Positions 1-64,000 of a stretch of DNA of 64,000 nucleotides are shown piece by piece; positions within the stretch are counted from its first letter, which is position 1, and every line of letters begins with the position of its first letter. The position numbers and the translations under genes are program-made. This DNA comes from Clostridia bacterium (lineage in GTDB: Bacteria; Bacillota; Clostridia; Oscillospirales; Acutalibacteraceae), in the NCBI GenBank assembly GCA_017379935.1, contig JAFNVC010000020.1:32572-96571 (forward strand), read 5' to 3'. Below the pieces are notes generated by a model. It was not told the DNA's origin. It did not search any database and worked only from the letters and a program-made list of their open reading frames with translations.

Positions 1-1
1 G

Positions 2-304
2 AATCCGATGACAGAGGATGACAGACAGAGGATGATCGACATCATCGACGAGGAGTTCTCTGAGGTTAACGAAAAATTTGCTAAGTACAGACGTTGGGGT
101 ATGCTCAACAGACCCGAGGTTCTTGTGCTCAAGCCCAAGACATATTGGGATTACAGAGAGTCTCTCCGTGCAAGAGGCGTTGTTCTCAATCAGATCAAGC
201 CCGTAACTGTTATCAACAGCGAGGAGAGAAAGAACTTCTTCTTCTCACATGTTGAGACCGAGGAGTCCTCAACTCTTGACGAGTGGAAGGCATCACAGAA
301 ATAA
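2..304 (+). CDS. C-terminal fragment of an unidentified protein
   Basis: An open frame enters from the window edge and stops at 302-304, leaving about 100 residues. The fragment is hydrophilic and charged, with a central segment RRWGMLNRPEVLVLKPKTYW followed by a stretch ending in NQIKPVTVI, and an acidic C-terminus. There is no membrane segment or signal. The ATG at 8 has no ribosome binding site and is probably internal. I do not recognise the family and assign no function. The next gene starts 17 bases downstream on the same strand, so the two may be co-transcribed. Confidence 0.7.
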   Translation, partial: NPMTEDDRQRMIDIIDEEFSEVNEKFAKYRRWGMLNRPEVLVLKPKTYWDYRESLRARGVVLNQIKPVTVINSEERKNFFFSHVETEESSTLDEWKASQK

Positions 305-321
305 AAACAGGAGTGTTATCT

Positions 322-1914
322 TTGAAACGCATTTCTAAAAGAATTTTATCTGTTGTTCTCAGTATTATTCTTATTTTAGGTTCATTCTCCTTCGTTGTGC
401 ACACCGGTGCATCCGACGAGGGAGTCGGAACTGAAATTCCGCTTATTTACGTTGTGGGCACGGGCGGTCATCTTATCGCCGATAATCCTGACGGTACAAC
501 AAGAAAGATTTTCCCCATCAGTCTCCCTGAGAATTTCATTATGGATACTGTTAAGGAGAATATCGACGTTTTCGCGAAGGCTGTAATTACTCAGCAGTGG
601 GATGAATTCTGCGACACCGTTTACGGCATTATGTCTCCGCTTTATGCCGACCTTATGCTTGACGAAAACGGAAATCCCCTCGACAACAGCAGAGCTGATA
701 TTTCCAGCATCGACAGAATCAACCCGACCAAAATAAACGGCAGATACGGTACTGAACAGTTCAAATTTGCTTATGACTGGCGTGTTGATCCGTATGTTAC
801 TGCGGAAAAGCTTCACGAATATATCGAGGCTGTTCTCGCAGCCACAGGCGAAACTGAGGTTGCGCTTCTCGGCAGATGCCTCGGTGATTGTATCGCAGCC
901 GCTTATATGGAAAAATATGACGGCGAATATGTTGCTGATTATATTTCCTATGCAAGTGCTGTCAACGGTGCCGAGTTCGCTTCGAAGGCATTCAGCGGCG
1001 AGATTTATATTGACGCTGACGGCGTTGAGCGCTATGTCTATGACCTTGAGCTTTCAACGGACACTAACTTGAACGAGCTTATTCAGGCCTTTGTAACAGT
1101 TCTTAACGATACCTACGGTCTGGATTTCCTTGCCTGGTCAATCAACAATGTTTATCCCGACATTTATCTCAATATCGTTCCCCGCCTGCTTCGCGATACC
1201 TACGGCAACTTCCCCGCATATTGGGCTATGGTTTCTGACGAGGATTACGAAAAGGCAAAGGAAACCGTGTTCTACGGCGCAGATACTGATAAATATGCAG
1301 GCTTTATCAAGGTTATCGATAATTATCACTACAACGTTCAGTGCAAGCTTCCCGAGCTCTGGAAGGGCTTTGAGGCAAAGGGCATCCATATGACGAATGT
1401 AACCAAATACGGTTACCAGACATTACCCGTTGTAAAAAACGCAGACTCTCTCGGTGAGGATTACTGCACAGTGGAGAATGCCTCCCTCGGAGCAACAGCA
1501 GCTACGCTTAATACCGTTCTTTCGGACGAATATATCGCTGATGCTGTCGCAAACGGTACGGACAGATACCTTTCCCCCGACAAGCAGATTGATGCTTCAA
1601 CCTGCGTATTGCCCAACACAACCTGGTTCGTGAAGAATCTTGACCATAAGACCTTCCCCGAGTCACTTAATATTCTTTTCAATAAGATTATCAATGTTGA
1701 GAATTACAATGTCTTTATGGATGAGGATTATCCGCAGTATCTCGTTTATAACGACGAGGACGGCTCCGTTACACCGATGGTACCTGACAATATGAATACG
1801 ACGGATCGCTACAATACGGATTTCTTCGCTTCCTTGAAGAAGATAATTGAGTTCCTCTTTAATCTTATCAAGGATGCGGTAATGAGCAAAATCAATCCTG
1901 CTCCCGTCGAATAA
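322..1914 (+). CDS. Exported lipase/acyltransferase-like alpha/beta hydrolase with a G-R-C-L-G nucleophile elbow
   Basis: A 530-residue protein. I choose the TTG at 322: AGGAG lies at 309-313, and this start puts a typical signal peptide (basic KRISKR, then a hydrophobic stretch) at the N-terminus, whereas the ATG at 283 lies inside the upstream gene. The body resembles the LCAT/PGAP1-like hydrolases. The strand-turn-helix nucleophile elbow reads ALLGRCLGD, placing Cys186 where lipases usually carry serine; dienelactone hydrolases are a known family with such a cysteine. The last 30 residues form an amphipathic hydrophobic helix (ASLKKIIEFLFNLIKDAVM) that may hold the protein on the membrane. 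Substrate unknown. A hairpin terminator follows. Confidence 0.7.
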   Translation: MKRISKRILSVVLSIILILGSFSFVVHTGASDEGVGTEIPLIYVVGTGGHLIADNPDGTTRKIFPISLPENFIMDTVKENIDVFAKAVITQQWDEFCDTVYGIMSPLYADLMLDENGNPLDNSRADISSIDRINPTKINGRYGTEQFKFAYDWRVDPYVTAEKLHEYIEAVLAATGETEVALLGRCLGDCIAAAYMEKYDGEYVADYISYASAVNGAEFASKAFSGEIYIDADGVERYVYDLELSTDTNLNELIQAFVTVLNDTYGLDFLAWSINNVYPDIYLNIVPRLLRDTYGNFPAYWAMVSDEDYEKAKETVFYGADTDKYAGFIKVIDNYHYNVQCKLPELWKGFEAKGIHMTNVTKYGYQTLPVVKNADSLGEDYCTVENASLGATAATLNTVLSDEYIADAVANGTDRYLSPDKQIDASTCVLPNTTWFVKNLDHKTFPESLNILFNKIINVENYNVFMDEDYPQYLVYNDEDGSVTPMVPDNMNTTDRYNTDFFASLKKIIEFLFNLIKDAVMSKINPAPVE

Positions 1915-1930
1915 ACAGAACAAAAATTAA

Positions 1931-1956
1931 TGAGCTGACACCGCAGTGTCAGCTCA
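1931..1956. terminator. Bidirectional hairpin terminator
   Basis: Perfect 11-bp stem TGAGCTGACAC with a CGCA loop, between two convergent genes. T-rich sequence follows on both strands, strongest on the minus side. Confidence 0.8.
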
Positions 1957-1962
1957 TTTCGC

Positions 1963-3555
1963 TTATTTATTGCTGTATGTACGCTTGATTTTCTTTGTTG
2001 TTGTTTTCGGAAATTCCTTGTCAGTAAATTTAACCTTTGCGATACGCTTGAAAACAGGAAGCTTCTGATTGATTTCGCTGACCTTACTGTTGATGATCTT
2101 CTCAACTCCGTCAATCTCTGTGTCGGGATAAATCTCAGCGACAATACGGTCATCCTGACCGTAAACGAGGACCTCTTTAATCTCGTCGGCATTATTCATA
2201 AGGATTGACTCAAGCTCCTCGGGAACAACGTTCTTACCATTTGAGAGAATGATAAGATTCTTCTTTCTGCCTTCGATGTAGAGAAGTCCGTCTTCGTCAA
2301 TACTGCCGAGGTCGCCTGTTCTGAACCATTCGCCGTCAAATGCAGCCTGTGTTGCAGACTCGTTCTTGTAGTAGCCCATAAAGACTGTCGGGCCCTTGAC
2401 CTGAACCTCACCGTCAACAACCCTTGCTTCAAGCTCGGGGTGAATTGCACCTACGCTCTTGGGAGCGAAGTGCTCGTTTCTTGTTGTTGAAACGATGGGT
2501 GAGCACTCTGTGATACCGTAGCCGTTGATGACCGTAATACCGATATCTCTGAAGCCCTTGATGTACTTCTCATCAATTGCCGAGCCGCCCGTGATGAGCA
2601 TCTCGAGGTTGCCGCCGAATGCGTCAAACACCTGCTTGAATGCCTTACGGCGGATATCAATACCAACCTTGAGGAGAGCGTTGCTGACCTTTATCATAGT
2701 CTTGAAGAGCTTCTCCTTACCGCCTGCGCGGACGTTGCTCCAGATTTTGTTGTAGATAACAATAAGAAGCATAGGAACAACCGAAATATGCTTCGGCTGA
2801 GAATACTTGATATCGTCAAATGCACGCTTGAGGCTGGTGTTGATGAACACGGGCCAGCCGCGGAGCATCTGGCAAAGCACGCAAGCCATAAAGCCGAATG
2901 TATGGTAAAGAGGAAGAAGCGAAACAGTTCCTTCGGGAACGTAGAGGTTCTTCGAGCTGATTACAGCATCCTTTGCAAGACCCTTGTGGTTAAGCATAAC
3001 GCCCTTCGGGTCGGATGTTGTGCCCGATGTAAACACGATAGCACACATACGCTCAATGTCGATAACTGTATCTCTGAGGCTTGTGTCACCGTTAGCGATA
3101 AGCTCCTTACCCTTCGCGATAAGCTCTGCATAGCTCTTGAAATTGATACTCTCAATTCCGCAGAACTCTGCGATATCGGAATATGTATCAGAATAAAGGA
3201 AGAGCTGTGTATCGCTCTGTGTAAGCTGGAACTTAACATCCTTTGCGACGTTTTCTTTATCAATCGGGACAATTACATTGCCGCCGTTGACAACTGCAAA
3301 GTAGGAAACAATCCACTCGTAGCTGTTTTCACCCATAAGGGCAATGTGTGCATCCTTATAGCCGAGGCTGAGAAGATATGTTCCGAGAGCCTCAACATCA
3401 GCCGCAAACTCCTTGAAAGACCTGACAATTTCGGTATTCTTTTCTCTGTACCAGAAAGCCTTTTTATCACCAAATTCTTTCGCACAGAATTCAACAAGCT
3501 CCTTAAGGTCCTTCGGTTCAGCAACTTCATAATACGGATATTTTTTATTCGCCAT
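1963..3555 (-). CDS. Long-chain acyl-CoA synthetase-like AMP-forming ligase
   Basis: A 530-residue member of the ANL superfamily, which activates a carboxylic acid with ATP to an acyl-adenylate and usually transfers it to CoA or a carrier protein. Visible motifs are the phosphate-binding loop FTSGTTSDPKGVMLNH, the adenine motif NGYGITE, the hinge WFRTGDLGSIDEDG, and GRKKNLIILSNGKNV in the mobile C-terminal domain. No signal peptide, so cytoplasmic. The ATG at 3555 has GGAGG at 3561-3565; a longer frame to 3585 lacks a site. It is transcribed alone from a recognisable promoter and shares a terminator with the convergent lipase-like gene. The fatty-acid substrate is inferred from overall FadD likeness only. 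Confidence 0.85.
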   Translation of the reverse strand: MANKKYPYYEVAEPKDLKELVEFCAKEFGDKKAFWYREKNTEIVRSFKEFAADVEALGTYLLSLGYKDAHIALMGENSYEWIVSYFAVVNGGNVIVPIDKENVAKDVKFQLTQSDTQLFLYSDTYSDIAEFCGIESINFKSYAELIAKGKELIANGDTSLRDTVIDIERMCAIVFTSGTTSDPKGVMLNHKGLAKDAVISSKNLYVPEGTVSLLPLYHTFGFMACVLCQMLRGWPVFINTSLKRAFDDIKYSQPKHISVVPMLLIVIYNKIWSNVRAGGKEKLFKTMIKVSNALLKVGIDIRRKAFKQVFDAFGGNLEMLITGGSAIDEKYIKGFRDIGITVINGYGITECSPIVSTTRNEHFAPKSVGAIHPELEARVVDGEVQVKGPTVFMGYYKNESATQAAFDGEWFRTGDLGSIDEDGLLYIEGRKKNLIILSNGKNVVPEELESILMNNADEIKEVLVYGQDDRIVAEIYPDTEIDGVEKIINSKVSEINQKLPVFKRIAKVKFTDKEFPKTTTKKIKRTYSNK

Positions 3556-3610
3556 AAAAACCTCCAAAACAACACTTCTGAGCATAATGTCTCATTAAAC
3601 AATCGAATTG

Positions 3611-3639
3611 ATTTTATCACATCGTTGTTGATTTTTCAA
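3611..3639 (-). promoter_or_regulatory. Sigma-A-type promoter of the acyl-CoA ligase
   Basis: On the minus strand TTGAAA (3639-3634), a 17-base spacer, then TAAAAT (3616-3611), about 56 bases before the start codon. Confidence 0.6.
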
Positions 3640-3679
3640 CTTTATTGTACAAAAAGAATATATATTTTATATAATCCAC

Positions 3680-3709
3680 AAAAAAGCAGCACCTGAGTGC
3701 TGCTTTTTT
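3680..3709 (-). terminator. Rho-independent terminator of the epimerase/DapA-family operon
   Basis: Stem AAAAAAGCAGCAC / GTGCTGCTTTTTT with a four-base loop, directly after the minus-strand stop at 3713, with a T run on exit. Confidence 0.85.
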
Positions 3710-3712
3710 CAT

Positions 3713-4642
3713 TTATTTGGATATAAGTTCTCTGATATCGTCCTCTGCTGTCATCAGATCGTCGATAATCATACGCTGATACTTCGTGAACTTCTTATGG
3801 TCGCAGGAGCGTGACCACAGACTCATCGGTACACCGACCTTATTCATATGATACTTTGCGGTCTGCGGATAAGCGAGTGCCTCAAGAAAAGAAGCAAGGC
3901 AAAGGAAATTCTGTACTGACTGTGCCTTTTTCTCATCCTTATCGAAATTATCGCAGAGCCATGCGTAAAGGTCGGGGTGGAAGTTTGCCATAATGCCCGA
4001 GAAGCCTGCACCGCCGTTTTTAAGGGTGTAGAGAAGCGTCTGTGAGTTCGCATTATAAAGCTTGATTGTTGTGCCCTTGATCTGCTCAAGTCTTCTGTCA
4101 AGCTCGTCAGGGTCACAGCAGGTATCCTTGATGAAGGTAAATCTGCCCGTCGAGATACACCAATCAAGAATTTTCTCCGTGAGAAGTCGCTTGTAGGGAT
4201 AGGGACATTCGTAGATACCGATTGCGATATCCTCGGGAAGCCGTGCAAGAAGCTTTTCAGCATTGGCAATCCACACGTCATCACCGTCGTTCTGGAGGTC
4301 AAGGCGGTTACTTACCCATACGATAGCGTCAACTCCCGTCTCTGCGATGGCCGTAAGCTCGCGCACCTGAGCATCCATATCGTCGGAATTGTGTCCCGAA
4401 GCAACAACAGAAACATCCTTACCGCTCGCCTTTACTGTTTCAACAACAGTTTTTGCGATTTTAACCTTTTCCTCGAGTGAGAGATAAACCATCTCGCTCG
4501 ACTGGCAGACTGCAAAAATACCCGTACAGCCCTGCTCGATATACCAGTTTGTAATATTCTTAACTGCCTCGTAATCAACGGTGTTGTCATCGTGATACGG
4601 TGTTATCATCGTCGGAAATGTACCGAAATTAATATCCTTCAT
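3713..4642 (-). CDS. Dihydrodipicolinate synthase/N-acetylneuraminate lyase family protein
   Basis: A 309-residue TIM-barrel aldolase of the DapA/NanA family, which forms a Schiff base between a lysine and a 2-oxo acid. The Schiff-base lysine is in FTFIKDTCCD and the family tyrosine in GIYECPYPYKR. The usual GTTGE segment reads CQSSEMVYLS, so it is unlikely to be the housekeeping DapA; a sugar-acid lyase or aldolase is more plausible. Start ATG 4642 follows AAAGGGG at 4651-4657, which overlaps the end of the upstream epimerase gene (gap 13 bases), so the two form an operon. The pairing with a uronate-type epimerase hints at sugar-acid metabolism, which is inference. Confidence 0.8.
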   Translation of the reverse strand: MKDINFGTFPTMITPYHDDNTVDYEAVKNITNWYIEQGCTGIFAVCQSSEMVYLSLEEKVKIAKTVVETVKASGKDVSVVASGHNSDDMDAQVRELTAIAETGVDAIVWVSNRLDLQNDGDDVWIANAEKLLARLPEDIAIGIYECPYPYKRLLTEKILDWCISTGRFTFIKDTCCDPDELDRRLEQIKGTTIKLYNANSQTLLYTLKNGGAGFSGIMANFHPDLYAWLCDNFDKDEKKAQSVQNFLCLASFLEALAYPQTAKYHMNKVGVPMSLWSRSCDHKKFTKYQRMIIDDLMTAEDDIRELISK

Positions 4643-4655
4643 TTTTAATACCCCT

Positions 4656-5660
4656 TTAAATCTTGTAGTAGTCTTTATACCATTCAACAAAGCGCGCAAG
4701 TCCCTCTTCGATAGGTGTAGACGGCTTGAAGCCGAATTTTTCTATAAGAGGCGTGACATCCGCATAGGTCTGATAAACATCACCCGGCTGCATCGGGAGG
4801 AATTCCTTTTCAGCCTTTCTGCCGAGCGCATTCTCAAGCGTCTCGATGAAATACATCAGCTTTTCGGGAGAGTTGTTGCCGATATTGTAAACTGTTGCCC
4901 TGTCGCCGTTTTCATCCGCTTCGGGCGGATTGCAGAGCATATTTTCAATGCCCCTGACGATGTCGTCAACATAGGTGAAATCGCGGTACATATCGCCGTT
5001 ATTGAAGATCCTGATTGTTTCGCCCTTCATAATCTTATTCGTGAAGCCGAAATACGCCATATCAGGTCTGCCGAACGGACCGTAAACCGTGAAGAAGCGA
5101 AGTCCCGTCGAGGGAATTCCGTAGAGGTGGCTGTAGGTATAAGCCATAAGCTCGTTCGACTTCTTTGTCGCCGCGTAGAGTGAAATCGGCTTACTGACAT
5201 CGTCATCAGTTGAGAACGGAGTTTTCTGCTGATTGCCGTAAACCGAGCTTGAAGAAGCATAGAGAAGATGCTCAACAGGATTGTGACGGCACGCTTCAAG
5301 AATATTAAAAAATCCGATAACATTCGATTCGATATAAGCCTGCGGATTGTCGATAGAATATCTGACGCCTGCCTGCGCCGCAAGGTTGACAACAATATCA
5401 AACTTATTCTCTTCGAAAAGAGTGTCAATCGCCTGCTTGTCAGCAAGGTTGCCCTTTATAAAAGTGAAATTTTCAAATTTTCCGAGAATCTCAAGGCGCG
5501 CATACTTGAGGTTGACATCGTAATAGTCGTTGATGTTATCAAATCCGACAACCGTTACGCCCTGCTCAAGGAGCTTTTTGCTCAGGTGGAAGCCGATAAA
5601 GCCTGCCGCACCCGTGACGAGAATTTTTTTAGAAATATCAAGAGCCTTAAAAGAAGCCAT
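4656..5660 (-). CDS. NAD-dependent nucleotide-sugar epimerase, probably UDP-glucuronate 4-epimerase
   Basis: A 334-residue extended short-chain dehydrogenase/reductase. The N-terminal Rossmann motif is GAAGFIGFHL, the catalytic pair is in YAATKKSNE, and FDNINDYYDVNLKYARL is typical of the CapI/LspL UDP-glucuronate 4-epimerases rather than GalE. These enzymes make UDP-galacturonate for capsule or wall polysaccharides. Start ATG 5660 is preceded by a G-rich site (5668-5672); the longer frame to 5711 has no support. First gene of a two-gene operon with the DapA-family gene. No clear promoter seen between 5661 and 5712. Confidence 0.85.
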   Translation of the reverse strand: MASFKALDISKKILVTGAAGFIGFHLSKKLLEQGVTVVGFDNINDYYDVNLKYARLEILGKFENFTFIKGNLADKQAIDTLFEENKFDIVVNLAAQAGVRYSIDNPQAYIESNVIGFFNILEACRHNPVEHLLYASSSSVYGNQQKTPFSTDDDVSKPISLYAATKKSNELMAYTYSHLYGIPSTGLRFFTVYGPFGRPDMAYFGFTNKIMKGETIRIFNNGDMYRDFTYVDDIVRGIENMLCNPPEADENGDRATVYNIGNNSPEKLMYFIETLENALGRKAEKEFLPMQPGDVYQTYADVTPLIEKFGFKPSTPIEEGLARFVEWYKDYYKI

Positions 5661-5712
5661 TATAATTCCCCCAATCCTGTTTATTATATTACACACAAAG
5701 CCGAAAATCAAG

Positions 5713-5740
5713 AAAACCTGCAGAAAATTCTGCAGGTTTT
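5713..5740 (-). terminator. Hairpin terminator after the cation antiporter
   Basis: 12-bp perfect stem AAAACCTGCAGA / TCTGCAGGTTTT with a four-base loop and T-rich exit on the minus strand, five bases after the stop at 5745. Confidence 0.8.
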
Positions 5741-5744
5741 GCTT

Positions 5745-6773
5745 TTAAACATTGAACAGTGAAAGATACCAGTCAAGCTTCGAGCTGACGATAACAAGAT
5801 AAGCCGCATATATCAACAGCAGTAATATACCCTGCCAGCGGAAGAATTTTTTGCCGATTACCGTCGGCACAAGTGCGATTACCGAAACGAGCGCACAGAC
5901 GGGGAAATCGAGGAAAATATTCTGAACCGAAACGGGAAGCGTTCCGCCGTAAATCAATGAGCATATCGGAAGAATAAGCACCGTGTCAATGATATTCGCT
6001 CCGATAACGTTGCCGACAGACATCGACGGCTGCTTTTTGATAATAGCTGAAATTGCCGTTACAAGCTCGGGTAATGATGTGCCGACAGCAACCATCGTAA
6101 CACCGATAATACCCTCGGAAACGCCCCAGCTTCTTGCGATATCCGAACCGTAGTTTACAAGGAATCTTGAACCGAAAACGATGCAGAGCGCACCGGCAAT
6201 AATTTCAAGAACGTTTCTGATAACCGTCTTTTTATCGACCTGCGGAGGATCGTCATCATCAAGCGAATCGCTCTTTGCGCTTCTGATATTTTCAAGGATA
6301 AACGAAACAAAAATCACAAGCAGGATAATCGATCCCCTTGTTGAAAGCGCACCCGTTCTTGTCATCACCATAAGCGCCACGAGAGCAAGTCCGAGGTGAA
6401 CCGCCTTCGGCGTGAACTTTCTGCGTTCAATCTCCGTCGGCATAAAGACGAGGCTTAACGCCATAATCATCGCTGTATTACAAATAACGGAGCCGACGCC
6501 GTTACCGATAGCAAGACTAACCTTTTCTTCCGCCTGAAAGATATAGTCACCGACACCCGACATCAGAATCTCGTGACCTTCAACTGCCGCGATTGATGAG
6601 ACGAAAATTTCAGGCAGGGTTGTTGCTACACTGACGATCGTAGCACCGACGATAAACTTCGGTATTCCGGTTACCTCGGCAATCCACGCCGCACCGTCAA
6701 CAAACCAGTCGCCGCCCTTGACGATAAGAATTATTCCCACAGCAAAAAGCGCGTACATTATTACAGTTTCCAT
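5745..6773 (-). CDS. Calcium/sodium:cation antiporter (CaCA family, YrbG-like)
   Basis: A 342-residue integral membrane protein built from two homologous halves of about five helices. The duplicated alpha repeats are visible as GATIVSVATTLPEIFVSS in the first half and GVTMVAVGTSLPELVTA in the second; their acidic residues bind Ca2+/Na+ in the family. An acidic cytoplasmic loop (SDSLDDDDPP) joins the halves. Start ATG 6773 has AGGAGA at 6786-6781. Role inferred: Ca2+ extrusion in exchange for Na+ or K+; the ion is not set by sequence alone. Divergent from the iron-ADH-like gene; no clear promoter in the 77-base gap. Confidence 0.85.
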   Translation of the reverse strand: METVIMYALFAVGIILIVKGGDWFVDGAAWIAEVTGIPKFIVGATIVSVATTLPEIFVSSIAAVEGHEILMSGVGDYIFQAEEKVSLAIGNGVGSVICNTAMIMALSLVFMPTEIERRKFTPKAVHLGLALVALMVMTRTGALSTRGSIILLVIFVSFILENIRSAKSDSLDDDDPPQVDKKTVIRNVLEIIAGALCIVFGSRFLVNYGSDIARSWGVSEGIIGVTMVAVGTSLPELVTAISAIIKKQPSMSVGNVIGANIIDTVLILPICSLIYGGTLPVSVQNIFLDFPVCALVSVIALVPTVIGKKFFRWQGILLLLIYAAYLVIVSSKLDWYLSLFNV

Positions 6774-6850
6774 AAAAGCATCTCCTAAAAGTACAAGCAA
6801 GGGTATATCTTCCACTTCTGATGAAATAATAACGTAAAGGAGTGTTGGAT

Positions 6851-7870
6851 ATGCCTGAAATTTACCTTCCCGGAAAAATCATTTTCGGGAAAGATAATAT
6901 AAATAAATTCCGACCTGAAAGCTGCGAAAGCGCAATAATAATCTGCGATAACGACATCTTTTGTGATCGGGGTTTTCTTAATAGCCTTCAACAACAAAGT
7001 ACGATGATAATATCACACGTACGTACGGTTGTCAACAGCAATATTCACGAGCTTTATCTGCAGGCATCCGAAAAATTCTTCGAGTGCGATGCGGAGCTGA
7101 TTATCGCAGCCGGAGGCTCGGCGGCAATAGATTGCGGTATGCTACTTTCGCACGAGGGAAAAACTCGCTTCACCGCCATCCCCTGCTGTTCCGCAAGCTC
7201 GATGACCGATTTTGAAAGAGGCTGCTACGAAGCCTACCGCCATTCGCCCGACACCGTTATTCTCGACAGCTCGCTTTTCGGCTGTATGCCGTCGGGTATG
7301 GTAGCCTTCGACGGACTCGCCTGCCTTGCCTACGCCGTTGATGCGCTTAAAAATGCAGACAACGTCATTATACGGGATTTTGCGGTATCGGGTGCTGTAG
7401 AAATCCTTAAGAATATAATCCCCGCCTGCCGCGGAAATATCGATGCACTGGAGAGGCTGATGTATGCGATGTATTTTTCTGTTGCCGCTCACCGCAACAT
7501 CACAGACCTTGAGAGCTCGCTTCTGAGTAAGACGAGCAGATTTTTTGCAGACTTCGGCTATCCGAGAGCCTCCGTCTGTGCGCTGATTGTTCCGGGCATT
7601 ATGGAGGATGAGCTGCCATTTATCAAAAGCGGTCTTTATGAGATCGCTCTGAAAGCAGGTATCGCACATGCTGACGATTATCCCGACTTTGCGACAGATA
7701 AGCTGATTGAGCACGTAAGGAAAATTCAGGCGGCGCTCAATGTCCCGCGTGCCGTTTCAGGCTTCGGTCTTAACGAAAACGAATACCGTAATAAAAAGAG
7801 CAGCTCGACCGTTCCCGACGATTTCCTTGACCTTTGTTATTACGGTGGTTTTAAGTTTATGAAATTGTAA
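6851..7870 (+). CDS. Degenerate iron-dependent alcohol dehydrogenase-fold protein
   Basis: A 339-residue protein with the fold pattern of iron-ADH/glycerol-1-phosphate dehydrogenases. The nucleotide-binding glycine-rich turn appears as AAGGSAAIDCG and the following segment as IPCCSASSMTDFE. The metal-binding region, usually an Asp followed four residues later by His, reads FDGLACLAYAVD: Asp154 is kept but His is Cys, and the later HxxxH helix reads ASVCALIVPG without histidines. It may therefore not bind the usual metal. Start ATG 6851 has AAAGGAG at 6836-6842; the GTG at 6842 is in frame but overlaps that site. Function unknown. Confidence 0.65.
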   Translation: MPEIYLPGKIIFGKDNINKFRPESCESAIIICDNDIFCDRGFLNSLQQQSTMIISHVRTVVNSNIHELYLQASEKFFECDAELIIAAGGSAAIDCGMLLSHEGKTRFTAIPCCSASSMTDFERGCYEAYRHSPDTVILDSSLFGCMPSGMVAFDGLACLAYAVDALKNADNVIIRDFAVSGAVEILKNIIPACRGNIDALERLMYAMYFSVAAHRNITDLESSLLSKTSRFFADFGYPRASVCALIVPGIMEDELPFIKSGLYEIALKAGIAHADDYPDFATDKLIEHVRKIQAALNVPRAVSGFGLNENEYRNKKSSSTVPDDFLDLCYYGGFKFMKL

Positions 7871-7889
7871 AAAGTTTGATAAATTGGGG

Positions 7890-8096
7890 TTTGTAGAGGT
7901 CTTTCAATTTAGAAGCAAATTGGATTAAGAGTAAGCTCCACTTGTCAGGGGAGCTGGCTTGCCGTAGGCAAGACTGAGGGGTAGTCAAGGCTTTTGCTAT
8001 CTCTCCCTCCGTCTTTTGCTTCGCAAAATCCACCTCCCTCATCAGATGGAGGTTTCTGTCGTTCCAGCATTCATCATAATTAAACATCCCTACAAA
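7890..8096. repeat. Small palindromic repeat element, copy 1
   Basis: This fills most of the 240-base gap between the iron-ADH-like gene and deoB. Ends are TTTGTAG (7890-7896) and CTACAAA (8090-8096) in inverted orientation, with an imperfect inner inverted repeat (about 7935-7955 against 8030-8053). A core around 8003-8039, containing the hairpin TTTTGCTTCGCAAAA, is nearly identical to 10292-10328 in copy 2. No ORF. It looks like a miniature, non-autonomous element; how it moves is unknown. Confidence 0.6.
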
Positions 8097-8110
8097 TTAT
8101 AATTTACCGT

Positions 8111-9262
8111 TCACTTTAAAACCGTATCGCCGTCGCATTTGAACGGTATATTCAGGTAATCGGCTATGGTTGCGGCGATATCCGCAAAGGTCGGGCGCGT
8201 GCCGAGGTTCAGGGGCTTTATGCGCTCGCCGTAAACGATAAGCGGAGTGTACTCGCGCGTGTGGTCGGTGTGGCTGTCGCCGGGGTCACAGCCGTGGTCG
8301 GCGGTAATCATCAGCACATCGTCGGACTTCATTCCCTTAATAAAATCCGCGAGCCATCCGTCAAATTCGGCAAACGCCTTCGCATAGCCGTCAACGTCCT
8401 GGCGGTGTCCGTAGAGCATATCGTAATCCACAAGATTAGTAAAGCACAGACCTTCAAAGTCCTTATCAAGGGCCTTGAGGGTTTTCTGCATTCCCTCGGC
8501 ATTCGAGTGGGTGAAAACGTGCTCCGTTATACCCTTGCCCGCAAAAATATCATATATTTTACCGATTGCATAAACCGTTTTGCCGTTATCGGCAAGAGCA
8601 TCAAGAAGTGTCGGCTTCGGTGGCTCAAGCGAAAAATCGTGGCGGTTTGCCGTGCGTCTGAAATCGGGATATTCGCCCTCAAACGGGCGGGCAATAACTC
8701 TGCCGACCGCGTGCTCTCCCGTAAGGATTGCGCGCGCAATACGGCAGTATTCATAGAGCTGCTTGGGCGGAACTATACTCTCGTGTGCCGCAATCTGAAA
8801 AACGCTGTCCGCCGAGGTGTAAACAATAAGGTCGCCCGTTTCAACGTGGCGCCTGCCGTAATCGCGGATAACATCCGTGCCCGAATACGGCTTGTTACAG
8901 AGCACTCCTCTGCCCGTCTGCCGTGAAAATTCAGCGAGGATTGCCTCGGGGAAGCCGTCGGGATAGGTCGGCAAGGGCTTATCTGATACAACGCCCGCAA
9001 TTTCCCAATGGCCGATTGTCGTGTCCTTGCCCTTTGATTTTTCCGTAAGCCTTGCAACGAGCGCCGATGGCTTTTCGTTTTTTGAAAGATAATCAATGCC
9101 GTCGATATTGCCGAGCCCGAGCATTATTGTATTTTCCGCCGAGAAAAACGGCGAAGCGGATATTCTTTTTAAGGTGTTGCAATCCTTGTCCCCGAAGTCC
9201 GCGCAGTCGGGCATCTGCCCTATTCCGCAGGAATCAAGAACAATGAGAAATACTCTTTTCAT
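8111..9262 (-). CDS. deoB: Phosphopentomutase
   Basis: A 383-residue cytoplasmic enzyme of the alkaline-phosphatase superfamily that interconverts ribose/deoxyribose 1- and 5-phosphates in nucleoside salvage. Mn2+-binding motifs are at the N-terminus (VLDSCGIGQMPD) and C-terminus (ITADHGCDPGDSHTDHTREY); the phosphorylated threonine region is KDTTIGHWE. Length matches the family. Start ATG 9262 has GAGGTG just upstream and a perfect promoter that overlaps, back to back, the promoter of the divergent lipoprotein gene. No other nucleoside-salvage gene is adjacent. Confidence 0.95.
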   Translation of the reverse strand: MKRVFLIVLDSCGIGQMPDCADFGDKDCNTLKRISASPFFSAENTIMLGLGNIDGIDYLSKNEKPSALVARLTEKSKGKDTTIGHWEIAGVVSDKPLPTYPDGFPEAILAEFSRQTGRGVLCNKPYSGTDVIRDYGRRHVETGDLIVYTSADSVFQIAAHESIVPPKQLYEYCRIARAILTGEHAVGRVIARPFEGEYPDFRRTANRHDFSLEPPKPTLLDALADNGKTVYAIGKIYDIFAGKGITEHVFTHSNAEGMQKTLKALDKDFEGLCFTNLVDYDMLYGHRQDVDGYAKAFAEFDGWLADFIKGMKSDDVLMITADHGCDPGDSHTDHTREYTPLIVYGERIKPLNLGTRPTFADIAATIADYLNIPFKCDGDTVLK

Positions 9263-9289
9263 AGGTCACCTCTTGCTTTTTATGGTTTT

Positions 9290-9318
9290 ATTATATTTAC
9301 TTGTATTGAAAATGTCAA
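9290..9318 (-). promoter_or_regulatory. Consensus promoter of deoB
   Basis: Minus-strand TTGACA (9318-9313), 17-base spacer, TATAAT (9295-9290). Its -35 box abuts that of the plus-strand promoter, giving the palindrome TGTCAATTGACA at 9313-9324. Confidence 0.75.
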
Positions 9319-9347
9319 TTGACAGTAAAACAATACAGATATATAAT
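9319..9347 (+). promoter_or_regulatory. Consensus promoter of the lipoprotein gene at 9380
   Basis: TTGACA (9319-9324), 17-base spacer, TATAAT (9342-9347), about 33 bases before the start codon. Confidence 0.75.
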
Positions 9348-9379
9348 ACAATTAAAGAAAAGAAAGGAAGATGAAAATT

Positions 9380-10156
9380 ATGAAAAATTTCATACGCTTA
9401 TTGTCGTTGGTTATCTGTGCAGTAACCTTTTTCAGCCTTACAGCCTGTATCGGTCCCGGTGTGACAGATTACAGCGAGGTTATTTTCGGGAATTATACCT
9501 TCAGAAAAACTTCTGCCGCCGCTCACAAAATTGAAGGCGACGAAGGCACTGTTATGCAGGGTGTGATTTACAAATATACATACGACACTGATGAAAAATA
9601 CCTTGTTGCACACCTGCTGACAATGGCTGATAACTACGGCAGTAAGGATGCACTTTACAAAAGACTTTACAACGGCAGTATTTACAACGTTTTGGGCGAC
9701 AATATGGTTGTATACAACACCGTGGACAAGACAAGAACCGAGTTTGACAAATATAACGACTTCCTCGGTTACTGCAGAAAAAACAATATAAAGCTTAATA
9801 ATTGGTATTATCCGTCGGGCGGACTTTCAATCAATGCTCAACCGAATGAAATTACTGACGGATATACGCTCAGCAATTTGCCTTATGACTATAAGCTGAT
9901 TTCGCTTGATGACAAGGAGCTTATCCGCGGTTATATCTCCGACCTTGAGGTAACGTCTCATCAGATTAAATTCAGATTAAGACAAACGGATTATCATTAC
10001 GATGCCGAATATCCCGATACCGTTAACCTTGGTTTATCCGAGCTTTCCGATAAACCCGTCGGCAAGTATAAAAAAGGTTTCCTCGATTACGCGGATATTT
10101 ATTATGATAAGATAGTTACGATAGACCTTGAAACGGGTAAAATTTTAGAGGAGTAA
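9380..10156 (+). CDS. Predicted lipoprotein of unknown function
   Basis: A 258-residue protein with a lipoprotein signal: MKNFIRLL, a hydrophobic stretch, and lipobox SLTAC with the cysteine at residue 23. The mature part is mixed charged and aromatic, with many tyrosines and repeated short strand-like segments, and no motif I recognise. ATG 9380 is preferred because AAAGGAAG (9363-9370) sits nine bases before it but directly abuts the in-frame ATG at 9371. It has its own strong promoter and is followed by a repeat element and a terminator, so it is a single-gene unit. Confidence 0.7.
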   Translation: MKNFIRLLSLVICAVTFFSLTACIGPGVTDYSEVIFGNYTFRKTSAAAHKIEGDEGTVMQGVIYKYTYDTDEKYLVAHLLTMADNYGSKDALYKRLYNGSIYNVLGDNMVVYNTVDKTRTEFDKYNDFLGYCRKNNIKLNNWYYPSGGLSINAQPNEITDGYTLSNLPYDYKLISLDDKELIRGYISDLEVTSHQIKFRLRQTDYHYDAEYPDTVNLGLSELSDKPVGKYKKGFLDYADIYYDKIVTIDLETGKILEE

Positions 10157-10163
10157 ATTTTAA

Positions 10164-10386
10164 TTTGTCGGGGAAATGAAATGTCACAGAAACCCAGCCT
10201 CCCTTGCCTAAAGGGAGGGGGACCACGAAGTGGTGGAGGGATAGTTTGAGACACAAAGGAAAACACATCAGAAAATAAATCTTGTTAATGTATCCCTCCG
10301 TCTTTTGCTACGCAAAATCCACCTCCCTTTAGGCAAGGGAGGCTTTGCTATACTTAAATTCAATCAAAAATTAACATCCCGACAAA
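10164..10386. repeat. Small palindromic repeat element, copy 2
   Basis: Outer ends TTTGTCGGG (10164-10172) and CCCGACAAA (10378-10386) are a perfect 9-bp inverted repeat. Inside, 10197-10218 and 10322-10343 are a perfect 22-bp inverted repeat, and GGAGGGATA / TATCCCTCC (about 10235-10243 and 10292-10300) extends it. The right half, 10292-10328, nearly matches copy 1. No coding capacity. With the terminator and promoter that follow, it accounts for the 352-base gap before the GH5 gene. Confidence 0.7.
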
Positions 10387-10414
10387 CTCCAATTTGTCGA
10401 ATAAACAAAACATC

Positions 10415-10440
10415 AAAGACTTCCGTTTTCGGAAGTCTTT
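10415..10440 (+). terminator. Rho-independent terminator upstream of the GH5 gene
   Basis: 11-bp stem AAAGACTTCCG / CGGAAGTCTTT, TTTT loop and a T-rich exit. It ends transcription from the lipoprotein gene and insulates the next promoter. Confidence 0.8.
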
Positions 10441-10448
10441 TTGTTTGA

Positions 10449-10477
10449 TTGACAGAGTTTAGAAAGTGTACTATAAT
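10449..10477 (+). promoter_or_regulatory. Consensus promoter of the GH5 gene
   Basis: TTGACA (10449-10454), 17-base spacer, TATAAT (10472-10477), 31 bases before the GTG start. Confidence 0.8.
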
Positions 10478-10508
10478 TTACCTATAAGCTATACAAAGGA
10501 GTGGTTTT

Positions 10509-11768
10509 GTGAAAAAGACTTTTAAAATGCTTTTATCATTTATGCTCGCAGTTATCACCGCTTTTTCGGTCTGCGCGGTCGGCTTTGCGGCTGAGACTAC
10601 CGAGGAAGTCACAGGCTTTACCGATGAGGATTTTCTTAAAGCGAGCGGACAGAAGCTCGTCAATCAGAAGGGCGAGAAGATTCAGCTCAAGGGTGTCAAT
10701 CTCGGCTCCTGGATGATATGGGAGGACTGGCTCTCACCCTATGAGGAGGCTACTGACCACTATTCGGTTCTGACAACGCTTGAAGAACGCTTCGGCAGAG
10801 AAAAGGCTTACGAGCTTTTCAATACGTATATGGACAACTGGATTACGGAATATGACTTCGATCATATTAAGTCAATGGGCTTTAACTGTGTCCGTGTTCC
10901 GTTCTGGTTCAGAAACTTCTACTATGACGACAAGGGTACAAAAATCCTTGACGAAAACGGCGAATGGGATTTCTCCCGTCTTGAATGGGTGGTTGAGGAA
11001 TGCTCGGAGCGTGAGCTTTACGTTATTCTTGATATGCACGGCGCCGTCGGCTACCACAGCGACGCTCCGCACAGCGGTAAGGGGCATTCCTGCGGATACT
11101 ACGAGGACACCGAGCAGGGCGAGGAATACCGCAGACTGACGGACGAGCTCTGGACGGCTATCGCCGAGAAATTCGTCGGCAATCCTGCCGTTGCGATGTA
11201 CGACCTTCTCAACGAGCCGATGTGCGACGTACCCTCAACCGAGTTTGAGAGAAGAAAGAACAACACTATGGCTTATTCCCGCCTTTATGATGCGGTACGC
11301 GCAGTAGATGAAGACCACGTTATCACAATGGAATGCATCTGGACGGCTATCGCCCTTCCGCAGGCTTGGACAAAGGGCTGGGACAACGTTGTTTATCAGG
11401 TGCATTTCTATAACAACTCCAACTTCATTTTCAACCTTTTCGCATTCTTCACAAAGTGGATTTATTTCGACGTTCCGATGTATATGGGCGAGTTCTATCC
11501 CCACCAGAAAACAACGTGGAAAAACTGCTTCAAGACTCTCGATAAGCTCGATTACAGCTGGACCTTGTGGACATACAAGGCAACGGGGCACGGAATGTGG
11601 AGCTCTGACTGGTGCATCATGGGCAGCAAGGACGGCTTCCACCGCGCAAAGGTACAGACAGATTCCTATGAGGAAATCGCACGCAAGTGGGGCGAATGCA
11701 TACAGACTAAGAACGGTTTCCAGGATACGGGACACTATGAAACAAATGTAAAGGATAATCTCGGATAA
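10509..11768 (+). CDS. Secreted glycoside hydrolase family 5 beta-glucanase
   Basis: A 419-residue exported enzyme starting at GTG 10509 with AAAGGAG at 10495-10501. Residues 1-28 form a signal peptide ending GFAA. The catalytic domain follows directly: NLGSWMIWEDWLSPYEE near the N-terminus resembles exo-1,3-glucanase/GH5_9-like enzymes, the acid/base glutamate is E236 in YDLLNEP, and the nucleophile is probably E328 in MYMGEFYP. No dockerin, carbohydrate-binding module or anchor, so it should be released or periplasm-like. The substrate (cellulose, beta-1,3- or mixed-linkage glucan) cannot be fixed. A membrane transporter gene begins three bases after its stop. Confidence 0.88.
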   Translation: MKKTFKMLLSFMLAVITAFSVCAVGFAAETTEEVTGFTDEDFLKASGQKLVNQKGEKIQLKGVNLGSWMIWEDWLSPYEEATDHYSVLTTLEERFGREKAYELFNTYMDNWITEYDFDHIKSMGFNCVRVPFWFRNFYYDDKGTKILDENGEWDFSRLEWVVEECSERELYVILDMHGAVGYHSDAPHSGKGHSCGYYEDTEQGEEYRRLTDELWTAIAEKFVGNPAVAMYDLLNEPMCDVPSTEFERRKNNTMAYSRLYDAVRAVDEDHVITMECIWTAIALPQAWTKGWDNVVYQVHFYNNSNFIFNLFAFFTKWIYFDVPMYMGEFYPHQKTTWKNCFKTLDKLDYSWTLWTYKATGHGMWSSDWCIMGSKDGFHRAKVQTDSYEEIARKWGECIQTKNGFQDTGHYETNVKDNLG

Positions 11769-11771
11769 ACT

Positions 11772-12800
11772 ATGAAGGCTCTTAAACTATTTCCCGGTAT
11801 AATACTTTCTGTTGCAATTGCGGCTCTCGCCTGCTTTATTGAAGGACTTTTGCCGATTCATCTTGTCGGCTCGGCTGTCATCGCGATGTTCATCGGTATG
11901 ATAATCAACAGCTTTCTGAAAAAGACCGACATTTTTGCAACGGGTATCAAATTCACATCAAAGAAAATTCTTAAATTTGCAATTATTCTGCTCGGGCTTT
12001 CGCTCAACATCACAACCGTTCTGCAGGTCGGCAGAATGTCGCTGACGGTTATGATTTTTACGCTCCTGACCTGCTTCGGCGGCGGATATTTCATCGGCAG
12101 GGCGCTAGGTCTTAACTGGAAGCTTTCCAACCTTATTTCAGCAGGAACGGGCATCTGCGGCGGCTCGGCAATCGCGGCAATCGGACCCACTATTGATGCG
12201 GACGATGACGACGTTGCCTATGCGATGTCCGCAACCTTCCTCTTTGATATGGCGATGATCGTGCTTTTCCCGATTATGGGACGCGCGCTCGGTATGACGG
12301 ATGAGGCCTTCGGCATCTGGGCAGGAACGGCAGTCAACGACACCTCCTCCGTTGTTGCGACGGGCTACGCCTTCTCCGAGGGTGCGGGCGATTTTGCAAC
12401 AATGGTCAAGCTGACACGCACCCTTTCTATCATCCCGACCGTTATCACATTTGCTTTTATCCAGCTTCGTCTTAAGAAGAAAGAGGCTATCAGAAACAGC
12501 AAAAACGGTGATGAGCTCAAGGCAAATTTCAGCATCAAAAAAATCTTTCCCTGGTTCATCCTCGGCTTTGTGGGAATGTCAATCGTTGCGAGCGTTTTCA
12601 CAATCCCCGCAGAAGTTGTTTCAGGAACGAAAACGGTCAGCAAATTTCTTATGGTCAGCGCACTTGCCGCAATCGGACTTAACACATCCTTCTCGAGCTT
12701 TAAAAAGTCGGGTGTGCGCCCGATGATTCACGGCTTTATAATATCCGCACTTGTGGTAATTGTTGCGCTTCTGGTCGAGTTCTGTATGGGACTTGTCTGA
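11772..12800 (+). CDS. YeiH/UPF0324 family membrane transporter
   Basis: A 342-residue polytopic membrane protein of the family often annotated as putative sulfate exporters. The family signatures GTGICGGSAIAA and GTAVNDTSSVVATG are clear, with about ten hydrophobic segments. The substrate of the family is poorly established. Start ATG 11772 is three bases after the GH5 stop and has no good ribosome binding site, which suggests translational coupling to the glucanase gene. A functional link between the two is not obvious. A strong terminator follows. Confidence 0.85.
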   Translation: MKALKLFPGIILSVAIAALACFIEGLLPIHLVGSAVIAMFIGMIINSFLKKTDIFATGIKFTSKKILKFAIILLGLSLNITTVLQVGRMSLTVMIFTLLTCFGGGYFIGRALGLNWKLSNLISAGTGICGGSAIAAIGPTIDADDDDVAYAMSATFLFDMAMIVLFPIMGRALGMTDEAFGIWAGTAVNDTSSVVATGYAFSEGAGDFATMVKLTRTLSIIPTVITFAFIQLRLKKKEAIRNSKNGDELKANFSIKKIFPWFILGFVGMSIVASVFTIPAEVVSGTKTVSKFLMVSALAAIGLNTSFSSFKKSGVRPMIHGFIISALVVIVALLVEFCMGLV

Positions 12801-12818
12801 TTTGCAAAATATTATTTT

Positions 12819-12841
12819 CCCCGAATGATTGACATTCGGGG
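12819..12841 (+). terminator. Rho-independent terminator after the YeiH-type gene
   Basis: 9-bp stem CCCCGAATG / CATTCGGGG, five-base loop, followed by ATTTTTT. Confidence 0.85.
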
Positions 12842-12887
12842 ATTTTTTAGTTACAATCAAAATAATTGAATTTTCGAGGTGAAAAAT

Positions 12888-14372
12888 ATGGGCAAAAAGA
12901 AAAACGCCGCACCTGCGAATGCTCTGAAGCATCCGAATGCCATCGGCATCAAGGAGGGCTTCGGCTACACGCTCGGTGATATCGGTAACCTGCTTGTGCT
13001 TACATTTATTTCAACCTTCCTTAAGGTTTTCTATACGGACAGCCTTATGGTCGGCTTTGATTCCGCAAAGGTTTACAATGACATTACAGTTCTTTTCCTT
13101 GTCACAAGACTCTGGGACGCAATCAATGACCCGATGTGGGGACTTATCGTTGATGCAAGAAGCGCTACAAAGGAAGGTAAATTCAGACCTTACCTCAAAT
13201 GGCTTTCGATTCCGCTTTGCGTTTCGATGGCGGTATGTTTCCTCGGCATCAACAAGTTCGTAAACAGCTACATCGTTATTCTTATTTTTGCATACGTTAC
13301 ATACACCTGCTTCGGTATGCTTTACACGGGTGTCAACATCCCCTACGGCTCACTTGCATCTGTTATCACGGATGACCCGAAGGGCAGAACGCTTCTTTCA
13401 ACCTTCCGTTCAATCGGCGGCGGTGTCGGCGGTGCTGTTGTTACACTCCTCGGTCAGATGGTTGTTTATAACAAGTTCGTTGACCCGAAAACCAATGAAG
13501 AGGTTTCCGTTTTCAGCGGCGAAAAGGCTTTCGTTTTTGCGGTTATTCTCGCGGCACTTGCGATTGTTTCATACCTCGCCTGCTATAAGACGACAAAGGA
13601 AAGAGTCAAGGTTCCCGTCGAGAAAAAGAAGATCGACCTCAAGCGTACATACGGCCCGCTCTTCAGAAGCCTTCCGTTCATCACTGTTACAATTTCGGGT
13701 GTGCTTATCAGCGGTCTTCTCCAGTACGGCTCATTCAACCAGTATCTTTTCAAGAACTATTTCGGCAACTCCGACCTTTCAATCATAAACACGCTCTGCA
13801 CATACGCACCGATGGCAATTATGATTCCGATTATGCCGAAGCTCGTTGAGAAATTCGGTAAGAAGGAAATCTGCGTATTCGGTCTCTGCCTTTCCTCACT
13901 CGCAAGTATCTTCAACGCTGTATTCCTTCCGAACGTTACAACATACTTCATAATGCAGGCAATCACAGGCTTCGGTTACTCATTTATGAGCATCACGAAC
14001 TGGGCAATCGTTATGGACGTTATCGACTATAACGAATACACGACCGGCGAGCACAGCGAGAGTGCAATCTATGCTGTTTACACATTCTCGAGAAAGCTCG
14101 GTCAGACGATTGCAGACTCGGGCGGAATGCAGCTTCTTAAGAAGACCGGCTACACGGACAAGGTCAGAAATACAATTTCAACAGTTGCAGGCGGCTTCGG
14201 TCACAACATCTACAAAATGTGCACAATCGTTCCCGCTATCGTTTATACTCTCATCCTTATTCTCACAATCATCTATCCTCTCTCAAAGAAGAGACTCGAG
14301 CCTATTCAGGCTGAGCTTATGAATAGAAGAGCCGAGGTTGATGCAAAGCTCAAGGAGCTTGAGAGCATCTAA
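12888..14372 (+). CDS. GPH family sugar:cation symporter (MelB/XynB-like)
   Basis: A 494-residue major-facilitator protein with twelve predicted helices. The glycoside-pentoside-hexuronide family signature is seen in helix I (GYTLGDIGNLLVL), in the cation-site region TRLWDAINDPMWG, and in the loop GKFRPYLKW. It should import a glycoside or oligosaccharide with Na+ or H+. ATG 12888 has GAGGTG at 12876-12881; the in-frame GTG at 12879 overlaps that site. Transcribed alone, closed by a bidirectional terminator. It follows a secreted glucanase and may take up its products, but this is inference. Confidence 0.88.
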   Translation: MGKKKNAAPANALKHPNAIGIKEGFGYTLGDIGNLLVLTFISTFLKVFYTDSLMVGFDSAKVYNDITVLFLVTRLWDAINDPMWGLIVDARSATKEGKFRPYLKWLSIPLCVSMAVCFLGINKFVNSYIVILIFAYVTYTCFGMLYTGVNIPYGSLASVITDDPKGRTLLSTFRSIGGGVGGAVVTLLGQMVVYNKFVDPKTNEEVSVFSGEKAFVFAVILAALAIVSYLACYKTTKERVKVPVEKKKIDLKRTYGPLFRSLPFITVTISGVLISGLLQYGSFNQYLFKNYFGNSDLSIINTLCTYAPMAIMIPIMPKLVEKFGKKEICVFGLCLSSLASIFNAVFLPNVTTYFIMQAITGFGYSFMSITNWAIVMDVIDYNEYTTGEHSESAIYAVYTFSRKLGQTIADSGGMQLLKKTGYTDKVRNTISTVAGGFGHNIYKMCTIVPAIVYTLILILTIIYPLSKKRLEPIQAELMNRRAEVDAKLKELESI

Positions 14373-14378
14373 AAAATC

Positions 14379-14410
14379 AAGTCGGATAAGATTCAGGTCT
14401 TATCCGACTT
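14379..14410. terminator. Bidirectional terminator between symporter and serine hydrolase genes
   Basis: 13-bp stem AAGTCGGATAAGA / TCTTATCCGACTT with a six-base loop; T-rich exit on the plus strand and TTGATTTTTT on the minus strand. Confidence 0.85.
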
Positions 14411-14414
14411 TTAT

Positions 14415-15941
14415 TTATTTTGTTTTGAATTTCATCGGCATTTCGGTGGTTGCCAGCACCTTATTGACAGCCTTCATAATTACGGGTCTGAGGACACCGC
14501 TGTTCTTTACAAAGCTGCTCTGATCTGCATTTTTGCTGATAAACCACGGGAATGACGGAGTACCTCTGAGCTGCATTTTAACCGTATCCGCACCAAAATC
14601 AAACTCGATGTACTGAGTCGCGAGGGTATTGAGCGGCTTTACAACCGCGTTGAGCTTTCCGTTTTTGTTGTAGGCATAAGCCCAGATTTTATACGGATAT
14701 CCCTTGATTGTGCTCTCGGACATTCTCGGCTCACCGTCAAGACCGCAGTTGATTGTAACGGTGTCGCCATCCTCCTTCCACCTGACTGTCAGCACATCCG
14801 CGCTGAGCTCAAACGAAAGCTCGTTGAGGTTTTTCGAGGGTCTTTTAGCAAGGCTCGATGTAATTGAACGAGGTATGAGACCTGCGGGGAACATCACCTT
14901 TGCAAGCATATCCGAAGCGGGAGTAAGATAAAAGGTCTTTCCGACAGGGATTGAGGGAAGCGGATTGCAGGCAACGGGCTTCTCCCCTTTAGCCTCAAGG
15001 TATTCCGCAAGCTTTTTGTCATACCCTTCGTCAGGCTCGGCTTCGAACGCTTCGGGCAGAATCTCCTCGAACGGAGTTGTGAAATCACCGTCGTTTACGC
15101 AGGCATTGAAGCTTGCAACAACTGCATCATACTTTGGAATATATGTAACGCGCTGACCGAACATTCCGTCCATACTGAAGCGGTTGCCCTTTGAAATCCA
15201 GAACAGATAACCGTATCCGTTATCCTTGCCGTTATCGTGTGCGACCTGAAGGCTTGTAGCCTCCCTTGTCCACCATTCAGGGATGACCTGCTTACCCTCC
15301 CATTTACCGCCGTCGGCATAACAGCGGCAGATTTTGGCAAGATCACGAAGCTTAAGGTGACATCCCGTACCGCCGACATTTTCACCGACCGAGTTGGTTT
15401 CCCAGAAAGGCCTTTCAATCCCGAGAGGCTCAAAAAGTCTCGGCGTAAGGTAATCGACAAGATTCATTCCCGCGCACTTCTGTACAACAGCCGCAACCAT
15501 ATGGGCATCGTTGTTGCTGTATAAAAAGCCGCGCTCCTTATCACGGAAGGGCGCCGCCATAAACATACTGACATAATCTCCCGTCATATCCTGCGTGAAT
15601 GAAAACTGCTTATTGCTCATCATTGTAAGCACGCTTTTCAGTGTAAGTCTGTCCCATTCGTCGCTTTCGCAAGCCTTGTGATCAGGGAAAACACCCTTGA
15701 TTTTCGTATCAAGAGAGACAAGCCCCTCGTCAATCGCAAAGCCAGCCGCCGTCGAAGCTATTGACTTTGTAACAGAGAAAAGAGTATGCGGCATCTCCGC
15801 AGAATAGGGATAAACATAATTTTCAAAAACCGTCTCGTTTCCCTGCATCATAATCAGCGCGTGATTTTCGACATTATGCTCATCAAGCTGCTTATAAAAT
15901 TTATAGATCCATTCGGATGAAATTTTTGTTTTCGTTTCCAT
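14415..15941 (-). CDS. Class C beta-lactamase-fold serine hydrolase
   Basis: A 508-residue protein of the beta-lactamase/DD-peptidase/EstB superfamily. The catalytic SxxK is S56-V-T-K59 and the YxN motif is YSN in FLYSNNDAHM. The first 320 residues form the hydrolase domain; the C-terminal 180 residues resemble the beta-rich lipocalin-like extension of such enzymes. There is no signal peptide, so it is probably cytoplasmic, unlike penicillin-binding proteins; an esterase or amidase role on small molecules is likely. Start ATG 15941 has GAGGTG upstream. Confidence 0.8.
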   Translation of the reverse strand: METKTKISSEWIYKFYKQLDEHNVENHALIMMQGNETVFENYVYPYSAEMPHTLFSVTKSIASTAAGFAIDEGLVSLDTKIKGVFPDHKACESDEWDRLTLKSVLTMMSNKQFSFTQDMTGDYVSMFMAAPFRDKERGFLYSNNDAHMVAAVVQKCAGMNLVDYLTPRLFEPLGIERPFWETNSVGENVGGTGCHLKLRDLAKICRCYADGGKWEGKQVIPEWWTREATSLQVAHDNGKDNGYGYLFWISKGNRFSMDGMFGQRVTYIPKYDAVVASFNACVNDGDFTTPFEEILPEAFEAEPDEGYDKKLAEYLEAKGEKPVACNPLPSIPVGKTFYLTPASDMLAKVMFPAGLIPRSITSSLAKRPSKNLNELSFELSADVLTVRWKEDGDTVTINCGLDGEPRMSESTIKGYPYKIWAYAYNKNGKLNAVVKPLNTLATQYIEFDFGADTVKMQLRGTPSFPWFISKNADQSSFVKNSGVLRPVIMKAVNKVLATTEMPMKFKTK

Positions 15942-15991
15942 AATCCCACCTCTTAACTATTATATCATTTTCAGAAATTTTGGCAAGTAAA

Positions 15992-16017
15992 AAAAGGCGG
16001 GATTTCTCCCGCCTTTT
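15992..16017 (-). terminator. Rho-independent terminator of serC-serA
   Basis: 11-bp stem AAAAGGCGGGA / TCCCGCCTTTT, four-base loop, with seven T on exit in the minus direction. Confidence 0.9.
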
Positions 16018-16029
16018 CAAGGTTTAAGC

Positions 16030-17154
16030 TTATTTAATTACTCTTGCCTTGATTACGCCGTCAATTGCCTCAACCGCTGAAAGTGCATCAGCGTCAACAA
16101 CAGTATAAGCGTAAGCACCTCTTACTGCAGATTTTGCATCAGCACCGAGCGCAGCCTTGACTGCATCTGTTGCTTCAGCCTTATGGATAACGCATGTGCG
16201 TGCGCCGTTGACAGCCTCAAGCTTCATAGCGGGCATATTTACGGAATTTACGATTTCGCCCTTTTCGATGTAAGCGATAAGCTCATCAGCAGCCATCATT
16301 GCGCAGTTATCTTCACTCTCGGGAGTTGATGCGCCGAGGTGAGGGATTGCGATAACGCCGTCCACACCGATAACATCATCTGACGGGAAGTCTGTAACAT
16401 AAGCCGCAACCTTTCCGCTTTCAAGACCTGCCTTAAGATCATCGTTATTAACGAGACCGCCACGTGCAAAGTTGAGGATTCTTACACCGTCCTTGCAGAG
16501 TGCGAGTGTATCCTTGTTAACTGTATTCTTTGTTGAATCCGTGAGAGGAACGTGGATTGTGATATAATCGCTGAGCTTGAAGATTTCGTTGATATCGTCA
16601 ACGAGAGTCATATCTGCTGACATTGCAGACTTGATACCCTCTGAGATGTAGGGATCATAACCGACAATCTTCATGCCGAGTGCCTCAGCAGCCTGAGCTA
16701 CCTTGAAGCCGATTGCACCCATACCGAGAACACCGAGTGTCTTACCCATAATTTCGGGACCTGCAAACTGTGACTTGCCCTTTTCGACAAGCTTGCCGAC
16801 TGCATCGCCCTCACCCTTGAGTGTCTTGCACCAGTCGAGAGCCGCTGTAACGCGTCTTGAAGCGAGGAGCATACCGCAGATTACAAGCTCCTTAACAGCG
16901 TTTGCATTTGCGCCTGGTGTATTGAACACAACAACGCCCTTTTCTGCACAAGCTTCAACGGGAATGTTGTTTGTACCTGCGCCTGCGCGTGCGATTGCGA
17001 TTGTTTCTGCATCAAGCTCCATCTCGTGCATTGAAGCGGAGCGGACCATAATTGCTGTCGGATTTGCAATTTCCTCGCCGTAAGCATAGAGGCTCTTATC
17101 GAACTTATCAGTACCGCAAGCGGCAATTTTGTTGAGTGTAAGAATGTTATACAT
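16030..17154 (-). CDS. serA: D-3-phosphoglycerate dehydrogenase
   Basis: A 374-residue NAD-dependent 2-hydroxyacid dehydrogenase catalysing the first step of serine synthesis, 3-phosphoglycerate to 3-phosphohydroxypyruvate. The Rossmann motif is GVLGMGAIGFKVA, the catalytic arginine is in ILNFARGGLVN, and the acid/base histidine is in IPHLGASTPES. The C-terminal portion after MKLEAVNG is a short ACT-like domain of about 60 residues, shorter than in the long SerA forms, so feedback control by serine is uncertain. It follows serC in the same transcription unit after a 63-base gap holding a hairpin. Confidence 0.93.
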   Translation of the reverse strand: MYNILTLNKIAACGTDKFDKSLYAYGEEIANPTAIMVRSASMHEMELDAETIAIARAGAGTNNIPVEACAEKGVVVFNTPGANANAVKELVICGMLLASRRVTAALDWCKTLKGEGDAVGKLVEKGKSQFAGPEIMGKTLGVLGMGAIGFKVAQAAEALGMKIVGYDPYISEGIKSAMSADMTLVDDINEIFKLSDYITIHVPLTDSTKNTVNKDTLALCKDGVRILNFARGGLVNNDDLKAGLESGKVAAYVTDFPSDDVIGVDGVIAIPHLGASTPESEDNCAMMAADELIAYIEKGEIVNSVNMPAMKLEAVNGARTCVIHKAEATDAVKAALGADAKSAVRGAYAYTVVDADALSAVEAIDGVIKARVIK

Positions 17155-17171
17155 AGAGATTACTCCTTAAA

Positions 17172-17206
17172 ATCAATGCCATTAACCTGAAGTTAATGAC
17201 ATCGAT
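17172..17206 (-). promoter_or_regulatory. Intercistronic hairpin between serC and serA
   Basis: Core inverted repeat CATTAAC (17180-17186) / GTTAATG (17192-17198), extendable to about 15 bp with two mismatches. No T run follows, so it is more likely an mRNA-stability or processing element, or a protein site, than a terminator. Confidence 0.4.
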
Positions 17207-17217
17207 GTGATATTTAA

Positions 17218-18300
17218 TTATGAATTTGCTTCTTCAAACTTCTTCATAAACGCTACAAGTGCCTCAACGCCTTCGATGGGCATTGCGTTGTAGACAGAAG
17301 CTCTCATACCGCCGACTGTCTTATGTCCCTTGAGGTTGATAAAGCCTGCAGCTGTTGACTCCTTGACGAACTTTGCATCAAGCTCTGCATCACCTGTAAC
17401 GAACGGGATGTTCATAAGTGAACGGTCCTCTTTGACAACCGTACCCTTGAACATCTTGCTCTCTTCAAGGTAATCGTAGAGAATCTGTGCCTTCTTGACA
17501 TTGTGAGCCTTCATCTCTGCGAGACCGCCGAAGCCCTTGATCCACTCAAGAACGAGCTTGCAGATATAGATAACGTAGCACGGAGGTGTATTGTAGAGAG
17601 ACTCTGCATCCGCGTGTACCTGATAGTTGAGCATTGTCGGAGTGTAGTCGCGTGCATTACCGAGAAGATCCTCGCGCACAATAACGATAGCGAGACCTGC
17701 GGGTGCAACGTTCTTCTGAACACCGCCGTAAACAACGCCGAACTTTGAAATATCAAGCGGCTCTGAGAAGAAGCAGGATGAAACGTCACAGACAAGAGGA
17801 ATATCGCCTGTATCGGGAATATCCTTAAAAGCTGTTCCGTAGATTGTGTTGTTCATGCAGTAGTAAACGTAGTCTGCATCGGGACGGAAGCTCTCACGTG
17901 TTGTCTTAGGAATGTAGGAGAACATCTTATCCTCTGAAGAAGCTGCAATCTGTACGTCGCCGTACTTCTTTGCCTCATTATAAGCCATCTTTGCCCAGCG
18001 GCCTGAAATGATGTAATCCGCCTTGCCTGACTTGTTGAGGAAGTTGAGGGGGATTGCCGCAAACTGTGTTGATGCACCGCCGTGAACAAAAAGAATCTTG
18101 TAGTTGTCAGGTACATTGTAAAGCTCCTTTACAAGCTCACGTGCACCGTCGATAATTGACTGAAAAACCTTTGAACGGTGGGACATTTCCATAACGGAAT
18201 GGCCGCAACCTTCATAATCAAGCATTTCTGCTGCTGCCTTCTTAAGAACTGACTCGGGAAGCATAGAGGGACCTGCAGAGAAATTAAAAACTCTTGCCAT
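17218..18300 (-). CDS. serC: Phosphoserine aminotransferase
   Basis: A 360-residue PLP enzyme that converts 3-phosphohydroxypyruvate to phosphoserine. The N-terminus NFSAGPSMLPESVL is characteristic and the PLP-binding lysine lies in GGVQKNVAPAG. Start ATG 18300 has GGAGGTAATATAAA upstream and a perfect promoter at 18332-18360. With serA it supplies two of three serine-biosynthesis steps; serB is not in the window. It is divergent from pgk, whose product 3-phosphoglycerate feeds this pathway. Confidence 0.95.
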   Translation of the reverse strand: MARVFNFSAGPSMLPESVLKKAAAEMLDYEGCGHSVMEMSHRSKVFQSIIDGARELVKELYNVPDNYKILFVHGGASTQFAAIPLNFLNKSGKADYIISGRWAKMAYNEAKKYGDVQIAASSEDKMFSYIPKTTRESFRPDADYVYYCMNNTIYGTAFKDIPDTGDIPLVCDVSSCFFSEPLDISKFGVVYGGVQKNVAPAGLAIVIVREDLLGNARDYTPTMLNYQVHADAESLYNTPPCYVIYICKLVLEWIKGFGGLAEMKAHNVKKAQILYDYLEESKMFKGTVVKEDRSLMNIPFVTGDAELDAKFVKESTAAGFINLKGHKTVGGMRASVYNAMPIEGVEALVAFMKKFEEANS

Positions 18301-18331
18301 TTTATATTACCTCCAAATAATTATGTAGAAG

Positions 18332-18360
18332 ATTATAGACCTTTGTTACTTTATTGTCAA
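18332..18360 (-). promoter_or_regulatory. Consensus promoter of serC-serA
   Basis: Minus-strand TTGACA (18360-18355), 17-base spacer, TATAAT (18337-18332), about 32 bases before the serC start. The rest of the 260-base gap to pgk is AT-rich with no other clear element on this strand. Confidence 0.8.
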
Positions 18361-18469
18361 TATGTAATTATTATTTTTTTAATACTAATATAATGCGAAT
18401 TTGCACATAATTGTGAATAAATCAGCAAAATCAAGTTAAATTATGTATATACTGATAAATGTTAATTTT

Positions 18470-18511
18470 TTGACATCTTTTTACTTGCAAAATATGGATT
18501 TTTGTTATAAA
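18470..18511 (+). promoter_or_regulatory. Probable promoter region of the pgk operon
   Basis: TTGACA at 18470-18475 pairs at 17 bases with TATGGA (18493-18498); a better -10, TATAAA at 18506-18511, lacks a well-spaced -35. Which one is used cannot be decided from sequence. Confidence 0.45.
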
Positions 18512-18560
18512 ATATTAAGCGTAAAATTATGGCTACGGCTTAATTGAAAGGATGAAAACA

Positions 18561-19751
18561 ATGGAAGCACTTAACAAGATGACCGTTGAGGATCTTGAGG
18601 TTAGCGGTAAGCGAGTTCTCGTTCGTTGCGACTTCAACGTTCCCCTTAAGGACGGCGTTATCACAAGCGACAAGAGAATTGTTGCTTCTCTCCCCACTAT
18701 CAAGTATCTTATCGACAACAACGCAAAGGTTATCCTTTGCTCTCACCTCGGCAGACCGAAGGGTGAGTTCAAGCCCGAGTTTTCACTCGCTCCCGTTGCA
18801 GTTCGTCTTTCCGAGCTCCTCGGCAAAGAAGTTAAGATGGCAACAGACGTTGTAGGCGAAAGCGCACAGGCTCTTGCTGCTGAGCTTAACGACGGCGATG
18901 TTATGATTATCGAAAACGTTCGTTTCCACAAGGAAGAGACAAAGAACGATCCCGAATTTTCAAAGAAGCTTGCAGACCTTGCTGATCTCTATGTTAACGA
19001 TGCATTCGGCTCAGCTCACAGAGCTCACAGCTCAACAACAGGTGTTGCAGATTACATCCCCGCAGCTTGCGGTTACCTCATCCAGAAGGAAATCAACTTC
19101 ATCGGCGGTGCTCTCGCTAACCCGAAGCGTCCCCTCGTTGCTATCCTCGGCGGTGCTAAGGTTTCTGACAAGATCGGTGTTATCACAAACCTTCTCGACA
19201 AGTGCGATACAATCATCGTAGGCGGCGGTATGGCTTACACATTCATGAAGTCACTCGGTCACAACATCGGTACATCTCTTCTTGAGGCTGACCGTGTTGA
19301 GGACGCAAAGAATATGATGGAAACAGCTAAGGCTAAGGGCGTTAACTTCCTCATCCCCGTTGATAACAAGGCTGGTAAGGAATACGATCCGAACACTGAG
19401 GCTATGATCGTTAACAGCGACGACATTCCCGAAGGCTGGATGGGTCTTGACATCGGTCCGAAGACTCAGGAGCTTTTCGCAAATGCTATCAAGGGCAGCG
19501 GCACAGTTATCTGGAACGGACCTATGGGCGTTTCAGAGTGGGAGAACTTTGCTCAGGGTACAATCGCAGTTGCTACTGCTGTTGCTGAGTCAGGTGCTAT
19601 CTCAATCATCGGCGGCGGCGACTCTGCTGCAGCTGTTCAGAAGCTTGGCTTCGCAGACAAGATGTCTCACATTTCAACAGGCGGCGGTGCTTCTCTTGAG
19701 TTCCTCGAGGGTAAGGAGCTTCCCGGCATTGTTGCACTTAACAACAAATAA
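18561..19751 (+). CDS. pgk: Phosphoglycerate kinase
   Basis: A 396-residue monomeric two-domain glycolytic kinase that makes ATP from 1,3-bisphosphoglycerate. The signature [12 protein letters not shown] is near the N-terminus; the nucleotide-domain motifs [10 protein letters not shown] and the C-terminal [13 protein letters not shown] are present. ATG 18561 is preferred since AAAGGAT (18547-18552) is nine bases away, while the in-frame ATG at 18552 overlaps it. Heads pgk-tpiA-gpmI. Codon use is strongly biased, with GTT, GCT, CTT and AAG favoured, as expected of a highly expressed gene. Confidence 0.96.
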
Positions 19752-19769
19752 TCGAAAGGACGCATAAAG

Positions 19770-20537
19770 ATGAACAAATCACTTCGTAAGGCAGTTATCG
19801 CAGGTAACTGGAAAATGAACAAGACTCCTGCTGAGACAACAGCACTCATCAACGAAATCAAGCCTCTCGTAGCAGATGCTGATTGTGACGTTGTTGTATG
19901 CGTTCCTTATATCGACCTTTTCGCAGCTCTTGAGGCTACAAAGGGCTCAAACATCAAGGTTGGCGCTGAGAACTGCCACTGGGCAGCAAGCGGTGCTTTC
20001 ACCGGTGAGGTTTCTGCTGAAATGCTCAAGGCTTGCGGCGTTGAATACGTTATCACAGGTCACTCTGAGAGAAGAACCTACTTCGGCGATACAGACGTTA
20101 CTGTACGCGACAGAACAAGAGCTGCTCTCAACAACGGTATGACTGTTATCCTTTGTGTTGGTGAATACCTCGAGCAGAGAGAGCAGAACATCACAATGGA
20201 GGTTGTTGCTTCTCAGACAAAGATTGCTCTTGCAGGCGTTTCCAAGGAAGAGCTTGACAGAATCATCATCGCTTACGAACCCGTATGGGCTATCGGCACA
20301 GGCAAGACAGCTACTGCTGATCAGGCTGAAGAGGTTTGTAAGGCTATCCGTGAGCTCATCGCTGAGCTTTACGATCAGGAGGCTGCTGACAAGTTTGTTG
20401 TTCAGTACGGCGGTTCAATGAACGCTGCTAACGCTGACGAGCTTCTCAGCAAGGAAGATGTTGACGGCGGTCTTATCGGCGGCGCAGCACTCAAGGCTCC
20501 CGACTTTGCAGCTATCGTTAAGGCAGCAAGCAAATAA
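19770..20537 (+). CDS. tpiA: Triosephosphate isomerase
   Basis: A 255-residue TIM barrel interconverting glyceraldehyde 3-phosphate and dihydroxyacetone phosphate. N-terminal GNWKMNKT carries the catalytic lysine, ITGHSERRTYFG the catalytic histidine, and AYEPVWAIGTGKTAT the catalytic glutamate and mobile loop. It starts 18 bases after pgk, with AAAGGA upstream. A terminator-like hairpin after it may attenuate transcription into gpmI. Confidence 0.97.
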   Translation: MNKSLRKAVIAGNWKMNKTPAETTALINEIKPLVADADCDVVVCVPYIDLFAALEATKGSNIKVGAENCHWAASGAFTGEVSAEMLKACGVEYVITGHSERRTYFGDTDVTVRDRTRAALNNGMTVILCVGEYLEQREQNITMEVVASQTKIALAGVSKEELDRIIIAYEPVWAIGTGKTATADQAEEVCKAIRELIAELYDQEAADKFVVQYGGSMNAANADELLSKEDVDGGLIGGAALKAPDFAAIVKAASK

Positions 20538-20554
20538 GATTTAATAAACAACTC

Positions 20555-20579
20555 TATGGGACGCTCAAAGCGTCCCATA
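20555..20579 (+). terminator. Hairpin between tpiA and gpmI (terminator or attenuator)
   Basis: Perfect 11-bp stem TATGGGACGCT / AGCGTCCCATA with a CAA loop and a short AATTTT exit. Because gpmI follows immediately with no clear promoter, partial read-through is likely. Confidence 0.65.
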
Positions 20580-20600
20580 ATTTTGAATGGTGATTGAATT

Positions 20601-22115
20601 ATGAAAAAACCTGTAGTTTTATGTATTATGGACGGCTTCGGCATCAACCCCGGTGATAAGGGTAACGCTATTGAAGCTGCAAACACACCCAACCTTACAA
20701 AGCTTTTCAACGAAAACCCGTTCACAACGATCGGTGCTTCAGGCCTTGACGTAGGTCTCCCCGACGGTCAGATGGGTAACAGTGAGGTTGGTCACACAAA
20801 TATCGGTGCAGGCCGTGTTGTTTACCAGATGCTCGTTAAGATTTCAAAGTCAATCACAGACGGCGATTTCTTCGACATCAAGGCACTCAAGGACGCTTGC
20901 GAAAACTGCAAGAAGAACGGCAGTGCACTTCACCTTATGGGACTTCTTTCAGACGGCGGCGTTCACAGCCACATCGAGCACCTCTTCGGTCTTCTTGAAA
21001 TGGCTAAGAAGGAAGGTCTTGAGAAGGTTTACATCCACTGCATTATGGACGGCCGTGACGTTTCCGTTACATCGGGCGTAGGCTTCGTTCAGGACGTTTA
21101 CAACAAGACAAAAGAGCTCGGCGTCGGCGAAATCGCAACAATCAGCGGCCGTTACTACGCTATGGACCGTGACTTCGCATGGGACAGAGTTGAGAAGGCT
21201 TATGCTGCAATGGTTTACGGCGAGGGCATTCAGGCTGACTGCGGTAAGGTATCAATGGAGGAGTCATACGCTAACGGCGTAACTGACGAATTCATCGTTC
21301 CCACAGTTCTCAACAAGGAAGGCACAATCAAGGCTAACGACAGCGTTGTATTCTTCAACTTCCGCCCCGACCGTGCAAGACAGATCACAAGAACCTTTGT
21401 TGACGAGTCCTTCGACGGCTTTGAGAGAAAGAACGGCTTCTTCCCGCTTCACTTTGTCTGTATGACACAGTATGACGAGACTATGCCGAATGTTACAGTT
21501 GCCTTCCCGCCCGAGGAGCTCACAATGACAATGGGCGAATATCTCGCATCAAAGGGTAAGACTCAGCTTCGTATCGCTGAGACACAGAAGTATGCTCACG
21601 TTACATTCTTCTTCAACGGCGGTGAGGAAAAGACATTTGAGGGCGAGGACAGAATCCTTATCCAGTCCCCCGACGTTCCGACCTTCGACCTTCAGCCCGA
21701 GATGAGCGCATATCCCGTATGCGATGCTGTTGTTAACGAGATCAAGTCAGGCAAGTACGATGCAGTTATCCTCAACTTCGCTAACTGCGATATGGTTGGT
21801 CACACAGGCGTCTGGGATGCCGCAGTTAAGGCTGTTGAGGCTGTTGACGAATGCGTAGGCAAGGTTTGCGACGCTACTCTCGAAATGGGCGGTGCTGTGC
21901 TTATCACAGCTGACCACGGTAACGCTGACAGAATGATCGGCGACGACGGCAAGCCCTTCACACCGCACTCAACAAATCCCGTTCCCTTCTGCGTAGTCGG
22001 CTATGACTGCGAGCTCAAGGAAACAGGCAGACTCGCTGATATTGCTCCGACAATGCTCACAATCCTCGGACTCGAGCAGCCGAAGGAAATGACCGGCGAG
22101 ACAATGATCAAATAA
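20601..22115 (+). CDS. gpmI: 2,3-bisphosphoglycerate-independent phosphoglycerate mutase
   Basis: A 504-residue Mn2+-dependent glycolytic mutase of the alkaline-phosphatase superfamily. VLCIMDGFGINPGDKGN begins the metal site, the phosphorylated serine is in QMGNSEVGHTNIGAGR, and the second metal motif is ITADHGNADRM. Length fits the family. The ribosome binding site is weak. The gene shares a bidirectional terminator with the phage-like operon on the other strand. Confidence 0.96.
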   Translation: MKKPVVLCIMDGFGINPGDKGNAIEAANTPNLTKLFNENPFTTIGASGLDVGLPDGQMGNSEVGHTNIGAGRVVYQMLVKISKSITDGDFFDIKALKDACENCKKNGSALHLMGLLSDGGVHSHIEHLFGLLEMAKKEGLEKVYIHCIMDGRDVSVTSGVGFVQDVYNKTKELGVGEIATISGRYYAMDRDFAWDRVEKAYAAMVYGEGIQADCGKVSMEESYANGVTDEFIVPTVLNKEGTIKANDSVVFFNFRPDRARQITRTFVDESFDGFERKNGFFPLHFVCMTQYDETMPNVTVAFPPEELTMTMGEYLASKGKTQLRIAETQKYAHVTFFFNGGEEKTFEGEDRILIQSPDVPTFDLQPEMSAYPVCDAVVNEIKSGKYDAVILNFANCDMVGHTGVWDAAVKAVEAVDECVGKVCDATLEMGGAVLITADHGNADRMIGDDGKPFTPHSTNPVPFCVVGYDCELKETGRLADIAPTMLTILGLEQPKEMTGETMIK

Positions 22116-22129
22116 GCTGATTTCATAAA

Positions 22130-22160
22130 AAAACACGGACTGAAGCTCAGTCCGTGTTTT
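22130..22160. terminator. Bidirectional terminator between gpmI and the lysis cassette
   Basis: 14-bp stem AAAACACGGACTGA / TCAGTCCGTGTTTT with an AGC loop; T-rich on both exits. It marks the 3' end of the phage-derived operon. Confidence 0.88.
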
Positions 22161-22163
22161 CTT

Positions 22164-22412
22164 TTATCCTTGTTGTTTTATAATCGTATCCGCCTCCTGC
22201 GCTTTGTCAGTGAAGCTGTTATTCTTCCACCACGACCAGATTGCGGTTACTGCCGTAAAAATATATGTCGCATATTCTGTCCATTGCTCGAGCTCAATTT
22301 CAGTTTTTGTAATACCGAACATAACGAGAGCCTGATTGATAAGTGCAAGAACAAGCACCGCTGTTCTCACCCAGGTCTGCATTGATACACCTTTTAAATT
22401 CAGCTTTTTCAT
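22164..22412 (-). CDS. Phage holin, SPP1/A118-like
   Basis: An 82-residue small membrane protein with two hydrophobic segments (about residues 14-33 and 47-62) and the tail SWWKNNSFTDKAQEAD, typical of SPP1-type phage holins. Holins pool in the cytoplasmic membrane and open holes that let endolysin reach the wall. Start ATG 22412 overlaps the upstream stop as ATGA, with GAGAGGAG ten bases away. Last gene of the seven-gene cassette and immediately followed by its terminator. Confidence 0.85.
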   Translation of the reverse strand: MKKLNLKGVSMQTWVRTAVLVLALINQALVMFGITKTEIELEQWTEYATYIFTAVTAIWSWWKNNSFTDKAQEADTIIKQQG

Positions 22413-22630
22413 TTCAATATTTCTCCTCTCAATTCATCTATTCTGTGATGCGCGGACTTTGCCGAGCTTTCAACCTGAAACATTCTTTCGACGAGGTTAT
22501 TATGCTTTGATACCTTCTGCTCAAGCTGATCGATGCGGTATACCGTAAGGCGGTTGGCGGCGAGTATACCGCCGAGTGAGCCGACGAGCGTTCCCGCAAA
22601 GGCAATGATTGCCGTTAATATATCCGTCAA
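22409..22630 (-). CDS. Small membrane protein of the phage lysis module (XhlA-like)
   Basis: A 73-residue protein with one N-terminal membrane helix (about residues 5-24), followed by a coiled-coil-like stretch (DQLEQKVSKHNNLVERMFQ). This is the architecture of XhlA-type accessory lysis proteins, although XhlA usually has its helix at the C-terminus, so the family call is tentative. The start is TTG 22630, overlapping the upstream stop by four bases, and its end overlaps the holin start by four bases. Confidence 0.7.
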   Translation of the reverse strand: MTDILTAIIAFAGTLVGSLGGILAANRLTVYRIDQLEQKVSKHNNLVERMFQVESSAKSAHHRIDELRGEILK

Positions 22631-23319
22631 TTCTTCACCGCCTTACAGTAGTCAAGGCATACCCAGCCCGAGGGGATTTTGCCCCAGTTGCTCTTAACCT
22701 CCGACACCGTACAGACACAGCCCTTGACAAGTCCGTCCGCCCTGTTGCCCGAATTTCTCTGTTTTATCTGCTTTTGTGCATTGGGCGTAAGAAACGAAAA
22801 CTTTTTATAATCATAGTCCGTGGAGGGACCTCGTCTGACCCTTAACAGATTTGCCGTTACCGTATAGTTTCCTGTTTTATAGGTCTTCGGCTCTGTGTAG
22901 CTTTTTGCGAAAGCCTCCGGATCCTCATATTTGTCTGTTGAGAGGTCTTTTACACCAAGGTGCAGATGTACGCCCGTTGCTTTTCCGCTTTTTCCCGTAT
23001 AGCCGAGAAGTGTACCCTTTTTCACACTCTGTCCCGACTTTACCTTGATTCGGTCAAGATGATAGTGGAGCAGCTTTTTGTTGATTCTCGGATATTTAAC
23101 CCATACATACAAGGCTCCGTCAGAAGCCCTTCCGCAGCTGAGGACAGTTCCCTCTTCTATTGCATATTGTGCCAGCTTTTTGCCGTTAGTGCCGTAATCC
23201 GTACCGTAATGAAACGGATTTGTCGTGCCTGACGAGGTTTTGAGAACCGTCCGCTTGCCGTATGCTGAAGTTATATAATGGCTTTTGCCGTTAAAAATTA
23301 TATTTGTAATTTTGCTCAT
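22627..23319 (-). CDS. M23 metallopeptidase endolysin with SH3-like wall-binding domain
   Basis: A 230-residue peptidoglycan endopeptidase without a signal peptide, as expected for a holin-released endolysin. The M23 zinc/catalytic residues are H37 and D41 in FHYGTDYG, H85/H87 in LLHYHLDR, and H118/H120 in GVHLHLGV. From about residue 153 an SH3b-type domain follows (VTANLLRVRRGPSTDY). It should cut peptide cross-links in the cell wall. ATG 23319 overlaps the preceding small gene (ATGA) and has GGAGT upstream. Confidence 0.9.
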   Translation of the reverse strand: MSKITNIIFNGKSHYITSAYGKRTVLKTSSGTTNPFHYGTDYGTNGKKLAQYAIEEGTVLSCGRASDGALYVWVKYPRINKKLLHYHLDRIKVKSGQSVKKGTLLGYTGKSGKATGVHLHLGVKDLSTDKYEDPEAFAKSYTEPKTYKTGNYTVTANLLRVRRGPSTDYDYKKFSFLTPNAQKQIKQRNSGNRADGLVKGCVCTVSEVKSNWGKIPSGWVCLDYCKAVKN

Positions 23320-23474
23320 TTATTACTCCTTCCCCTTTCGTATTCCTTGATTATCCCTGCAATTTTCCTGAACAGCGTAAAATCATCCTCGCCACACTCT
23401 CTGCTTTTCTCAACCTGCTTGGACAGCCTTAACGCAAGTAAAAGTGACGAAAGCTCCATATCGATATCAATCAT
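23316..23474 (-). CDS. 52-residue hypothetical protein in the lysis cassette
   Basis: A short ORF starting at ATG 23474, eight bases inside the end of the M14-like gene, and ending at TGA 23316-23318 inside the endolysin start codon. The product begins MIDIDMELSSLLLALRLSKQ and continues with a charged stretch FTLFRKIAGIIKEYERGR, predicted helical and soluble. It is not recognised. It matters because without it there would be a 147-base hole in an otherwise fully overlapping operon, and the two overlaps imply it is translated. Confidence 0.65.
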   Translation of the reverse strand: MIDIDMELSSLLLALRLSKQVEKSRECGEDDFTLFRKIAGIIKEYERGRSNK

Positions 23475-25428
23475 AAAATCCGTTTTCACCCGATATCAGC
23501 GTCTCCTTCGGAAAAATCAGCTCCTGAGTCGGCACATCATTCTGTGAGGTGTAATCCTCTGCCGTACCCATCGGGCGGCTGATTTCGACCGATCTGCCGA
23601 TATTGCACGGGAAAGCATTGAGGGTAGCCGAGAATCCCGTCAGCTTTGCAGCGGAGGCTGTATCTGCACATACACCAATGCTGAAATTAAGCTTTTCGGG
23701 ATATCCCGAGGTTATAAGACCGTTGTTGTCACTGTAGTAAGCCTGCAGCACAGAATCAAAGGGAATAACGTGTGTGCCTGCCGAAAGAGGTATTTCAATG
23801 ACAAAATCTGTCATATCGGCACGCTCTGAATACGTCTGTTCGGGAGAGTAATCCTGCCAGAGCAAGGGATTGATACGTACGGTGCAGGGATTTACCGCAC
23901 GTATTATCGCATATCCGTTTACCGTCACATTGCACGGCGAGCGCATAACAAGCTGACAGGATGTTATCGGCGCTTTTTTGAAGGACTGAGACTGCGGTAT
24001 TGCAAATGTATCCGTGTCACCCGTACTGCGCCATGAAAAATATTTTGTAAAAGGCACCCTTGCACCGCGGAGTGTGAAGGTGCTGTTTTTTGCAATTGTG
24101 TAAATCATATTACCGATAAGCTCGGTGAATTTCGTTACACCTTCATTATTCTGTGAGCCTCCGTAGGATAACGACGGCCAGTTGACCGTGCAGGCATTGA
24201 TGCCGAATTGCTCTGCGGCATAGTTGATAAGAGTCGGATTAAGCGTCGGCGCAATTATCGAGGCTGAAAGAAGGTCATTTTCGTTTCTTTCCTCGTAGTT
24301 ATAGCGGTAGAGCGCATTAGTCAGAGCATCAAGGCAGTTATTCCTGAAGCGCGGATAAAAGAGCATCTTGCCCGAAAAAAGGTTGGAACGGTCGTTAAAA
24401 TGTATCGCGGCGCACAGTCTGTCTGTGCTGATGCTCTGAAGAAAATTCTGTATCGCCTGTGTCTCCTTCTGATCGGCAGCAGAATCACCCTTATATCTTT
24501 CCGTACAATCCGACCATCTGAAATCAAAGTTACGGTCGATTCTCACTCCATTTCTGTTGTGCGGTCCTGCAACCAGAAGTCCGAACGGATTTCCGACAGG
24601 AACAACTACAAACTTTACCCTCGAACGCAGATAACCGAGTGTTCTGTTTTCGTGCTTTCTTGAGCATAAATCCGCAAGGAACCATGACAGTGCTATCAGC
24701 GGCGAGCTTTCGGTGCCGTCGAGGCAAGCTGACACAAATACGGTTTTTTCGTAATTTGCGGGCTCAAAGGAATAGGCATATATTGGATAAAGCCCGCTCT
24801 CATCCGTACCGATACGTATCCGCGAAGCATAGTCGGGATAATCCTCAACCAATCGGTTCAGAATATAATCAAGATATTCGTTATATGACGAATTTTTACT
24901 GTATGACGGCAAATTATCCGCATCCGTAAAGGGTGCCGGTATATACCAGTCTGACGGCTCGCACGATGAGTCTGCACCCTCACCGAGCGTATCTGCAAGC
25001 TTATCAAAGCGGGTGTCAAGGCTTTTCTTATACTCTTCAAGCGAGCCCTCAAGCTCAGCCAGCGCGTTAAAAACAATCGACGCATCCTCTTCAAGCCAAT
25101 CCTCTACATTGCCGACACCCTCATCAACACGGTGTGCAACACAATTAGTAGCAATGACCGTATTTTCATCATTTATACCGTAAACTCCGATTCGTATATA
25201 CCCTTCCCTTGCCATACACACCGCAGGGATTTTGCAGGTATCTGCCTCCAGTCTGACTCTTATATAGTCATCATTGCCAAAGCCGAACACGGCGGTTTTA
25301 TCAAAGGAATCCCACTCGCTGTCAAAGCTGAAGGAACACGAATCATAGTTCACACAGCCCTGAGTTGAATAAGAATCCTTTACAACCTCTATACGATTAG
25401 CGGTGACCTTCAGGTTAAGCTTATTCAC
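23467..25428 (-). CDS. Phage baseplate-type N-terminal domain fused to a degenerate M14 carboxypeptidase-like domain
   Basis: A 653-residue protein starting at GTG 25428, overlapping the upstream stop as GTGA, with GGAGGTGA ahead. Residues 1-120 (SFSFDSEWDSFDKTAVFGFG; IRIGVYGINDE) look like the N-terminal domain of Firmicutes phage baseplate/receptor-binding proteins; a coiled linker follows (about 120-150). Residues 160-430 resemble M14 zinc carboxypeptidases: ACLDGTES, VRIDRNFDF, CAAIHFND. However, the first zinc ligand position is D237 not His, and the catalytic Glu position seems to be N416, while E240, R299 and H343 are kept. The last 180 residues look beta-rich. Possibly an attachment protein rather than an active peptidase. 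Confidence 0.7.
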   Translation of the reverse strand: MNKLNLKVTANRIEVVKDSYSTQGCVNYDSCSFSFDSEWDSFDKTAVFGFGNDDYIRVRLEADTCKIPAVCMAREGYIRIGVYGINDENTVIATNCVAHRVDEGVGNVEDWLEEDASIVFNALAELEGSLEEYKKSLDTRFDKLADTLGEGADSSCEPSDWYIPAPFTDADNLPSYSKNSSYNEYLDYILNRLVEDYPDYASRIRIGTDESGLYPIYAYSFEPANYEKTVFVSACLDGTESSPLIALSWFLADLCSRKHENRTLGYLRSRVKFVVVPVGNPFGLLVAGPHNRNGVRIDRNFDFRWSDCTERYKGDSAADQKETQAIQNFLQSISTDRLCAAIHFNDRSNLFSGKMLFYPRFRNNCLDALTNALYRYNYEERNENDLLSASIIAPTLNPTLINYAAEQFGINACTVNWPSLSYGGSQNNEGVTKFTELIGNMIYTIAKNSTFTLRGARVPFTKYFSWRSTGDTDTFAIPQSQSFKKAPITSCQLVMRSPCNVTVNGYAIIRAVNPCTVRINPLLWQDYSPEQTYSERADMTDFVIEIPLSAGTHVIPFDSVLQAYYSDNNGLITSGYPEKLNFSIGVCADTASAAKLTGFSATLNAFPCNIGRSVEISRPMGTAEDYTSQNDVPTQELIFPKETLISGENGFYD

Positions 25429-25664
25429 GCAGACATCACCTCCTCATCCCTTTTATAATAGTTTTTCAAGGCATAAGCAGTATCCAAAATATCTCTTTTC
25501 TGGTCATAAAAAATCGTGAGCTTGCGCTTGATTTCATAGGTTTTCAGATAATTATTTGAGTTGTATGCTTCGTTGAGAAGCCGTCTGTACTTTACAATAA
25601 GGCAATTGATATCCTCCGCCGCCTTAAAGTAATCTTCACTGAGTTGAGTTAAAGTTCTTTCCAT
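25425..25664 (-). CDS. 79-residue coiled-coil hypothetical protein
   Basis: Hydrophilic, mostly helical small protein (SEDYFKAAEDINCLIVKYRR; KLTIFYDQKRDILDTAY) without signal or membrane segment. ATG 25664 has AAGGAG nine bases upstream and lies 16 bases inside the end of the regulator gene; its own stop overlaps the next start. I do not recognise the family. Its position directly after the regulator and ahead of the structural and lysis genes suggests an adaptor, chaperone or regulatory role, which is a guess. Confidence 0.6.
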   Translation of the reverse strand: MERTLTQLSEDYFKAAEDINCLIVKYRRLLNEAYNSNNYLKTYEIKRKLTIFYDQKRDILDTAYALKNYYKRDEEVMSA

Positions 25665-26293
25665 TCACATTTTCTCCTTCCGTTCACAAATTCAAAATTG
25701 AAGCGAACGCTGAAAACTGCCGAGTATTTTTCGAGCAGTTCAAGTGTGGGTTCAGCCACTGAGCCTTCGATTTTTCCGAGCTGCTTTTCGGTAATACACA
25801 AGGCCCGTGCCGTCTGCTCAGGCGTTGCCGCACGGCTCAGACGTATACTTTTTAGCTGTTCCCCGATATTTTCCCCCTTGTTCCTTCGGGCGGAACAAAC
25901 GCCCATAATTTCCGCAAAAAAAAGCGGTGCGACCTGCACATCGGGCAAGTCGCGGTGATACCTTACTAGTGGTGTGAGTAATTCCGTAATCGTCTCGTTC
26001 GCGCGGGTAAGAGTGCGATATACATTCGCCTGAGACATCCCTCGCTCTCTCGCAATCTGTGCCGTACTTTTGCCGGAAAACCAATATTCCTGCACGAATA
26101 TTCTTTGGTTTTCACTCAAGTCGGTTTCGATAATGTCATCAACGAGCTTTGCTGTTCCGAGTTTTCTTATCCGTCCAACAAGGCTGTCAATGCTCTCAAG
26201 CGCTTCCGATTCATCAAAGCCGCCCAGACGCATACAGCGCAGGGCGGCCTTTGCCTCCTCGACAGAAATTACTTCGTCGGAAATTCCTTTCAT
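25649..26293 (-). CDS. Phage-type regulator with sigma-region-4-like and XRE-like DNA-binding domains
   Basis: A 214-residue protein starting at ATG 26293 after GGGAGGTAAAA. Residues 58-104 (LSENQRIFVQEYWFSGKSTA followed by QIARERGMSQANVYRTLTRA) form a sigma-70 region-4-like helix-turn-helix as found in ArpU/phage late activators. Residues 143-197 (IGEQLKSIRLSRAATPEQTA, ITEKQLGKIE) look like a Cro/CI-type helix-turn-helix. It is the first gene after the LexA-box promoter and overlaps the next gene by 16 bases. It probably controls this operon or another locus. The two-HTH arrangement is inferred from sequence patterns only. Confidence 0.7.
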   Translation of the reverse strand: MKGISDEVISVEEAKAALRCMRLGGFDESEALESIDSLVGRIRKLGTAKLVDDIIETDLSENQRIFVQEYWFSGKSTAQIARERGMSQANVYRTLTRANETITELLTPLVRYHRDLPDVQVAPLFFAEIMGVCSARRNKGENIGEQLKSIRLSRAATPEQTARALCITEKQLGKIEGSVAEPTLELLEKYSAVFSVRFNFEFVNGRRKCEWKEL

Positions 26294-26343
26294 TTTTACC
26301 TCCCTTTCTGAAAGTTTACAAGGCTCTGCACCAGCCACCTATA

Positions 26344-26372
26344 ATTGTACGAACATTTGTTCGGTTTGTCAA
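26344..26372 (-). promoter_or_regulatory. Promoter of the lysis cassette with embedded LexA box
   Basis: Minus-strand TTGACA (26372-26367), 17-base spacer, TACAAT (26349-26344). The spacer contains CGAACAAATGTTCG (26363-26350), a perfect palindrome at both arms and an exact fit to the Firmicutes LexA/DinR consensus CGAACRNRYGTTYG. A repressor bound there would cover the promoter, so induction by DNA damage is expected. Start codon of the regulator is 51 bases downstream of the -10. Confidence 0.8.
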
Positions 26373-26393
26373 TAGTATTTTTAAATAAAAAAA

Positions 26394-26417
26394 TTCCGCA
26401 GAGAAAACTCTGCGGAA
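26394..26417 (-). terminator. Rho-independent terminator of the exported glycosidase gene
   Basis: 10-bp stem TTCCGCAGAG / CTCTGCGGAA, AAAA loop, and a T run on exit in the minus direction. Confidence 0.85.
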
Positions 26418-26431
26418 AAACATATATAAAA

Positions 26432-27658
26432 TCAATCAGCGTAGGCATCCTTTACCGCATAATATGACGGCTTCGGATTTCCTTCATAGTCGACGAGTCC
26501 CCACTTTGTCTCAACGGGACATTCAACCTGACCGCATACATAGCAGTCGCCGCTGTCCTGCCAGCAATAAACGCACATACCGACAAGGTAGTCAAGCTCG
26601 CGAAGCTGAGGAATTATATCAGCAAAGAATGCCGCCTGTCCCTCGGGAGTATGCTCATAATCATAAAGACCGAAGCCCTCCTGAAGCTCGCAATAAATAT
26701 GGTTGCTGTACTCACCGTCGAAGATAAGACTTGCCTTCTCCTCGTCGCTTCTGTCGCTGTAATTTTCTATAATCTCTTCTTTAAGCTCAGTGGGAAGATT
26801 GTTGATGAATCCGTTGATATCTGCTCTTGCCTCAGCTTCTGAATTGTAGCCGAAGCCCTGAAGGATTGCTGTCTTTTCTTCTTCTGACTTAGGCTCACCA
26901 AGACCGATATAACCAAACTCACAAAGAATTATGGGCTTACCTGTAATCTTTCTGACGAAGTTCAGGATAGTTACCATCTGTTCAGGCTTTTTAAGCACAG
27001 GCTCAAAGCAGCCGAGGTACATATCAACGCCGACATAGTCGCAATACTTATGATATTTCATCATTTTGAAAGGAAGCGTTACAATTGAAAGACCGCCGAG
27101 ATTATATCCGATGATAACATCGCCGCGTATGGGATACATTGCTTCAAGCTGCATACCGATAAAATCAGCCGCCTCGTCAAGTGTAAGAGGAAGAGTAAAG
27201 CGGTCAATACCCATTTCGTTAGTTACCTGAAAAGCACCGACGATACCCTTGAGATCCTCAACATAAAAGCGTGCGATATCCTGAATCGCCTCACGGCTAG
27301 CGGGGTCACGCGGGTCAAGACCGTACTCGATATAATCTTCGGGATAAGGTGTGATACCAAAAATGCGGACACCGTTTTTCGCAAATTCGAGTGACTCTTT
27401 CTTCCAGTTTATATAGCTCTGCGACAGCTCGCCGTTCTGATCATACGGGAACGGAATATCGTCACGGAACCATTCGATGTTTCCCTCATTAAGAAGCTCG
27501 TAATCCGGCTCTGCGTGGCAGACACCCTTCATAAATCCGCCGAGCTTTTCTTCAACGGCAGGTATTTCCTTGTCTAGGTAAGCCAACGGACTCGACACAA
27601 TCATCGTAAGAAACGGAGTCAGAATTGATAATAGCATTGCAACAATTTTCATTAACAT
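26432..27658 (-). CDS. Exported clan GH-A-like glycoside hydrolase
   Basis: A 408-residue protein. ATG 27658 has GAGGTG at 27669-27664; the frame extends to 27727 without support. A hydrophobic N-terminus (KIVAMLLSILTPFLTMIVSS) serves as signal or anchor. The body reads as a TIM-barrel glycosidase of clan GH-A type: acid/base candidate E148 in FQVTNEMG and nucleophile candidate E247 in ILCEFGY. The exact GH family and substrate are not recognisable by eye. A single-gene unit with its own terminator. Confidence 0.7.
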   Translation of the reverse strand: MLMKIVAMLLSILTPFLTMIVSSPLAYLDKEIPAVEEKLGGFMKGVCHAEPDYELLNEGNIEWFRDDIPFPYDQNGELSQSYINWKKESLEFAKNGVRIFGITPYPEDYIEYGLDPRDPASREAIQDIARFYVEDLKGIVGAFQVTNEMGIDRFTLPLTLDEAADFIGMQLEAMYPIRGDVIIGYNLGGLSIVTLPFKMMKYHKYCDYVGVDMYLGCFEPVLKKPEQMVTILNFVRKITGKPIILCEFGYIGLGEPKSEEEKTAILQGFGYNSEAEARADINGFINNLPTELKEEIIENYSDRSDEEKASLIFDGEYSNHIYCELQEGFGLYDYEHTPEGQAAFFADIIPQLRELDYLVGMCVYCWQDSGDCYVCGQVECPVETKWGLVDYEGNPKPSYYAVKDAYAD

Positions 27659-27785
27659 AGGAACACCTCTTATACTATTTTGCTGTTTTGCAATATAATA
27701 GCATAGAAAAACACACAAATCAACCACATACGGCGTATTTGTGTGTTTTTTTATACATTATCAACCTTTACTGTTGCAAAAAGAA

Positions 27786-27813
27786 AAGAGGTAAGCCTTT
27801 CGACTTACCTCTT
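27786..27813 (-). terminator. Terminator of the str operon
   Basis: 10-bp stem AAGAGGTAAG / CTTACCTCTT with an eight-base loop and TTTTCTTTTT on exit, 16 bases after the tuf stop. Confidence 0.85.
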
Positions 27814-27829
27814 GAATTGAATAAGTTAA

Positions 27830-29032
27830 TTATTCGTTGATAGCTGTAACAACGCCTGAACCAACTGTACGGCCACCTTCACGGATAGCGAAACGAAGAC
27901 CTTCTTCGATAGCGATCGGAGTGATGAGCTCAACGTTCATTGTAACGTTGTCACCAGGCATACACATCTCTACGCCATCGGGAAGAGAGATAACACCTGT
28001 AACGTCTGTTGTTCTGAAGTAGAACTGAGGACGGTAGTTGTTGAAGAACGGTGTGTGACGGCCGCCTTCATCCTTATTAAGAACGTAAACCTGACCTGCA
28101 AACTTTGTGTGCGGCTGGATTGAGCCGGGCTTTGCAAGAACCTGACCACGCTCGATGTCTGTTCTCTGAACACCACGAAGGAGAGCACCGATGTTGTCAC
28201 CTGCCTCAGCATAGTCGAGGAGCTTACGGAACATTTCGATACCTGTAACAACAGTCTTTCTCTTCTCTTCTGTAAGACCAACGATTTCTACTTCCTCAGA
28301 AAGCTTAAGCTGACCACGCTCAACTCTACCAGTAGCAACAGTACCACGACCTGTGATTGTGAATACGTCCTCAACGGGCATGATGAAGGGAAGGTCTGCC
28401 TTACGATCCGGTGTGGGGATGTAAGAGTCAACAGCGTCCATGAGCTCCCAGATAGGTGCAAGCTCAGCAGCCTCTGTGTCACCGCCAGCATACTCAAGAG
28501 CCTTGAGAGCTGAACCCTTGATGATCGGTGTGTCGTCGCCGGGGAACTCATACTCGCTGAGTGTCTCACGGATTTCCATTTCAACAAGCTCAAGAAGCTC
28601 TTCGTCGTCAACCTGATCGCACTTGTTCATGAAAACGATGATGTAGGGAACGCCAACCTGACGAGCAAGGAGAAGGTGCTCCTTAGTCTGAGCCATGGGG
28701 CCGTCTGTAGCAGCGATAACGAGGATAGCACCGTCCATCTGAGCAGCACCAGTGATCATGTTCTTGATGTAGTCAGCATGGCCCGGGCAGTCAACGTGAG
28801 CATAGTGACGTGTAGCTGTCTCGTACTCAACGTGTGATGTGTTGATTGTGATACCACGCTCTCTCTCTTCCGGAGCCTTATCGATGTTAGCGTAGTCGAT
28901 GAATGCTGCGCCACCCTTCATAGCGAGTGTCTTTGTGATAGCAGCTGTCAATGTTGTCTTACCGTGGTCAACGTGGCCGATTGTACCAATGTTAACGTGC
29001 GGCTTACTTCTTTCGAATTTTTCCTTTGCCAT
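27830..29032 (-). CDS. tuf: Translation elongation factor Tu
   Basis: A 400-residue GTPase that carries aminoacyl-tRNA to the ribosome. G1 GHVDHGKTT, switch [10 protein letters not shown]3 DCPGHADY and G4 NKCD are all present, with the two beta-barrel domains after about residue 210. Start ATG 29032 has GGAGGAAATT upstream. Last gene of rpsL-rpsG-fusA-tuf, 113 bases after fusA. Strong codon bias. Confidence 0.98.
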
Positions 29033-29145
29033 TTGGAATTTCCTCCCTTTGGTAGTTAATTTAATAATTTAATATTCAATGCATACTGCATAAATCCATT
29101 GTACCAAATTCAGAAACAAAATTCAAGTACTTTTTTTAAAAGAAC

Positions 29146-31221
<2,076 letters not shown>

Positions 31222-31272
31222 ATTAACCTCCGTAAATTAAAACACTTAATAAACACCTGATAAACAGGAAGA

Positions 31273-31923
<651 letters not shown>

Positions 31924-32346
31924 TTACTTTTTAGCAGCCTTCGGACGCTTTGCACCGTACTTTGAACGTGACTGCATTCTTCCGTTAACACCCTGAGTAT
32001 CGAGTGTACCGCGGATGATATGGTAACGAACACCGGGAAGGTCCTTAACACGACCACCACGAATAAGAACAACGCTGTGCTCCTGCAGGTTGTGGCCAAC
32101 ACCGGGAATGTATGAAGTAACTTCGATACCGTTTGTAAGACGAACTCTTGCGATCTTACGAAGAGCAGAGTTGGGCTTCTTCGGTGTAGCTGTCTTAACT
32201 GCTGTGCAAACGCCACGCTTCTGGGGAGAATTCTGATCTGTAACAACATTCTTCTTTGAATTCAGGCCCTTGAGAAGAGCGGGAGCTGTTGACTTCTTTT
32301 CGATAGTCTGTCTGCCGTTTCTGACTAACTGATTAAAGGTAGGCAA
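31924..32346 (-). CDS. rpsL: 30S ribosomal protein S12
   Basis: A 140-residue decoding-centre protein. The streptomycin-relevant loops [18 protein letters not shown] and [15 protein letters not shown] are intact, with wild-type-like lysines. The start is TTG at 32346 (first residues [11 protein letters not shown]), with AGGAG nine bases upstream; no ATG in this frame lies nearer. First gene of the str operon. Confidence 0.96.
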
Positions 32347-32446
32347 ATACTACATCTCCTTTCATAGATTTTTGATGATAGCTTAATACGTTTTCAGCAG
32401 AAATCCGCTTGAACCCATATTAAAGCATTTTATATCATGCTGAAGT

Positions 32447-32475
32447 ATGATAGCACTTTGCACATTTATTGTCAA
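32447..32475 (-). promoter_or_regulatory. Promoter of the str operon
   Basis: Minus-strand TTGACA (32475-32470), 17-base spacer, TATCAT (32452-32447), 100 bases before the rpsL start. The 320-base gap around it is AT-rich and otherwise holds only the divergent promoter at 32592. Confidence 0.65.
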
Positions 32476-32591
32476 GTATTTTTGTAAAATAATTCTATAA
32501 ACAGCATTTTCGTGCGCTTTTGGGGAATATTTTTATACTTTAACTGTGTTTTGTATTCAAAAAACGCATATATTTATGTTTATTTCGTATA

Positions 32592-32620
32592 TTGAATATC
32601 GTTTTTCTATCCGTTAAAAT
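32592..32620 (+). promoter_or_regulatory. Promoter of the phosphatase gene at 32667
   Basis: TTGAAT (32592-32597), 17-base spacer, TAAAAT (32615-32620). Confidence 0.55.
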
Positions 32621-32666
32621 TTATTTATTACCAAATATGTAATTATTATTCACAGGAGGTATTATA

Positions 32667-34082
32667 ATGAAAAAGCTTTTAGCATTATTTCTCGCAATGA
32701 TTTTTGCGCTTCAGCTCGGTACATCGTCCTTTGCGGCATTTGACGCTCCCCTGCTTGAGCGTGATGAGTGGGATGAGCTTTACGGCTCGCTTTGTGACAG
32801 CAACGAGCTGCCGATGCTCTGCGTCGGCGCAAATGAGACAGAGGCAAGCCTTGTATGGCACTCAGCAAAGGAAAATGCAACACCCGAGGTGCGCCTTGCG
32901 AAAAACGAGCTTATGACAAACGCTCAGACATTTACCGGTAAGACAACCGAGGCGGAAAACGATTATCAGCTCGTATGCCGCGTTACAATCACAGGTCTTA
33001 CAGAAAACACAACCTATTATTATCAGTGGAATACAGGTGACGGCTGGAGCGAGCCGTGCAAGTATGAAACAAAGTCATTCGCATCGCACAAGGCACTCGT
33101 TATCGGCGATATTCAGATCGGCGGACAGAGTGAGGATTCGCAGATTCAGTCCGACGTCGGCTACAACTGGAACAACGTCCTTTCCGAAGCATTGACCAAG
33201 AATCCCGATATCAGCTATCTCGTCTCCCCCGGTGACAACACCTCCACAGGTAAGACTGCAGACGAGTGGCAGACTCTTCTTATGCCGAAGGCTGTACGCA
33301 GTCTGCCGATGGCACTGGCAATCGGTAACCACGACAAAAAGGGTATGACATACAATTACTATACAAATATGCCCAATGAATTCTACGGCAAGTATTTTGA
33401 AGGACTTGACCGCGACTTCTGGTTCAGACACGGCGACGTGCTTTACCTCGTATTCGATGCAACATCATCGAGCGCGGCTGACCATATGGCAATGGCAAAG
33501 GAGGCTGTTGAAAAGAACAAGGATGCAACGTGGCGAATCGGCGTTATGCATCAGGCACTTTTCGGCCCCGGCTACAGCGGAATTGACCCCGAGACACAGC
33601 TTCTCCTTAACGCTGTGTTCACTCCGATTTACGACACCTTCGACCTTGACCTTGTTCTTACAGGTCACAGCCACCTTCAGGGACGCTCACACTTTATGAC
33701 AGAGAGTATGGTTGTCGGCAAGGCAGAAAGCGGCAAGACATACAAAGACCCGAACGGTATCATTTACCTCAACACCAACGCCGTCTGCGACCATGGCAGC
33801 TTCAGCGGAAGCTTACCGTACATTGCTTACGAATTCAGCGATAATGATGTTACAACATACACTACGCTCGAATTTGAAGGCGACACAATGAAGATTGAAA
33901 CTCGCCGCGGTGACAACAGCGAGCTTCTTGACAGCCTCACGATTGAGAAAACCGAGGAGCAGAATGACGATATGTTCCTCAAAAAGTTCCAGCGCTTCCT
34001 TTATAAGGTTGTCGAATTTCTCGGCCTTGTTTATATGAAAATCGATGCGATTGTAGTTAAAATCCGAGGCGGACATTTTTAA
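32667..34082 (+). CDS. Exported purple-acid-phosphatase-like metallophosphoesterase
   Basis: A 471-residue protein with a signal peptide (residues 1-23, ending SSFAA), a fibronectin-like N-terminal domain (VGANETEASLVWHS to NTTYYYQW), and a calcineurin-like metallophosphoesterase domain: GDIQ, SPGDNTSTG, IGNHD, MHQALFG and TGHSH. It should hydrolyse phosphate esters outside the membrane. After the catalytic domain a hydrophobic, amphipathic C-terminal tail (FLKKFQRFLYKVVEFLGLVY) resembles tails on other exported proteins here. The site AGGAGGT before ATG 32667 is excellent. Confidence 0.88.
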   Translation: MKKLLALFLAMIFALQLGTSSFAAFDAPLLERDEWDELYGSLCDSNELPMLCVGANETEASLVWHSAKENATPEVRLAKNELMTNAQTFTGKTTEAENDYQLVCRVTITGLTENTTYYYQWNTGDGWSEPCKYETKSFASHKALVIGDIQIGGQSEDSQIQSDVGYNWNNVLSEALTKNPDISYLVSPGDNTSTGKTADEWQTLLMPKAVRSLPMALAIGNHDKKGMTYNYYTNMPNEFYGKYFEGLDRDFWFRHGDVLYLVFDATSSSAADHMAMAKEAVEKNKDATWRIGVMHQALFGPGYSGIDPETQLLLNAVFTPIYDTFDLDLVLTGHSHLQGRSHFMTESMVVGKAESGKTYKDPNGIIYLNTNAVCDHGSFSGSLPYIAYEFSDNDVTTYTTLEFEGDTMKIETRRGDNSELLDSLTIEKTEEQNDDMFLKKFQRFLYKVVEFLGLVYMKIDAIVVKIRGGHF

Positions 34083-34098
34083 TAGTTGACATAAGAAA

Positions 34099-34118
34099 CC
34101 CTCGACCGCGGTCGAGGG
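34099..34118. terminator. Bidirectional terminator, GC-rich
   Basis: Stem CCCTCGACC / GGTCGAGGG around a two-base centre, flanked by AAA and TTTT, between convergent genes. Confidence 0.8.
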
Positions 34119-34128
34119 TTTTGTGTTG

Positions 34129-36540
34129 TTAAATCAGCATCTCATAATGCTCAATCAGTTTTTCGTCAGCGTACTCAACCGTTTTAGCCTCATATTTGCC
34201 GAAGCTGAGGGTGATTTCTGCATCGTTCAGGGTAAGAGCTGTTGTTTTGGAAGCAGGTGAATTATTTAACAGACGAAGGACAAAGCTATCCTTGCCGTAA
34301 CGCTTTTTCATTGTTACGAGGACGATATTCTTATCTTCGATGTCAAGATTGAAATCCGCCATTTTTTCATCCCTTTCAATCGGGAAAACATTGCAGGCAT
34401 AAGGCTTCTGGCAAAATTCCGTTGCGAGGCGCTCGAGCTCGTCCTCGTTTGCAACGGTGAGACGGAATCGGAAATTGCGCTCGCCCATATCAATCTTCTT
34501 GACAAAGCGGTCGGTCGGGATAAGCTCACGGTCACATATAGGATGTGCGCAGTACGTCGCCGTGCGGATAAGCGACATTGAAATCTCGTTGTTTTTAAAC
34601 GATGAACCGTAAGCAACGTCATTGATAAGAGCAAGACAGCTCTTTTCGTTCTTGACCGCAACAAAGCGCTGTGAAACACACTCCCTGCCATCCATATAAA
34701 GCGGTTCTGTGCCGAAGCAGGTCTGACCGACGTATTCACCGTCGATATTCACGGGAAGTGACAGCTTTATAAGCTTATTTATATCGCCCGCAAAGACGTC
34801 AACCTTTACGTCAACGTACGGATTAGTTTTATAAATATCATACTCCACACGTATACGGGTATTATCCTTTCTAAAGAAGCACTCAACGCCGAGGTAAATG
34901 TCACCGTCCTCGATGACCTGTACGGGCTTCATACCCTCGAAAACGCCGTCGGGCTTCTGCATAAGCGTGAACGGCTCGGGATTCCTGCCCATTGCCTCAA
35001 GCTGACTGTCATCCATACCCCACGGGTCAGCATTATCCTCGTACATAAACGGGCAGAACGCATTGCCGCTGATGTACTCTCTGCCGTCGATTTTATAAGA
35101 ACGCAGAAGTCCCGTTTTGCCGTCGATTTCGACGTGCTTGCCGTTCATATCAAAAACAATATCGCTGTTTGCGGGCAATTCGGGCTTCGGCTCAACGGGC
35201 TTGAAATCCGCGTATAGTGAAAATCTCGAAATTGCAAGCGGCTTTAATTTACTTCTGATGACAAAGCGCTTGCGCCAGTCAAGGTTGAGGTTGCTCTCCT
35301 CCTTGATGAACTGTACGGGCACCTCGTTGCCGTCCTCGTCACAGACGCGGAAGCACGATACGATTTCCTCCGACCAGTTCTGATCGGCAAGGGTCAGCTC
35401 ACATTCAAATTCCGTCTCCCATTCATAAGGATGCGGATTGAAAACAAGAATGGGATATTCGCCCTCTGCCGCCTTATGCTGTGCCGAGGTCAGCGCAAAA
35501 TACGCCCTCGCGCGGAGTCTGTTCAGAGTCAGCATTCCGTGTTCAAGCAGACGGATTCCGTTCTCCTCGCCCGCCTTGATTGATGTTCCCGGCAGAACAT
35601 CGTGGAACTGACTGTTGAGCAGATCCTCGACTGCATCGTCAAGCTCTTTTTCGGGATATTCAATAAGTCCTCTTGCCGCGGCAACGGAGCACATTTTCTC
35701 CGTAATTGCGAGCATCTGCTCGAAAATAGCGTGACGCGATTTGACACCCGACATTGAGGTATAGCAGCCGGGCATACTTATACGGAGTGATTTATCGTGC
35801 TTATCTGTCGGATTGATTTGTGCAAAAAAATCATCGGGGGTCGAATGCATAACAGGTACATCGGATTTTTCAATCAAAGCCTTGATATCCCGCAGATCCT
35901 TTCTTGACGGGCCGCCGCCGTGATTGCCGACACCCCAGAGAATCATAACTATATCATCCTCGGCATTGTTCATCTGACGGTTGATTTTTTCCATAGCTTT
36001 TCCGAGCCCCGTATTATAGCCCGCCGAGTGTGCCGCCTTTATCTCACTGCCGTCAAGACCGACCCACATAAACTGACCGAAGGGAAGCTCGTCGCTGCCC
36101 TCGCGGCAGTAGATATAGTTTTCCTGACCGCACTTCTTTATAATCTGCACAAGTCCGACGGAATGACCGAAGGCATCAAGTCCGATTGCAGTTTTCGGGA
36201 AAACGCCGAATTTTTCCTTGAAATAGCGCTTACCGTGCTGAATCTGACGGACAATGCTTTCACCGTTCGGCATATTGACATCGGGCTGAAGATACCATCC
36301 GCCCATAATGTGCCACTTGCCCTCTTTGATAAGCTCTTTTATACGCTCAAAAAGAGCGGGCGCGTATTCTTCTATATACTTATATAATGTCACCTCGTTG
36401 TGACAGAAGATATAATCAAATTCATCTGCAAGGTCTGCCGCCGCTCTGAAGGTTGAAAGTGCGGATGCCGCACCCTCCTCCCATTCCCACTGCCAGATGG
36501 GGTCAAGATGAGCGTTACAGATAAGATGTACTTCCTTCAT
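34129..36540 (-). CDS. Glycoside hydrolase family 38 alpha-mannosidase
   Basis: An 803-residue cytoplasmic enzyme cleaving alpha-mannosides. The zinc-binding N-terminus ICNAHLDPIWQWEWEEG is diagnostic, and IGLDAFGHSVGLVQI carries the second metal ligand and catalytic aspartate region. The C-terminal half is the beta-sandwich domain of GH38. ATG 36540 is chosen over the upstream in-frame ATG because the family N-terminus starts there and AAGGGAA lies upstream. No signal peptide, so it probably acts on imported mannosides or on glycan fragments inside the cell. Confidence 0.92.
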   Translation of the reverse strand: MKEVHLICNAHLDPIWQWEWEEGAASALSTFRAAADLADEFDYIFCHNEVTLYKYIEEYAPALFERIKELIKEGKWHIMGGWYLQPDVNMPNGESIVRQIQHGKRYFKEKFGVFPKTAIGLDAFGHSVGLVQIIKKCGQENYIYCREGSDELPFGQFMWVGLDGSEIKAAHSAGYNTGLGKAMEKINRQMNNAEDDIVMILWGVGNHGGGPSRKDLRDIKALIEKSDVPVMHSTPDDFFAQINPTDKHDKSLRISMPGCYTSMSGVKSRHAIFEQMLAITEKMCSVAAARGLIEYPEKELDDAVEDLLNSQFHDVLPGTSIKAGEENGIRLLEHGMLTLNRLRARAYFALTSAQHKAAEGEYPILVFNPHPYEWETEFECELTLADQNWSEEIVSCFRVCDEDGNEVPVQFIKEESNLNLDWRKRFVIRSKLKPLAISRFSLYADFKPVEPKPELPANSDIVFDMNGKHVEIDGKTGLLRSYKIDGREYISGNAFCPFMYEDNADPWGMDDSQLEAMGRNPEPFTLMQKPDGVFEGMKPVQVIEDGDIYLGVECFFRKDNTRIRVEYDIYKTNPYVDVKVDVFAGDINKLIKLSLPVNIDGEYVGQTCFGTEPLYMDGRECVSQRFVAVKNEKSCLALINDVAYGSSFKNNEISMSLIRTATYCAHPICDRELIPTDRFVKKIDMGERNFRFRLTVANEDELERLATEFCQKPYACNVFPIERDEKMADFNLDIEDKNIVLVTMKKRYGKDSFVLRLLNNSPASKTTALTLNDAEITLSFGKYEAKTVEYADEKLIEHYEMLI

Positions 36541-36620
36541 AAAAACATTCCCTTCGGATTTCACTTTTCATTATATTATCATAATTATATTTTAATTTCA
36601 TCTGTTTTCAAAGAATATTG

Positions 36621-36649
36621 TTGTATAAAAATTTAAAATAGTTTATAAT
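36621..36649 (+). promoter_or_regulatory. Promoter of the ceramidase-like gene
   Basis: TTGTAT (36621-36626), 17-base spacer, TATAAT (36644-36649), 32 bases before the start codon. Confidence 0.55.
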
Positions 36650-36681
36650 TGACCCGTAAGACTAAAAAGGAGGTATAGCTT

Positions 36682-38427
36682 ATGAAAAAAACAGTTATGA
36701 AAATCATATCCGTAATCCTCAGCCTTACACTTGTTTTCTCGTTTTCGGGCACAAGCGTTTTTGCAGGCAGTATTGAGGATTACCTCCCCGAAAAAGAAGC
36801 GGTAGGCGAACAGATTACTGACGGTGCTATCGGAGCGGTACAGACCGTCGGCGGTCTTTTCGCAGGTATGGAAGACCTTGATTCTTCCGATGCATTTATA
36901 AACAACCTTATGAAGGTGCTTTATAACCTTCTCAATGTTGTTGTTGAGGTGCTTGTGCAGGCAATCTGTGCAATTTATCCCGATCCTGCAGGCTGGAAGG
37001 AACTTGAAGAGCATTCAACAGATACATTCCTTACAGGCCGTGACGAGTACAAAACAAGTGCCGATTCAGGCAATTACTGGTCGCTCGGTTATGCAAGCAG
37101 AAGCCTTATCCCCGACGATTTTGAAGCTGATAAATATTACCTGGGCAGAGACCTTATGAACAAAAAGGCTCAGGGCGTTTATGATGATATGCGAATCCGT
37201 GTTGCAGTTCTTGACGACAACAGCGGTGACGGCGCAGTTGTTATCGGTGCTATTGACGCACTCGGCGTTACATCAACTGATGTGCGCGCAATCCGTGCAG
37301 GTGTGCTTGAATACTGTAAGGAAAACAACATTAAGGTTTCGAGCATCAATATCACATCAACTCACGCTCATTCGGCACTCGATACACAGGGCGTAAGCAC
37401 CGAGTTTTTCTACAAGCTTTTTGCAAGCTCTTTTAAAAATCTTCTCGGCTTTGAGGGTGAGCTTCCGTTCCTTGAGGCTCCGACATATTTTAAACAGTAT
37501 TTCATTGAGCAGTCAATCATCGCTGTAAACGAAGCTTTTGACGATATAGAAAAGGGTTCACTTTACTATGACTCGATTGATGCGAGCGAATACTTAAAGG
37601 ACAAGAGAGGGCTTGTTTCAAAGGAAAACCTTCCCGATTTTGCAAGTCTCCGCTTTATTCCTGACAGCGGCAGTGAGGAAACTTACATTATAGATATTAC
37701 CTGCCATCCGACATCCTTCAGTGCAAACAACGGTCTTGTCGGCTCTGACTACATCTACTATGCTGACGAGTACATCAAGGCGCAGGAAGGCGCAAATATG
37801 GTTATGATTCAGGGTGCTGTCGGTCAGATAAGCCGCGACATTGATGTTGACACGACAGGTATGGACGAGTATGAGGAAAAGGGTGCAAACGCAAGGTATC
37901 TCGGTGAAAAGTTCGGTGAGCTTATTATCACAGCAGAATACGAGACCGAGCTTGAGCCTGTCATCAACGCTTATCACACAGAGCTTATTATCACTCCCGA
38001 AAACAGCATTCTTGCCCTCGCTTGTGAAGTAAATCTTGTAAACAATCAGGTTTATTACACCGAGGACGGTGTCGGAATTATCTCCGAAATCGGTTATCTC
38101 GAATTCGGCAATAAGATCGGCTTTGCACTCTTCCCGGGTGAGCTTTATCCCGAAACCTTCTGGGGTCATGAGATTATCGGTGACACAACCTGGGACGGCT
38201 CCGAATGGGTTTACCCCGGTCTGGGCGATTCCGTTGAAGGCGTTGATGTCTATGCAGTAAGCCTTGCAAACGATGCGATCGGCTATGTTCTCACGGACGA
38301 TAACTTTGCATTTATGGGTCACATCATCGGCGACGGAATCGCTGATGAGGTTCTTTCGGTAGGTAAGCACACCGGCTCATATTTCGTAGGTACATATCTT
38401 GAGTTGATTGAGAGCTATACAAAATAA
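36682..38427 (+). CDS. Exported neutral/alkaline ceramidase-like amidase
   Basis: A 581-residue protein with a signal peptide (ending SVFA, about residue 29). Residues 70-95 form an unusual hydrophobic helix (FINNLMKVLYNLLNVVVEVL). The rest resembles the N-terminal catalytic domain of neutral ceramidases: INITSTHAHSALDTQG matches the zinc-binding THTHSGP region, and DITCHPTSFSANN the serine/histidine region. It would cleave an N-acyl bond of a lipid or lipid-like compound. Homologues without the C-terminal ceramidase domain are widespread, so the substrate is uncertain. AAGGAGGT precedes ATG 36682. Confidence 0.78.
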   Translation: MKKTVMKIISVILSLTLVFSFSGTSVFAGSIEDYLPEKEAVGEQITDGAIGAVQTVGGLFAGMEDLDSSDAFINNLMKVLYNLLNVVVEVLVQAICAIYPDPAGWKELEEHSTDTFLTGRDEYKTSADSGNYWSLGYASRSLIPDDFEADKYYLGRDLMNKKAQGVYDDMRIRVAVLDDNSGDGAVVIGAIDALGVTSTDVRAIRAGVLEYCKENNIKVSSINITSTHAHSALDTQGVSTEFFYKLFASSFKNLLGFEGELPFLEAPTYFKQYFIEQSIIAVNEAFDDIEKGSLYYDSIDASEYLKDKRGLVSKENLPDFASLRFIPDSGSEETYIIDITCHPTSFSANNGLVGSDYIYYADEYIKAQEGANMVMIQGAVGQISRDIDVDTTGMDEYEEKGANARYLGEKFGELIITAEYETELEPVINAYHTELIITPENSILALACEVNLVNNQVYYTEDGVGIISEIGYLEFGNKIGFALFPGELYPETFWGHEIIGDTTWDGSEWVYPGLGDSVEGVDVYAVSLANDAIGYVLTDDNFAFMGHIIGDGIADEVLSVGKHTGSYFVGTYLELIESYTK

Positions 38428-38443
38428 ACTGAACAAAAAATCA

Positions 38444-38469
38444 ACCGGACTATCGCCTGATAGTCCGGT
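38444..38469. terminator. Bidirectional terminator
   Basis: 11-bp stem ACCGGACTATC / GATAGTCCGGT with a GCCT loop, between convergent genes; ATTTTC exit on plus, TTGATTTTTT on minus. Confidence 0.85.
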
Positions 38470-38485
38470 ATTTTCATAAGTATAT

Positions 38486-40717
38486 TCAGTTGAACAGCCT
38501 TGCAAACAAACCGAAAAACGCAGTGAAAATAACACAGAAATATTCAAAAATATTATCTGCTGTATTAAATGAAGCATCATAGCTGTTTTTCGCCTCTTTA
38601 TCGGTCGGAGTGAAGGTGAAATTATCAATGCTTATTTCTGCATTCTCACCCTTGAAGCAGAGCTCGATATCCTTTATATTTCTGAGCTTTTTGCCTGTAA
38701 ATCCGATACCGCCCTCGTTGCCGTGGAGATAGAGGCAGTTAAGGTCAAGTGTCACAAGATGCCATTCACCGTCAGCGGGGATAACAAAGTATGTATCCTT
38801 TGTGCCGGCTACCGCAGGTGCGTGCCACATTGTTTTATTCTTAATAAATCTGACTTTATCGAGGGTTACGGGATTTTCGCCGTTATTGCGGACGAAGAAG
38901 GACATTTTACCGTAATCGCTGTAATCAGTATCTGTATCCCAGAAGCTTTCCGTCTTAGTACCATCCTTGTAAGTAAGGAGCGGCTTTACGGTAAAGCTCT
39001 TTTTCTCTGCATCTATGTTAAGTCCGTTTTCGCCCTCATAAGCATCTGCCGAAGAGAAAGAAATTGTTGCATTTTCGCTTGTCCACGAATCAAAAAATCC
39101 ACTTATTATATCGCCGTTCGTATGCCATATTTTTTCGTTTTCACAATCCGACCAACGCTTATCGTTCCAATAATGTGTGCCGACAGATTTGTCAGTTATA
39201 AAAATGCTGACAGGTAAGGGATTTTCATCCTCATAAGAACAAGCAAGATTTGCTCTGCCGTTGCCCATTCCGTAAGCATAAGAAACGCTGACGGGATTTT
39301 CTATATTTTTATTCCATACCTTGATTGTATTTTCGGACACAATTTCCGCTTCCGCACCGATATAAACACCGTCCGCACCGCAGACCGCAAAGCCGTAAGC
39401 CTTTTTGCCGTTTATCACAAGTCCATCGCCGACATTTTTAAGGGTTACAAAAACTGCGCCGTCCTTAACCTCGGTTGACTGTACCGTTGCACCCGTGAAG
39501 GATTCATACTTGCCGTATACCATACCCTTTGCACAAAGCGCCATTCTCTCACCGATTTCCTGCTTGCTTTCAGGATGGATAGCACCGACCGCGGGAATAT
39601 ACGTCAACGGCACATCGTAGATGCCGAAGGTCGCTCTCGACTCGGGGTGAGCCGCCTGCATTCTGCTAAAGGCAATATTTCTGTCAGGCAGGATAAAGCC
39701 GTCATCGGTATAAAAATATTCTGCAAGATTAGTATAGATAATCGGTAAAAGCCCGTTATCGTAAGAAAAAACATCTGTGTAAAGCGACTGTATAGCATCG
39801 AATGCCATAGCATAATATTCCTCGGAATAGCCGATGTCACTTTCGCCCTGATACCATATCATACCGACAGGGCGGAAATTGCCGAGTGCTTCAATCTTAT
39901 GGTTATAATTGGTGCCGATATCGGTGTATACATTCTGATTGTGTCCGTTCCACTCCGAGCTTTCCTTATACGCGCCATAGGTGTAAAGCATATTCTTGAG
40001 CGTCGGCTCAGAGTCAATCCTCCCGCGCGATATCCAGCTTGCGATTGAGGAACCGCCGAGAGCCGCATTCAGAATGCCAACAGGCACATCAAGCTCCTGC
40101 ATCATTTCCTGAGCAAAATAAAATGCAACCGCACTCATATTATAGATAAACTCATTTTCTCCGTTCACCCAGAGTGCGCCCGCGATATCCTTTTGCGGTA
40201 CATCGGGCACAAAGCCGATTTGCGTATAGCTGTTGACATAAGGCGGCACCATAAGCACGCGAAGCCATTTGCTGTGCATCTTGCCGTTATTCATATCATC
40301 AAAGCCGCCCTTTGCCTGACCGAGAGGATATTGCATATTGCTCTGACCGCTAGCAAGCCACAGCTCACCGAAAGCTACATTTTCCAGGCTTTCAAAAATC
40401 TCGCCGTCCTGCAGCATAACAATAGTATATTCCTCATATCCGCCCTCGGGTGCCGTGAAGGAAACACGGAAGCTGCCGTCCGCTTCAGCGGCTGCACCGC
40501 CCTGTGCGACAAGCTCGTTACGGCTGTCAAAAAGTGCCGCAACAATCACGCTGTCGGGCCTTGCCTCACCCGCAAGCACCGCATCCTTTTTCTGCTGAAA
40601 AAGCATACCGTCGCCATAGGTCGTGTAAAGTCTTGCCTGCACCTCCTGCGCCGCCGCAAAGGGCATACACGAAAGTGCAAGAATCACTGTAAGAAAAGCA
40701 CAAAGAAGCTTTTTCAT
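38486..40717 (-). CDS. Exported sialate O-acetylesterase-like SGNH esterase
   Basis: A 743-residue protein with a signal peptide ending PFAAAQ, then an SGNH-type esterase: nucleophile S126 in LASGQSNMQYPL and the second block in MIWYQGESD, as in bacterial sialate/carbohydrate acetylesterases. Residues after about 500 form a beta-rich region resembling a carbohydrate-binding module. The protein ends with a hydrophobic tail (IFEYFCVIFTAFFGLFARLF). It should remove acetyl groups from glycans outside the cell. ATG 40717 has AAGGGGAA upstream. It lies 14 bases after the glycosyltransferase gene. Confidence 0.85.
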   Translation of the reverse strand: MKKLLCAFLTVILALSCMPFAAAQEVQARLYTTYGDGMLFQQKKDAVLAGEARPDSVIVAALFDSRNELVAQGGAAAEADGSFRVSFTAPEGGYEEYTIVMLQDGEIFESLENVAFGELWLASGQSNMQYPLGQAKGGFDDMNNGKMHSKWLRVLMVPPYVNSYTQIGFVPDVPQKDIAGALWVNGENEFIYNMSAVAFYFAQEMMQELDVPVGILNAALGGSSIASWISRGRIDSEPTLKNMLYTYGAYKESSEWNGHNQNVYTDIGTNYNHKIEALGNFRPVGMIWYQGESDIGYSEEYYAMAFDAIQSLYTDVFSYDNGLLPIIYTNLAEYFYTDDGFILPDRNIAFSRMQAAHPESRATFGIYDVPLTYIPAVGAIHPESKQEIGERMALCAKGMVYGKYESFTGATVQSTEVKDGAVFVTLKNVGDGLVINGKKAYGFAVCGADGVYIGAEAEIVSENTIKVWNKNIENPVSVSYAYGMGNGRANLACSYEDENPLPVSIFITDKSVGTHYWNDKRWSDCENEKIWHTNGDIISGFFDSWTSENATISFSSADAYEGENGLNIDAEKKSFTVKPLLTYKDGTKTESFWDTDTDYSDYGKMSFFVRNNGENPVTLDKVRFIKNKTMWHAPAVAGTKDTYFVIPADGEWHLVTLDLNCLYLHGNEGGIGFTGKKLRNIKDIELCFKGENAEISIDNFTFTPTDKEAKNSYDASFNTADNIFEYFCVIFTAFFGLFARLFN

Positions 40718-40731
40718 AACCGTTCCCCTTT

Positions 40732-41799
40732 TCAGATATATTTTCTGAATTTATCTGCCCATACCTGCATTGAATAATTCGACACAATTTCCGCTTTTGC
40801 CCTTTCGCGCTCGGACTCAGTTTCAGGCAGCCTGACGGCATCAATCGTTTCGATAAGCACGCGGACATAGTCGTCAACATCCTCGCTTCTGAAATATCTG
40901 ACCGTGCTGACCTTATCTGTAAGCTGCTGCGGAATATCGCTCGCAACGGCAAGAGAGCCGCAATACATCGCCTCAAAAACAGCGAAAGGAAGCGCCCCCT
41001 CCGTGCGCGAGGGGCTGAGGATAATGTCCGTATTATGATAATACGTGCCGATGTTTTCCGTCGGCTCAAGAACCGTCAGCCATCCGGGCTTTTCACCGAA
41101 GGTCTTTCGGATTTCCTCTTCAAACTCATCGCGGTGGGATGCAACAACAACGTAAAGATGAACGTCGCGCTCCTCTCGTATTCTTCTGACCGCCTCAAAG
41201 GTAAGGTCGATACCCTTTACCTTTATGTTATAGCCCATCGTCAGACAGGAAATTTTATCCGCCTTGTCAAACTCATCAACCCTTTCAAGACGGTCAAAGG
41301 ACAGCGCGTGCTCAAGGGTTTCAATCTCTCTGTCGGGGAATGAAAGCCTTGCCTTTTGAGTAACTGATTTGCTGACACCGACAAGGACATCCTTTTTATA
41401 AAGAAGCGTACGCAGCCTATGACTGAGCCCTGTTGCGTTGTAGGTACACTGAAAAAAGCGGACAACGGGAACCGAGGGGCATACGATTTTTGTAATGACA
41501 TCCATAGGAAAATCGTTGAAATGTCTGCATATTTTCCTGATGTTATGCTCTTTGATAATCTTTTTAAGAAGGAAAATATTCTTCAGAAAATTATCCGTCT
41601 GAACATAGACAACCGCACCGTCACGGCGCATATCCTCAATCCAGCTTTTCGCATTGGTCGAAAGTGCACGGTGAGGCAGGAGATACACCTGACGGATGCC
41701 GTCCTTTTCGACATCCCTGCGCAAAAATTCAAGCGCATTCATAAAACCGCCCTTGTATGCGGCGGCATAATCACAGATATGTAAAACTCCGAATTTCAT
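40732..41799 (-). CDS. Family 4-type glycosyltransferase
   Basis: A 355-residue GT-B fold glycosyltransferase. The C-terminal nucleotide-sugar site has DIILSPSRTEGALPFAVFEA with the usual glutamate, and an acceptor-side loop KGGFMNALEFL near the N-terminus. No membrane segment, so it probably acts at the cytoplasmic face in surface polysaccharide synthesis. ATG 41799 is eight bases from GGAG; the ATG at 41805 is too close. Operon with the esterase that follows. Confidence 0.85.
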   Translation of the reverse strand: MKFGVLHICDYAAAYKGGFMNALEFLRRDVEKDGIRQVYLLPHRALSTNAKSWIEDMRRDGAVVYVQTDNFLKNIFLLKKIIKEHNIRKICRHFNDFPMDVITKIVCPSVPVVRFFQCTYNATGLSHRLRTLLYKKDVLVGVSKSVTQKARLSFPDREIETLEHALSFDRLERVDEFDKADKISCLTMGYNIKVKGIDLTFEAVRRIREERDVHLYVVVASHRDEFEEEIRKTFGEKPGWLTVLEPTENIGTYYHNTDIILSPSRTEGALPFAVFEAMYCGSLAVASDIPQQLTDKVSTVRYFRSEDVDDYVRVLIETIDAVRLPETESERERAKAEIVSNYSMQVWADKFRKYI

Positions 41800-41830
41800 T
41801 GGCATTACTCCGTTTAAATATACTATTGAA

Positions 41831-41859
41831 AGAATATCATATTACAAAAACAAAGTCAA
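41831..41859 (-). promoter_or_regulatory. Promoter of the glycosyltransferase-esterase operon
   Basis: Minus-strand TTGACT (41859-41854), 17-base spacer, TATTCT (41836-41831). Confidence 0.5.
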
Positions 41860-41875
41860 TTTTTACAGCAAAAAA

Positions 41876-41894
41876 GGCCCGGCAAAGCCGAGCC
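41876..41894 (-). terminator. Terminator of the typA-phosphoesterase operon
   Basis: Minus-strand stem GGCTCGGC / GCCGGGCC with one G-T pair and a TTT loop, followed by TTTTTT. Confidence 0.8.
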
Positions 41895-41908
41895 CTGAAT
41901 GCTTTTAA

Positions 41909-43096
41909 TTAAAACGCGTAGCCGAAGAACACCTTGATCGGGAATGTAACAACAAAGAGGAGACCTGCCTTGATTCTGTCCCAGAGAGGAAGATAGTCGC
42001 AGTTCATATTGTAGTTAGCCATAGCCATCTTGTTATCTGCAAAGTAGTCGGCAAACTGAACGAGATGTGTCTCGTATGTTGAAGTGTCTTCCTCGTTGAG
42101 GTTGATGATTCTGACACCTCTGTCCTCGTTACCATAGCTGTTGAAGGTAAAGCCGGGTGTTGCAACAAGGTCGATACCTGAATGAACAACCTCAAATGTG
42201 TTGTTGTGGTCGTGGCCGAAGAACATAGCAACAACGTCGCCCTGATTTACCATTGCAGGGAACTGCTTTGAGGGACGTGTGCCGGGACAGGGGTACTCCT
42301 TAAGATAGCCAGCCTTAAGAACGCCGTCCTTGAATACATAGTCCTTGCCGTCCTGATGAAGGAGTGCGCCCTCAATATTTTCACCTGACTCGATAAGGTC
42401 AAAGATTTCCTTGACGATGATGTGCTGGAATGTCATTGAAGGAACAGCAACGCCGCCGTTTGCAGCCTTGAGCTCATTTGACTTATTCACATACCACTCA
42501 ACCTGATCGTCGTGAACGTAATCGTAACCGCCGAGCTCTTCATCATAAGTGTTGGAGTCGAACATCCAGAGGTTATACATCATCTTATCTGCATCCTTTG
42601 AGGAGTAGATAGGAAGGTTGTATGTACCGCAGCCGTAGAGAGCCTCGCCCTCATCCGTGCCGATGAAGCAGTCATAGCTTTCGTAAATATCGAAGAGATC
42701 TTCCTTGGAAAGTGCGTTTTCGTTATCGTGGTTACCGAAAACTGCTGCAACGGGAACCTGATATGCCTCAAAGATTGACATAAACTGATCAATAGCCTTT
42801 TCGCATCTTCTTGTATCGAGTGCCTTTGAAATATCCGTACGGCAGGAGCCGCCCGAAATGTTATCACCTGTAAGAACTACAAGGTCGGGCTGCTCGCGGA
42901 TGATTGCCTCTTCAAGGAAAGCCTTGACAGCACCATTGAGCTGCATATTGTCCTGAAGGTCAGCAACCTGAAGAATCTTGAAGCTGCCGTCATCGTTAAA
43001 CTGAAGCTTGCCGAAATCCTTTTCAGCCGAAACGCCGAAGCAGAGAGTTGTTGCGAGCATCAGTACGCAAAGAACTACTGAAATTATTTTTTTCAT
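41909..43096 (-). CDS. Exported calcineurin-like metallophosphoesterase
   Basis: A 395-residue protein with a signal peptide (KKIISVVLCVLMLATTLCFG, cleavage after VSA). Motifs: ILQVADLQD, LTGDNISGG, VFGNHDNE, TFQHI and FFGHDHNN, as in the PPP-like phosphoesterases annotated as phosphohydrolases or sphingomyelin phosphodiesterase-like. The C-terminus is hydrophobic and amphipathic (IKAGLLFVVTFPIKVFFGYA). ATG 43096 has AGGAGA upstream; the longer frame to 43132 is inside the UDG gene. Last gene of a five-gene operon. Confidence 0.85.
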   Translation of the reverse strand: MKKIISVVLCVLMLATTLCFGVSAEKDFGKLQFNDDGSFKILQVADLQDNMQLNGAVKAFLEEAIIREQPDLVVLTGDNISGGSCRTDISKALDTRRCEKAIDQFMSIFEAYQVPVAAVFGNHDNENALSKEDLFDIYESYDCFIGTDEGEALYGCGTYNLPIYSSKDADKMMYNLWMFDSNTYDEELGGYDYVHDDQVEWYVNKSNELKAANGGVAVPSMTFQHIIVKEIFDLIESGENIEGALLHQDGKDYVFKDGVLKAGYLKEYPCPGTRPSKQFPAMVNQGDVVAMFFGHDHNNTFEVVHSGIDLVATPGFTFNSYGNEDRGVRIINLNEEDTSTYETHLVQFADYFADNKMAMANYNMNCDYLPLWDRIKAGLLFVVTFPIKVFFGYAF

Positions 43097-43113
43097 AACT
43101 TTTCTCCTTTTGA

Positions 43114-43686
43114 TTAGTAAGTATGTGTACATACTTCTTTAATTTTATCTCTGAGCTTAAGGAAATCCTCAAGCGCCTGAGGCTTGTTGTTGGGGTTGCG
43201 CAAAAGCGCGGCGGGATGGAAGGTTCCCATCATCAGCACCCCGTTCTTTTCGATGAACTCACCGTGCTGCTGAGTTACCTTGAAATCAGCACCGATAAGC
43301 TTCTGAGCCGCGATTCTGCCGACACAGACGATGATTTTCGGCTTCATCAGCCTTACCTGCTCGCGAAGCCAGCCAAGGCAGGCATCCTGCTCGTCGGGCT
43401 GAGGATCGCGGTTCTTCGGCGGTCTGCACTTGACCATATTTGCAATATAAATATTCTTTTTGCGGTCAAGTCCGATTGCATCCATATATTTATCGAGAAG
43501 CTGTCCGCTTCTGCCGACGAAGGGCTCACCCTTCAGATCCTCCTGCTCACCCGGACCTTCGCCGATGAACAGCACCTCGGCATTTTCGTTGCCGACGCCG
43601 AAAACAAGATTTGTCCTCGTCGCACCGAGGGGACAATTCTGACAGTCCGCACAGGCACATTTAAGCTCTTCCCAGGTGTTATACAT
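43114..43686 (-). CDS. Uracil-DNA glycosylase, family 4/5 type with iron-sulfur cluster
   Basis: A 190-residue DNA repair enzyme removing uracil from DNA. The active-site motif is FIGEGPGEQED and the C-terminal motif GTFHPAALLRNP. Cysteines for a 4Fe-4S cluster are visible in ADCQNCPLG, MVKCRPPKN and DACLGW. Cytoplasmic. The start overlaps ribF by eight bases, and the next gene follows after 17 bases, so it is translationally linked inside the typA operon. Confidence 0.93.
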   Translation of the reverse strand: MYNTWEELKCACADCQNCPLGATRTNLVFGVGNENAEVLFIGEGPGEQEDLKGEPFVGRSGQLLDKYMDAIGLDRKKNIYIANMVKCRPPKNRDPQPDEQDACLGWLREQVRLMKPKIIVCVGRIAAQKLIGADFKVTQQHGEFIEKNGVLMMGTFHPAALLRNPNNKPQALEDFLKLRDKIKEVCTHTY

Positions 43687-44578
43687 CTTCAGTTACACCA
43701 CCTTTCACGGTAAGACAATCTTTTTTAATCTGTAAAACAAGCTCGTCAAACGAGCCGAATTTCTGCTCGGGACGGATAAAACGGATAAGACGGATTTCAG
43801 CATCCTTACCGTATAAATCTCCGTTGAAGTCAAGTATATGTGTTTCGCTGAGTACAATTTCCGTGCCGACCGTCGGGCGCGAGCCGATATTTGTAACGCC
43901 CTTATATTCCTGTCCGTCAACACGGACAAGCGACTGATAAACTCCGAAACGCGGAACAACCATATCCCCGGGCAGTCGCTGATTTATCGTAGGAAATCCC
44001 CACGTCCTGCCGCGCTTGTCGCCGTCAATTACGGTTGCGGTAAATCCGAAGCATCTGCCGAGCATACGGTTTGCCGCTTCAATGCCGCCGTTTTCAATTT
44101 TCTTTCTTATTGCCGTTGAGCTGACGGGAAGAGAATCTGCAAGCACCTCATCCGTTATTATACATTCGATGCCTCTGCTTTCACAAATACTTCTTAGCTG
44201 CTGTGCATCTCCTGCCGCGCCCCTGCCGAAGCGATAATTGAATCCGCAGACAACAGCGCCCGCATCAAGCTGCTTTACAAGCACGCTGTCCACAAATTCC
44301 CCGGGCGTGAGATCCTTTATGTCAGCAAAGCTCACGGTTATGATTTCAAGCCCCTTCTTCTTTAAAAAGACGAGCCTTTCGCTGTCTGTCATAAGCCTCG
44401 GCGGTGCTTCGCCCAGAACTGCCTTAAGACTATGCTCATCAAAGAGCATCACCGAAGGAGTAAGACCTTTTCCACTAAGCCCGACGGTCTTTTCAAGCAC
44501 CGCAAGGTGTCCGATATGCATACCGTCGAAATTGCCGAGGGCAACCGCTCTGCCGTTATTCAGTTTTTCGTCGGTCAT
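43679..44578 (-). CDS. ribF: Bifunctional riboflavin kinase/FAD synthetase
   Basis: A 299-residue enzyme making FMN and FAD from riboflavin. The N-terminal adenylyltransferase domain has ALGNFDGMHIGH, and the C-terminal riboflavin-kinase domain begins near GRTWGFPTINQRL. ATG 44578 is preceded by a moderate GGTGTGA. It lies 15 bases after the alpha/beta hydrolase gene. Confidence 0.95.
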   Translation of the reverse strand: MTDEKLNNGRAVALGNFDGMHIGHLAVLEKTVGLSGKGLTPSVMLFDEHSLKAVLGEAPPRLMTDSERLVFLKKKGLEIITVSFADIKDLTPGEFVDSVLVKQLDAGAVVCGFNYRFGRGAAGDAQQLRSICESRGIECIITDEVLADSLPVSSTAIRKKIENGGIEAANRMLGRCFGFTATVIDGDKRGRTWGFPTINQRLPGDMVVPRFGVYQSLVRVDGQEYKGVTNIGSRPTVGTEIVLSETHILDFNGDLYGKDAEIRLIRFIRPEQKFGSFDELVLQIKKDCLTVKGGVTEDV

Positions 44579-44593
44579 AAAATCACACCAAAT

Positions 44594-45511
44594 TTATTTA
44601 TTCAGAAAGTCGTATGCAACGCCTGAAAGCTCCTCAGCTCTGTCCTCAATGCAGATGTGTCCGCCGCCCTCAACGAGGTAATGCTCCGCTGACGGGAAGG
44701 CATCGGAAATCTGCTGCTTCATTGAGTCGTTAATAATCATATCCTTGCTTGCATTGACGATAAGCACGGGACAGTCAATATCTGCCGCGCCCTCAAGGTC
44801 AGTCGGACGCATTGTCTGCATCAGCATACAGAGTCCCTCACCCGTTCCGTCAAGCTGAAGAGGTGCCGTTACGCCCTCAAGGTTATAATTCTTCGTGAAT
44901 TCGAAATTGGCCGTTGCCATATAAACAACAAGGCGCATAAGAATATCGATTTTTGTAAGATATTTAAAAACAAAATCGACCATACCGCTCATAATCGGAG
45001 ATGACATCATTGAGCCCATACCGCCCATATCAGCGACAGGTGCCGCACAGAAAAGCATAAGCTTCTGAACGTCGACCTGCTGTGCAACATTGATTGCAAC
45101 AGCTCCGCCCATAGAATGGCCCGCAAGTGTCCAGGTGGAGCCGGGAGCAATGCTGAGCATAAGCTTTTCGACAAGCGTTTCGCGGTCGATAAGCTCCATA
45201 TCGGCATTTTCGCGGGTACTGTAGCCGAAGTTCGGAAGGTCAACACAGTAGCAGTCATAGCCCTTCGCGCTCATCTCGTCAGCCATATTCTCCCAGGAGA
45301 AGCTTGACTGGCCGAAGCCGTGGATGAACATTATTCTGCCCTTATAAGCACCCTCGTGTGCAGTATAGCGGTAGTGAAGCTCATAATCGCCGTAGGTGAA
45401 GAAACGGCTGTTTTCGTAAGGAAGTGCATCTGCATCCGCCGCAAAAGCAGGCACGCAGACAGCAAGCATCATAACGATTGATAAAATAACTGATAAAACT
45501 CGCTTTGTCAT
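44594..45511 (-). CDS. Exported alpha/beta hydrolase
   Basis: A 305-residue protein with a signal peptide (residues 1-25, ending PAFAA). The oxyanion region is MFIHGFGQSSFSW, the nucleophile S133 lies in LAGHSMGGAVA, and the acid and histidine are probably in VNASKDMI and GGGHICIED. A typical esterase/lipase cap domain contains an amphipathic segment (MVDFVFKYLTKIDILMRLVV). AAGGAG precedes ATG 45511; the gene is 12 bases after typA. An exported esterase inside a housekeeping operon is unexpected. Confidence 0.85.
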   Translation of the reverse strand: MTKRVLSVILSIVMMLAVCVPAFAADADALPYENSRFFTYGDYELHYRYTAHEGAYKGRIMFIHGFGQSSFSWENMADEMSAKGYDCYCVDLPNFGYSTRENADMELIDRETLVEKLMLSIAPGSTWTLAGHSMGGAVAINVAQQVDVQKLMLFCAAPVADMGGMGSMMSSPIMSGMVDFVFKYLTKIDILMRLVVYMATANFEFTKNYNLEGVTAPLQLDGTGEGLCMLMQTMRPTDLEGAADIDCPVLIVNASKDMIINDSMKQQISDAFPSAEHYLVEGGGHICIEDRAEELSGVAYDFLNK

Positions 45512-45523
45512 AACAAATTCTCC

Positions 45524-47344
45524 TTATTTTTTCTTGAACATCTGCTTCATACGAAGCTCCTTTGAAAGAACACGCTTGCGGAGTCTGAGCGACTGCGGTG
45601 TAACCTCCAGAAGCTCGTCATCCTTGATAAACTCCATTGACTGCTCAAGGCTGAGTGTTGTCGGCGGAACAAGGCGGAGTGCATCGTCACTGCCTGCCGC
45701 ACGGGTGTTGGTCATCTGCTTTTTCTTGCAGACATTGCAGACAACATCCTCGTTTCTTGAGCATTCGCCGACAATCATACCCTCATAGACCTCAAGTCCC
45801 GGTCCGATGAAGAGACGGCCTCTGTCCTGAGTGTTGAAAAGACCGTAGCCTGTGCTTGTGCCTGTTTCGTGAACAACGATTGAGCCGCGCTCACGTGTCT
45901 GCATATCACCCTTGTACGGCTCATAGCCTGCAAAGAGCTGATTCATAATACCGTTACCGTTGGTATCCGTCATAAACTCCGAGCGGTAGCCGATAAGACC
46001 TCTTGAAGGGATCTTGAACTCGAGATGAGTTGCACCGCCCTCGCGCGAGCCCATATTTTCAAGCTCGCCCTTGCGCGAGCCTAATTTTTCGATAACTGCA
46101 CCGACATACTGCTCGGGCACCTCGACAATAAGAAGCTCCATCGGCTCGCAAAGCTCGCCGCCGATTGTTTTATAAATAACCTCGGGGCGTGAAACCTGAA
46201 ATTCATAGCCCTGACGGCGCATTGTTTCGATAAGAATAGAAAGGTGAAGCTCACCTCTGCCCGAAACCTTGAAGGTGTCGGTTGAATCCGTTTCCTCAAC
46301 ACGCATACTGACGTTTGTCTCAACCTCCTTGAAAAGGCGGTCACGGATGTTACGCGATGTTACAAACTTGCCCTCTCTGCCTGCAAACGGACTGTCGTTG
46401 ACAATAAAGTTCATTGAGATTGTCGGCTCATCGATTTTAACAAAGGGAAGCGGCTCGATACAGTCGGGCGCACACGCAGTCTCACCGATGTTAAGGTCGA
46501 CAATACCCGAAACGCAGACGATATCGCCCATCATTGCGCTGTCAACCTCGACGCGTCGGAGGCCCTCAAACTGATAAAGACGTGAAATCTTAACGTTCTG
46601 TGTCTCGCCGTCCTGCTTGCAGAGAACAACGCTGTCACCGCGCTTGATCTTTCCTCTTTCGACTCTGCCGACACCGATTCTGCCGATATAATCGTCATAG
46701 TCCAGGCTCGAGAAAAGAATCTGAAGCGGAGCATCAATCTCGCCCGACGGGGGCTGGATATGCTCAAGGATAGAATCGAGAAGCGGTCGCATATCACCCT
46801 CGCGCACGTCAGAATCAAGTGAGGAATAGCCCTCTCTTGCAGAAGCAAAAACAACGGGAAATTCAATCTGGTCATCGTCTGCGCCAAGCTCAATGAATAA
46901 GTCAAGCACCTCGTCGATAACCTCATCCGGTCTTGCGCCCGGTCGGTCAATCTTGTTGACTACAACAAGCACCTTCTTCTTGAGTCCGAGTGCTTTTTTC
47001 AGAACAAAGCGTGTCTGAGGCATACAACCCTCGAAGGCATCGACAAGAAGAAGCACGCCGTCAACCATCATCAGGATACGCTCAACCTCACCGCCGAAGT
47101 CAGCGTGGCCCGGAGTATCAACGATGTTGATTTTTGTGTTTTTGTAATGAACCGAGGTATTCTTTGAAAGAATTGTGATTCCGCGCTCTCTTTCGAGGTC
47201 GTTGGAGTCCATAACTCTGTCCTGCACCTGCTCATTCTCGCGGAAGATACCGCTCTGCTTGAGCATTTCGTCAACCAATGTTGTCTTGCCGTGGTCAACG
47301 TGTGCGATGATTGCAACGTTTCTGATTGAATCTCTTTTTGTCAT
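45524..47344 (-). CDS. typA: Ribosome-associated GTPase TypA/BipA
   Basis: A 606-residue translational GTPase related to EF-G, involved in ribosome assembly and stress adaptation. G motifs are [39 protein letters not shown] and NKID; the C-terminal unique domain ([20 protein letters not shown]) is complete. First gene of the operon typA, alpha/beta hydrolase, ribF, UDG, phosphoesterase. AAGGAC lies upstream of ATG 47344. Confidence 0.96.
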
Positions 47345-47393
47345 ATTATCCGTCCTTGCATAAGTGTCTGTTAAATATCTCTTACAACCTTAT

Positions 47394-47422
47394 ATTTTAA
47401 TATATAATAAGTATATAGTCAA
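47394..47422 (-). promoter_or_regulatory. Promoter of the typA operon
   Basis: Minus-strand TTGACT (47422-47417), 17-base spacer, TAAAAT (47399-47394). Confidence 0.55.
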
Positions 47423-47431
47423 GAAAAATCG

Positions 47432-47460
47432 TTGATTTTCGCCGTGCTTTATGCTACAAT
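47432..47460 (+). promoter_or_regulatory. Promoter of the phosphoesterase gene at 47495
   Basis: TTGATT (47432-47437), 17-base spacer, TACAAT (47455-47460), divergent from the typA promoter with a 9-base gap. Confidence 0.5.
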
Positions 47461-47494
47461 TTTCCAAAACAATAACAATCAGCGAGGTGTTTAT

Positions 47495-49123
47495 ATGATA
47501 AGCAGAGAAGAGTGGAAATCAATCCGCGGCTCTCAGAAAAGCCCCGACCATATTATGCTTTCCGTCAAGGGCAACCCCGAAACTTCAATGACCGTTACGT
47601 GGCGCACCTGCACGGATATCGAAAACGGATATGTCCTCTGCCGCGAAGACGGCTGTAAGGAATGGTTACGCTTCGATGCCGTCAGAGGTAATTTTGAATC
47701 TGATATGGATTCAAGCCATATTTTCTGGGCTGATATGACGGGACTGACACCCGATAAAAAATACGAATACAACGTCGGAAACGATGAATTCCGAAGCGAG
47801 AATTACAGCTTTTCGACCGTTCCCGAAAATCTCGACGATTTCAGCTTCGTCTGCTTCTCTGACGTGCAAACGGGCGGTCCCGTACCCCCTGCCGATTATT
47901 CGGGCTTCAACGAGTTTCTTAAGGAAACTCTCAAAAAGCATCCTGAGGTGCGCTTCATCCTCACCGCGGGTGACAACACAAACTGCGGTCAGACCGATAT
48001 TCAATGGACAGGCGCGCTCGAAGGCTACAAGGGCGTTATGGAGCGTATACCGCTGATGATGGCTATGGGCAATCACGACGATATGGGCTTTGAGAATTAT
48101 TTTACCTTTGAGGGTAAATATTACTGTGAAAAAGCTGATTATTTCCGCAATCAGTTCGGCGGCGCTTATGCCGCTAACGGTCCCGATGAATGGAAAACAG
48201 CCAACTATTCCTTCGATTACGGCAACGCTCATTTTACCGCAATAGGAATCAGCGGTCCCGAGGACGTCAACGAATGGCTGATAAAGGACACCGACGCGAG
48301 CGACAAAACGTGGAAGTTCGGTGCATATCACTTTCCCGTCTGCTATGCAGGAAGCGACCTTTCGTGCGACGATGCCTACCCGATGATGATGGAGGGTATG
48401 GAGAAGTTTGACGTTATGTTCAGCGGTCACGAGCACTGCTTCTCAAGAAGCTATCCGAGACGCGGCGAAAATCTCTGGGACAAGCCGTCGGAGGGTACTG
48501 TTTTCTATAACCTCGGCAGCAGTAACAGAAATCCCTCAAGAATGCTCGCTCTGCCCAAGCTCTGGAACTGCGCGTGGTATCCCCACGAGGAAAAGCTTTC
48601 GATGTACGCAATCGTTCACGTCGAGAAAAATAGGGTTACTCTCACCTCTTATCTTGAGGACGGCAGAATCGCTGACCGTTGTGTGATTGATAAGGATAAC
48701 GACCGCATCGAGCCTCTTGCTCTCGCTCCTATCTACAATGACACCAGAATGATGCTCAAGGGTGCGGACCTCGGACTGTGTGCAAGAACTACATCTGCAG
48801 AAAATATTGACGGAGTCTGGCACGTTCCCGCAGGAATACTTTTCCGCTACGCAGGCTTTAACGTTGAGTTCGGCAAGGGTACGGTCACAATCGAGGCTTA
48901 CCGCCACAAGGCTACGTTCACCGAAGACAGTAATATTGCCGTTACCGACCGCGGAGAAATCGAAATGTCACATGCTGTTGTCCGTTCCCAGCAGAATCAG
49001 CTTTATGTCCCCGTTGACGGAATCTGCAAGGCTTTTGATATGAGATGCAATTACTACACGAGAAACAACATTCTCTCTTTCGAGCACGAAAAGCAGGATA
49101 AGCCCGTTCCCTTCCAGCCGTAA
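47495..49123 (+). CDS. Purple-acid-phosphatase-like phosphoesterase with C-terminal stalk-type domain, no signal peptide
   Basis: A 542-residue protein. Residues 20-110 are fibronectin-like (NPETSMTVTWRTC to KKYEYNVG), followed by a metallophosphoesterase domain with CFSDVQTGG, TAGDNTNCG, MGNHDDMG, AYHFPV and SGHEHCFSRSY. The last 80 residues (ITVTDRGEIEMSH-like strand pattern, then QNQLYVPVDGICKAFDM) resemble copper-amine-oxidase N-terminal-like stalk domains of secreted Firmicutes proteins. ATG 47495 follows GAGGTG; neither this start nor the longer frame gives a signal peptide, which is odd for this architecture. Confidence 0.82.
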   Translation: MISREEWKSIRGSQKSPDHIMLSVKGNPETSMTVTWRTCTDIENGYVLCREDGCKEWLRFDAVRGNFESDMDSSHIFWADMTGLTPDKKYEYNVGNDEFRSENYSFSTVPENLDDFSFVCFSDVQTGGPVPPADYSGFNEFLKETLKKHPEVRFILTAGDNTNCGQTDIQWTGALEGYKGVMERIPLMMAMGNHDDMGFENYFTFEGKYYCEKADYFRNQFGGAYAANGPDEWKTANYSFDYGNAHFTAIGISGPEDVNEWLIKDTDASDKTWKFGAYHFPVCYAGSDLSCDDAYPMMMEGMEKFDVMFSGHEHCFSRSYPRRGENLWDKPSEGTVFYNLGSSNRNPSRMLALPKLWNCAWYPHEEKLSMYAIVHVEKNRVTLTSYLEDGRIADRCVIDKDNDRIEPLALAPIYNDTRMMLKGADLGLCARTTSAENIDGVWHVPAGILFRYAGFNVEFGKGTVTIEAYRHKATFTEDSNIAVTDRGEIEMSHAVVRSQQNQLYVPVDGICKAFDMRCNYYTRNNILSFEHEKQDKPVPFQP

Positions 49124-49159
49124 CAATATTTTTTCGACATTTTGTGCAAATTTGAGGTA

Positions 49160-49188
49160 TTGACAAAAATTTGCAACGGTGTTAAAAT
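49160..49188 (+). promoter_or_regulatory. Promoter of small peptide gene 1
   Basis: TTGACA (49160-49165), 17-base spacer, TAAAAT (49183-49188) in the context TGTTAAAATGT, which is repeated at peptide gene 2. Confidence 0.7.
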
Positions 49189-49238
49189 GTACCCAAATAA
49201 AGTGATTTTATCGCTTGAATTATGAAAGGAGATTCATT

Positions 49239-49391
49239 ATGGATCAGATTACAGCAATTTTCGAGGGCATCGATTGGAACGGCATTCTTGACACAGTTAT
49301 GAATAAGCTCACAGACCTCATCGTTCAGATCGACTTCCAGAAGGTTCTTGATGTTATCGGAAATCTCGTTGGCGGTCTCCTCGCAGGCTAA
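49239..49391 (+). CDS. 50-residue amphipathic peptide, paralogue 1
   Basis: ATG 49239 preceded by GAAAGGAGA; stop at 49389-49391. The product starts MDQITAIFEGIDWNGILDTV and ends in hydrophobic VIGNLVGGLLAG. It has no signal peptide, is predicted to be an amphipathic helix pair, and is net acidic. It is closely related to the peptide at 49543 (same MDQITA-x-x-EGID start and a second IDFQ-x-hydrophobic-LD block) and seems to consist of two tandem units of about 19 residues. It has its own promoter and terminator. The size and amphipathicity recall beta-type phenol-soluble modulins, but homology is not shown. Confidence 0.75.
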   Translation: MDQITAIFEGIDWNGILDTVMNKLTDLIVQIDFQKVLDVIGNLVGGLLAG

Positions 49392-49405
49392 TTTATTCAA
49401 GTTTT

Positions 49406-49430
49406 AAGCAGTCGCATTTTGCGGCTGCTT
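49406..49430 (+). terminator. Terminator of peptide gene 1
   Basis: 11-bp stem AAGCAGTCGCA / TGCGGCTGCTT (one G-T pair), TTT loop, followed by ATTTTTTTT. Confidence 0.88.
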
Positions 49431-49460
49431 ATTTTTTTTGTAAAACATTAAACTTTTCTA

Positions 49461-49489
49461 TTGACAATAAAATAGACAAATGTTAAAAT
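49461..49489 (+). promoter_or_regulatory. Promoter of small peptide gene 2
   Basis: TTGACA (49461-49466), 17-base spacer, TAAAAT (49484-49489), same TGTTAAAATGT context as gene 1. Confidence 0.7.
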
Positions 49490-49542
49490 GTGTATAATCA
49501 TCGACGATGTTTTATCGCCAATTTATGAAAGGAGAAAATATC

Positions 49543-49680
49543 ATGGATCAGATTACAGCATTCCTTGAGGGTATCGATTTCGACGCTATCATCACAGCTA
49601 TCACAGATTTCCTCGCAACAATTGATTTCCAGGCTATCCTTGACGAAATCATGGCTATGGTTTCAGGTCTTATCGGCTAA
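49543..49680 (+). CDS. 45-residue amphipathic peptide, paralogue 2
   Basis: ATG 49543 preceded by GAAAGGAGA, stop TAA at 49678-49680. The product starts MDQITAFLEGIDFDAIITAI and ends ILDEIMAMVSGLIG. Acidic (only one basic-free stretch; no Lys or Arg), strongly amphipathic, no signal peptide. Its two IDF-containing units mirror those of the 50-residue paralogue. The 5' leader shares TTTTATCGC and TATGAAAGGAGA with gene 1, so promoter, leader and ORF were duplicated together. Independent terminator downstream. Function unknown. Confidence 0.75.
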   Translation: MDQITAFLEGIDFDAIITAITDFLATIDFQAILDEIMAMVSGLIG

Positions 49681-49705
49681 TTGGAAAACATACCAAAAAA
49701 ATAAT

Positions 49706-49725
49706 GGGGCTGTTTTTACAGCCCC
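49706..49725. terminator. Bidirectional terminator after peptide gene 2
   Basis: Stem GGGGCTGT / ACAGCCCC with TTTT loop; TTATTTTTTATT exit on plus and ATTATTTTTTT exit on minus for the convergent phosphoesterase gene. Confidence 0.85.
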
Positions 49726-49732
49726 TTATTTT

Positions 49733-51016
49733 TTATTCTTTTTCAATTGTTACGCTGTCGAACATCTCGTTCGTATCCGTATGATAGGATTTTACGGTAA
49801 GCGTATCGCCGTCGATATCAAGAATCGAATAAGTCTGCCTTCTCTCCTGTAATGCAACGCTGCAATATTCCGAAACGCTGTCGCCGATGCCGCTGTAGTT
49901 GCTTCCCGACGAAGAATTCTGTGTTATATAAAGTGTACCGTCGGGATTTTTATATGCGTAGGTATTATTGATATCCGAGGTTATCTCACCGTCCTTTATT
50001 ACATGAGAACGGCTGTAATAATGGTCGTGACCGCTCAGGCAGATGTCGATATCAAATTCATCAATGAACGGAACAACCGTTGCTCGTGCGAATTTATTGC
50101 CGATATCATCGGCGCCGCTCGCATCAAAGGGACTGTGGTGCATCATCAGCACACGCCACTTTGCTTCGGGATAAGCCTTGCAGGCATTTTTTATAATGCG
50201 TCGGTTTGCCGTAGGCATAAAGTTATTTGAATCAACAACGATGAAAAGAACGCCGTTGTAACAGAAATAATAGCCCTGCCCTGCCGGCCAGCGGAAGAGA
50301 GTGAAGGTGTTGTCATTAGGGTTGTTGAAGTGGTGCGAATAATTGGTGGTGTAAAAATCATGGTTGCCGATTGCCGCCGCAACGGGCGTTGAACGAAGAA
50401 CAGACGGTGATTCAAAATAAGTATACTGCTCCTCGGAATAGGAGTCCTCGACCTGATCACCGCTTGAAAGAATAAAGTCAAATGAATTATTTTCCGCGGC
50501 AGTTTCAAGTGTTTTTGTCCATCCGTAGGTATCGTTCATATAGATTTCTTCCTGCTCACCTCTTGATCGTCCGATCTGCGAATCAGTAACAAAGAGTGCC
50601 GTTACACCCTCGCCGTCACCCGTGGTGAAGGAATAGATTTCGCTTTCCGCCTTGTCGACGGTATAGCGGTAGTAATATACGGTGTTTTCTTCAAGGTCAG
50701 CTGCGGTTGCGTTATACGTCCATTCGAAGCCGAAGAGATTGAATTCACGCTTTGCCCTGAGCTGAACAGCATCGCTTAAGTCCGCTTTTCTGCCGAGAAC
50801 AATCTGTTCTCTTGTGCTGAAAAATGACGACTGCCACGAGAAATTCATCTGTGTCTCATCCTCGCCCGGGGTAAGGGTTATGTAGCCCGAGGAAGCCTTG
50901 ATATCCTCCCAGCCCGTCTGCCACGCTTCAAAGGTACTGACCGCACCTGCAGAAAAGCTGAAGAAACTGAAAAGCAGGGAAACAACTATAATAACTGATA
51001 ATAATTTTTTAGGCAT
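49733..51016 (-). CDS. Exported purple-acid-phosphatase-like metallophosphoesterase
   Basis: A 427-residue protein with signal peptide (LLSVIIVVSLLFSFFSFSAG, cleavage near SAGA), fibronectin-like domain (TQMNFSWQSSFF to TVYYYRYTVDKAE), and phosphoesterase motifs FVTDSQIG, SSGDQVED, IGNHDF, MHHSPFD and SGHDHYYSRSH. It is a relative of the proteins at 32667 and 47495. ATG 51016 follows GAGGTGATT; the longer frame to 51052 lacks a site. No C-terminal hydrophobic tail, unlike the enzyme at 32667. Confidence 0.87.
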   Translation of the reverse strand: MPKKLLSVIIVVSLLFSFFSFSAGAVSTFEAWQTGWEDIKASSGYITLTPGEDETQMNFSWQSSFFSTREQIVLGRKADLSDAVQLRAKREFNLFGFEWTYNATAADLEENTVYYYRYTVDKAESEIYSFTTGDGEGVTALFVTDSQIGRSRGEQEEIYMNDTYGWTKTLETAAENNSFDFILSSGDQVEDSYSEEQYTYFESPSVLRSTPVAAAIGNHDFYTTNYSHHFNNPNDNTFTLFRWPAGQGYYFCYNGVLFIVVDSNNFMPTANRRIIKNACKAYPEAKWRVLMMHHSPFDASGADDIGNKFARATVVPFIDEFDIDICLSGHDHYYSRSHVIKDGEITSDINNTYAYKNPDGTLYITQNSSSGSNYSGIGDSVSEYCSVALQERRQTYSILDIDGDTLTVKSYHTDTNEMFDSVTIEKE

Positions 51017-51073
51017 ATAAATCACCTCGAATGAATTATACCATATATTCATAAATCCGTAACGGAAAATTTG

Positions 51074-51102
51074 TTGACAATTTTTTGTGTAAAATATATA
51101 AT
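51074..51102 (+). promoter_or_regulatory. Consensus promoter of the FHA-domain gene
   Basis: TTGACA (51074-51079), 17-base spacer, TATAAT (51097-51102), 30 bases before the TTG start. Confidence 0.8.
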
Positions 51103-51131
51103 TGATATATCATTTTACGGAGGTGAGACGG

Positions 51132-51521
51132 TTGGACGAAATGATGTCAGTTTTCAGATATCTTATTCCCGTACTGTGCTTTGTTATTGTCGCATATTGC
51201 ATAAAGCATCTTCTGCAAAGCAAGGCACCTAAGGTCACACCCGCCTGCCTTATCGACGAGATGACTGGCAAGGAATATCTTATCACCAACTGGGAGACCT
51301 CAATCGGCAGGAGCAATGCCTGTGATATTGTTCTCAACTATTCTACCGTTTCGCGTTTTCACGCTGTTATTTCCAAGCATAAGAAGGGCTGGGTGCTGAC
51401 TGACACCAACTCCAGCGCAGGTACATATATCGGCAAAACACAGGTGCACAAAAGTGTTGTAATCAACGATTCTGACGAAATTTCCTTCGGCGGAATCATT
51501 CTTCGTTTCAGAATCAAATAG
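51132..51521 (+). CDS. Membrane-anchored FHA-domain protein
   Basis: A 129-residue protein with one N-terminal membrane helix (about residues 8-25) and a cytoplasmic forkhead-associated domain: SIGRSNACDIVL, YSTVSRFHAVI and LTDTNSSAGTYI, which contain the arginine, serine and asparagine that bind phosphothreonine. The chosen start is TTG 51132, six bases after GGAGGTG; ATG 51141 is 15 bases away. It probably docks a phosphorylated partner of a serine/threonine kinase at the membrane, but no kinase is in the window. Transcribed alone. Confidence 0.82.
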   Translation: MDEMMSVFRYLIPVLCFVIVAYCIKHLLQSKAPKVTPACLIDEMTGKEYLITNWETSIGRSNACDIVLNYSTVSRFHAVISKHKKGWVLTDTNSSAGTYIGKTQVHKSVVINDSDEISFGGIILRFRIK

Positions 51522-51554
51522 AAGCTGTTTTTTATCACGGATAAAAGACGGCTT
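51522..51554 (+). terminator. Weak imperfect hairpin after the FHA gene
   Basis: GAAGC...TTTTTTATC pairs imperfectly with GATAAAA...GCTTC, followed by a T-rich stretch near 51563. Possible terminator. Confidence 0.35.
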
Positions 51555-51613
51555 CTTGTGCTTTTTAGTCAAAAATCCGCACTTATTTTTTATTCCTGAT
51601 TCAGCATTTTCTC

Positions 51614-51643
51614 TTGAATATGAATATATATGTATGTTAAAAT
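51614..51643 (+). promoter_or_regulatory. Promoter of the iol operon
   Basis: TTGAAT (51614-51619), 18-base spacer, TAAAAT (51638-51643), 41 bases before iolC. No clear IolR-like operator recognised. Confidence 0.5.
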
Positions 51644-51683
51644 ATTATGAATGATTTAAAAATTGGTTTTGGAGGCTGATTTT

Positions 51684-52697
51684 ATGAAATACATTGAATT
51701 TGACGAGTCAAGAGAGCTCGACCTGATCCCTATCGGACGCGTTGCTATTGACTTCAACCCCACAGACTATTACAACACGCTCGACAAGTGCGAAAACTAC
51801 AAGAAATATGTCGGCGGCTCACCTGCAAACATTGCTGTCGGTCTTGCAAGACTCGGCAAGAAGGTAGGCTTCATCGGTAAGGTTTCCGATGACCAGTTCG
51901 GCACTTATGTTGAGAATTTCTTTAAGGATGAGGGAATCGACATTTCTCACATCACGCGCACAACAGGCGGTGAAAAGTTAGGTCTTACCTTCACCGAAAT
52001 CAAGTCAGAGCATGAAAGCAGCATCCTTATGTACCGTGACGGTATCGCTGACCTTATGCTTCATCCTGACGATGTTGACGAGGATTACATAAAGAGCGCA
52101 AAGGCAATTCTTATCAGCGGTACGGCACTTTCACAGAGCCCGTCAAGAGAGGCTTGTCTCAAGGCAATGTATCTTGCAAAGAAGGTCGGCACAAAGGTTA
52201 TCTTTGACATCGACTACCGCCCCTACAACTGGAAGAATGCAGACGAAATTGCAATCTACTATTCAGTTGTCGCTTCCAACAGCGATATGGTTATGGGCTC
52301 ACGTGAGGAGTTCGACCTTACAGAGGCAATCTCTGCTCCCGGCAGAACAGATAAGGAAACTGCAGCCCACTGGATGAGTATGGGCAACAAGATTGTTATC
52401 ATCAAGCACGGCAAGGAAGGTTCAACCGCTCACACTGCAGACGGCGAATATTCAATCAAGCCCTTCCCCGTAAAGGCATTCAAGTCCTTCGGCGGCGGTG
52501 ACGGCTACGGCTCGGCATTCATCTACGGACTTCTCGAGGAATGGGACATTATGGATTGTCTCGAGCTCGGCTCTGCTTCAGCTTCAATGCTTGTTGCGGC
52601 TCACGGCTGTTCACTCTTTATGCCGACAGTGGATGAAATCAAGGCATTCATCAAGGACGAAAAAGAAAAATACGGCGAAATGGTCGCACGAGCATAA
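51684..52697 (+). CDS. iolC: 5-dehydro-2-deoxygluconokinase
   Basis: A 337-residue PfkB-family kinase that phosphorylates 5-dehydro-2-deoxygluconate in inositol breakdown. Sugar-binding N-terminal motif GGSPANIAVGLARLG and C-terminal GGGDGYGSAFIYGL with the catalytic aspartate. ATG 51684 follows GGAGG; the open frame back to 51663 lacks a site. First gene of the operon; ten bases separate it from iolD. Assignment as IolC rather than another PfkB kinase rests mostly on the operon. Confidence 0.9.
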   Translation: MKYIEFDESRELDLIPIGRVAIDFNPTDYYNTLDKCENYKKYVGGSPANIAVGLARLGKKVGFIGKVSDDQFGTYVENFFKDEGIDISHITRTTGGEKLGLTFTEIKSEHESSILMYRDGIADLMLHPDDVDEDYIKSAKAILISGTALSQSPSREACLKAMYLAKKVGTKVIFDIDYRPYNWKNADEIAIYYSVVASNSDMVMGSREEFDLTEAISAPGRTDKETAAHWMSMGNKIVIIKHGKEGSTAHTADGEYSIKPFPVKAFKSFGGGDGYGSAFIYGLLEEWDIMDCLELGSASASMLVAAHGCSLFMPTVDEIKAFIKDEKEKYGEMVARA

Positions 52698-52707
52698 GGA
52701 GAGTATT

Positions 52708-54639
52708 ATGAAAACTGTAAGACTTACCTTAGGTGAGGCTATCGTAAGATACCTCGACAATCAGTACGTTACAATCGAGCATAACGGTGAAATGCTTGAG
52801 AGCAAGTATGTTGAATACTTCTACACTGTTTTCGGCCACGGCTGTGTTCTCGGTGTCGGCGAGGCTCTTTCACAGGCTGAGCATTCAATCAAGGTTATGC
52901 AGGGCAGAAACGAGCAGGGCATGGCTCAGGCGGCTGCAGCCTACGGCAAGATGACAAACAGAATGAAGATCATCCCCTGTATGTCATCAATCGGACCGGG
53001 CGCGGCAAATATGGTTACTGCGGCGGCTATGGCTACCGTCAACAATATGCCCCTTCTTCTCTTTATGGGCGACACCTTCGCATCCCGTCAGCCCGACCCC
53101 GTTTTACAGCAGATTGAACAGCTCCACGACGGCACTGTTACAACAAACGATGCTTTCAAGGCTGTTACAAGATATTTTGACAGAATCACCCGTCCCGAGC
53201 AGATTATGACAGCACTCACAAACGCAATGCGCGTGCTTACAGACCCCGGTCACTGCGGTGCGGTTGCAATCGCACTTTCACAGGACGTTCAGGGCGAAAG
53301 CTACGACTACCCCGAAGAATTCTTCAGAAAAAGAGTCCACTTCATCCCCCGTCAGCTTCCGTGCGACTATGAGGTCCGTCAGGTTGCTGAGAAAATCAAG
53401 GAAAGCAAAAAGCCCCTTGTTATCGTCGGCGGCGGTGTAAGATATTCACTTGCAGGTGAGACGGTAAAGGCATTCTGCGAAAAGCACAACATCCCCTTCT
53501 CCGAGACACAGGCAGGTAAATCCGCTATTGAATCAAGCCATTATCTGAATGTCGGCGGTATCGGCGTTACAGGTAACTCGAGCGCAAACGTGCTCGCAAG
53601 AGATGCTGACCTTATCATCGGTATCGGCTCAAAGTTCACGGATTTCACAACAAGCTCAAAGTGGCTCTACGCTGATAAGCAGGTTGTTACAATCAATGCA
53701 AGCGCTTTCCACGCAGGCAAGCTCGACAGCATCAAGATGGTTGCCGATGCCAACGAGGGCGTAAAGGCACTTGAGAAATACCTCGACGGCTACAAGACAG
53801 CATATACAACAGAAATCGCAGACGCTAAGGCTGACTGGGACAAGGAAATGAAAAGACTCGGCTCTGCTTCATATTCAGAGGATTATGTTCCCGAAATCCC
53901 CAACCACGTTGACGATGCAGTTACAGGCTTTGTTAAGGCAACGGGCGGTGTTATCACACAGACGGCGGCACTTGCACTTATCCGCAAGCTGATGCCCGCA
54001 GACGCAATCGCAGTTGGTGCGGCAGGCTCACTCCCCGGCTGTATGCAGAGAATGTGGACAACAGATGCTATCGACTCCTACAATATGGAATACGGCTATT
54101 CCTGTATGGGCTACGAAATTGCAGGCGCATTCGGTTCAAAGCTCGCTTATCCCGACCGCGAGGTTTACGCCTTCACGGGTGACGGCAGCTACAATATGCT
54201 CCATTCCGAAATGATCACAGCTCTTCAGGAGGGCAAGAAGATCAACGTTCTCCTCTTCGACAACGCATCCTTCGGCTGTATCAACAACCTTCAGATGGGT
54301 CAGGGCATCGCGGCTCTCTGCACAGAATCACGCTACCGCGACGGCGACAAGCCTATCCGCGAGGGTGAATTTATGAACATCGACTATGCCGCTTGTGCAA
54401 GAGGCTATGGTTATGTTACATACACGGCAAAAACTATGGATGAGCTTGAGGCGGCATTGCTCGATTCTATGAAGCAGACAAAGCCGACACTCATCGACAT
54501 CAAGGTGCTTCCGAAGTCTATGACAGACGGCTACGGCGGATGGTGGAATGTAGGCTGTTCCGATATTCCCCGCACCGAAAAGGGCAAGGAAGCATTACAG
54601 GAAAAGAAAGAACACTTGCTTGAAGCAAGAAAATACTGA
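52708..54639 (+). CDS. iolD: 3D-(3,5/4)-trihydroxycyclohexane-1,2-dione hydrolase
   Basis: A 643-residue thiamine-diphosphate enzyme that opens the inositol ring. The TPP-activating glutamate region, the middle FAD-like Rossmann domain, and the C-terminal TPP/Mg motif GDGSYNMLHSEM...NASFGCINN are all seen. The true start is ATG 52708 after AAGGAGAG; the much longer frame from 52498 is an artefact of overlap with iolC. Length matches IolD. Confidence 0.94.
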   Translation: MKTVRLTLGEAIVRYLDNQYVTIEHNGEMLESKYVEYFYTVFGHGCVLGVGEALSQAEHSIKVMQGRNEQGMAQAAAAYGKMTNRMKIIPCMSSIGPGAANMVTAAAMATVNNMPLLLFMGDTFASRQPDPVLQQIEQLHDGTVTTNDAFKAVTRYFDRITRPEQIMTALTNAMRVLTDPGHCGAVAIALSQDVQGESYDYPEEFFRKRVHFIPRQLPCDYEVRQVAEKIKESKKPLVIVGGGVRYSLAGETVKAFCEKHNIPFSETQAGKSAIESSHYLNVGGIGVTGNSSANVLARDADLIIGIGSKFTDFTTSSKWLYADKQVVTINASAFHAGKLDSIKMVADANEGVKALEKYLDGYKTAYTTEIADAKADWDKEMKRLGSASYSEDYVPEIPNHVDDAVTGFVKATGGVITQTAALALIRKLMPADAIAVGAAGSLPGCMQRMWTTDAIDSYNMEYGYSCMGYEIAGAFGSKLAYPDREVYAFTGDGSYNMLHSEMITALQEGKKINVLLFDNASFGCINNLQMGQGIAALCTESRYRDGDKPIREGEFMNIDYAACARGYGYVTYTAKTMDELEAALLDSMKQTKPTLIDIKVLPKSMTDGYGGWWNVGCSDIPRTEKGKEALQEKKEHLLEARKY

Positions 54640-54655
54640 TAAAGGAGACTTCACA

Positions 54656-55549
54656 ATGAACGCAGAAAAAATCAAACTCGGCATCGCTCCTATCGGCTGG
54701 ACAAACGACGATATGCCCGACCTCGGCGGCGAAATCACATTTGAGCAGTGTGTAAGCGAAATGGCACTCGCAGGCTATCAGGGCTGTGAAATCGGCAACA
54801 AGTACCCCAAGACAGTTGAGGGTATGCACGAATATCTCGACATCCGCGGACTCGAGATCGCTAACCGCTGGTTCTCATCCTTCATCCTTACAAAGCCTTT
54901 TGAAGAGGTTGAAAAGGATTTCAGAGAGAACTGCGAATTCCTCAAGGGCTGCGGTGCAAAGCGCATCGGTGCATCCGAGCAGAGCTACAGCATTCAGGGC
55001 CATATGGAGACTCCTGTTTTTGAGAAAAAGTATGTTATGAACGATGAAGAGTGGAAGAAGTTCACAGACGGACTTTCAAAGCTCGGTAACATCGCAAAGG
55101 AATACGGCATCACTCTCGTTTACCACCATCATATGGGTACTGTTGTTCAGACAGCAGAGGAAATCGACAGGATGATGGATATGTGCGACCCCGATGCAGT
55201 TTACCTCCTCTTTGACACAGGTCACCTCGCATACTGCGGTGAGGACTATATGGCAGTTCTTAAAAAGTATGCAAAGAGAATCAAGCACGTTCATCTTAAG
55301 GACATCCGTCCCGAAATCGTTGAGAAGGTAAAGGCAGAGCATCTCTCCTTCCTTCAGGGCGTAAGACTCGGCGCATTCACCGTTCCCGGTGACGGCACAA
55401 TCGACTTCAAGCCCGTTTTCGACGTACTCGACGAGGCTGATTACGAGGGCTGGATGCTCGTTGAAGCTGAGCAGGATCCCGCAATCGCAAATCCGTTCAA
55501 GTATGCGAAGATGGCAAGAGAATATATCAAGGCTAACGCAGGTGTATAA
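54656..55549 (+). CDS. iolE: Myo-inosose-2 dehydratase
   Basis: A 297-residue xylose-isomerase-like TIM barrel dehydrating 2-keto-myo-inositol. N-terminal GIAPIGWTNDDMPDLGG is characteristic of IolE; metal ligands appear in VYHHHMGTV, LLFDTGHLAY, HVHLKDI and LVEAEQDP. ATG 54656 is preceded by AAAGGAGA. It lies 16 bases after iolD. Confidence 0.93.
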   Translation: MNAEKIKLGIAPIGWTNDDMPDLGGEITFEQCVSEMALAGYQGCEIGNKYPKTVEGMHEYLDIRGLEIANRWFSSFILTKPFEEVEKDFRENCEFLKGCGAKRIGASEQSYSIQGHMETPVFEKKYVMNDEEWKKFTDGLSKLGNIAKEYGITLVYHHHMGTVVQTAEEIDRMMDMCDPDAVYLLFDTGHLAYCGEDYMAVLKKYAKRIKHVHLKDIRPEIVEKVKAEHLSFLQGVRLGAFTVPGDGTIDFKPVFDVLDEADYEGWMLVEAEQDPAIANPFKYAKMAREYIKANAGV

Positions 55550-55563
55550 AAGGAGACTTAAAA

Positions 55564-57069
55564 ATGGCTGAAAAACTCAAATATTTTGTCAACGGTCAGT
55601 ATGTCGAGTCAAAGACCGACAAGTATTATGACCTTGTAAACCCGAGCACGGGTGAAATCACAGGCTATGCACCCAACTGTACCGCTGAAGAGGTTGAAGA
55701 GGCTATCGCGGCAGCAAAGGCTGCATATTCCGCATGGAGCGCAACTCCCGCAATCAAGAGAGCACAGATTCTTTACAAAATCCGCGACCTTCTTATGGCA
55801 AATATGGAGGAGCTTACAAGACTTGTTGCCGAGGAAAACGGCAAGGTATGGAGCGAGGCTGAGGGCGACGTGCTCAAGGCTAAGGAGGGCACAGAGCTTG
55901 CAACTCAGGTTCCCTCACTTATGATGGGCGAAAGCACAATGGACGCTTCCTCGGGCTACGATACCGTTCTCTACCGTGAATCAATGGGTGTTTTCGCAGG
56001 CATCGTCCCCGTCAACTTCCCCGCTATGATTCCCTTCGGCTGGATGGCTCCCGTTTGTATCGCAACAGGTAACACAATGGTTCTCAAGGCTGCAAGCCTT
56101 ACACCGAGAACAGCACTCCGTATCGCAGGTCTCTACAAGGAGGCAGGCGTTCCCGATGGTGTTATCAATATCGTTACCTGCTCAAGAAACGAAATCAACG
56201 TTCTTCTCGACAGCCCCGATGTCAAGGGTATCACATTCGTCGGCTCAACTCCCGTAGGCAAGCTCATCTACGAGCGTGCCGCAAAGAGCGGTAAGAGAGT
56301 TCAGGCACTCTGCCAGGCTAAGAACCACGCACTCGTTCTCGAGGACACTCCGATTGAAAGAACAGCCGCAGGTGTTATCAACTCCGCATTCGGCTGCGCA
56401 GGTCAGAGATGTATGGCTCTCTCCTGCTGTGTTGTTCAGGAAAGCATTGCTGATGCATTCGTTGCTGAGCTTGTAAAGCAGGCAAAGAACATCAAGGTAG
56501 GCCCCGGCTATGACAAGACATCAAAGCTCGGCCCCATTACATACAAGAAGCACTACGAAGAGGTTATCGCTGACATCAACAAGGGTGTTGCAGAGGGCGC
56601 AGAGCTCGTTCTCGACGGCAGAAACTGTGTTGTTGAGGGATATGAAAACGGCTTCTATGTAGGTCCGACAATCTTCGATAAGGTTACACCCGAAATGACT
56701 ATCGGTGACGAAGAGGTATTCGGTCCCGTGCTTTGCATCAAGCGTGTCAAGACCTTTGATGAAGGTCTCAAGCTTATGAACGCTAACCCCTACGCAAACG
56801 GCTCCGTTATCTTTACACAGAACGGCTACTATGCAAGAGAGTTCACACGCCACACAGACGGCGGTATGGTCGGTGTTAACGTAGGTATCCCCGTTCCCAT
56901 CGGCTTCTTCCCCTTCGCAGGTCACAAGAATTCCTTCTTCGGCGATCTTCACTGCCTCGGCAAGGACGCTTACCGCTTCTATACCGAGAGCAAGTGCGTT
57001 ACAACACGCTGGTTTGACGAGGAAGAAATGAAGAAAACAGAGGTTTCCACCTGGGACGGCACAATCTGA
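55564..57069 (+). CDS. iolA: CoA-acylating methylmalonate-semialdehyde dehydrogenase
   Basis: A 501-residue aldehyde dehydrogenase of the MmsA/IolA group, converting malonate semialdehyde (from inositol) to acetyl-CoA. The catalytic cysteine lies in GCAGQRCMAL, and VPVNFPAMIPFGWMAP is family-specific. Starts 14 bases after iolE with AAAGGAGA upstream. Notably the aldolase iolJ that would make its substrate is not in this operon. Confidence 0.93.
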   Translation: MAEKLKYFVNGQYVESKTDKYYDLVNPSTGEITGYAPNCTAEEVEEAIAAAKAAYSAWSATPAIKRAQILYKIRDLLMANMEELTRLVAEENGKVWSEAEGDVLKAKEGTELATQVPSLMMGESTMDASSGYDTVLYRESMGVFAGIVPVNFPAMIPFGWMAPVCIATGNTMVLKAASLTPRTALRIAGLYKEAGVPDGVINIVTCSRNEINVLLDSPDVKGITFVGSTPVGKLIYERAAKSGKRVQALCQAKNHALVLEDTPIERTAAGVINSAFGCAGQRCMALSCCVVQESIADAFVAELVKQAKNIKVGPGYDKTSKLGPITYKKHYEEVIADINKGVAEGAELVLDGRNCVVEGYENGFYVGPTIFDKVTPEMTIGDEEVFGPVLCIKRVKTFDEGLKLMNANPYANGSVIFTQNGYYAREFTRHTDGGMVGVNVGIPVPIGFFPFAGHKNSFFGDLHCLGKDAYRFYTESKCVTTRWFDEEEMKKTEVSTWDGTI

Positions 57070-57096
57070 GTTCAATATATAAAGGAGATTAAAGCT

Positions 57097-58122
57097 ATGA
57101 TTAATGTTGGTATTATCGGCGCAGGCCGTATCGGTAAGGTTCACTGCGAATCAATTATGAGATATGTTAAAAACGCAACAGTTAAGGCTGTTGCTGATCC
57201 CTTCCTCAACGACGAGACAATCGCTTGGGCAAAGGGACTCGGCATTGAGGAGTTCTACACGGACTATCACAAAATCCTTGAGGATAATGATATTCAGGCA
57301 GTTCTTATCTGCTCTTCAACAGACACTCACTCAACAATTTCTCTTGAGGCTATCGCAGCAGGCAAGCACATCTTCTGCGAAAAGCCCATCGACCACGACG
57401 TAAACAAGATTCTCGAGGTTAAGGCTGCTCTTGAAAACAGCAATGTCAAGTATCAGGTAGGCTTCAACCGCCGCTTTGACCACAACTTCAAGGCTGCAAG
57501 AAAGGCTGTTGAGGGCGGTCAGATCGGTGATCTTAACATCCTTAAGGTCTGCTCAAGAGACCCCGGCGCTCCTCCGGTAAGCTACATCAAGGTTTCCGGC
57601 GGTATCTTCCTTGATATGACAATCCACGATTTCGATATGGTACGCTTTATGTCAGGCTCAGAGGTTGAAGAGGTATTCGCTTACGGCGCAGTTCTCGTTG
57701 ATCCCGCTATCGGCGAGGCAGGCGACATCGATACAGCAGTTATCTCAATGAAGCTCGCAAACGGTGCAATCGCAGTTATCGACAACTGCCGCCGCGCAAG
57801 CTACGGCTATGATCAGAGAGTTGAGGCTTTCGGCTCACTCGGTCAGGTTGCTATCGGCAACGATTCAGAGTCCACAGCTGTTATTTCTGACGCGAACGGC
57901 GTCCGCGGTGAGGTTCCCCTCAACTTCTTCCTCGAGAGATATATGGGTGCTTATGTTGAGGAAATCACAGAGTTCATCGACTGCATCGTAAACGATAAGG
58001 AAGTAAGCGTTGGACTTGACTGCGGTCTCCAGCCTGTTCTTATCGGTCTTGCTGCAAAGAAGTCACTCGTAACAGGTGTGCCTGTTAAAATTGCAGACAT
58101 TGCCAAAGAATATTCATTATAA
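57097..58122 (+). CDS. iolG: Inositol 2-dehydrogenase
   Basis: A 341-residue Gfo/Idh/MocA family oxidoreductase, the first step of inositol catabolism (myo-inositol to 2-keto-myo-inositol with NAD). Rossmann motif GIIGAGRIGKVH, catalytic lysine in FCEKPIDHDV, and the downstream GGIFLDMTIHDFDMVRFM. AAAGGAGA precedes ATG 57097. Last gene of the operon. Confidence 0.92.
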   Translation: MINVGIIGAGRIGKVHCESIMRYVKNATVKAVADPFLNDETIAWAKGLGIEEFYTDYHKILEDNDIQAVLICSSTDTHSTISLEAIAAGKHIFCEKPIDHDVNKILEVKAALENSNVKYQVGFNRRFDHNFKAARKAVEGGQIGDLNILKVCSRDPGAPPVSYIKVSGGIFLDMTIHDFDMVRFMSGSEVEEVFAYGAVLVDPAIGEAGDIDTAVISMKLANGAIAVIDNCRRASYGYDQRVEAFGSLGQVAIGNDSESTAVISDANGVRGEVPLNFFLERYMGAYVEEITEFIDCIVNDKEVSVGLDCGLQPVLIGLAAKKSLVTGVPVKIADIAKEYSL

Positions 58123-58131
58123 TTGAAAACA

Positions 58132-58168
58132 AAAACACCGCCGGAGTCCAGCACTTCGGCGGTGTTTT
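58132..58168 (+). terminator. Terminator of the iol operon
   Basis: 16-bp stem starting AAAACACCGCCGG with one G-T pair, five-base loop, followed by TTTTTA. Confidence 0.9.
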
Positions 58169-58210
58169 TATTCCTTTATCGAAAATAAATGCATAAAAAC
58201 CCTGAAAATA

Positions 58211-58256
58211 GTTACAAAAAGTTACAGAAATTTCGAAAATGTCATAATTTCGTAAC
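58211..58256 (+). promoter_or_regulatory. GTTAC-containing repeat cluster upstream of the dockerin lysozyme gene
   Basis: Direct repeats GTTACAAAAA and GTTACAGAAA (58211-58230), with an inverted partner ATTTCGTAAC ending at 58256. Possible regulator-binding site; no promoter of good quality is visible beside it. Confidence 0.35.
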
Positions 58257-58317
58257 ATTTGTGTGTTATAAACTTATTGCTGAACATTCGGCAAAATTAA
58301 AAAAAGGACTAATTTTT

Positions 58318-59070
58318 ATGCATTTAAAAAACTACATAAAAAGAACTCTTATCACAATTCTTGCTCTTGCAATGGTCTTTTCAGCCGTTCCTGTCGCATC
58401 AATGGCGGCAGCCTCAAAGGCTGAAACCATTCAGACTATATTCGATTTCCTTGTAGATGAAATGGGACTCAATTCCGCAGCAGCATGCGGTGTTCTCGCT
58501 AACATCGAGAAGGAATCAAACTTCAACCCCACCCTCTACGGTGACAGCGGTTCAAGCTACGGCATCTGCCAGTGGCACAACGGCAGATTCGAAAACCTCA
58601 AGAGCTTCTGCAACAAGAACGGCTACAGCTGGAAGACAGTTGAAGGTCAGCTTCAGTTCCTCAAGTACGAGCTGAGCACAAATAAGACGGATACAGGCAA
58701 AATCCTTGACCGTCTCGCAGGCGTTGAAAACACAGCCGCAGGCGCATACAAGGCAGGCTACGACTGGTGCTACTACTTCGAGCGTCCCGCTAACAAGGCA
58801 AGCAAGGCTGAAGCAAGAGGCTCCAATGCACAGACAAAGTACTGGCCGACATACAAGCTCGTTTATGAGCTTGGAGATGTTAACGCTGACGGTAAGGTAA
58901 ATGCAACAGATGCTCTTATCGCTCTTGAAACAGCGGTCGGCTCTTACAAGGCAAGCAAAAGTCAGCTCAAGGCTGCGGATATTGATAAGGACGGCAGAAT
59001 CACATCAAACGATGCGCTCATTATGCTTTCAATCTCATCCGGTAAGCTTTCAATTGAAAATTACAGATAA
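58318..59070 (+). CDS. Secreted phage-tail-type lysozyme with type I dockerin
   Basis: A 250-residue exported protein. ATG 58318 is chosen because a signal peptide follows (RTLITILALAMVFSAVPVAS); an open frame back to 58189 is unsupported. Residues 40-170 match the phage tail lysozyme family (Phage_lysozyme2): GVLANIEKESNFNPTLYG with the catalytic glutamate and SSYGICQWHNGR. The C-terminus is a complete type I dockerin with two calcium loops, DVNADGKVNATDAL and DIDKDGRITSNDAL. It should therefore be a cell-wall hydrolase that docks on a cohesin scaffold, an uncommon pairing. AAAGGAC lies nine bases upstream. Confidence 0.88.
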   Translation: MHLKNYIKRTLITILALAMVFSAVPVASMAAASKAETIQTIFDFLVDEMGLNSAAACGVLANIEKESNFNPTLYGDSGSSYGICQWHNGRFENLKSFCNKNGYSWKTVEGQLQFLKYELSTNKTDTGKILDRLAGVENTAAGAYKAGYDWCYYFERPANKASKAEARGSNAQTKYWPTYKLVYELGDVNADGKVNATDALIALETAVGSYKASKSQLKAADIDKDGRITSNDALIMLSISSGKLSIENYR

Positions 59071-59073
59071 CAA

Positions 59074-59104
59074 AAAGACCGAAGATTCAGAATCTTCGGT
59101 CTTT
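59074..59104. terminator. Bidirectional terminator
   Basis: 14-bp perfect stem AAAGACCGAAGATT / AATCTTCGGTCTTT with a CAG loop, between convergent genes. Confidence 0.9.
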
Positions 59105-59108
59105 CTTT

Positions 59109-59714
59109 TCAGTTTGCCTTATTCATTGCCTTATCTATTTCCCCGTCCAACATAAACGGAAGAACCTCCGTCGCTTTAGTGATAGCTTTTTTCAGCTCTT
59201 CCATTTCGTCCTTTTTAAAGTTGGAAAGCACCCAGTCGGCAAGGTTGTAGTCCGGATGCGGCTTTGCACCGACACCGACCTTGATTCTCGGGAAATTATC
59301 GGAATTAAGGTGATAGATAATACTCTTGATGCCGTTATGACCGCCGTCAGTACCTTTTCGGCGGATTCTTAATTTTCCGCACGGAAGCGAAATATCATCA
59401 AAAATAACGATAATTTTTTCGGGCGGGATTTTATAAAACTGTGCAATCTCGCGCACAGCTTCTCCGCTGTTGTTCATAAAAGTCTGGGGCTTGACGAGAA
59501 GGCATCTGTGTCCGCTGATCACCGTATCCCCTATCAGCGCCTTATATTTGAGCTTTTTTATATCCGTATTTTCCTCTGCCGCGATATGGTCAAGCGTCAG
59601 AAAGCCGGCATTATGGCGCGTAAATTCGTAATCCTTGCCCGGATTGCCGAGACCGACAACCATAAATTCAGGTGAGCCTGACGGTGCAGGTGTTGCTTTT
59701 TTCTTGAAAAACAT
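59109..59714 (-). CDS. pth: Peptidyl-tRNA hydrolase
   Basis: A 201-residue enzyme releasing tRNA from stalled peptidyl-tRNAs. MVVGLGNPGKDYEFTRHNAGF contains the catalytic histidine, KPQTFMNNSGEAV the substrate-binding asparagines, and FDDISLPCGKLRIR the aspartate. It carries an extra 15-residue N-terminus (FFKKKATPAPSGS) relative to most Pth proteins. AGGAG precedes ATG 59714. Confidence 0.95.
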   Translation of the reverse strand: MFFKKKATPAPSGSPEFMVVGLGNPGKDYEFTRHNAGFLTLDHIAAEENTDIKKLKYKALIGDTVISGHRCLLVKPQTFMNNSGEAVREIAQFYKIPPEKIIVIFDDISLPCGKLRIRRKGTDGGHNGIKSIIYHLNSDNFPRIKVGVGAKPHPDYNLADWVLSNFKKDEMEELKKAITKATEVLPFMLDGEIDKAMNKAN

Positions 59715-59745
59715 TGTATTCTCCTATGTATATCATTACAAAATA

Positions 59746-59769
59746 TTCGGGACGGCTGACCGTCCCGAA
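59746..59769 (-). terminator. Terminator after the glmU-lipoprotein operon
   Basis: 10-bp stem TTCGGGACGG / CCGTCCCGAA with a CTGA loop, in the 65-base gap between pth and the lipoprotein gene; modest T content on exit. Confidence 0.7.
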
Positions 59770-59779
59770 ATTAATTTTT

Positions 59780-60451
59780 TCAGAATGTAACGGGCATATA
59801 TGCCGTTGTAACGTTTGACCAGTCATCTACGCTGTCGAGGTCACTTTCGATAAGTGTATAAATTATGTCGACATCCATCTTGTTGAGCTCTGCGATTATT
59901 TCCTCTTCAGTTTTGAGCTTTGCTGAGTTCACAAGACCTTCAATAAGGATATACATTCCTCTGCCGGGGTTAAAGCCGTATTCACAGCCGAGGTCAGTAT
60001 CAATAATAATATTCTCTGTGTTCGTTGCCTTAAGCAAGCGGAATGCAACGCGCTTTGCATTTGAATTTGCAACATAGATGCTGTATGAGAACTTCGTCCA
60101 TTTTTCAGCATTGTCAACGATGTCCTGTGCCTCATCCTTACTGATTCCGAAATCCTCGTTGCGGTTGAGGAATCTGTCCTCATCCTCCTGATCCTTCAGA
60201 GTATCTGAAAGCGATGAGCCTGAATTGAGCTTGCCTACAGTATCCTTGTTGACCTCAACGACATTTGTTGCATCAACCTCTTTGCCGTCATCATTCAAGC
60301 TTGTGTATTCGATAACAGCCTGATTACCCGTAATTTCGGGCTGAGCGATACCTGTGTTGTCTTTTCCTCCGTCCTTACAGCCGTAAGCCGTGAGAATAAC
60401 ACAAGCCATAAGAATTAAGGATACTGCTCTGATAAAAACGTTCTTGTTCAT
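59780..60451 (-). CDS. Predicted lipoprotein, unknown function
   Basis: A 223-residue protein with N-terminal signal MNKNVFIRAVSLILMACVIL and cysteine 25 in LTAYGC as lipobox. The mature part is acidic at first, then has mixed alpha/beta character (FSYSIYVANSNAKRVAFRLL) with no recognised family. GAGGTAG precedes ATG 60451, and the gene starts 12 bases after glmU, so they form an operon. Confidence 0.75.
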   Translation of the reverse strand: MNKNVFIRAVSLILMACVILTAYGCKDGGKDNTGIAQPEITGNQAVIEYTSLNDDGKEVDATNVVEVNKDTVGKLNSGSSLSDTLKDQEDEDRFLNRNEDFGISKDEAQDIVDNAEKWTKFSYSIYVANSNAKRVAFRLLKATNTENIIIDTDLGCEYGFNPGRGMYILIEGLVNSAKLKTEEEIIAELNKMDVDIIYTLIESDLDSVDDWSNVTTAYMPVTF

Positions 60452-60463
60452 TTTTTCTACCTC

Positions 60464-61858
60464 TTATTTCTGCCACTTGTAGGGCTTTTTCTTGTTGATC
60501 CAATCCTTTTTAACGGACTGTCGCGATCTTGCAATTGCCAGTGCATTTTCGGGAACATCCTCGGTGATGACCGAGCCTGCCGCCGTGTACGCGTTCTTTC
60601 CGACGCTGACAGGGGCTACGAGATAAGTGCTGCAGCCGATGAAGGCGTGATCCTCAACCTTCGTACGGTTCTTTTCTCTGCCGTTATAGTTGACAGTCGC
60701 ACATCCGCATCCGACATTGACATCCGCACCGAAATCAGCATCACCGATATAAGTAAGATGCGAAACACTCGTGCGTGCGCCGATGGAAGCGTTCTTGAAC
60801 TCAACAAAGTTACCCGCCTTAACTCCCTCACCGATAACACAGTCAGGTCTGATACGTGCGAACGGACCGATCTGGGCATCCTTTTTAACCGTTGATGAGA
60901 AGCACTGAACATTATTGAGCGTAACGTTATCCTCAATCACGCTGTCCTCAATAAAGCTGTTAGGACCGATGACACAGCCCTCTCCGATAACGGTATCACC
61001 CTTGATAATCGTACCCGGAAGAATCTCTGTTTCGGCACCGATTTTAACATCAGGGCTTATCATAACACCGTCCGCGCAAGGGATGGAAACACCGTCCAGC
61101 ATAAGGTCGTGCATAATTCTTCTGCGTGCAATTTCGTTAAGCTGCTGGAGCTGAGCTCTGTCGTTTGCACCGAGAACCGCTTCGGGATTGCCTGCCTCAT
61201 AAGCAACGGCATTGAGATTTTTTCCAAGGATAACCTCGATAGCATCTGTCAGATAATATTCCTCCTGATGCTTTTTGTCGTGCATCTCGACAATACCCTC
61301 GAGCGCCTCAAGAAGCACGGAGCAGTTGAACCAATATGCACCCGAGTTGACCTCATTTATCATCCTCTCGGCGTTGTTGGCGTCTCGTTCTTCAACGATT
61401 TTCTTCAGGCATTTATCCTTATTGCGGATGATTCTGCCGTAGCCTTCCGGATTGTCGATCTTTGCGGAGATAATGGTAACCGCATTTTTATGAGAAAGAT
61501 GATACTCATAAGCTGTGCTGATTGTCTTTGCATCAATCAGCGGTGAATCTCCGTTAAGAATAAGAATATCTCCCGGAGAATTTGCTTTGATAAAATCCTT
61601 TGCCTGCATAACGGCGTGTCCCGTACCGAGAAGCTCTTCCTGCACGGCAATTTTAAAGCTTCCGCCGAGGTGCGCTTCAAGCTCTTCGTGACAGTGACCC
61701 GTTACAACACAGATTTCGTCAATACCGCCCTCACGGACCGCATCCGAAACCCAGTCAATCATCGGTTTGAAAAGAACCTCTGTCATAACTCTGGGCTTCG
61801 ACGTTTTCATGCGTCTGCCGTCACCTGCCGCGAGAATCAATGCACACTTTCTACTCAT
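60464..61858 (-). CDS. glmU: Bifunctional GlcNAc-1-phosphate uridyltransferase/glucosamine-1-phosphate acetyltransferase
   Basis: A 464-residue enzyme making UDP-GlcNAc for peptidoglycan. The N-terminal pyrophosphorylase motif is LAAGDGRRMKTSKPRVM; the C-terminal left-handed beta helix shows hexapeptide repeats (IGEGCVIGPNSFIEDSVIED) and the acetyltransferase site around VEFKNASIGARTSVSHLTYI. ATG 61858 is seven bases from GGAGG; ATG 61864 is too close and the frame to 61921 is unsupported. Confidence 0.95.
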   Translation of the reverse strand: MSRKCALILAAGDGRRMKTSKPRVMTEVLFKPMIDWVSDAVREGGIDEICVVTGHCHEELEAHLGGSFKIAVQEELLGTGHAVMQAKDFIKANSPGDILILNGDSPLIDAKTISTAYEYHLSHKNAVTIISAKIDNPEGYGRIIRNKDKCLKKIVEERDANNAERMINEVNSGAYWFNCSVLLEALEGIVEMHDKKHQEEYYLTDAIEVILGKNLNAVAYEAGNPEAVLGANDRAQLQQLNEIARRRIMHDLMLDGVSIPCADGVMISPDVKIGAETEILPGTIIKGDTVIGEGCVIGPNSFIEDSVIEDNVTLNNVQCFSSTVKKDAQIGPFARIRPDCVIGEGVKAGNFVEFKNASIGARTSVSHLTYIGDADFGADVNVGCGCATVNYNGREKNRTKVEDHAFIGCSTYLVAPVSVGKNAYTAAGSVITEDVPENALAIARSRQSVKKDWINKKKPYKWQK

Positions 61859-61898
61859 AAACATACCTCCGATCCGAAACAATATAATATACATTTTT

Positions 61899-61927
61899 AT
61901 TATCGCAGAAATACGCGCCAATTACAA
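61899..61927 (-). promoter_or_regulatory. Possible promoter of glmU
   Basis: Minus-strand TTGTAA (61927-61922), 17-base spacer, GATAAT (61904-61899). A moderate match. Confidence 0.4.
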
Positions 61928-61998
61928 TAGCAAAATAAGGATTTTTTCGCGACAAATTCCACAAAATTTCGAACGGAAATTGTAACCGTAAATTTGAG

Positions 61999-62138
61999 TT
62001 TGCGGGGATGTTCGGAAAATTTAAATTTTACAGTTTTCGGCAGAGATAAATCTCTGCCCTACGGTCAGATATAACCCTTCAAACCGTAGGGAACGCATTG
62101 ATGCGTTCCGAAGACAGATCTATAATCTCCCCGACAAA
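61999..62138. repeat. Small palindromic repeat element, copy 3 (different core)
   Basis: Ends TTTGCGGGG (61999-62007) and CCCCGACAAA (62129-62138) match the ends of copy 2. The core differs: three successive hairpins GGCAGAGAT/ATCTCTGCC (62039-62058), CCCTACGGT/ACCGTAGGG (62057-62065 with 62083-62091) and GGAACGCAT/ATGCGTTCC (62090-62109). No ORF. It accounts for most of the 329-base gap between glmU and the HTH gene. Confidence 0.6.
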
Positions 62139-62187
62139 TAAAAATTTGAATGAAGGCAGGGTTAATCTATGCCTTCATTCAACAAAA

Positions 62188-62424
62188 CTACTGCTCATTT
62201 TTATAAAACAAATCATCAAAACTGACGTTTAAAATTTCCTTGATGAGAAGAATTTCATCGGGATAAATATGCCTTTGGGCAACCTCGATTTTTGCAACAG
62301 CACTTCTTGTGATATCACAGCCGCGTAGCTGCATTTTTGTTGCAAGCATTTCCTGTGTCATCTTTTTATTTTCGCGGATTTTTCTGAGATTGTTACCGAA
62401 TTCTTTTTCAAAATCAATATTCAT
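62188..62424 (-). CDS. XRE-family transcriptional regulator
   Basis: A 78-residue single-domain Cro/CI-type helix-turn-helix protein (NNLRKIRENKKMTQEMLATK ... DITRSAVAKIEVAQRHI). Start ATG 62424 has GGAGAGG upstream. It is divergent from the lipoprotein gene at 62600, and two GCACTT-type palindromes lie in the shared intergenic region, so it probably represses both directions. Small size and AT-rich codons set it apart from the housekeeping genes. Confidence 0.85.
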   Translation of the reverse strand: MNIDFEKEFGNNLRKIRENKKMTQEMLATKMQLRGCDITRSAVAKIEVAQRHIYPDEILLIKEILNVSFDDLFYKNEQ

Positions 62425-62440
62425 TATGCCTCTCCAATCC

Positions 62441-62456
62441 GCACTTAAATAAGTGC
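62441..62456. promoter_or_regulatory. Operator 1 of the HTH/lipoprotein intergenic region
   Basis: Perfect palindrome GCACTTAAATAAGTGC, nine bases upstream of the plus-strand -35 box. Confidence 0.7.
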
Positions 62457-62464
62457 AAAACTTC

Positions 62465-62493
62465 TTGACATAATTTTATCTTTGTGTTAGTAT
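62465..62493 (+). promoter_or_regulatory. Promoter of the lipoprotein gene at 62600
   Basis: TTGACA (62465-62470), 17-base spacer, TAGTAT (62488-62493), bracketed by the two operators. Confidence 0.6.
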
Positions 62494-62499
62494 TATTTT

Positions 62500-62515
62500 G
62501 CACTTATATAGGTGC
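62500..62515. promoter_or_regulatory. Operator 2 of the HTH/lipoprotein intergenic region
   Basis: GCACTTATATAGGTGC within the longer palindrome TTTTGC...GCAAAA (62497-62519), at the expected transcription start of the plus-strand promoter. Same half-site as operator 1, 59 bases apart. Confidence 0.7.
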
Positions 62516-62599
62516 AAAATAATACTGCCCGGCTTGTTTTTTCTATTAACACAAAAACTACCATTGTATTATGAACACTTTTGAGGAGGAAATTTTAAA

Positions 62600-63235
62600 A
62601 TGACTACTTGTAAAAAAATTATCGCATTCTCTTTGGCTGTTTTACTTTGTTTTTCTTTGTCTGCTTGTGGCAACAATGAAGAAGAGTTCAAAACTTCTTA
62701 TCTTGCAATTTATGATGATTTGCAGGTCTTGAACACCAAGTGTGATGAACTGACATCAATGATTTATGAAATCTGGGATATTGTCGGAACAGACAACATA
62801 ATGGGAACACTTACCTATATGTTAAAAATCAGTAATGATTTTGAGGACTATTGGGATAACGAAGACGATTCTATGGGTGAATATTACGAATGTCTGCTCG
62901 CCAAAGAGTATGGTTGGTTAAATAATAGTACATACGGTATCAGCTTTAGTGCAGATGCAAAAGAGTTTCACGCTATGTGTATGGATCTCAAAACATTGTT
63001 TTCTGAAGTAAAAAGTTTGAATGAAGCTTTGCCTGACAAGGTAAAGTCTTTGTACACCGAATACAATGAAGACTACGGAGATAAATATGATTTAATCAAC
63101 GAACTTTACCTTGAGGTTAGCTCTTACGCTGAATTCAGCCTCAATCCTTCCGGCAGTCTTATGAGTTATCCGACATCTAAAAGAGAATTTCAGGGCAATA
63201 TCTCAAAATTAATAAAAGCTGCTAACATTTATTGA
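62600..63235 (+). CDS. Predicted lipoprotein next to an HTH regulator
   Basis: A 211-residue protein with lipoprotein signal: hydrophobic stretch IIAFSLAVLLCFSLSAC and cysteine at residue 23. The mature part is acidic and helical (FEDYWDNEDDSMGEYYECLL) without recognised motifs. GGAGGAAAT lies upstream of ATG 62600. Codon use is more AT-rich than in neighbours, which together with the private regulator suggests an acquired gene. Terminator at 63264. Confidence 0.75.
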   Translation: MTTCKKIIAFSLAVLLCFSLSACGNNEEEFKTSYLAIYDDLQVLNTKCDELTSMIYEIWDIVGTDNIMGTLTYMLKISNDFEDYWDNEDDSMGEYYECLLAKEYGWLNNSTYGISFSADAKEFHAMCMDLKTLFSEVKSLNEALPDKVKSLYTEYNEDYGDKYDLINELYLEVSSYAEFSLNPSGSLMSYPTSKREFQGNISKLIKAANIY

Positions 63236-63263
63236 TATTAAAGCAATAATTCGCACCATTCCA

Positions 63264-63290
63264 AAAACGGGTTGAACAACAACCCGTTTT
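63264..63290 (+). terminator. Terminator of the lipoprotein gene
   Basis: 11-bp stem AAAACGGGTTG / CAACCCGTTTT, five-base loop, T-rich exit CTTCATTTTT. Confidence 0.85.
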
Positions 63291-63357
63291 CTTCATTTTT
63301 CGTCAGTTAATACAAAAAAATCTTGTTTCACATCCTACAAATTTCTATAAAAAAGTA

Positions 63358-63387
63358 TAGACAATTTGCATAAAGCTGTGATATACT
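63358..63387 (+). promoter_or_regulatory. Probable promoter of ppdK
   Basis: TAGACA (63358-63363), 18-base spacer, TATACT (63382-63387), 76 bases before the start codon. Confidence 0.5.
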
Positions 63388-63462
63388 ATTTTACGAATGT
63401 TAGTGGGAAAATTATGCCTGCTGGCAACCAATCAAGTTATTATTATTTTTGGAGGTATAAAA

Positions 63463-64000
63463 ATGGCACACAAGTATGTATACCTTTTCAAAGAGGGTAA
63501 CGCTTCAATGCGTGAGCTCCTCGGCGGTAAGGGTGCTAACCTTGCTGAGATGACAAGTCTCGGCCTTCCCGTTCCTCAGGGCTTCACTGTTTCTACAGAA
63601 GCTTGTACACAGTACTATGAGGATGGCAGAAAAATCAATGACGACATCCAGGCAGAAATCATGGAGTACATCGACAAGATGGAAGAGATCACCGGCAAGA
63701 AGTTCGGTGATAAGGAGAATCCCCTCCTCGTTTCTGTTCGTTCAGGTGCCCGTGCTTCAATGCCCGGTATGATGGATACTATCCTCAACCTCGGCCTCAA
63801 CGAAGAAGTTGTTGAAGTTATGGCAACTAAGTCAGGCAATGCTCGTTGGGCATATGACTGCTACAGAAGATTTATTCAGATGTATTCTGACGTTGTTATG
63901 GAAGTTGGTAAGAAATACTTTGAAGAGCTTATCGACAAAATGAAGGAAGATAGAGGCGTAACTCAGGACGTTGAGCTTACTGCTGATGACCTTAAAGAGC
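63463..64000 (+). CDS. ppdK: Pyruvate, phosphate dikinase, N-terminal part
   Basis: ATG 63463 follows GGAGGTATAAAA; the frame runs off the window after 179 codons. The N-terminus ([20 protein letters not shown], then [14 protein letters not shown]) and the ATP-grasp segment [20 protein letters not shown] are diagnostic. The enzyme interconverts pyruvate, ATP and phosphate with PEP, AMP and pyrophosphate, and in clostridia commonly replaces or supplements pyruvate kinase. No pyruvate kinase gene is in the window. Strong codon bias. Confidence 0.96.

Follow-up and report, generated by a model that had tools for sequence, protein, structure and literature searches.

A compact cassette of seven minus-strand genes, located in the 64,000 nt stretch of Clostridia DNA that we analysed (the window), is probably an SOS-controlled locus for regulation, receptor binding and lysis that belongs to a dispersed, domesticated gene transfer agent (GTA) of the type described as FpGTA in Faecalibacterium prausnitzii (Borodovich et al. 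2026; PMC12946183). It probably does not serve as a lysis unit on its own. Because a separate chromosomal head and packaging operon is present in the same genome, and in 17 of the 18 genomes of the genus, a GTA that releases virus-like particles accounts for the cassette better than the free lysis, toxin release or vesicle release put forward in the initial annotation. If this reading is correct, DNA-damaging drugs or inflammation could set off capsid-mediated gene transfer together with lysis in major gut fermenters, and seemingly orphan lysis cassettes in such genomes would be GTA loci.

The cassette genes (Table 1) occupy positions 22164 to 26293, and all seven frames are open on inspection of the ORFs. 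Adjacent genes overlap by 4 nt at the holin/XhlA, XhlA/M23 and M23/52-aa junctions, by 8 nt between the 52-aa gene (ATG at 23474) and the M14 gene, by 4 nt between the M14 and coiled-coil genes, and by 16 nt between the coiled-coil and HTH genes. The layout first described, with overlaps of 4 to 16 nt between one promoter and one terminator, was confirmed on re-reading the sequence. The gpmI gene borders the cassette, as also described; it is convergent and has the terminator in common with the cassette. A neighbour called a glycosidase gave no Pfam match. PHROG profile matches assign the cassette genes to phage families. Reading the window's non-overlapping ORFs of at least 120 amino acids by eye turned up no integrase, terminase, portal, capsid or tail-tube gene. 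The proposed absence of virion genes holds locally but not genome-wide, as a head and packaging operon lies at G000:C25 in the same genome.

Table 1. Features of the cassette, from its promoter to its terminator (window coordinates).
Feature	Coordinates	Strand	Basis
Promoter, TTGACA-17-TACAAT	26344..26372	-	11 of 12 consensus positions
Palindromic LexA/SOS box, CGAACAAATGTTCG	26350..26363	.	Exact palindrome between -35 and -10
Dual-HTH regulator, 214 aa	25649..26293	-	Central sigma70_r4-like HTH and C-terminal XRE HTH
79-aa coiled-coil protein	25425..25664	-	ORF
RBP-like protein	23467..25428	-	Pfam/PHROG, alignment, predicted fold
52-aa protein	23316..23474	-	ORF
M23 endolysin with second C-terminal domain	22627..23319	-	Pfam M23, 1.9e-13
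XhlA-like small protein	22409..22630	-	phrog_1863, 4.2e-18; Pfam XhlA weak, 0.15
SPP1-type holin	22164..22412	-	PF04688, 3.9e-27
Bidirectional intrinsic terminator	22130..22160	.	Symmetric hairpin, common to cassette and convergent gpmI

Of 14 sigma-70-like sites between 21 and 28 kb, the cassette promoter ranks first; shuffled sequences yield 10.3 sites. The LexA box within it had been overlooked in the initial annotation. A strict SOS box is present 5′ of the first cassette gene at 16 of 16 genus loci (a count that leaves out the G214 cassette, cut by a contig end) and, in other genera, at 9 of 13 loci; as a control, such a box occurs in 344 of 20,000 windows drawn at random from the collected loci. 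The only other match to this promoter in its own genome (29 bp, 93%) is, by eye, the promoter of a UmuC/DinB-like polymerase gene. Moreover, AAACAAATGTTT/AAACATTTGTTT is found upstream of lexA at all five lexA loci examined, that of the same genome among them, and the LexA family is represented in all 18 genus genomes. The cassette thus carries the sequence signature of the SOS (LexA) regulon, namely a promoter palindrome common to lexA and umuC in a genome that encodes LexA. SOS palindromes are not enriched across this genome (3 versus 4 for a reversed control); only their placement is informative. The predicted control of the cassette by DNA damage is strongly supported by its LexA box.

A second candidate for control is a divergent CI-like S24 repressor gene, which flanks the cassette in 12 of the 18 genus genomes and is absent from the genome of the window. 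The autocleavage residues (AG/S/K) are retained in 12 of 12 of these proteins. The genus genomes are drafts and the matching database records are metagenome-assembled genomes (MAGs).

The protein encoded by the first gene carries both HTH domains originally proposed, and its start was moved from a GTG to the ATG at 26293 (RBS GGGAGG). The HTH_31 match (2.1e-6) is over the Pfam cut-off and the sigma70_r4-type matches (1.3e-4) are below it. With the AlphaFold model (mean pLDDT 74) as the query, the best Foldseek matches are XRE HTHs and one sigma domain 4, all with E > 0.01, and nothing was returned under E 0.001. Of 200 family genomes, 17 have strong matches to the regulator (E<1e-18; alignment A2, in which L101 is counted, as it is not in A4). 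With the threshold relaxed to E<=1e-5, the HTH profile matches 162 of the 200, mostly through short generic HTH stretches. TerL is present in 16 of the 17 genomes with a strong match and also in 107 of the 183 others (Fisher p 0.003, with a cut-off set after the gap was seen and kinship ignored), a co-occurrence that may stem from kinship alone. In one genome (G015), about 6 kb separate the head operon from an HTH, coiled-coil and amidase gene group. A homologue of the 79-aa coiled-coil protein lies 3′ of the regulator at 7 of the 13 loci of other genera (tblastn). The dual-HTH protein is a candidate activator of the GTA-like system.

The head and packaging operon comprises TerS, TerL, portal, scaffold/protease-like, MCP and connector genes, without integration or replication genes; family profiles match TerS, TerL, portal and MCP. 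Portal family matches were obtained in 16 of the 18 genus genomes, just one of them over the curated cut-off, and the TerL of the window's own genome (3e-274) brings the operon count to 17. At 16 of the 17 loci, including the own-genome locus with its fused portal and XkdF-like genes, eight head genes follow one another in order on one strand; the remaining locus is cut by a contig end. The neighbours are, by eye, housekeeping genes at five of the 17 loci (L108–L111, L222), and dN/dS is 0.05-0.16 for the five head genes analysed. In the window's own genome, the head genes are not intact: ~11 bp of microhomology mark the junction at which portal codons ~10-108 run into the XkdF-like gene, and ~1.1 kb is missing. 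The heads of this organism may therefore be non-functional, or the assembly may be wrong. No long tail with a tape measure, as expected of PBSX or a tailocin, was found: the tape-measure family PF10145 has no match in this genome and matches in 3 of the 18 genus genomes, so that a search with this family reveals no conserved tail cluster.

No SOS box lies within 260 bp of TerS at any of the 17 head loci, and the strict head-leader motif is absent from 24 of 24 other loci (15 cassette, 4 LRR and 5 of other genera), so that control of the head operon by the regulator stays conjectural. The leader itself has a hairpin (stem of at least 5) after its core at 14 of 17 loci, compared with 2.4 expected from mononucleotide shuffles. 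A loose terminator-like stem precedes this hairpin at 16 of 17 loci (shuffles give mean stems of 1.2-7.3). MAFFT alignment left the 3′ arm unregistered, and no Rfam match was obtained with the 4 of 17 head loci given. By eye, the leader may be read as boxA/nut-like.

As a caveat, relatives of TerL were found on 429 IMG/VR stretches, with up to 83% identity among the best 80 of the 429, and 6 of 50,697 phage records hold relatives of the portal at 31-55% identity. The sources could be ordinary phages, or else GTA loci that were classed as viral. At E<=1e-60, TerL matches occur in 123 of 200 family genomes and 90 of 394 order genomes. Some of them may belong to ordinary prophages; from these counts the packaging operon is apparently widespread.

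FpGTA likewise consists of two loci: one is a terminase-portal-scaffold-capsid operon, and the other, of ~5 kb, carries structural/receptor-binding protein (RBP), holin and endolysin genes; proteins from both operons are present in preparations of its particles, which are ~40 nm in size and hold ~9 kb of DNA (PMC12946183). The cassette corresponds to the second of these operons, given a receptor-binding role for its third gene product. Both systems are chromosomal in Gram-positive gut anaerobes, and no long tail gene was found in the present one. The likeness is one of architecture. Unlike that of FpGTA, the second locus here begins at a dual-HTH regulator gene with a LexA box; in most relatives this locus faces the CI-like S24 repressor, and a third locus encodes an SOS-boxed LRR protein. 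The main text of the FpGTA report contains the word SOS once and the words LexA, repressor and regulator not at all (PMC12946183). New relative to FpGTA are therefore the LexA box, the CI-like repressor, the candidate activator and the third locus; the first two, together with the conserved SOS-boxed regulator, offer a concrete control circuit.

The PBSX element of Bacillus subtilis carries XhlA and holin lysis genes, and forms a single uninterrupted prophage that encodes a contractile tail. In contrast, the present loci are scattered, and the search for a tape measure found none in the window's own genome. PBSX is described as GTA-like, mitomycin-induced and packaging ~13 kb of host DNA (PMC12946183). 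A review that names GTAs in clostridia deals with prophages and tailocins and leaves our reading unchanged (PMC10538166). The GTA of Caulobacter (CcGTA) is turned on by the GafYZ activators, whose genes are controlled by RogA, a LexA/CI-like repressor (PMC9632790, PMC11150451), and the activator of RcGTA is GafA (PMC9638019). Dedicated activators, a main cluster with auxiliary loci, producer lysis and, in Caulobacter, a LexA/CI-like repressor of activator genes are all features that the system proposed here would have in common with them. However, the hosts of CcGTA and RcGTA are Alphaproteobacteria, and their activators are likened to the present regulator by role; in addition, RogA is described as lacking key cleavage residues (PMC9632790), which the S24 repressors near the cassette keep.

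On the GTA reading, DNA damage would inactivate LexA and, in most relatives, the CI-like S24 repressor too. Loss of LexA would permit transcription of the cassette operon, whose first product, the dual-HTH regulator, would turn on the head operon in trans; this operon lacks an SOS box but carries a conserved leader in which a terminator-like hairpin lies. Host DNA would fill the small heads, and these would acquire the RBP-like M14 protein, the LRR protein or both. The holin, the XhlA-like protein and the M23 endolysin would lyse the producer and free the particles. A broader version, which we hold tentatively and at somewhat less than even odds, is an ancient multi-locus gut GTA of Oscillospirales type, in which LexA and an autocleaving CI-like repressor form a double lock on a sigma-like dual-HTH master activator. 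This activator would act in trans on scattered loci for heads, RBP and lysis, possibly via antitermination in the leader. The CI-like lock would have been lost in the window's subclade, leaving LexA alone, and RBP and lysis modules would have been swapped among genera, with retention of the regulator and its SOS box.

The most serious competitor is an independent, domesticated autolysis module triggered by the SOS response, unrelated to the head operon and serving DNA, vesicle or protein release or altruistic suicide. The cassette alone is complete for lysis, the fusion and deletion in the own portal mean that lysis could outlast the heads, and no cis-element common to cassette and head operon was found. 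Yet the cassette retains an RBP-like protein and a regulator, and such a module would not be predicted to leave an SOS-boxed regulator with no lysis gene recognised beside it, as at five loci of other genera (L267–L271). The presence of TerL in nearly all family genomes with a strong regulator match and the two-operon precedent of FpGTA (PMC12946183) also argue against it, and we consider this explanation rather unlikely.

The product of the third gene comprises an N-terminal beta domain (phrog_19695), a helix, a degenerate M14 carboxypeptidase-like domain (Pfam M14, 1.6e-12) whose predicted fold resembles carboxypeptidases, and a C-terminal beta-rich part. The N-terminal domain had been called a baseplate domain; its first 109 residues have no such Pfam support, BppU included, even at E<=10, and match instead phrog_19695, a family of unknown function. 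By resemblance, this domain may serve for docking, and the protein as a whole would be receptor-binding. It evolves fast, with 75% identity between this genome and G203 as against 97-99% for gpmI and tpiA. A gene for an LRR protein that shares the N-terminal domain is present in 11 of the 18 genus genomes, in each case with an SOS box 44-64 bp upstream.

An SOS promoter, lysis genes and a fast-evolving protein would also suit a weapon. Colicin operons and systems of holin-based toxin release combine a DNA-damage promoter with lysis genes, and the M14 (and LRR) protein would then be the released bacteriocin. No immunity gene was recognised, though two small cassette proteins have no assigned function, and the candidate toxin domain is degenerate. 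The zinc ligands of M14 enzymes are an HxxE motif and a downstream His; in the window protein, D and N take the place of these two His residues, so that it does not qualify as an active metallocarboxypeptidase, and the case for an M14 toxin is weakened. Among 13 full-length homologues (the G211 gene, apparently frameshifted, was excluded from alignment A3), HxxE is found in L051, L053 and L059 and the downstream His in L053, L054 and L059, so that both are retained in two (L053, L059). Furthermore, the third gene is cut down to its N-terminal domain in G213 and apparently in G207, and at a locus of another genus (L266) a tail-fibre protein follows the regulator and coiled coil. A bacteriocin is accordingly improbable. 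Slightly more so is a minimal satellite-like element giving RBP and lysis functions to co-resident prophages: RBP-like and lysis genes with no head nearby and the frequent CI-like repressor fit it, but no integrase was recognised nearby and no helper was detected by portal or tape-measure families in this genome (a portal search that also missed the fused own portal).

The view that the cassette is a kept, domesticated unit was upheld. The same gene order was recovered in related genomes, dN/dS is 0.06-0.17 for the six cassette genes tested, and the flanking genes are by eye housekeeping genes. Broken remnants are not the rule, with one apparent M14 frameshift in G211 and one separate M23 fragment in G213. 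No virion genes adjoining the cassette were recognised in the eight relatives with the cassette listed (ORF lists L053–L060, by eye; L058 is cut at the cassette start, and the second M23 locus of G214, L061, was excluded because its gene order differs). Loci L047–L052 were covered by tblastn comparison and by reading the interval ahead of the regulator. Of the 18 genus genomes, 17 have a strong endolysin homologue; G201, which is 61% complete, lacks both a strong M23 match and a portal match. We reject a decaying prophage on the intact frames, genus-wide occurrence and low dN/dS. The late-gene end of a recently deleted prophage, retained by chance, is the least credible explanation and already largely refuted: the genes are of phage families and a genus prophage (L096) has XhlA, holin and M23 homologues by eye, but their order differs from that of the cassette, which adjoins no recognised virion genes, has a conserved SOS promoter and sits at several unrelated housekeeping sites across the genus. 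Viral contigs gave no match to the M14 query and one partial match to the M23 query, and the M14 part was matched in 35 of 50,697 phage records, with 24-26% identity among the 30 matches listed.

The initial annotation had described a seven-gene, phage-derived lysis cassette on the minus strand, bounded by one promoter and one terminator and lacking virion genes. Reading of the sequence bore out the cassette, in which all frames are open and the genes overlap, together with its promoter and the gpmI-side terminator, which is bidirectional. Its GC content is 0.461, versus 0.464 for the window. Names of neighboring genes (gpmI, tuf, rpsI, glmU and others) were assigned by eye. The absence of virion genes is true of the cassette only: a conserved head/packaging operon lies elsewhere in 17 of the 18 genus genomes, including the window's own.

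A perfect palindrome, CGAACAAATGTTCG, is placed between the -35 and -10 elements of the cassette promoter, and agrees with the Gram-positive LexA box. The single other match to this promoter in the same genome (29 bp, 93%) is the promoter of a gene that, by eye, resembles a UmuC/DinB polymerase. LexA was found in all 18 genus genomes, and AAACAAATGTTT or its complement is present upstream of lexA in five of five loci examined, the window's own lexA among them. A strict box (RAACAnnTGTTY), sought no more than 250 bp upstream of the regulator, occurs at 16/16 genus loci and 9/13 loci of other genera, compared with 344 of 20,000 random 270-bp windows from the loci under study. It is missing from the other-genus loci L261, L262, L264 and L272, and L262 has two relaxed boxes. 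Because LexA-type boxes are not enriched across the window's genome (3 versus 4 in a reversed control), the evidence is the position of the box and not its number.

Sixteen of the 18 genus genomes gave matches in a portal search, a single one exceeding the curated cut-off. The weak matches come from an operon of eight genes, TerS-TerL-portal-XkdF-like-MCP-connector-111 aa-277 aa, whose neighbors in the five loci inspected are housekeeping genes; the operon's last two proteins gave no clear match in profile searches. The window's own genome was missed by the portal search because portal and XkdF-like parts are fused there at a microhomology of ~11 bp and lack ~1.1 kb. Both genes are intact in relatives, and the fusion is either a real deletion or an assembly error. 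TerL on the same contig (3.2e-274) brings the count to 17. All eight genes are on one strand and in order at 16 of 17 head loci examined; locus L284 is truncated at the end of its contig. Tape-measure proteins had no match in the window's genome and matches in 3/18 genus genomes. At three loci of other genera (L224, L225, L226), inspection by eye suggests that the head operon runs on into genes resembling baseplate J/gp25 types, unlike in the window's genus, where it stops after the 277-aa gene.

Features of the cassette and associated loci (L, extracted locus; G:C, genome and contig)
Feature	Position	Description
Cassette promoter		TTGACA-17-TACAAT; promoter scan
Cassette domain assignments		dual-HTH regulator, M14-like protein, M23 endolysin, XhlA-like protein, SPP1 holin; profile searches
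Regulator start	26293	ATG, good ribosome-binding site in front; 214 aa
Head operon TerS		PF03592, 5.9e-16
Head operon TerL		phrog_2, 3.3e-53
Head operon portal		phrog_30703, 2.2e-140
Head operon MCP		phrog_3922, 1.7e-79
Portal/XkdF-like fusion	L222:8835-9830 (G000:C25)	window's own genome
TerS leader	L222:11620-11714 and 16 other head loci	terminator-like hairpin, T-run, GG[GAT]TGA core, short hairpin
phrog_19695+LRR gene	L103:8455-9876 (G000:C9)	window's own genome
Parts of split spore-coat-like gene	L096:9356 (G212:C3); L097:11444 (G210:C112)	by eye
M23-endolysin fragment	L099:9187-9852 (G213:C4)	N-terminal part

The leader upstream of TerS carries its core in 17/17 head loci, followed by a hairpin in 14 (2.4 expected) and preceded by a terminator-like stem in 16 by a loose test. 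The stem sequence of the short hairpin differs among genomes, and four head loci searched gave no Rfam match. The leader is possibly an antitermination element, reminiscent of the antitermination reported for GafZ (PMC11150451). A motif scan of the cassette loci found no element shared with it.

Among 200 family genomes, 17 have strong regulator matches (E<1e-18, a gap noticed after the search; 162 match at E<=1e-5, mostly through short generic HTHs). Sixteen of these also carry TerL, the exception being G140, which is 56% complete (Fisher p 0.003, kinship ignored). Against such a link, 107 of the 183 genomes without a strong regulator match still carry TerL. The head operon lies ~6 kb from the regulator in G015, ~11 kb in G213 and ~26 kb in G177. 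A coil homologue follows the regulator in 7/13 other-genus loci (tblastn). The genes beyond vary: an amidase-type endolysin in L260, GH25-like genes in L263 and L264, and a different endolysin plus a tail fiber in L266; no lysis gene was recognized behind the regulator in L267-L271. A separate gene, which forms a third locus, joins the phrog_19695 N-terminal domain, as in the cassette's third gene, to a BspA-type LRR. It is found in 11/18 genus genomes, and in all 11 an exact box precedes it by 44-64 bp. In the window's genome it adjoins a gene that looks by eye like mannose-6-phosphate isomerase.

The initial annotation had argued for a kept unit, and relatives retain the order HTH-coil-M14-(small)-M23-XhlA-holin. 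Seventeen of the 18 genus genomes contain a strong endolysin homologue (E<=1e-80), and the remaining one (G201) is 61% complete. In the window, as in six relatives (L047-L052), the cassette adjoins tuf and a GH-like gene; its other side faces gpmI except in L051, where the contig ends before. It occupies different housekeeping sites in L053-L057, L059 and L060. Against relative G203, dN/dS is 0.06-0.17 for six cassette genes (52-aa gene left out) and 0.03-0.09 for four neighbors, at high synonymous divergence (up to 1.2). The AlphaFold model of the regulator (pLDDT 74) weakly resembles XRE and sigma-4 domains in Foldseek. That of the third-gene product (mean pLDDT 71) runs from an N-terminal beta domain through a helix and an M14-like domain to a beta-rich C-terminal part. 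Its M14-like domain matches carboxypeptidases (best E 2.3e-11, target-normalized TM 0.47-0.64 among the 50 Foldseek matches listed). Since the gene is fast-evolving, is cut down to its N-terminal domain in G213 (apparently also G207), and retains both M14 zinc-ligand His positions in 2/13 full-length sequences, the window's having lost both, receptor binding or adhesion is a likelier role for its product than peptidase activity.

A divergent XRE-S24 repressor gene adjoins the cassette in 12/18 genus genomes (identity 59-100%, query included). All 12 aligned proteins keep AG at the cleavage site, along with Ser and Lys at the autocleavage positions. Among the genus genomes searched, the gene was not found in the window's own, G203, G206, G207 or G214, the last having its cassette cut by a contig end; G201 carries a 50% paralogue. 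By eye, a AATAGnTGTnCTATT repeat marks promoters of repressor-bearing loci and is decayed in the window, L047 and L048, where the LexA box is retained. We read the repressor as a putative second lock, lost from the window's genome. The arrangement is analogous to that of Caulobacter, where the LexA/CI-like protein RogA represses the GTA activators gafYZ (PMC9632790).

A GTA locus is favored over an orphan lysis cassette, given the virion genes elsewhere in the genome. In the available text of Borodovich et al. 2026 (PMC12946183), the gene transfer agent (GTA) of Faecalibacterium, FpGTA, has an operon I (TerS, TerL, portal, scaffold, MCP) and an operon II (baseplate, tail fiber, RBP, holin, endolysin), which are separated by ~125 kb in one strain, and forms ~40-nm particles with ~9 kb of DNA. 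The words LexA, repressor and regulator do not occur in that text; SOS appears a single time, regarding GTAs in general. Among the matches listed, judged by title and abstract start and covering few subscription papers or bioRxiv, nothing further appeared on regulation of Gram-positive gut GTAs. Judged from draft genomes, the cassette most likely belongs to a dispersed GTA of the FpGTA type, as its SOS-controlled locus for regulator, RBP and lysis. The sequence architecture, SOS box, conservation and co-occurrence of the GTA-like loci are features of the genomes themselves. DNA damage would inactivate LexA (and S24), permitting transcription of the cassette operon, and the regulator, a candidate activator, would switch on the head operon. 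Particles would carry the RBP-like proteins, and holin and M23 endolysin would then lyse the cell. Doubts about the GTA reading come from the portal deletion in the window's genome and from head-gene relatives on viral contigs. TerL (E<=1e-60) occurs in 123/200 family and 90/394 order genomes, with relatives on 429 IMG/VR stretches (best 80 of 429 kept). Six phage records hold portal relatives (31-55%); five of the six are unannotated contigs from human feces. These stretches and records may be phages or GTA loci, and would argue against head genes exclusive to GTAs. Systems of this kind have been described before; what the present analysis adds is the control circuit, the third locus and the breadth.

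Other prophage and lysis traces exist in the genus. In G212 and G210, prophage-like regions seem by eye to split a gene resembling a CotJC/manganese-catalase-type spore-coat gene, a possible integration site. In G213, an M23-endolysin fragment joined in frame to unrelated kinase-like sequence is a remnant of another lysis locus.
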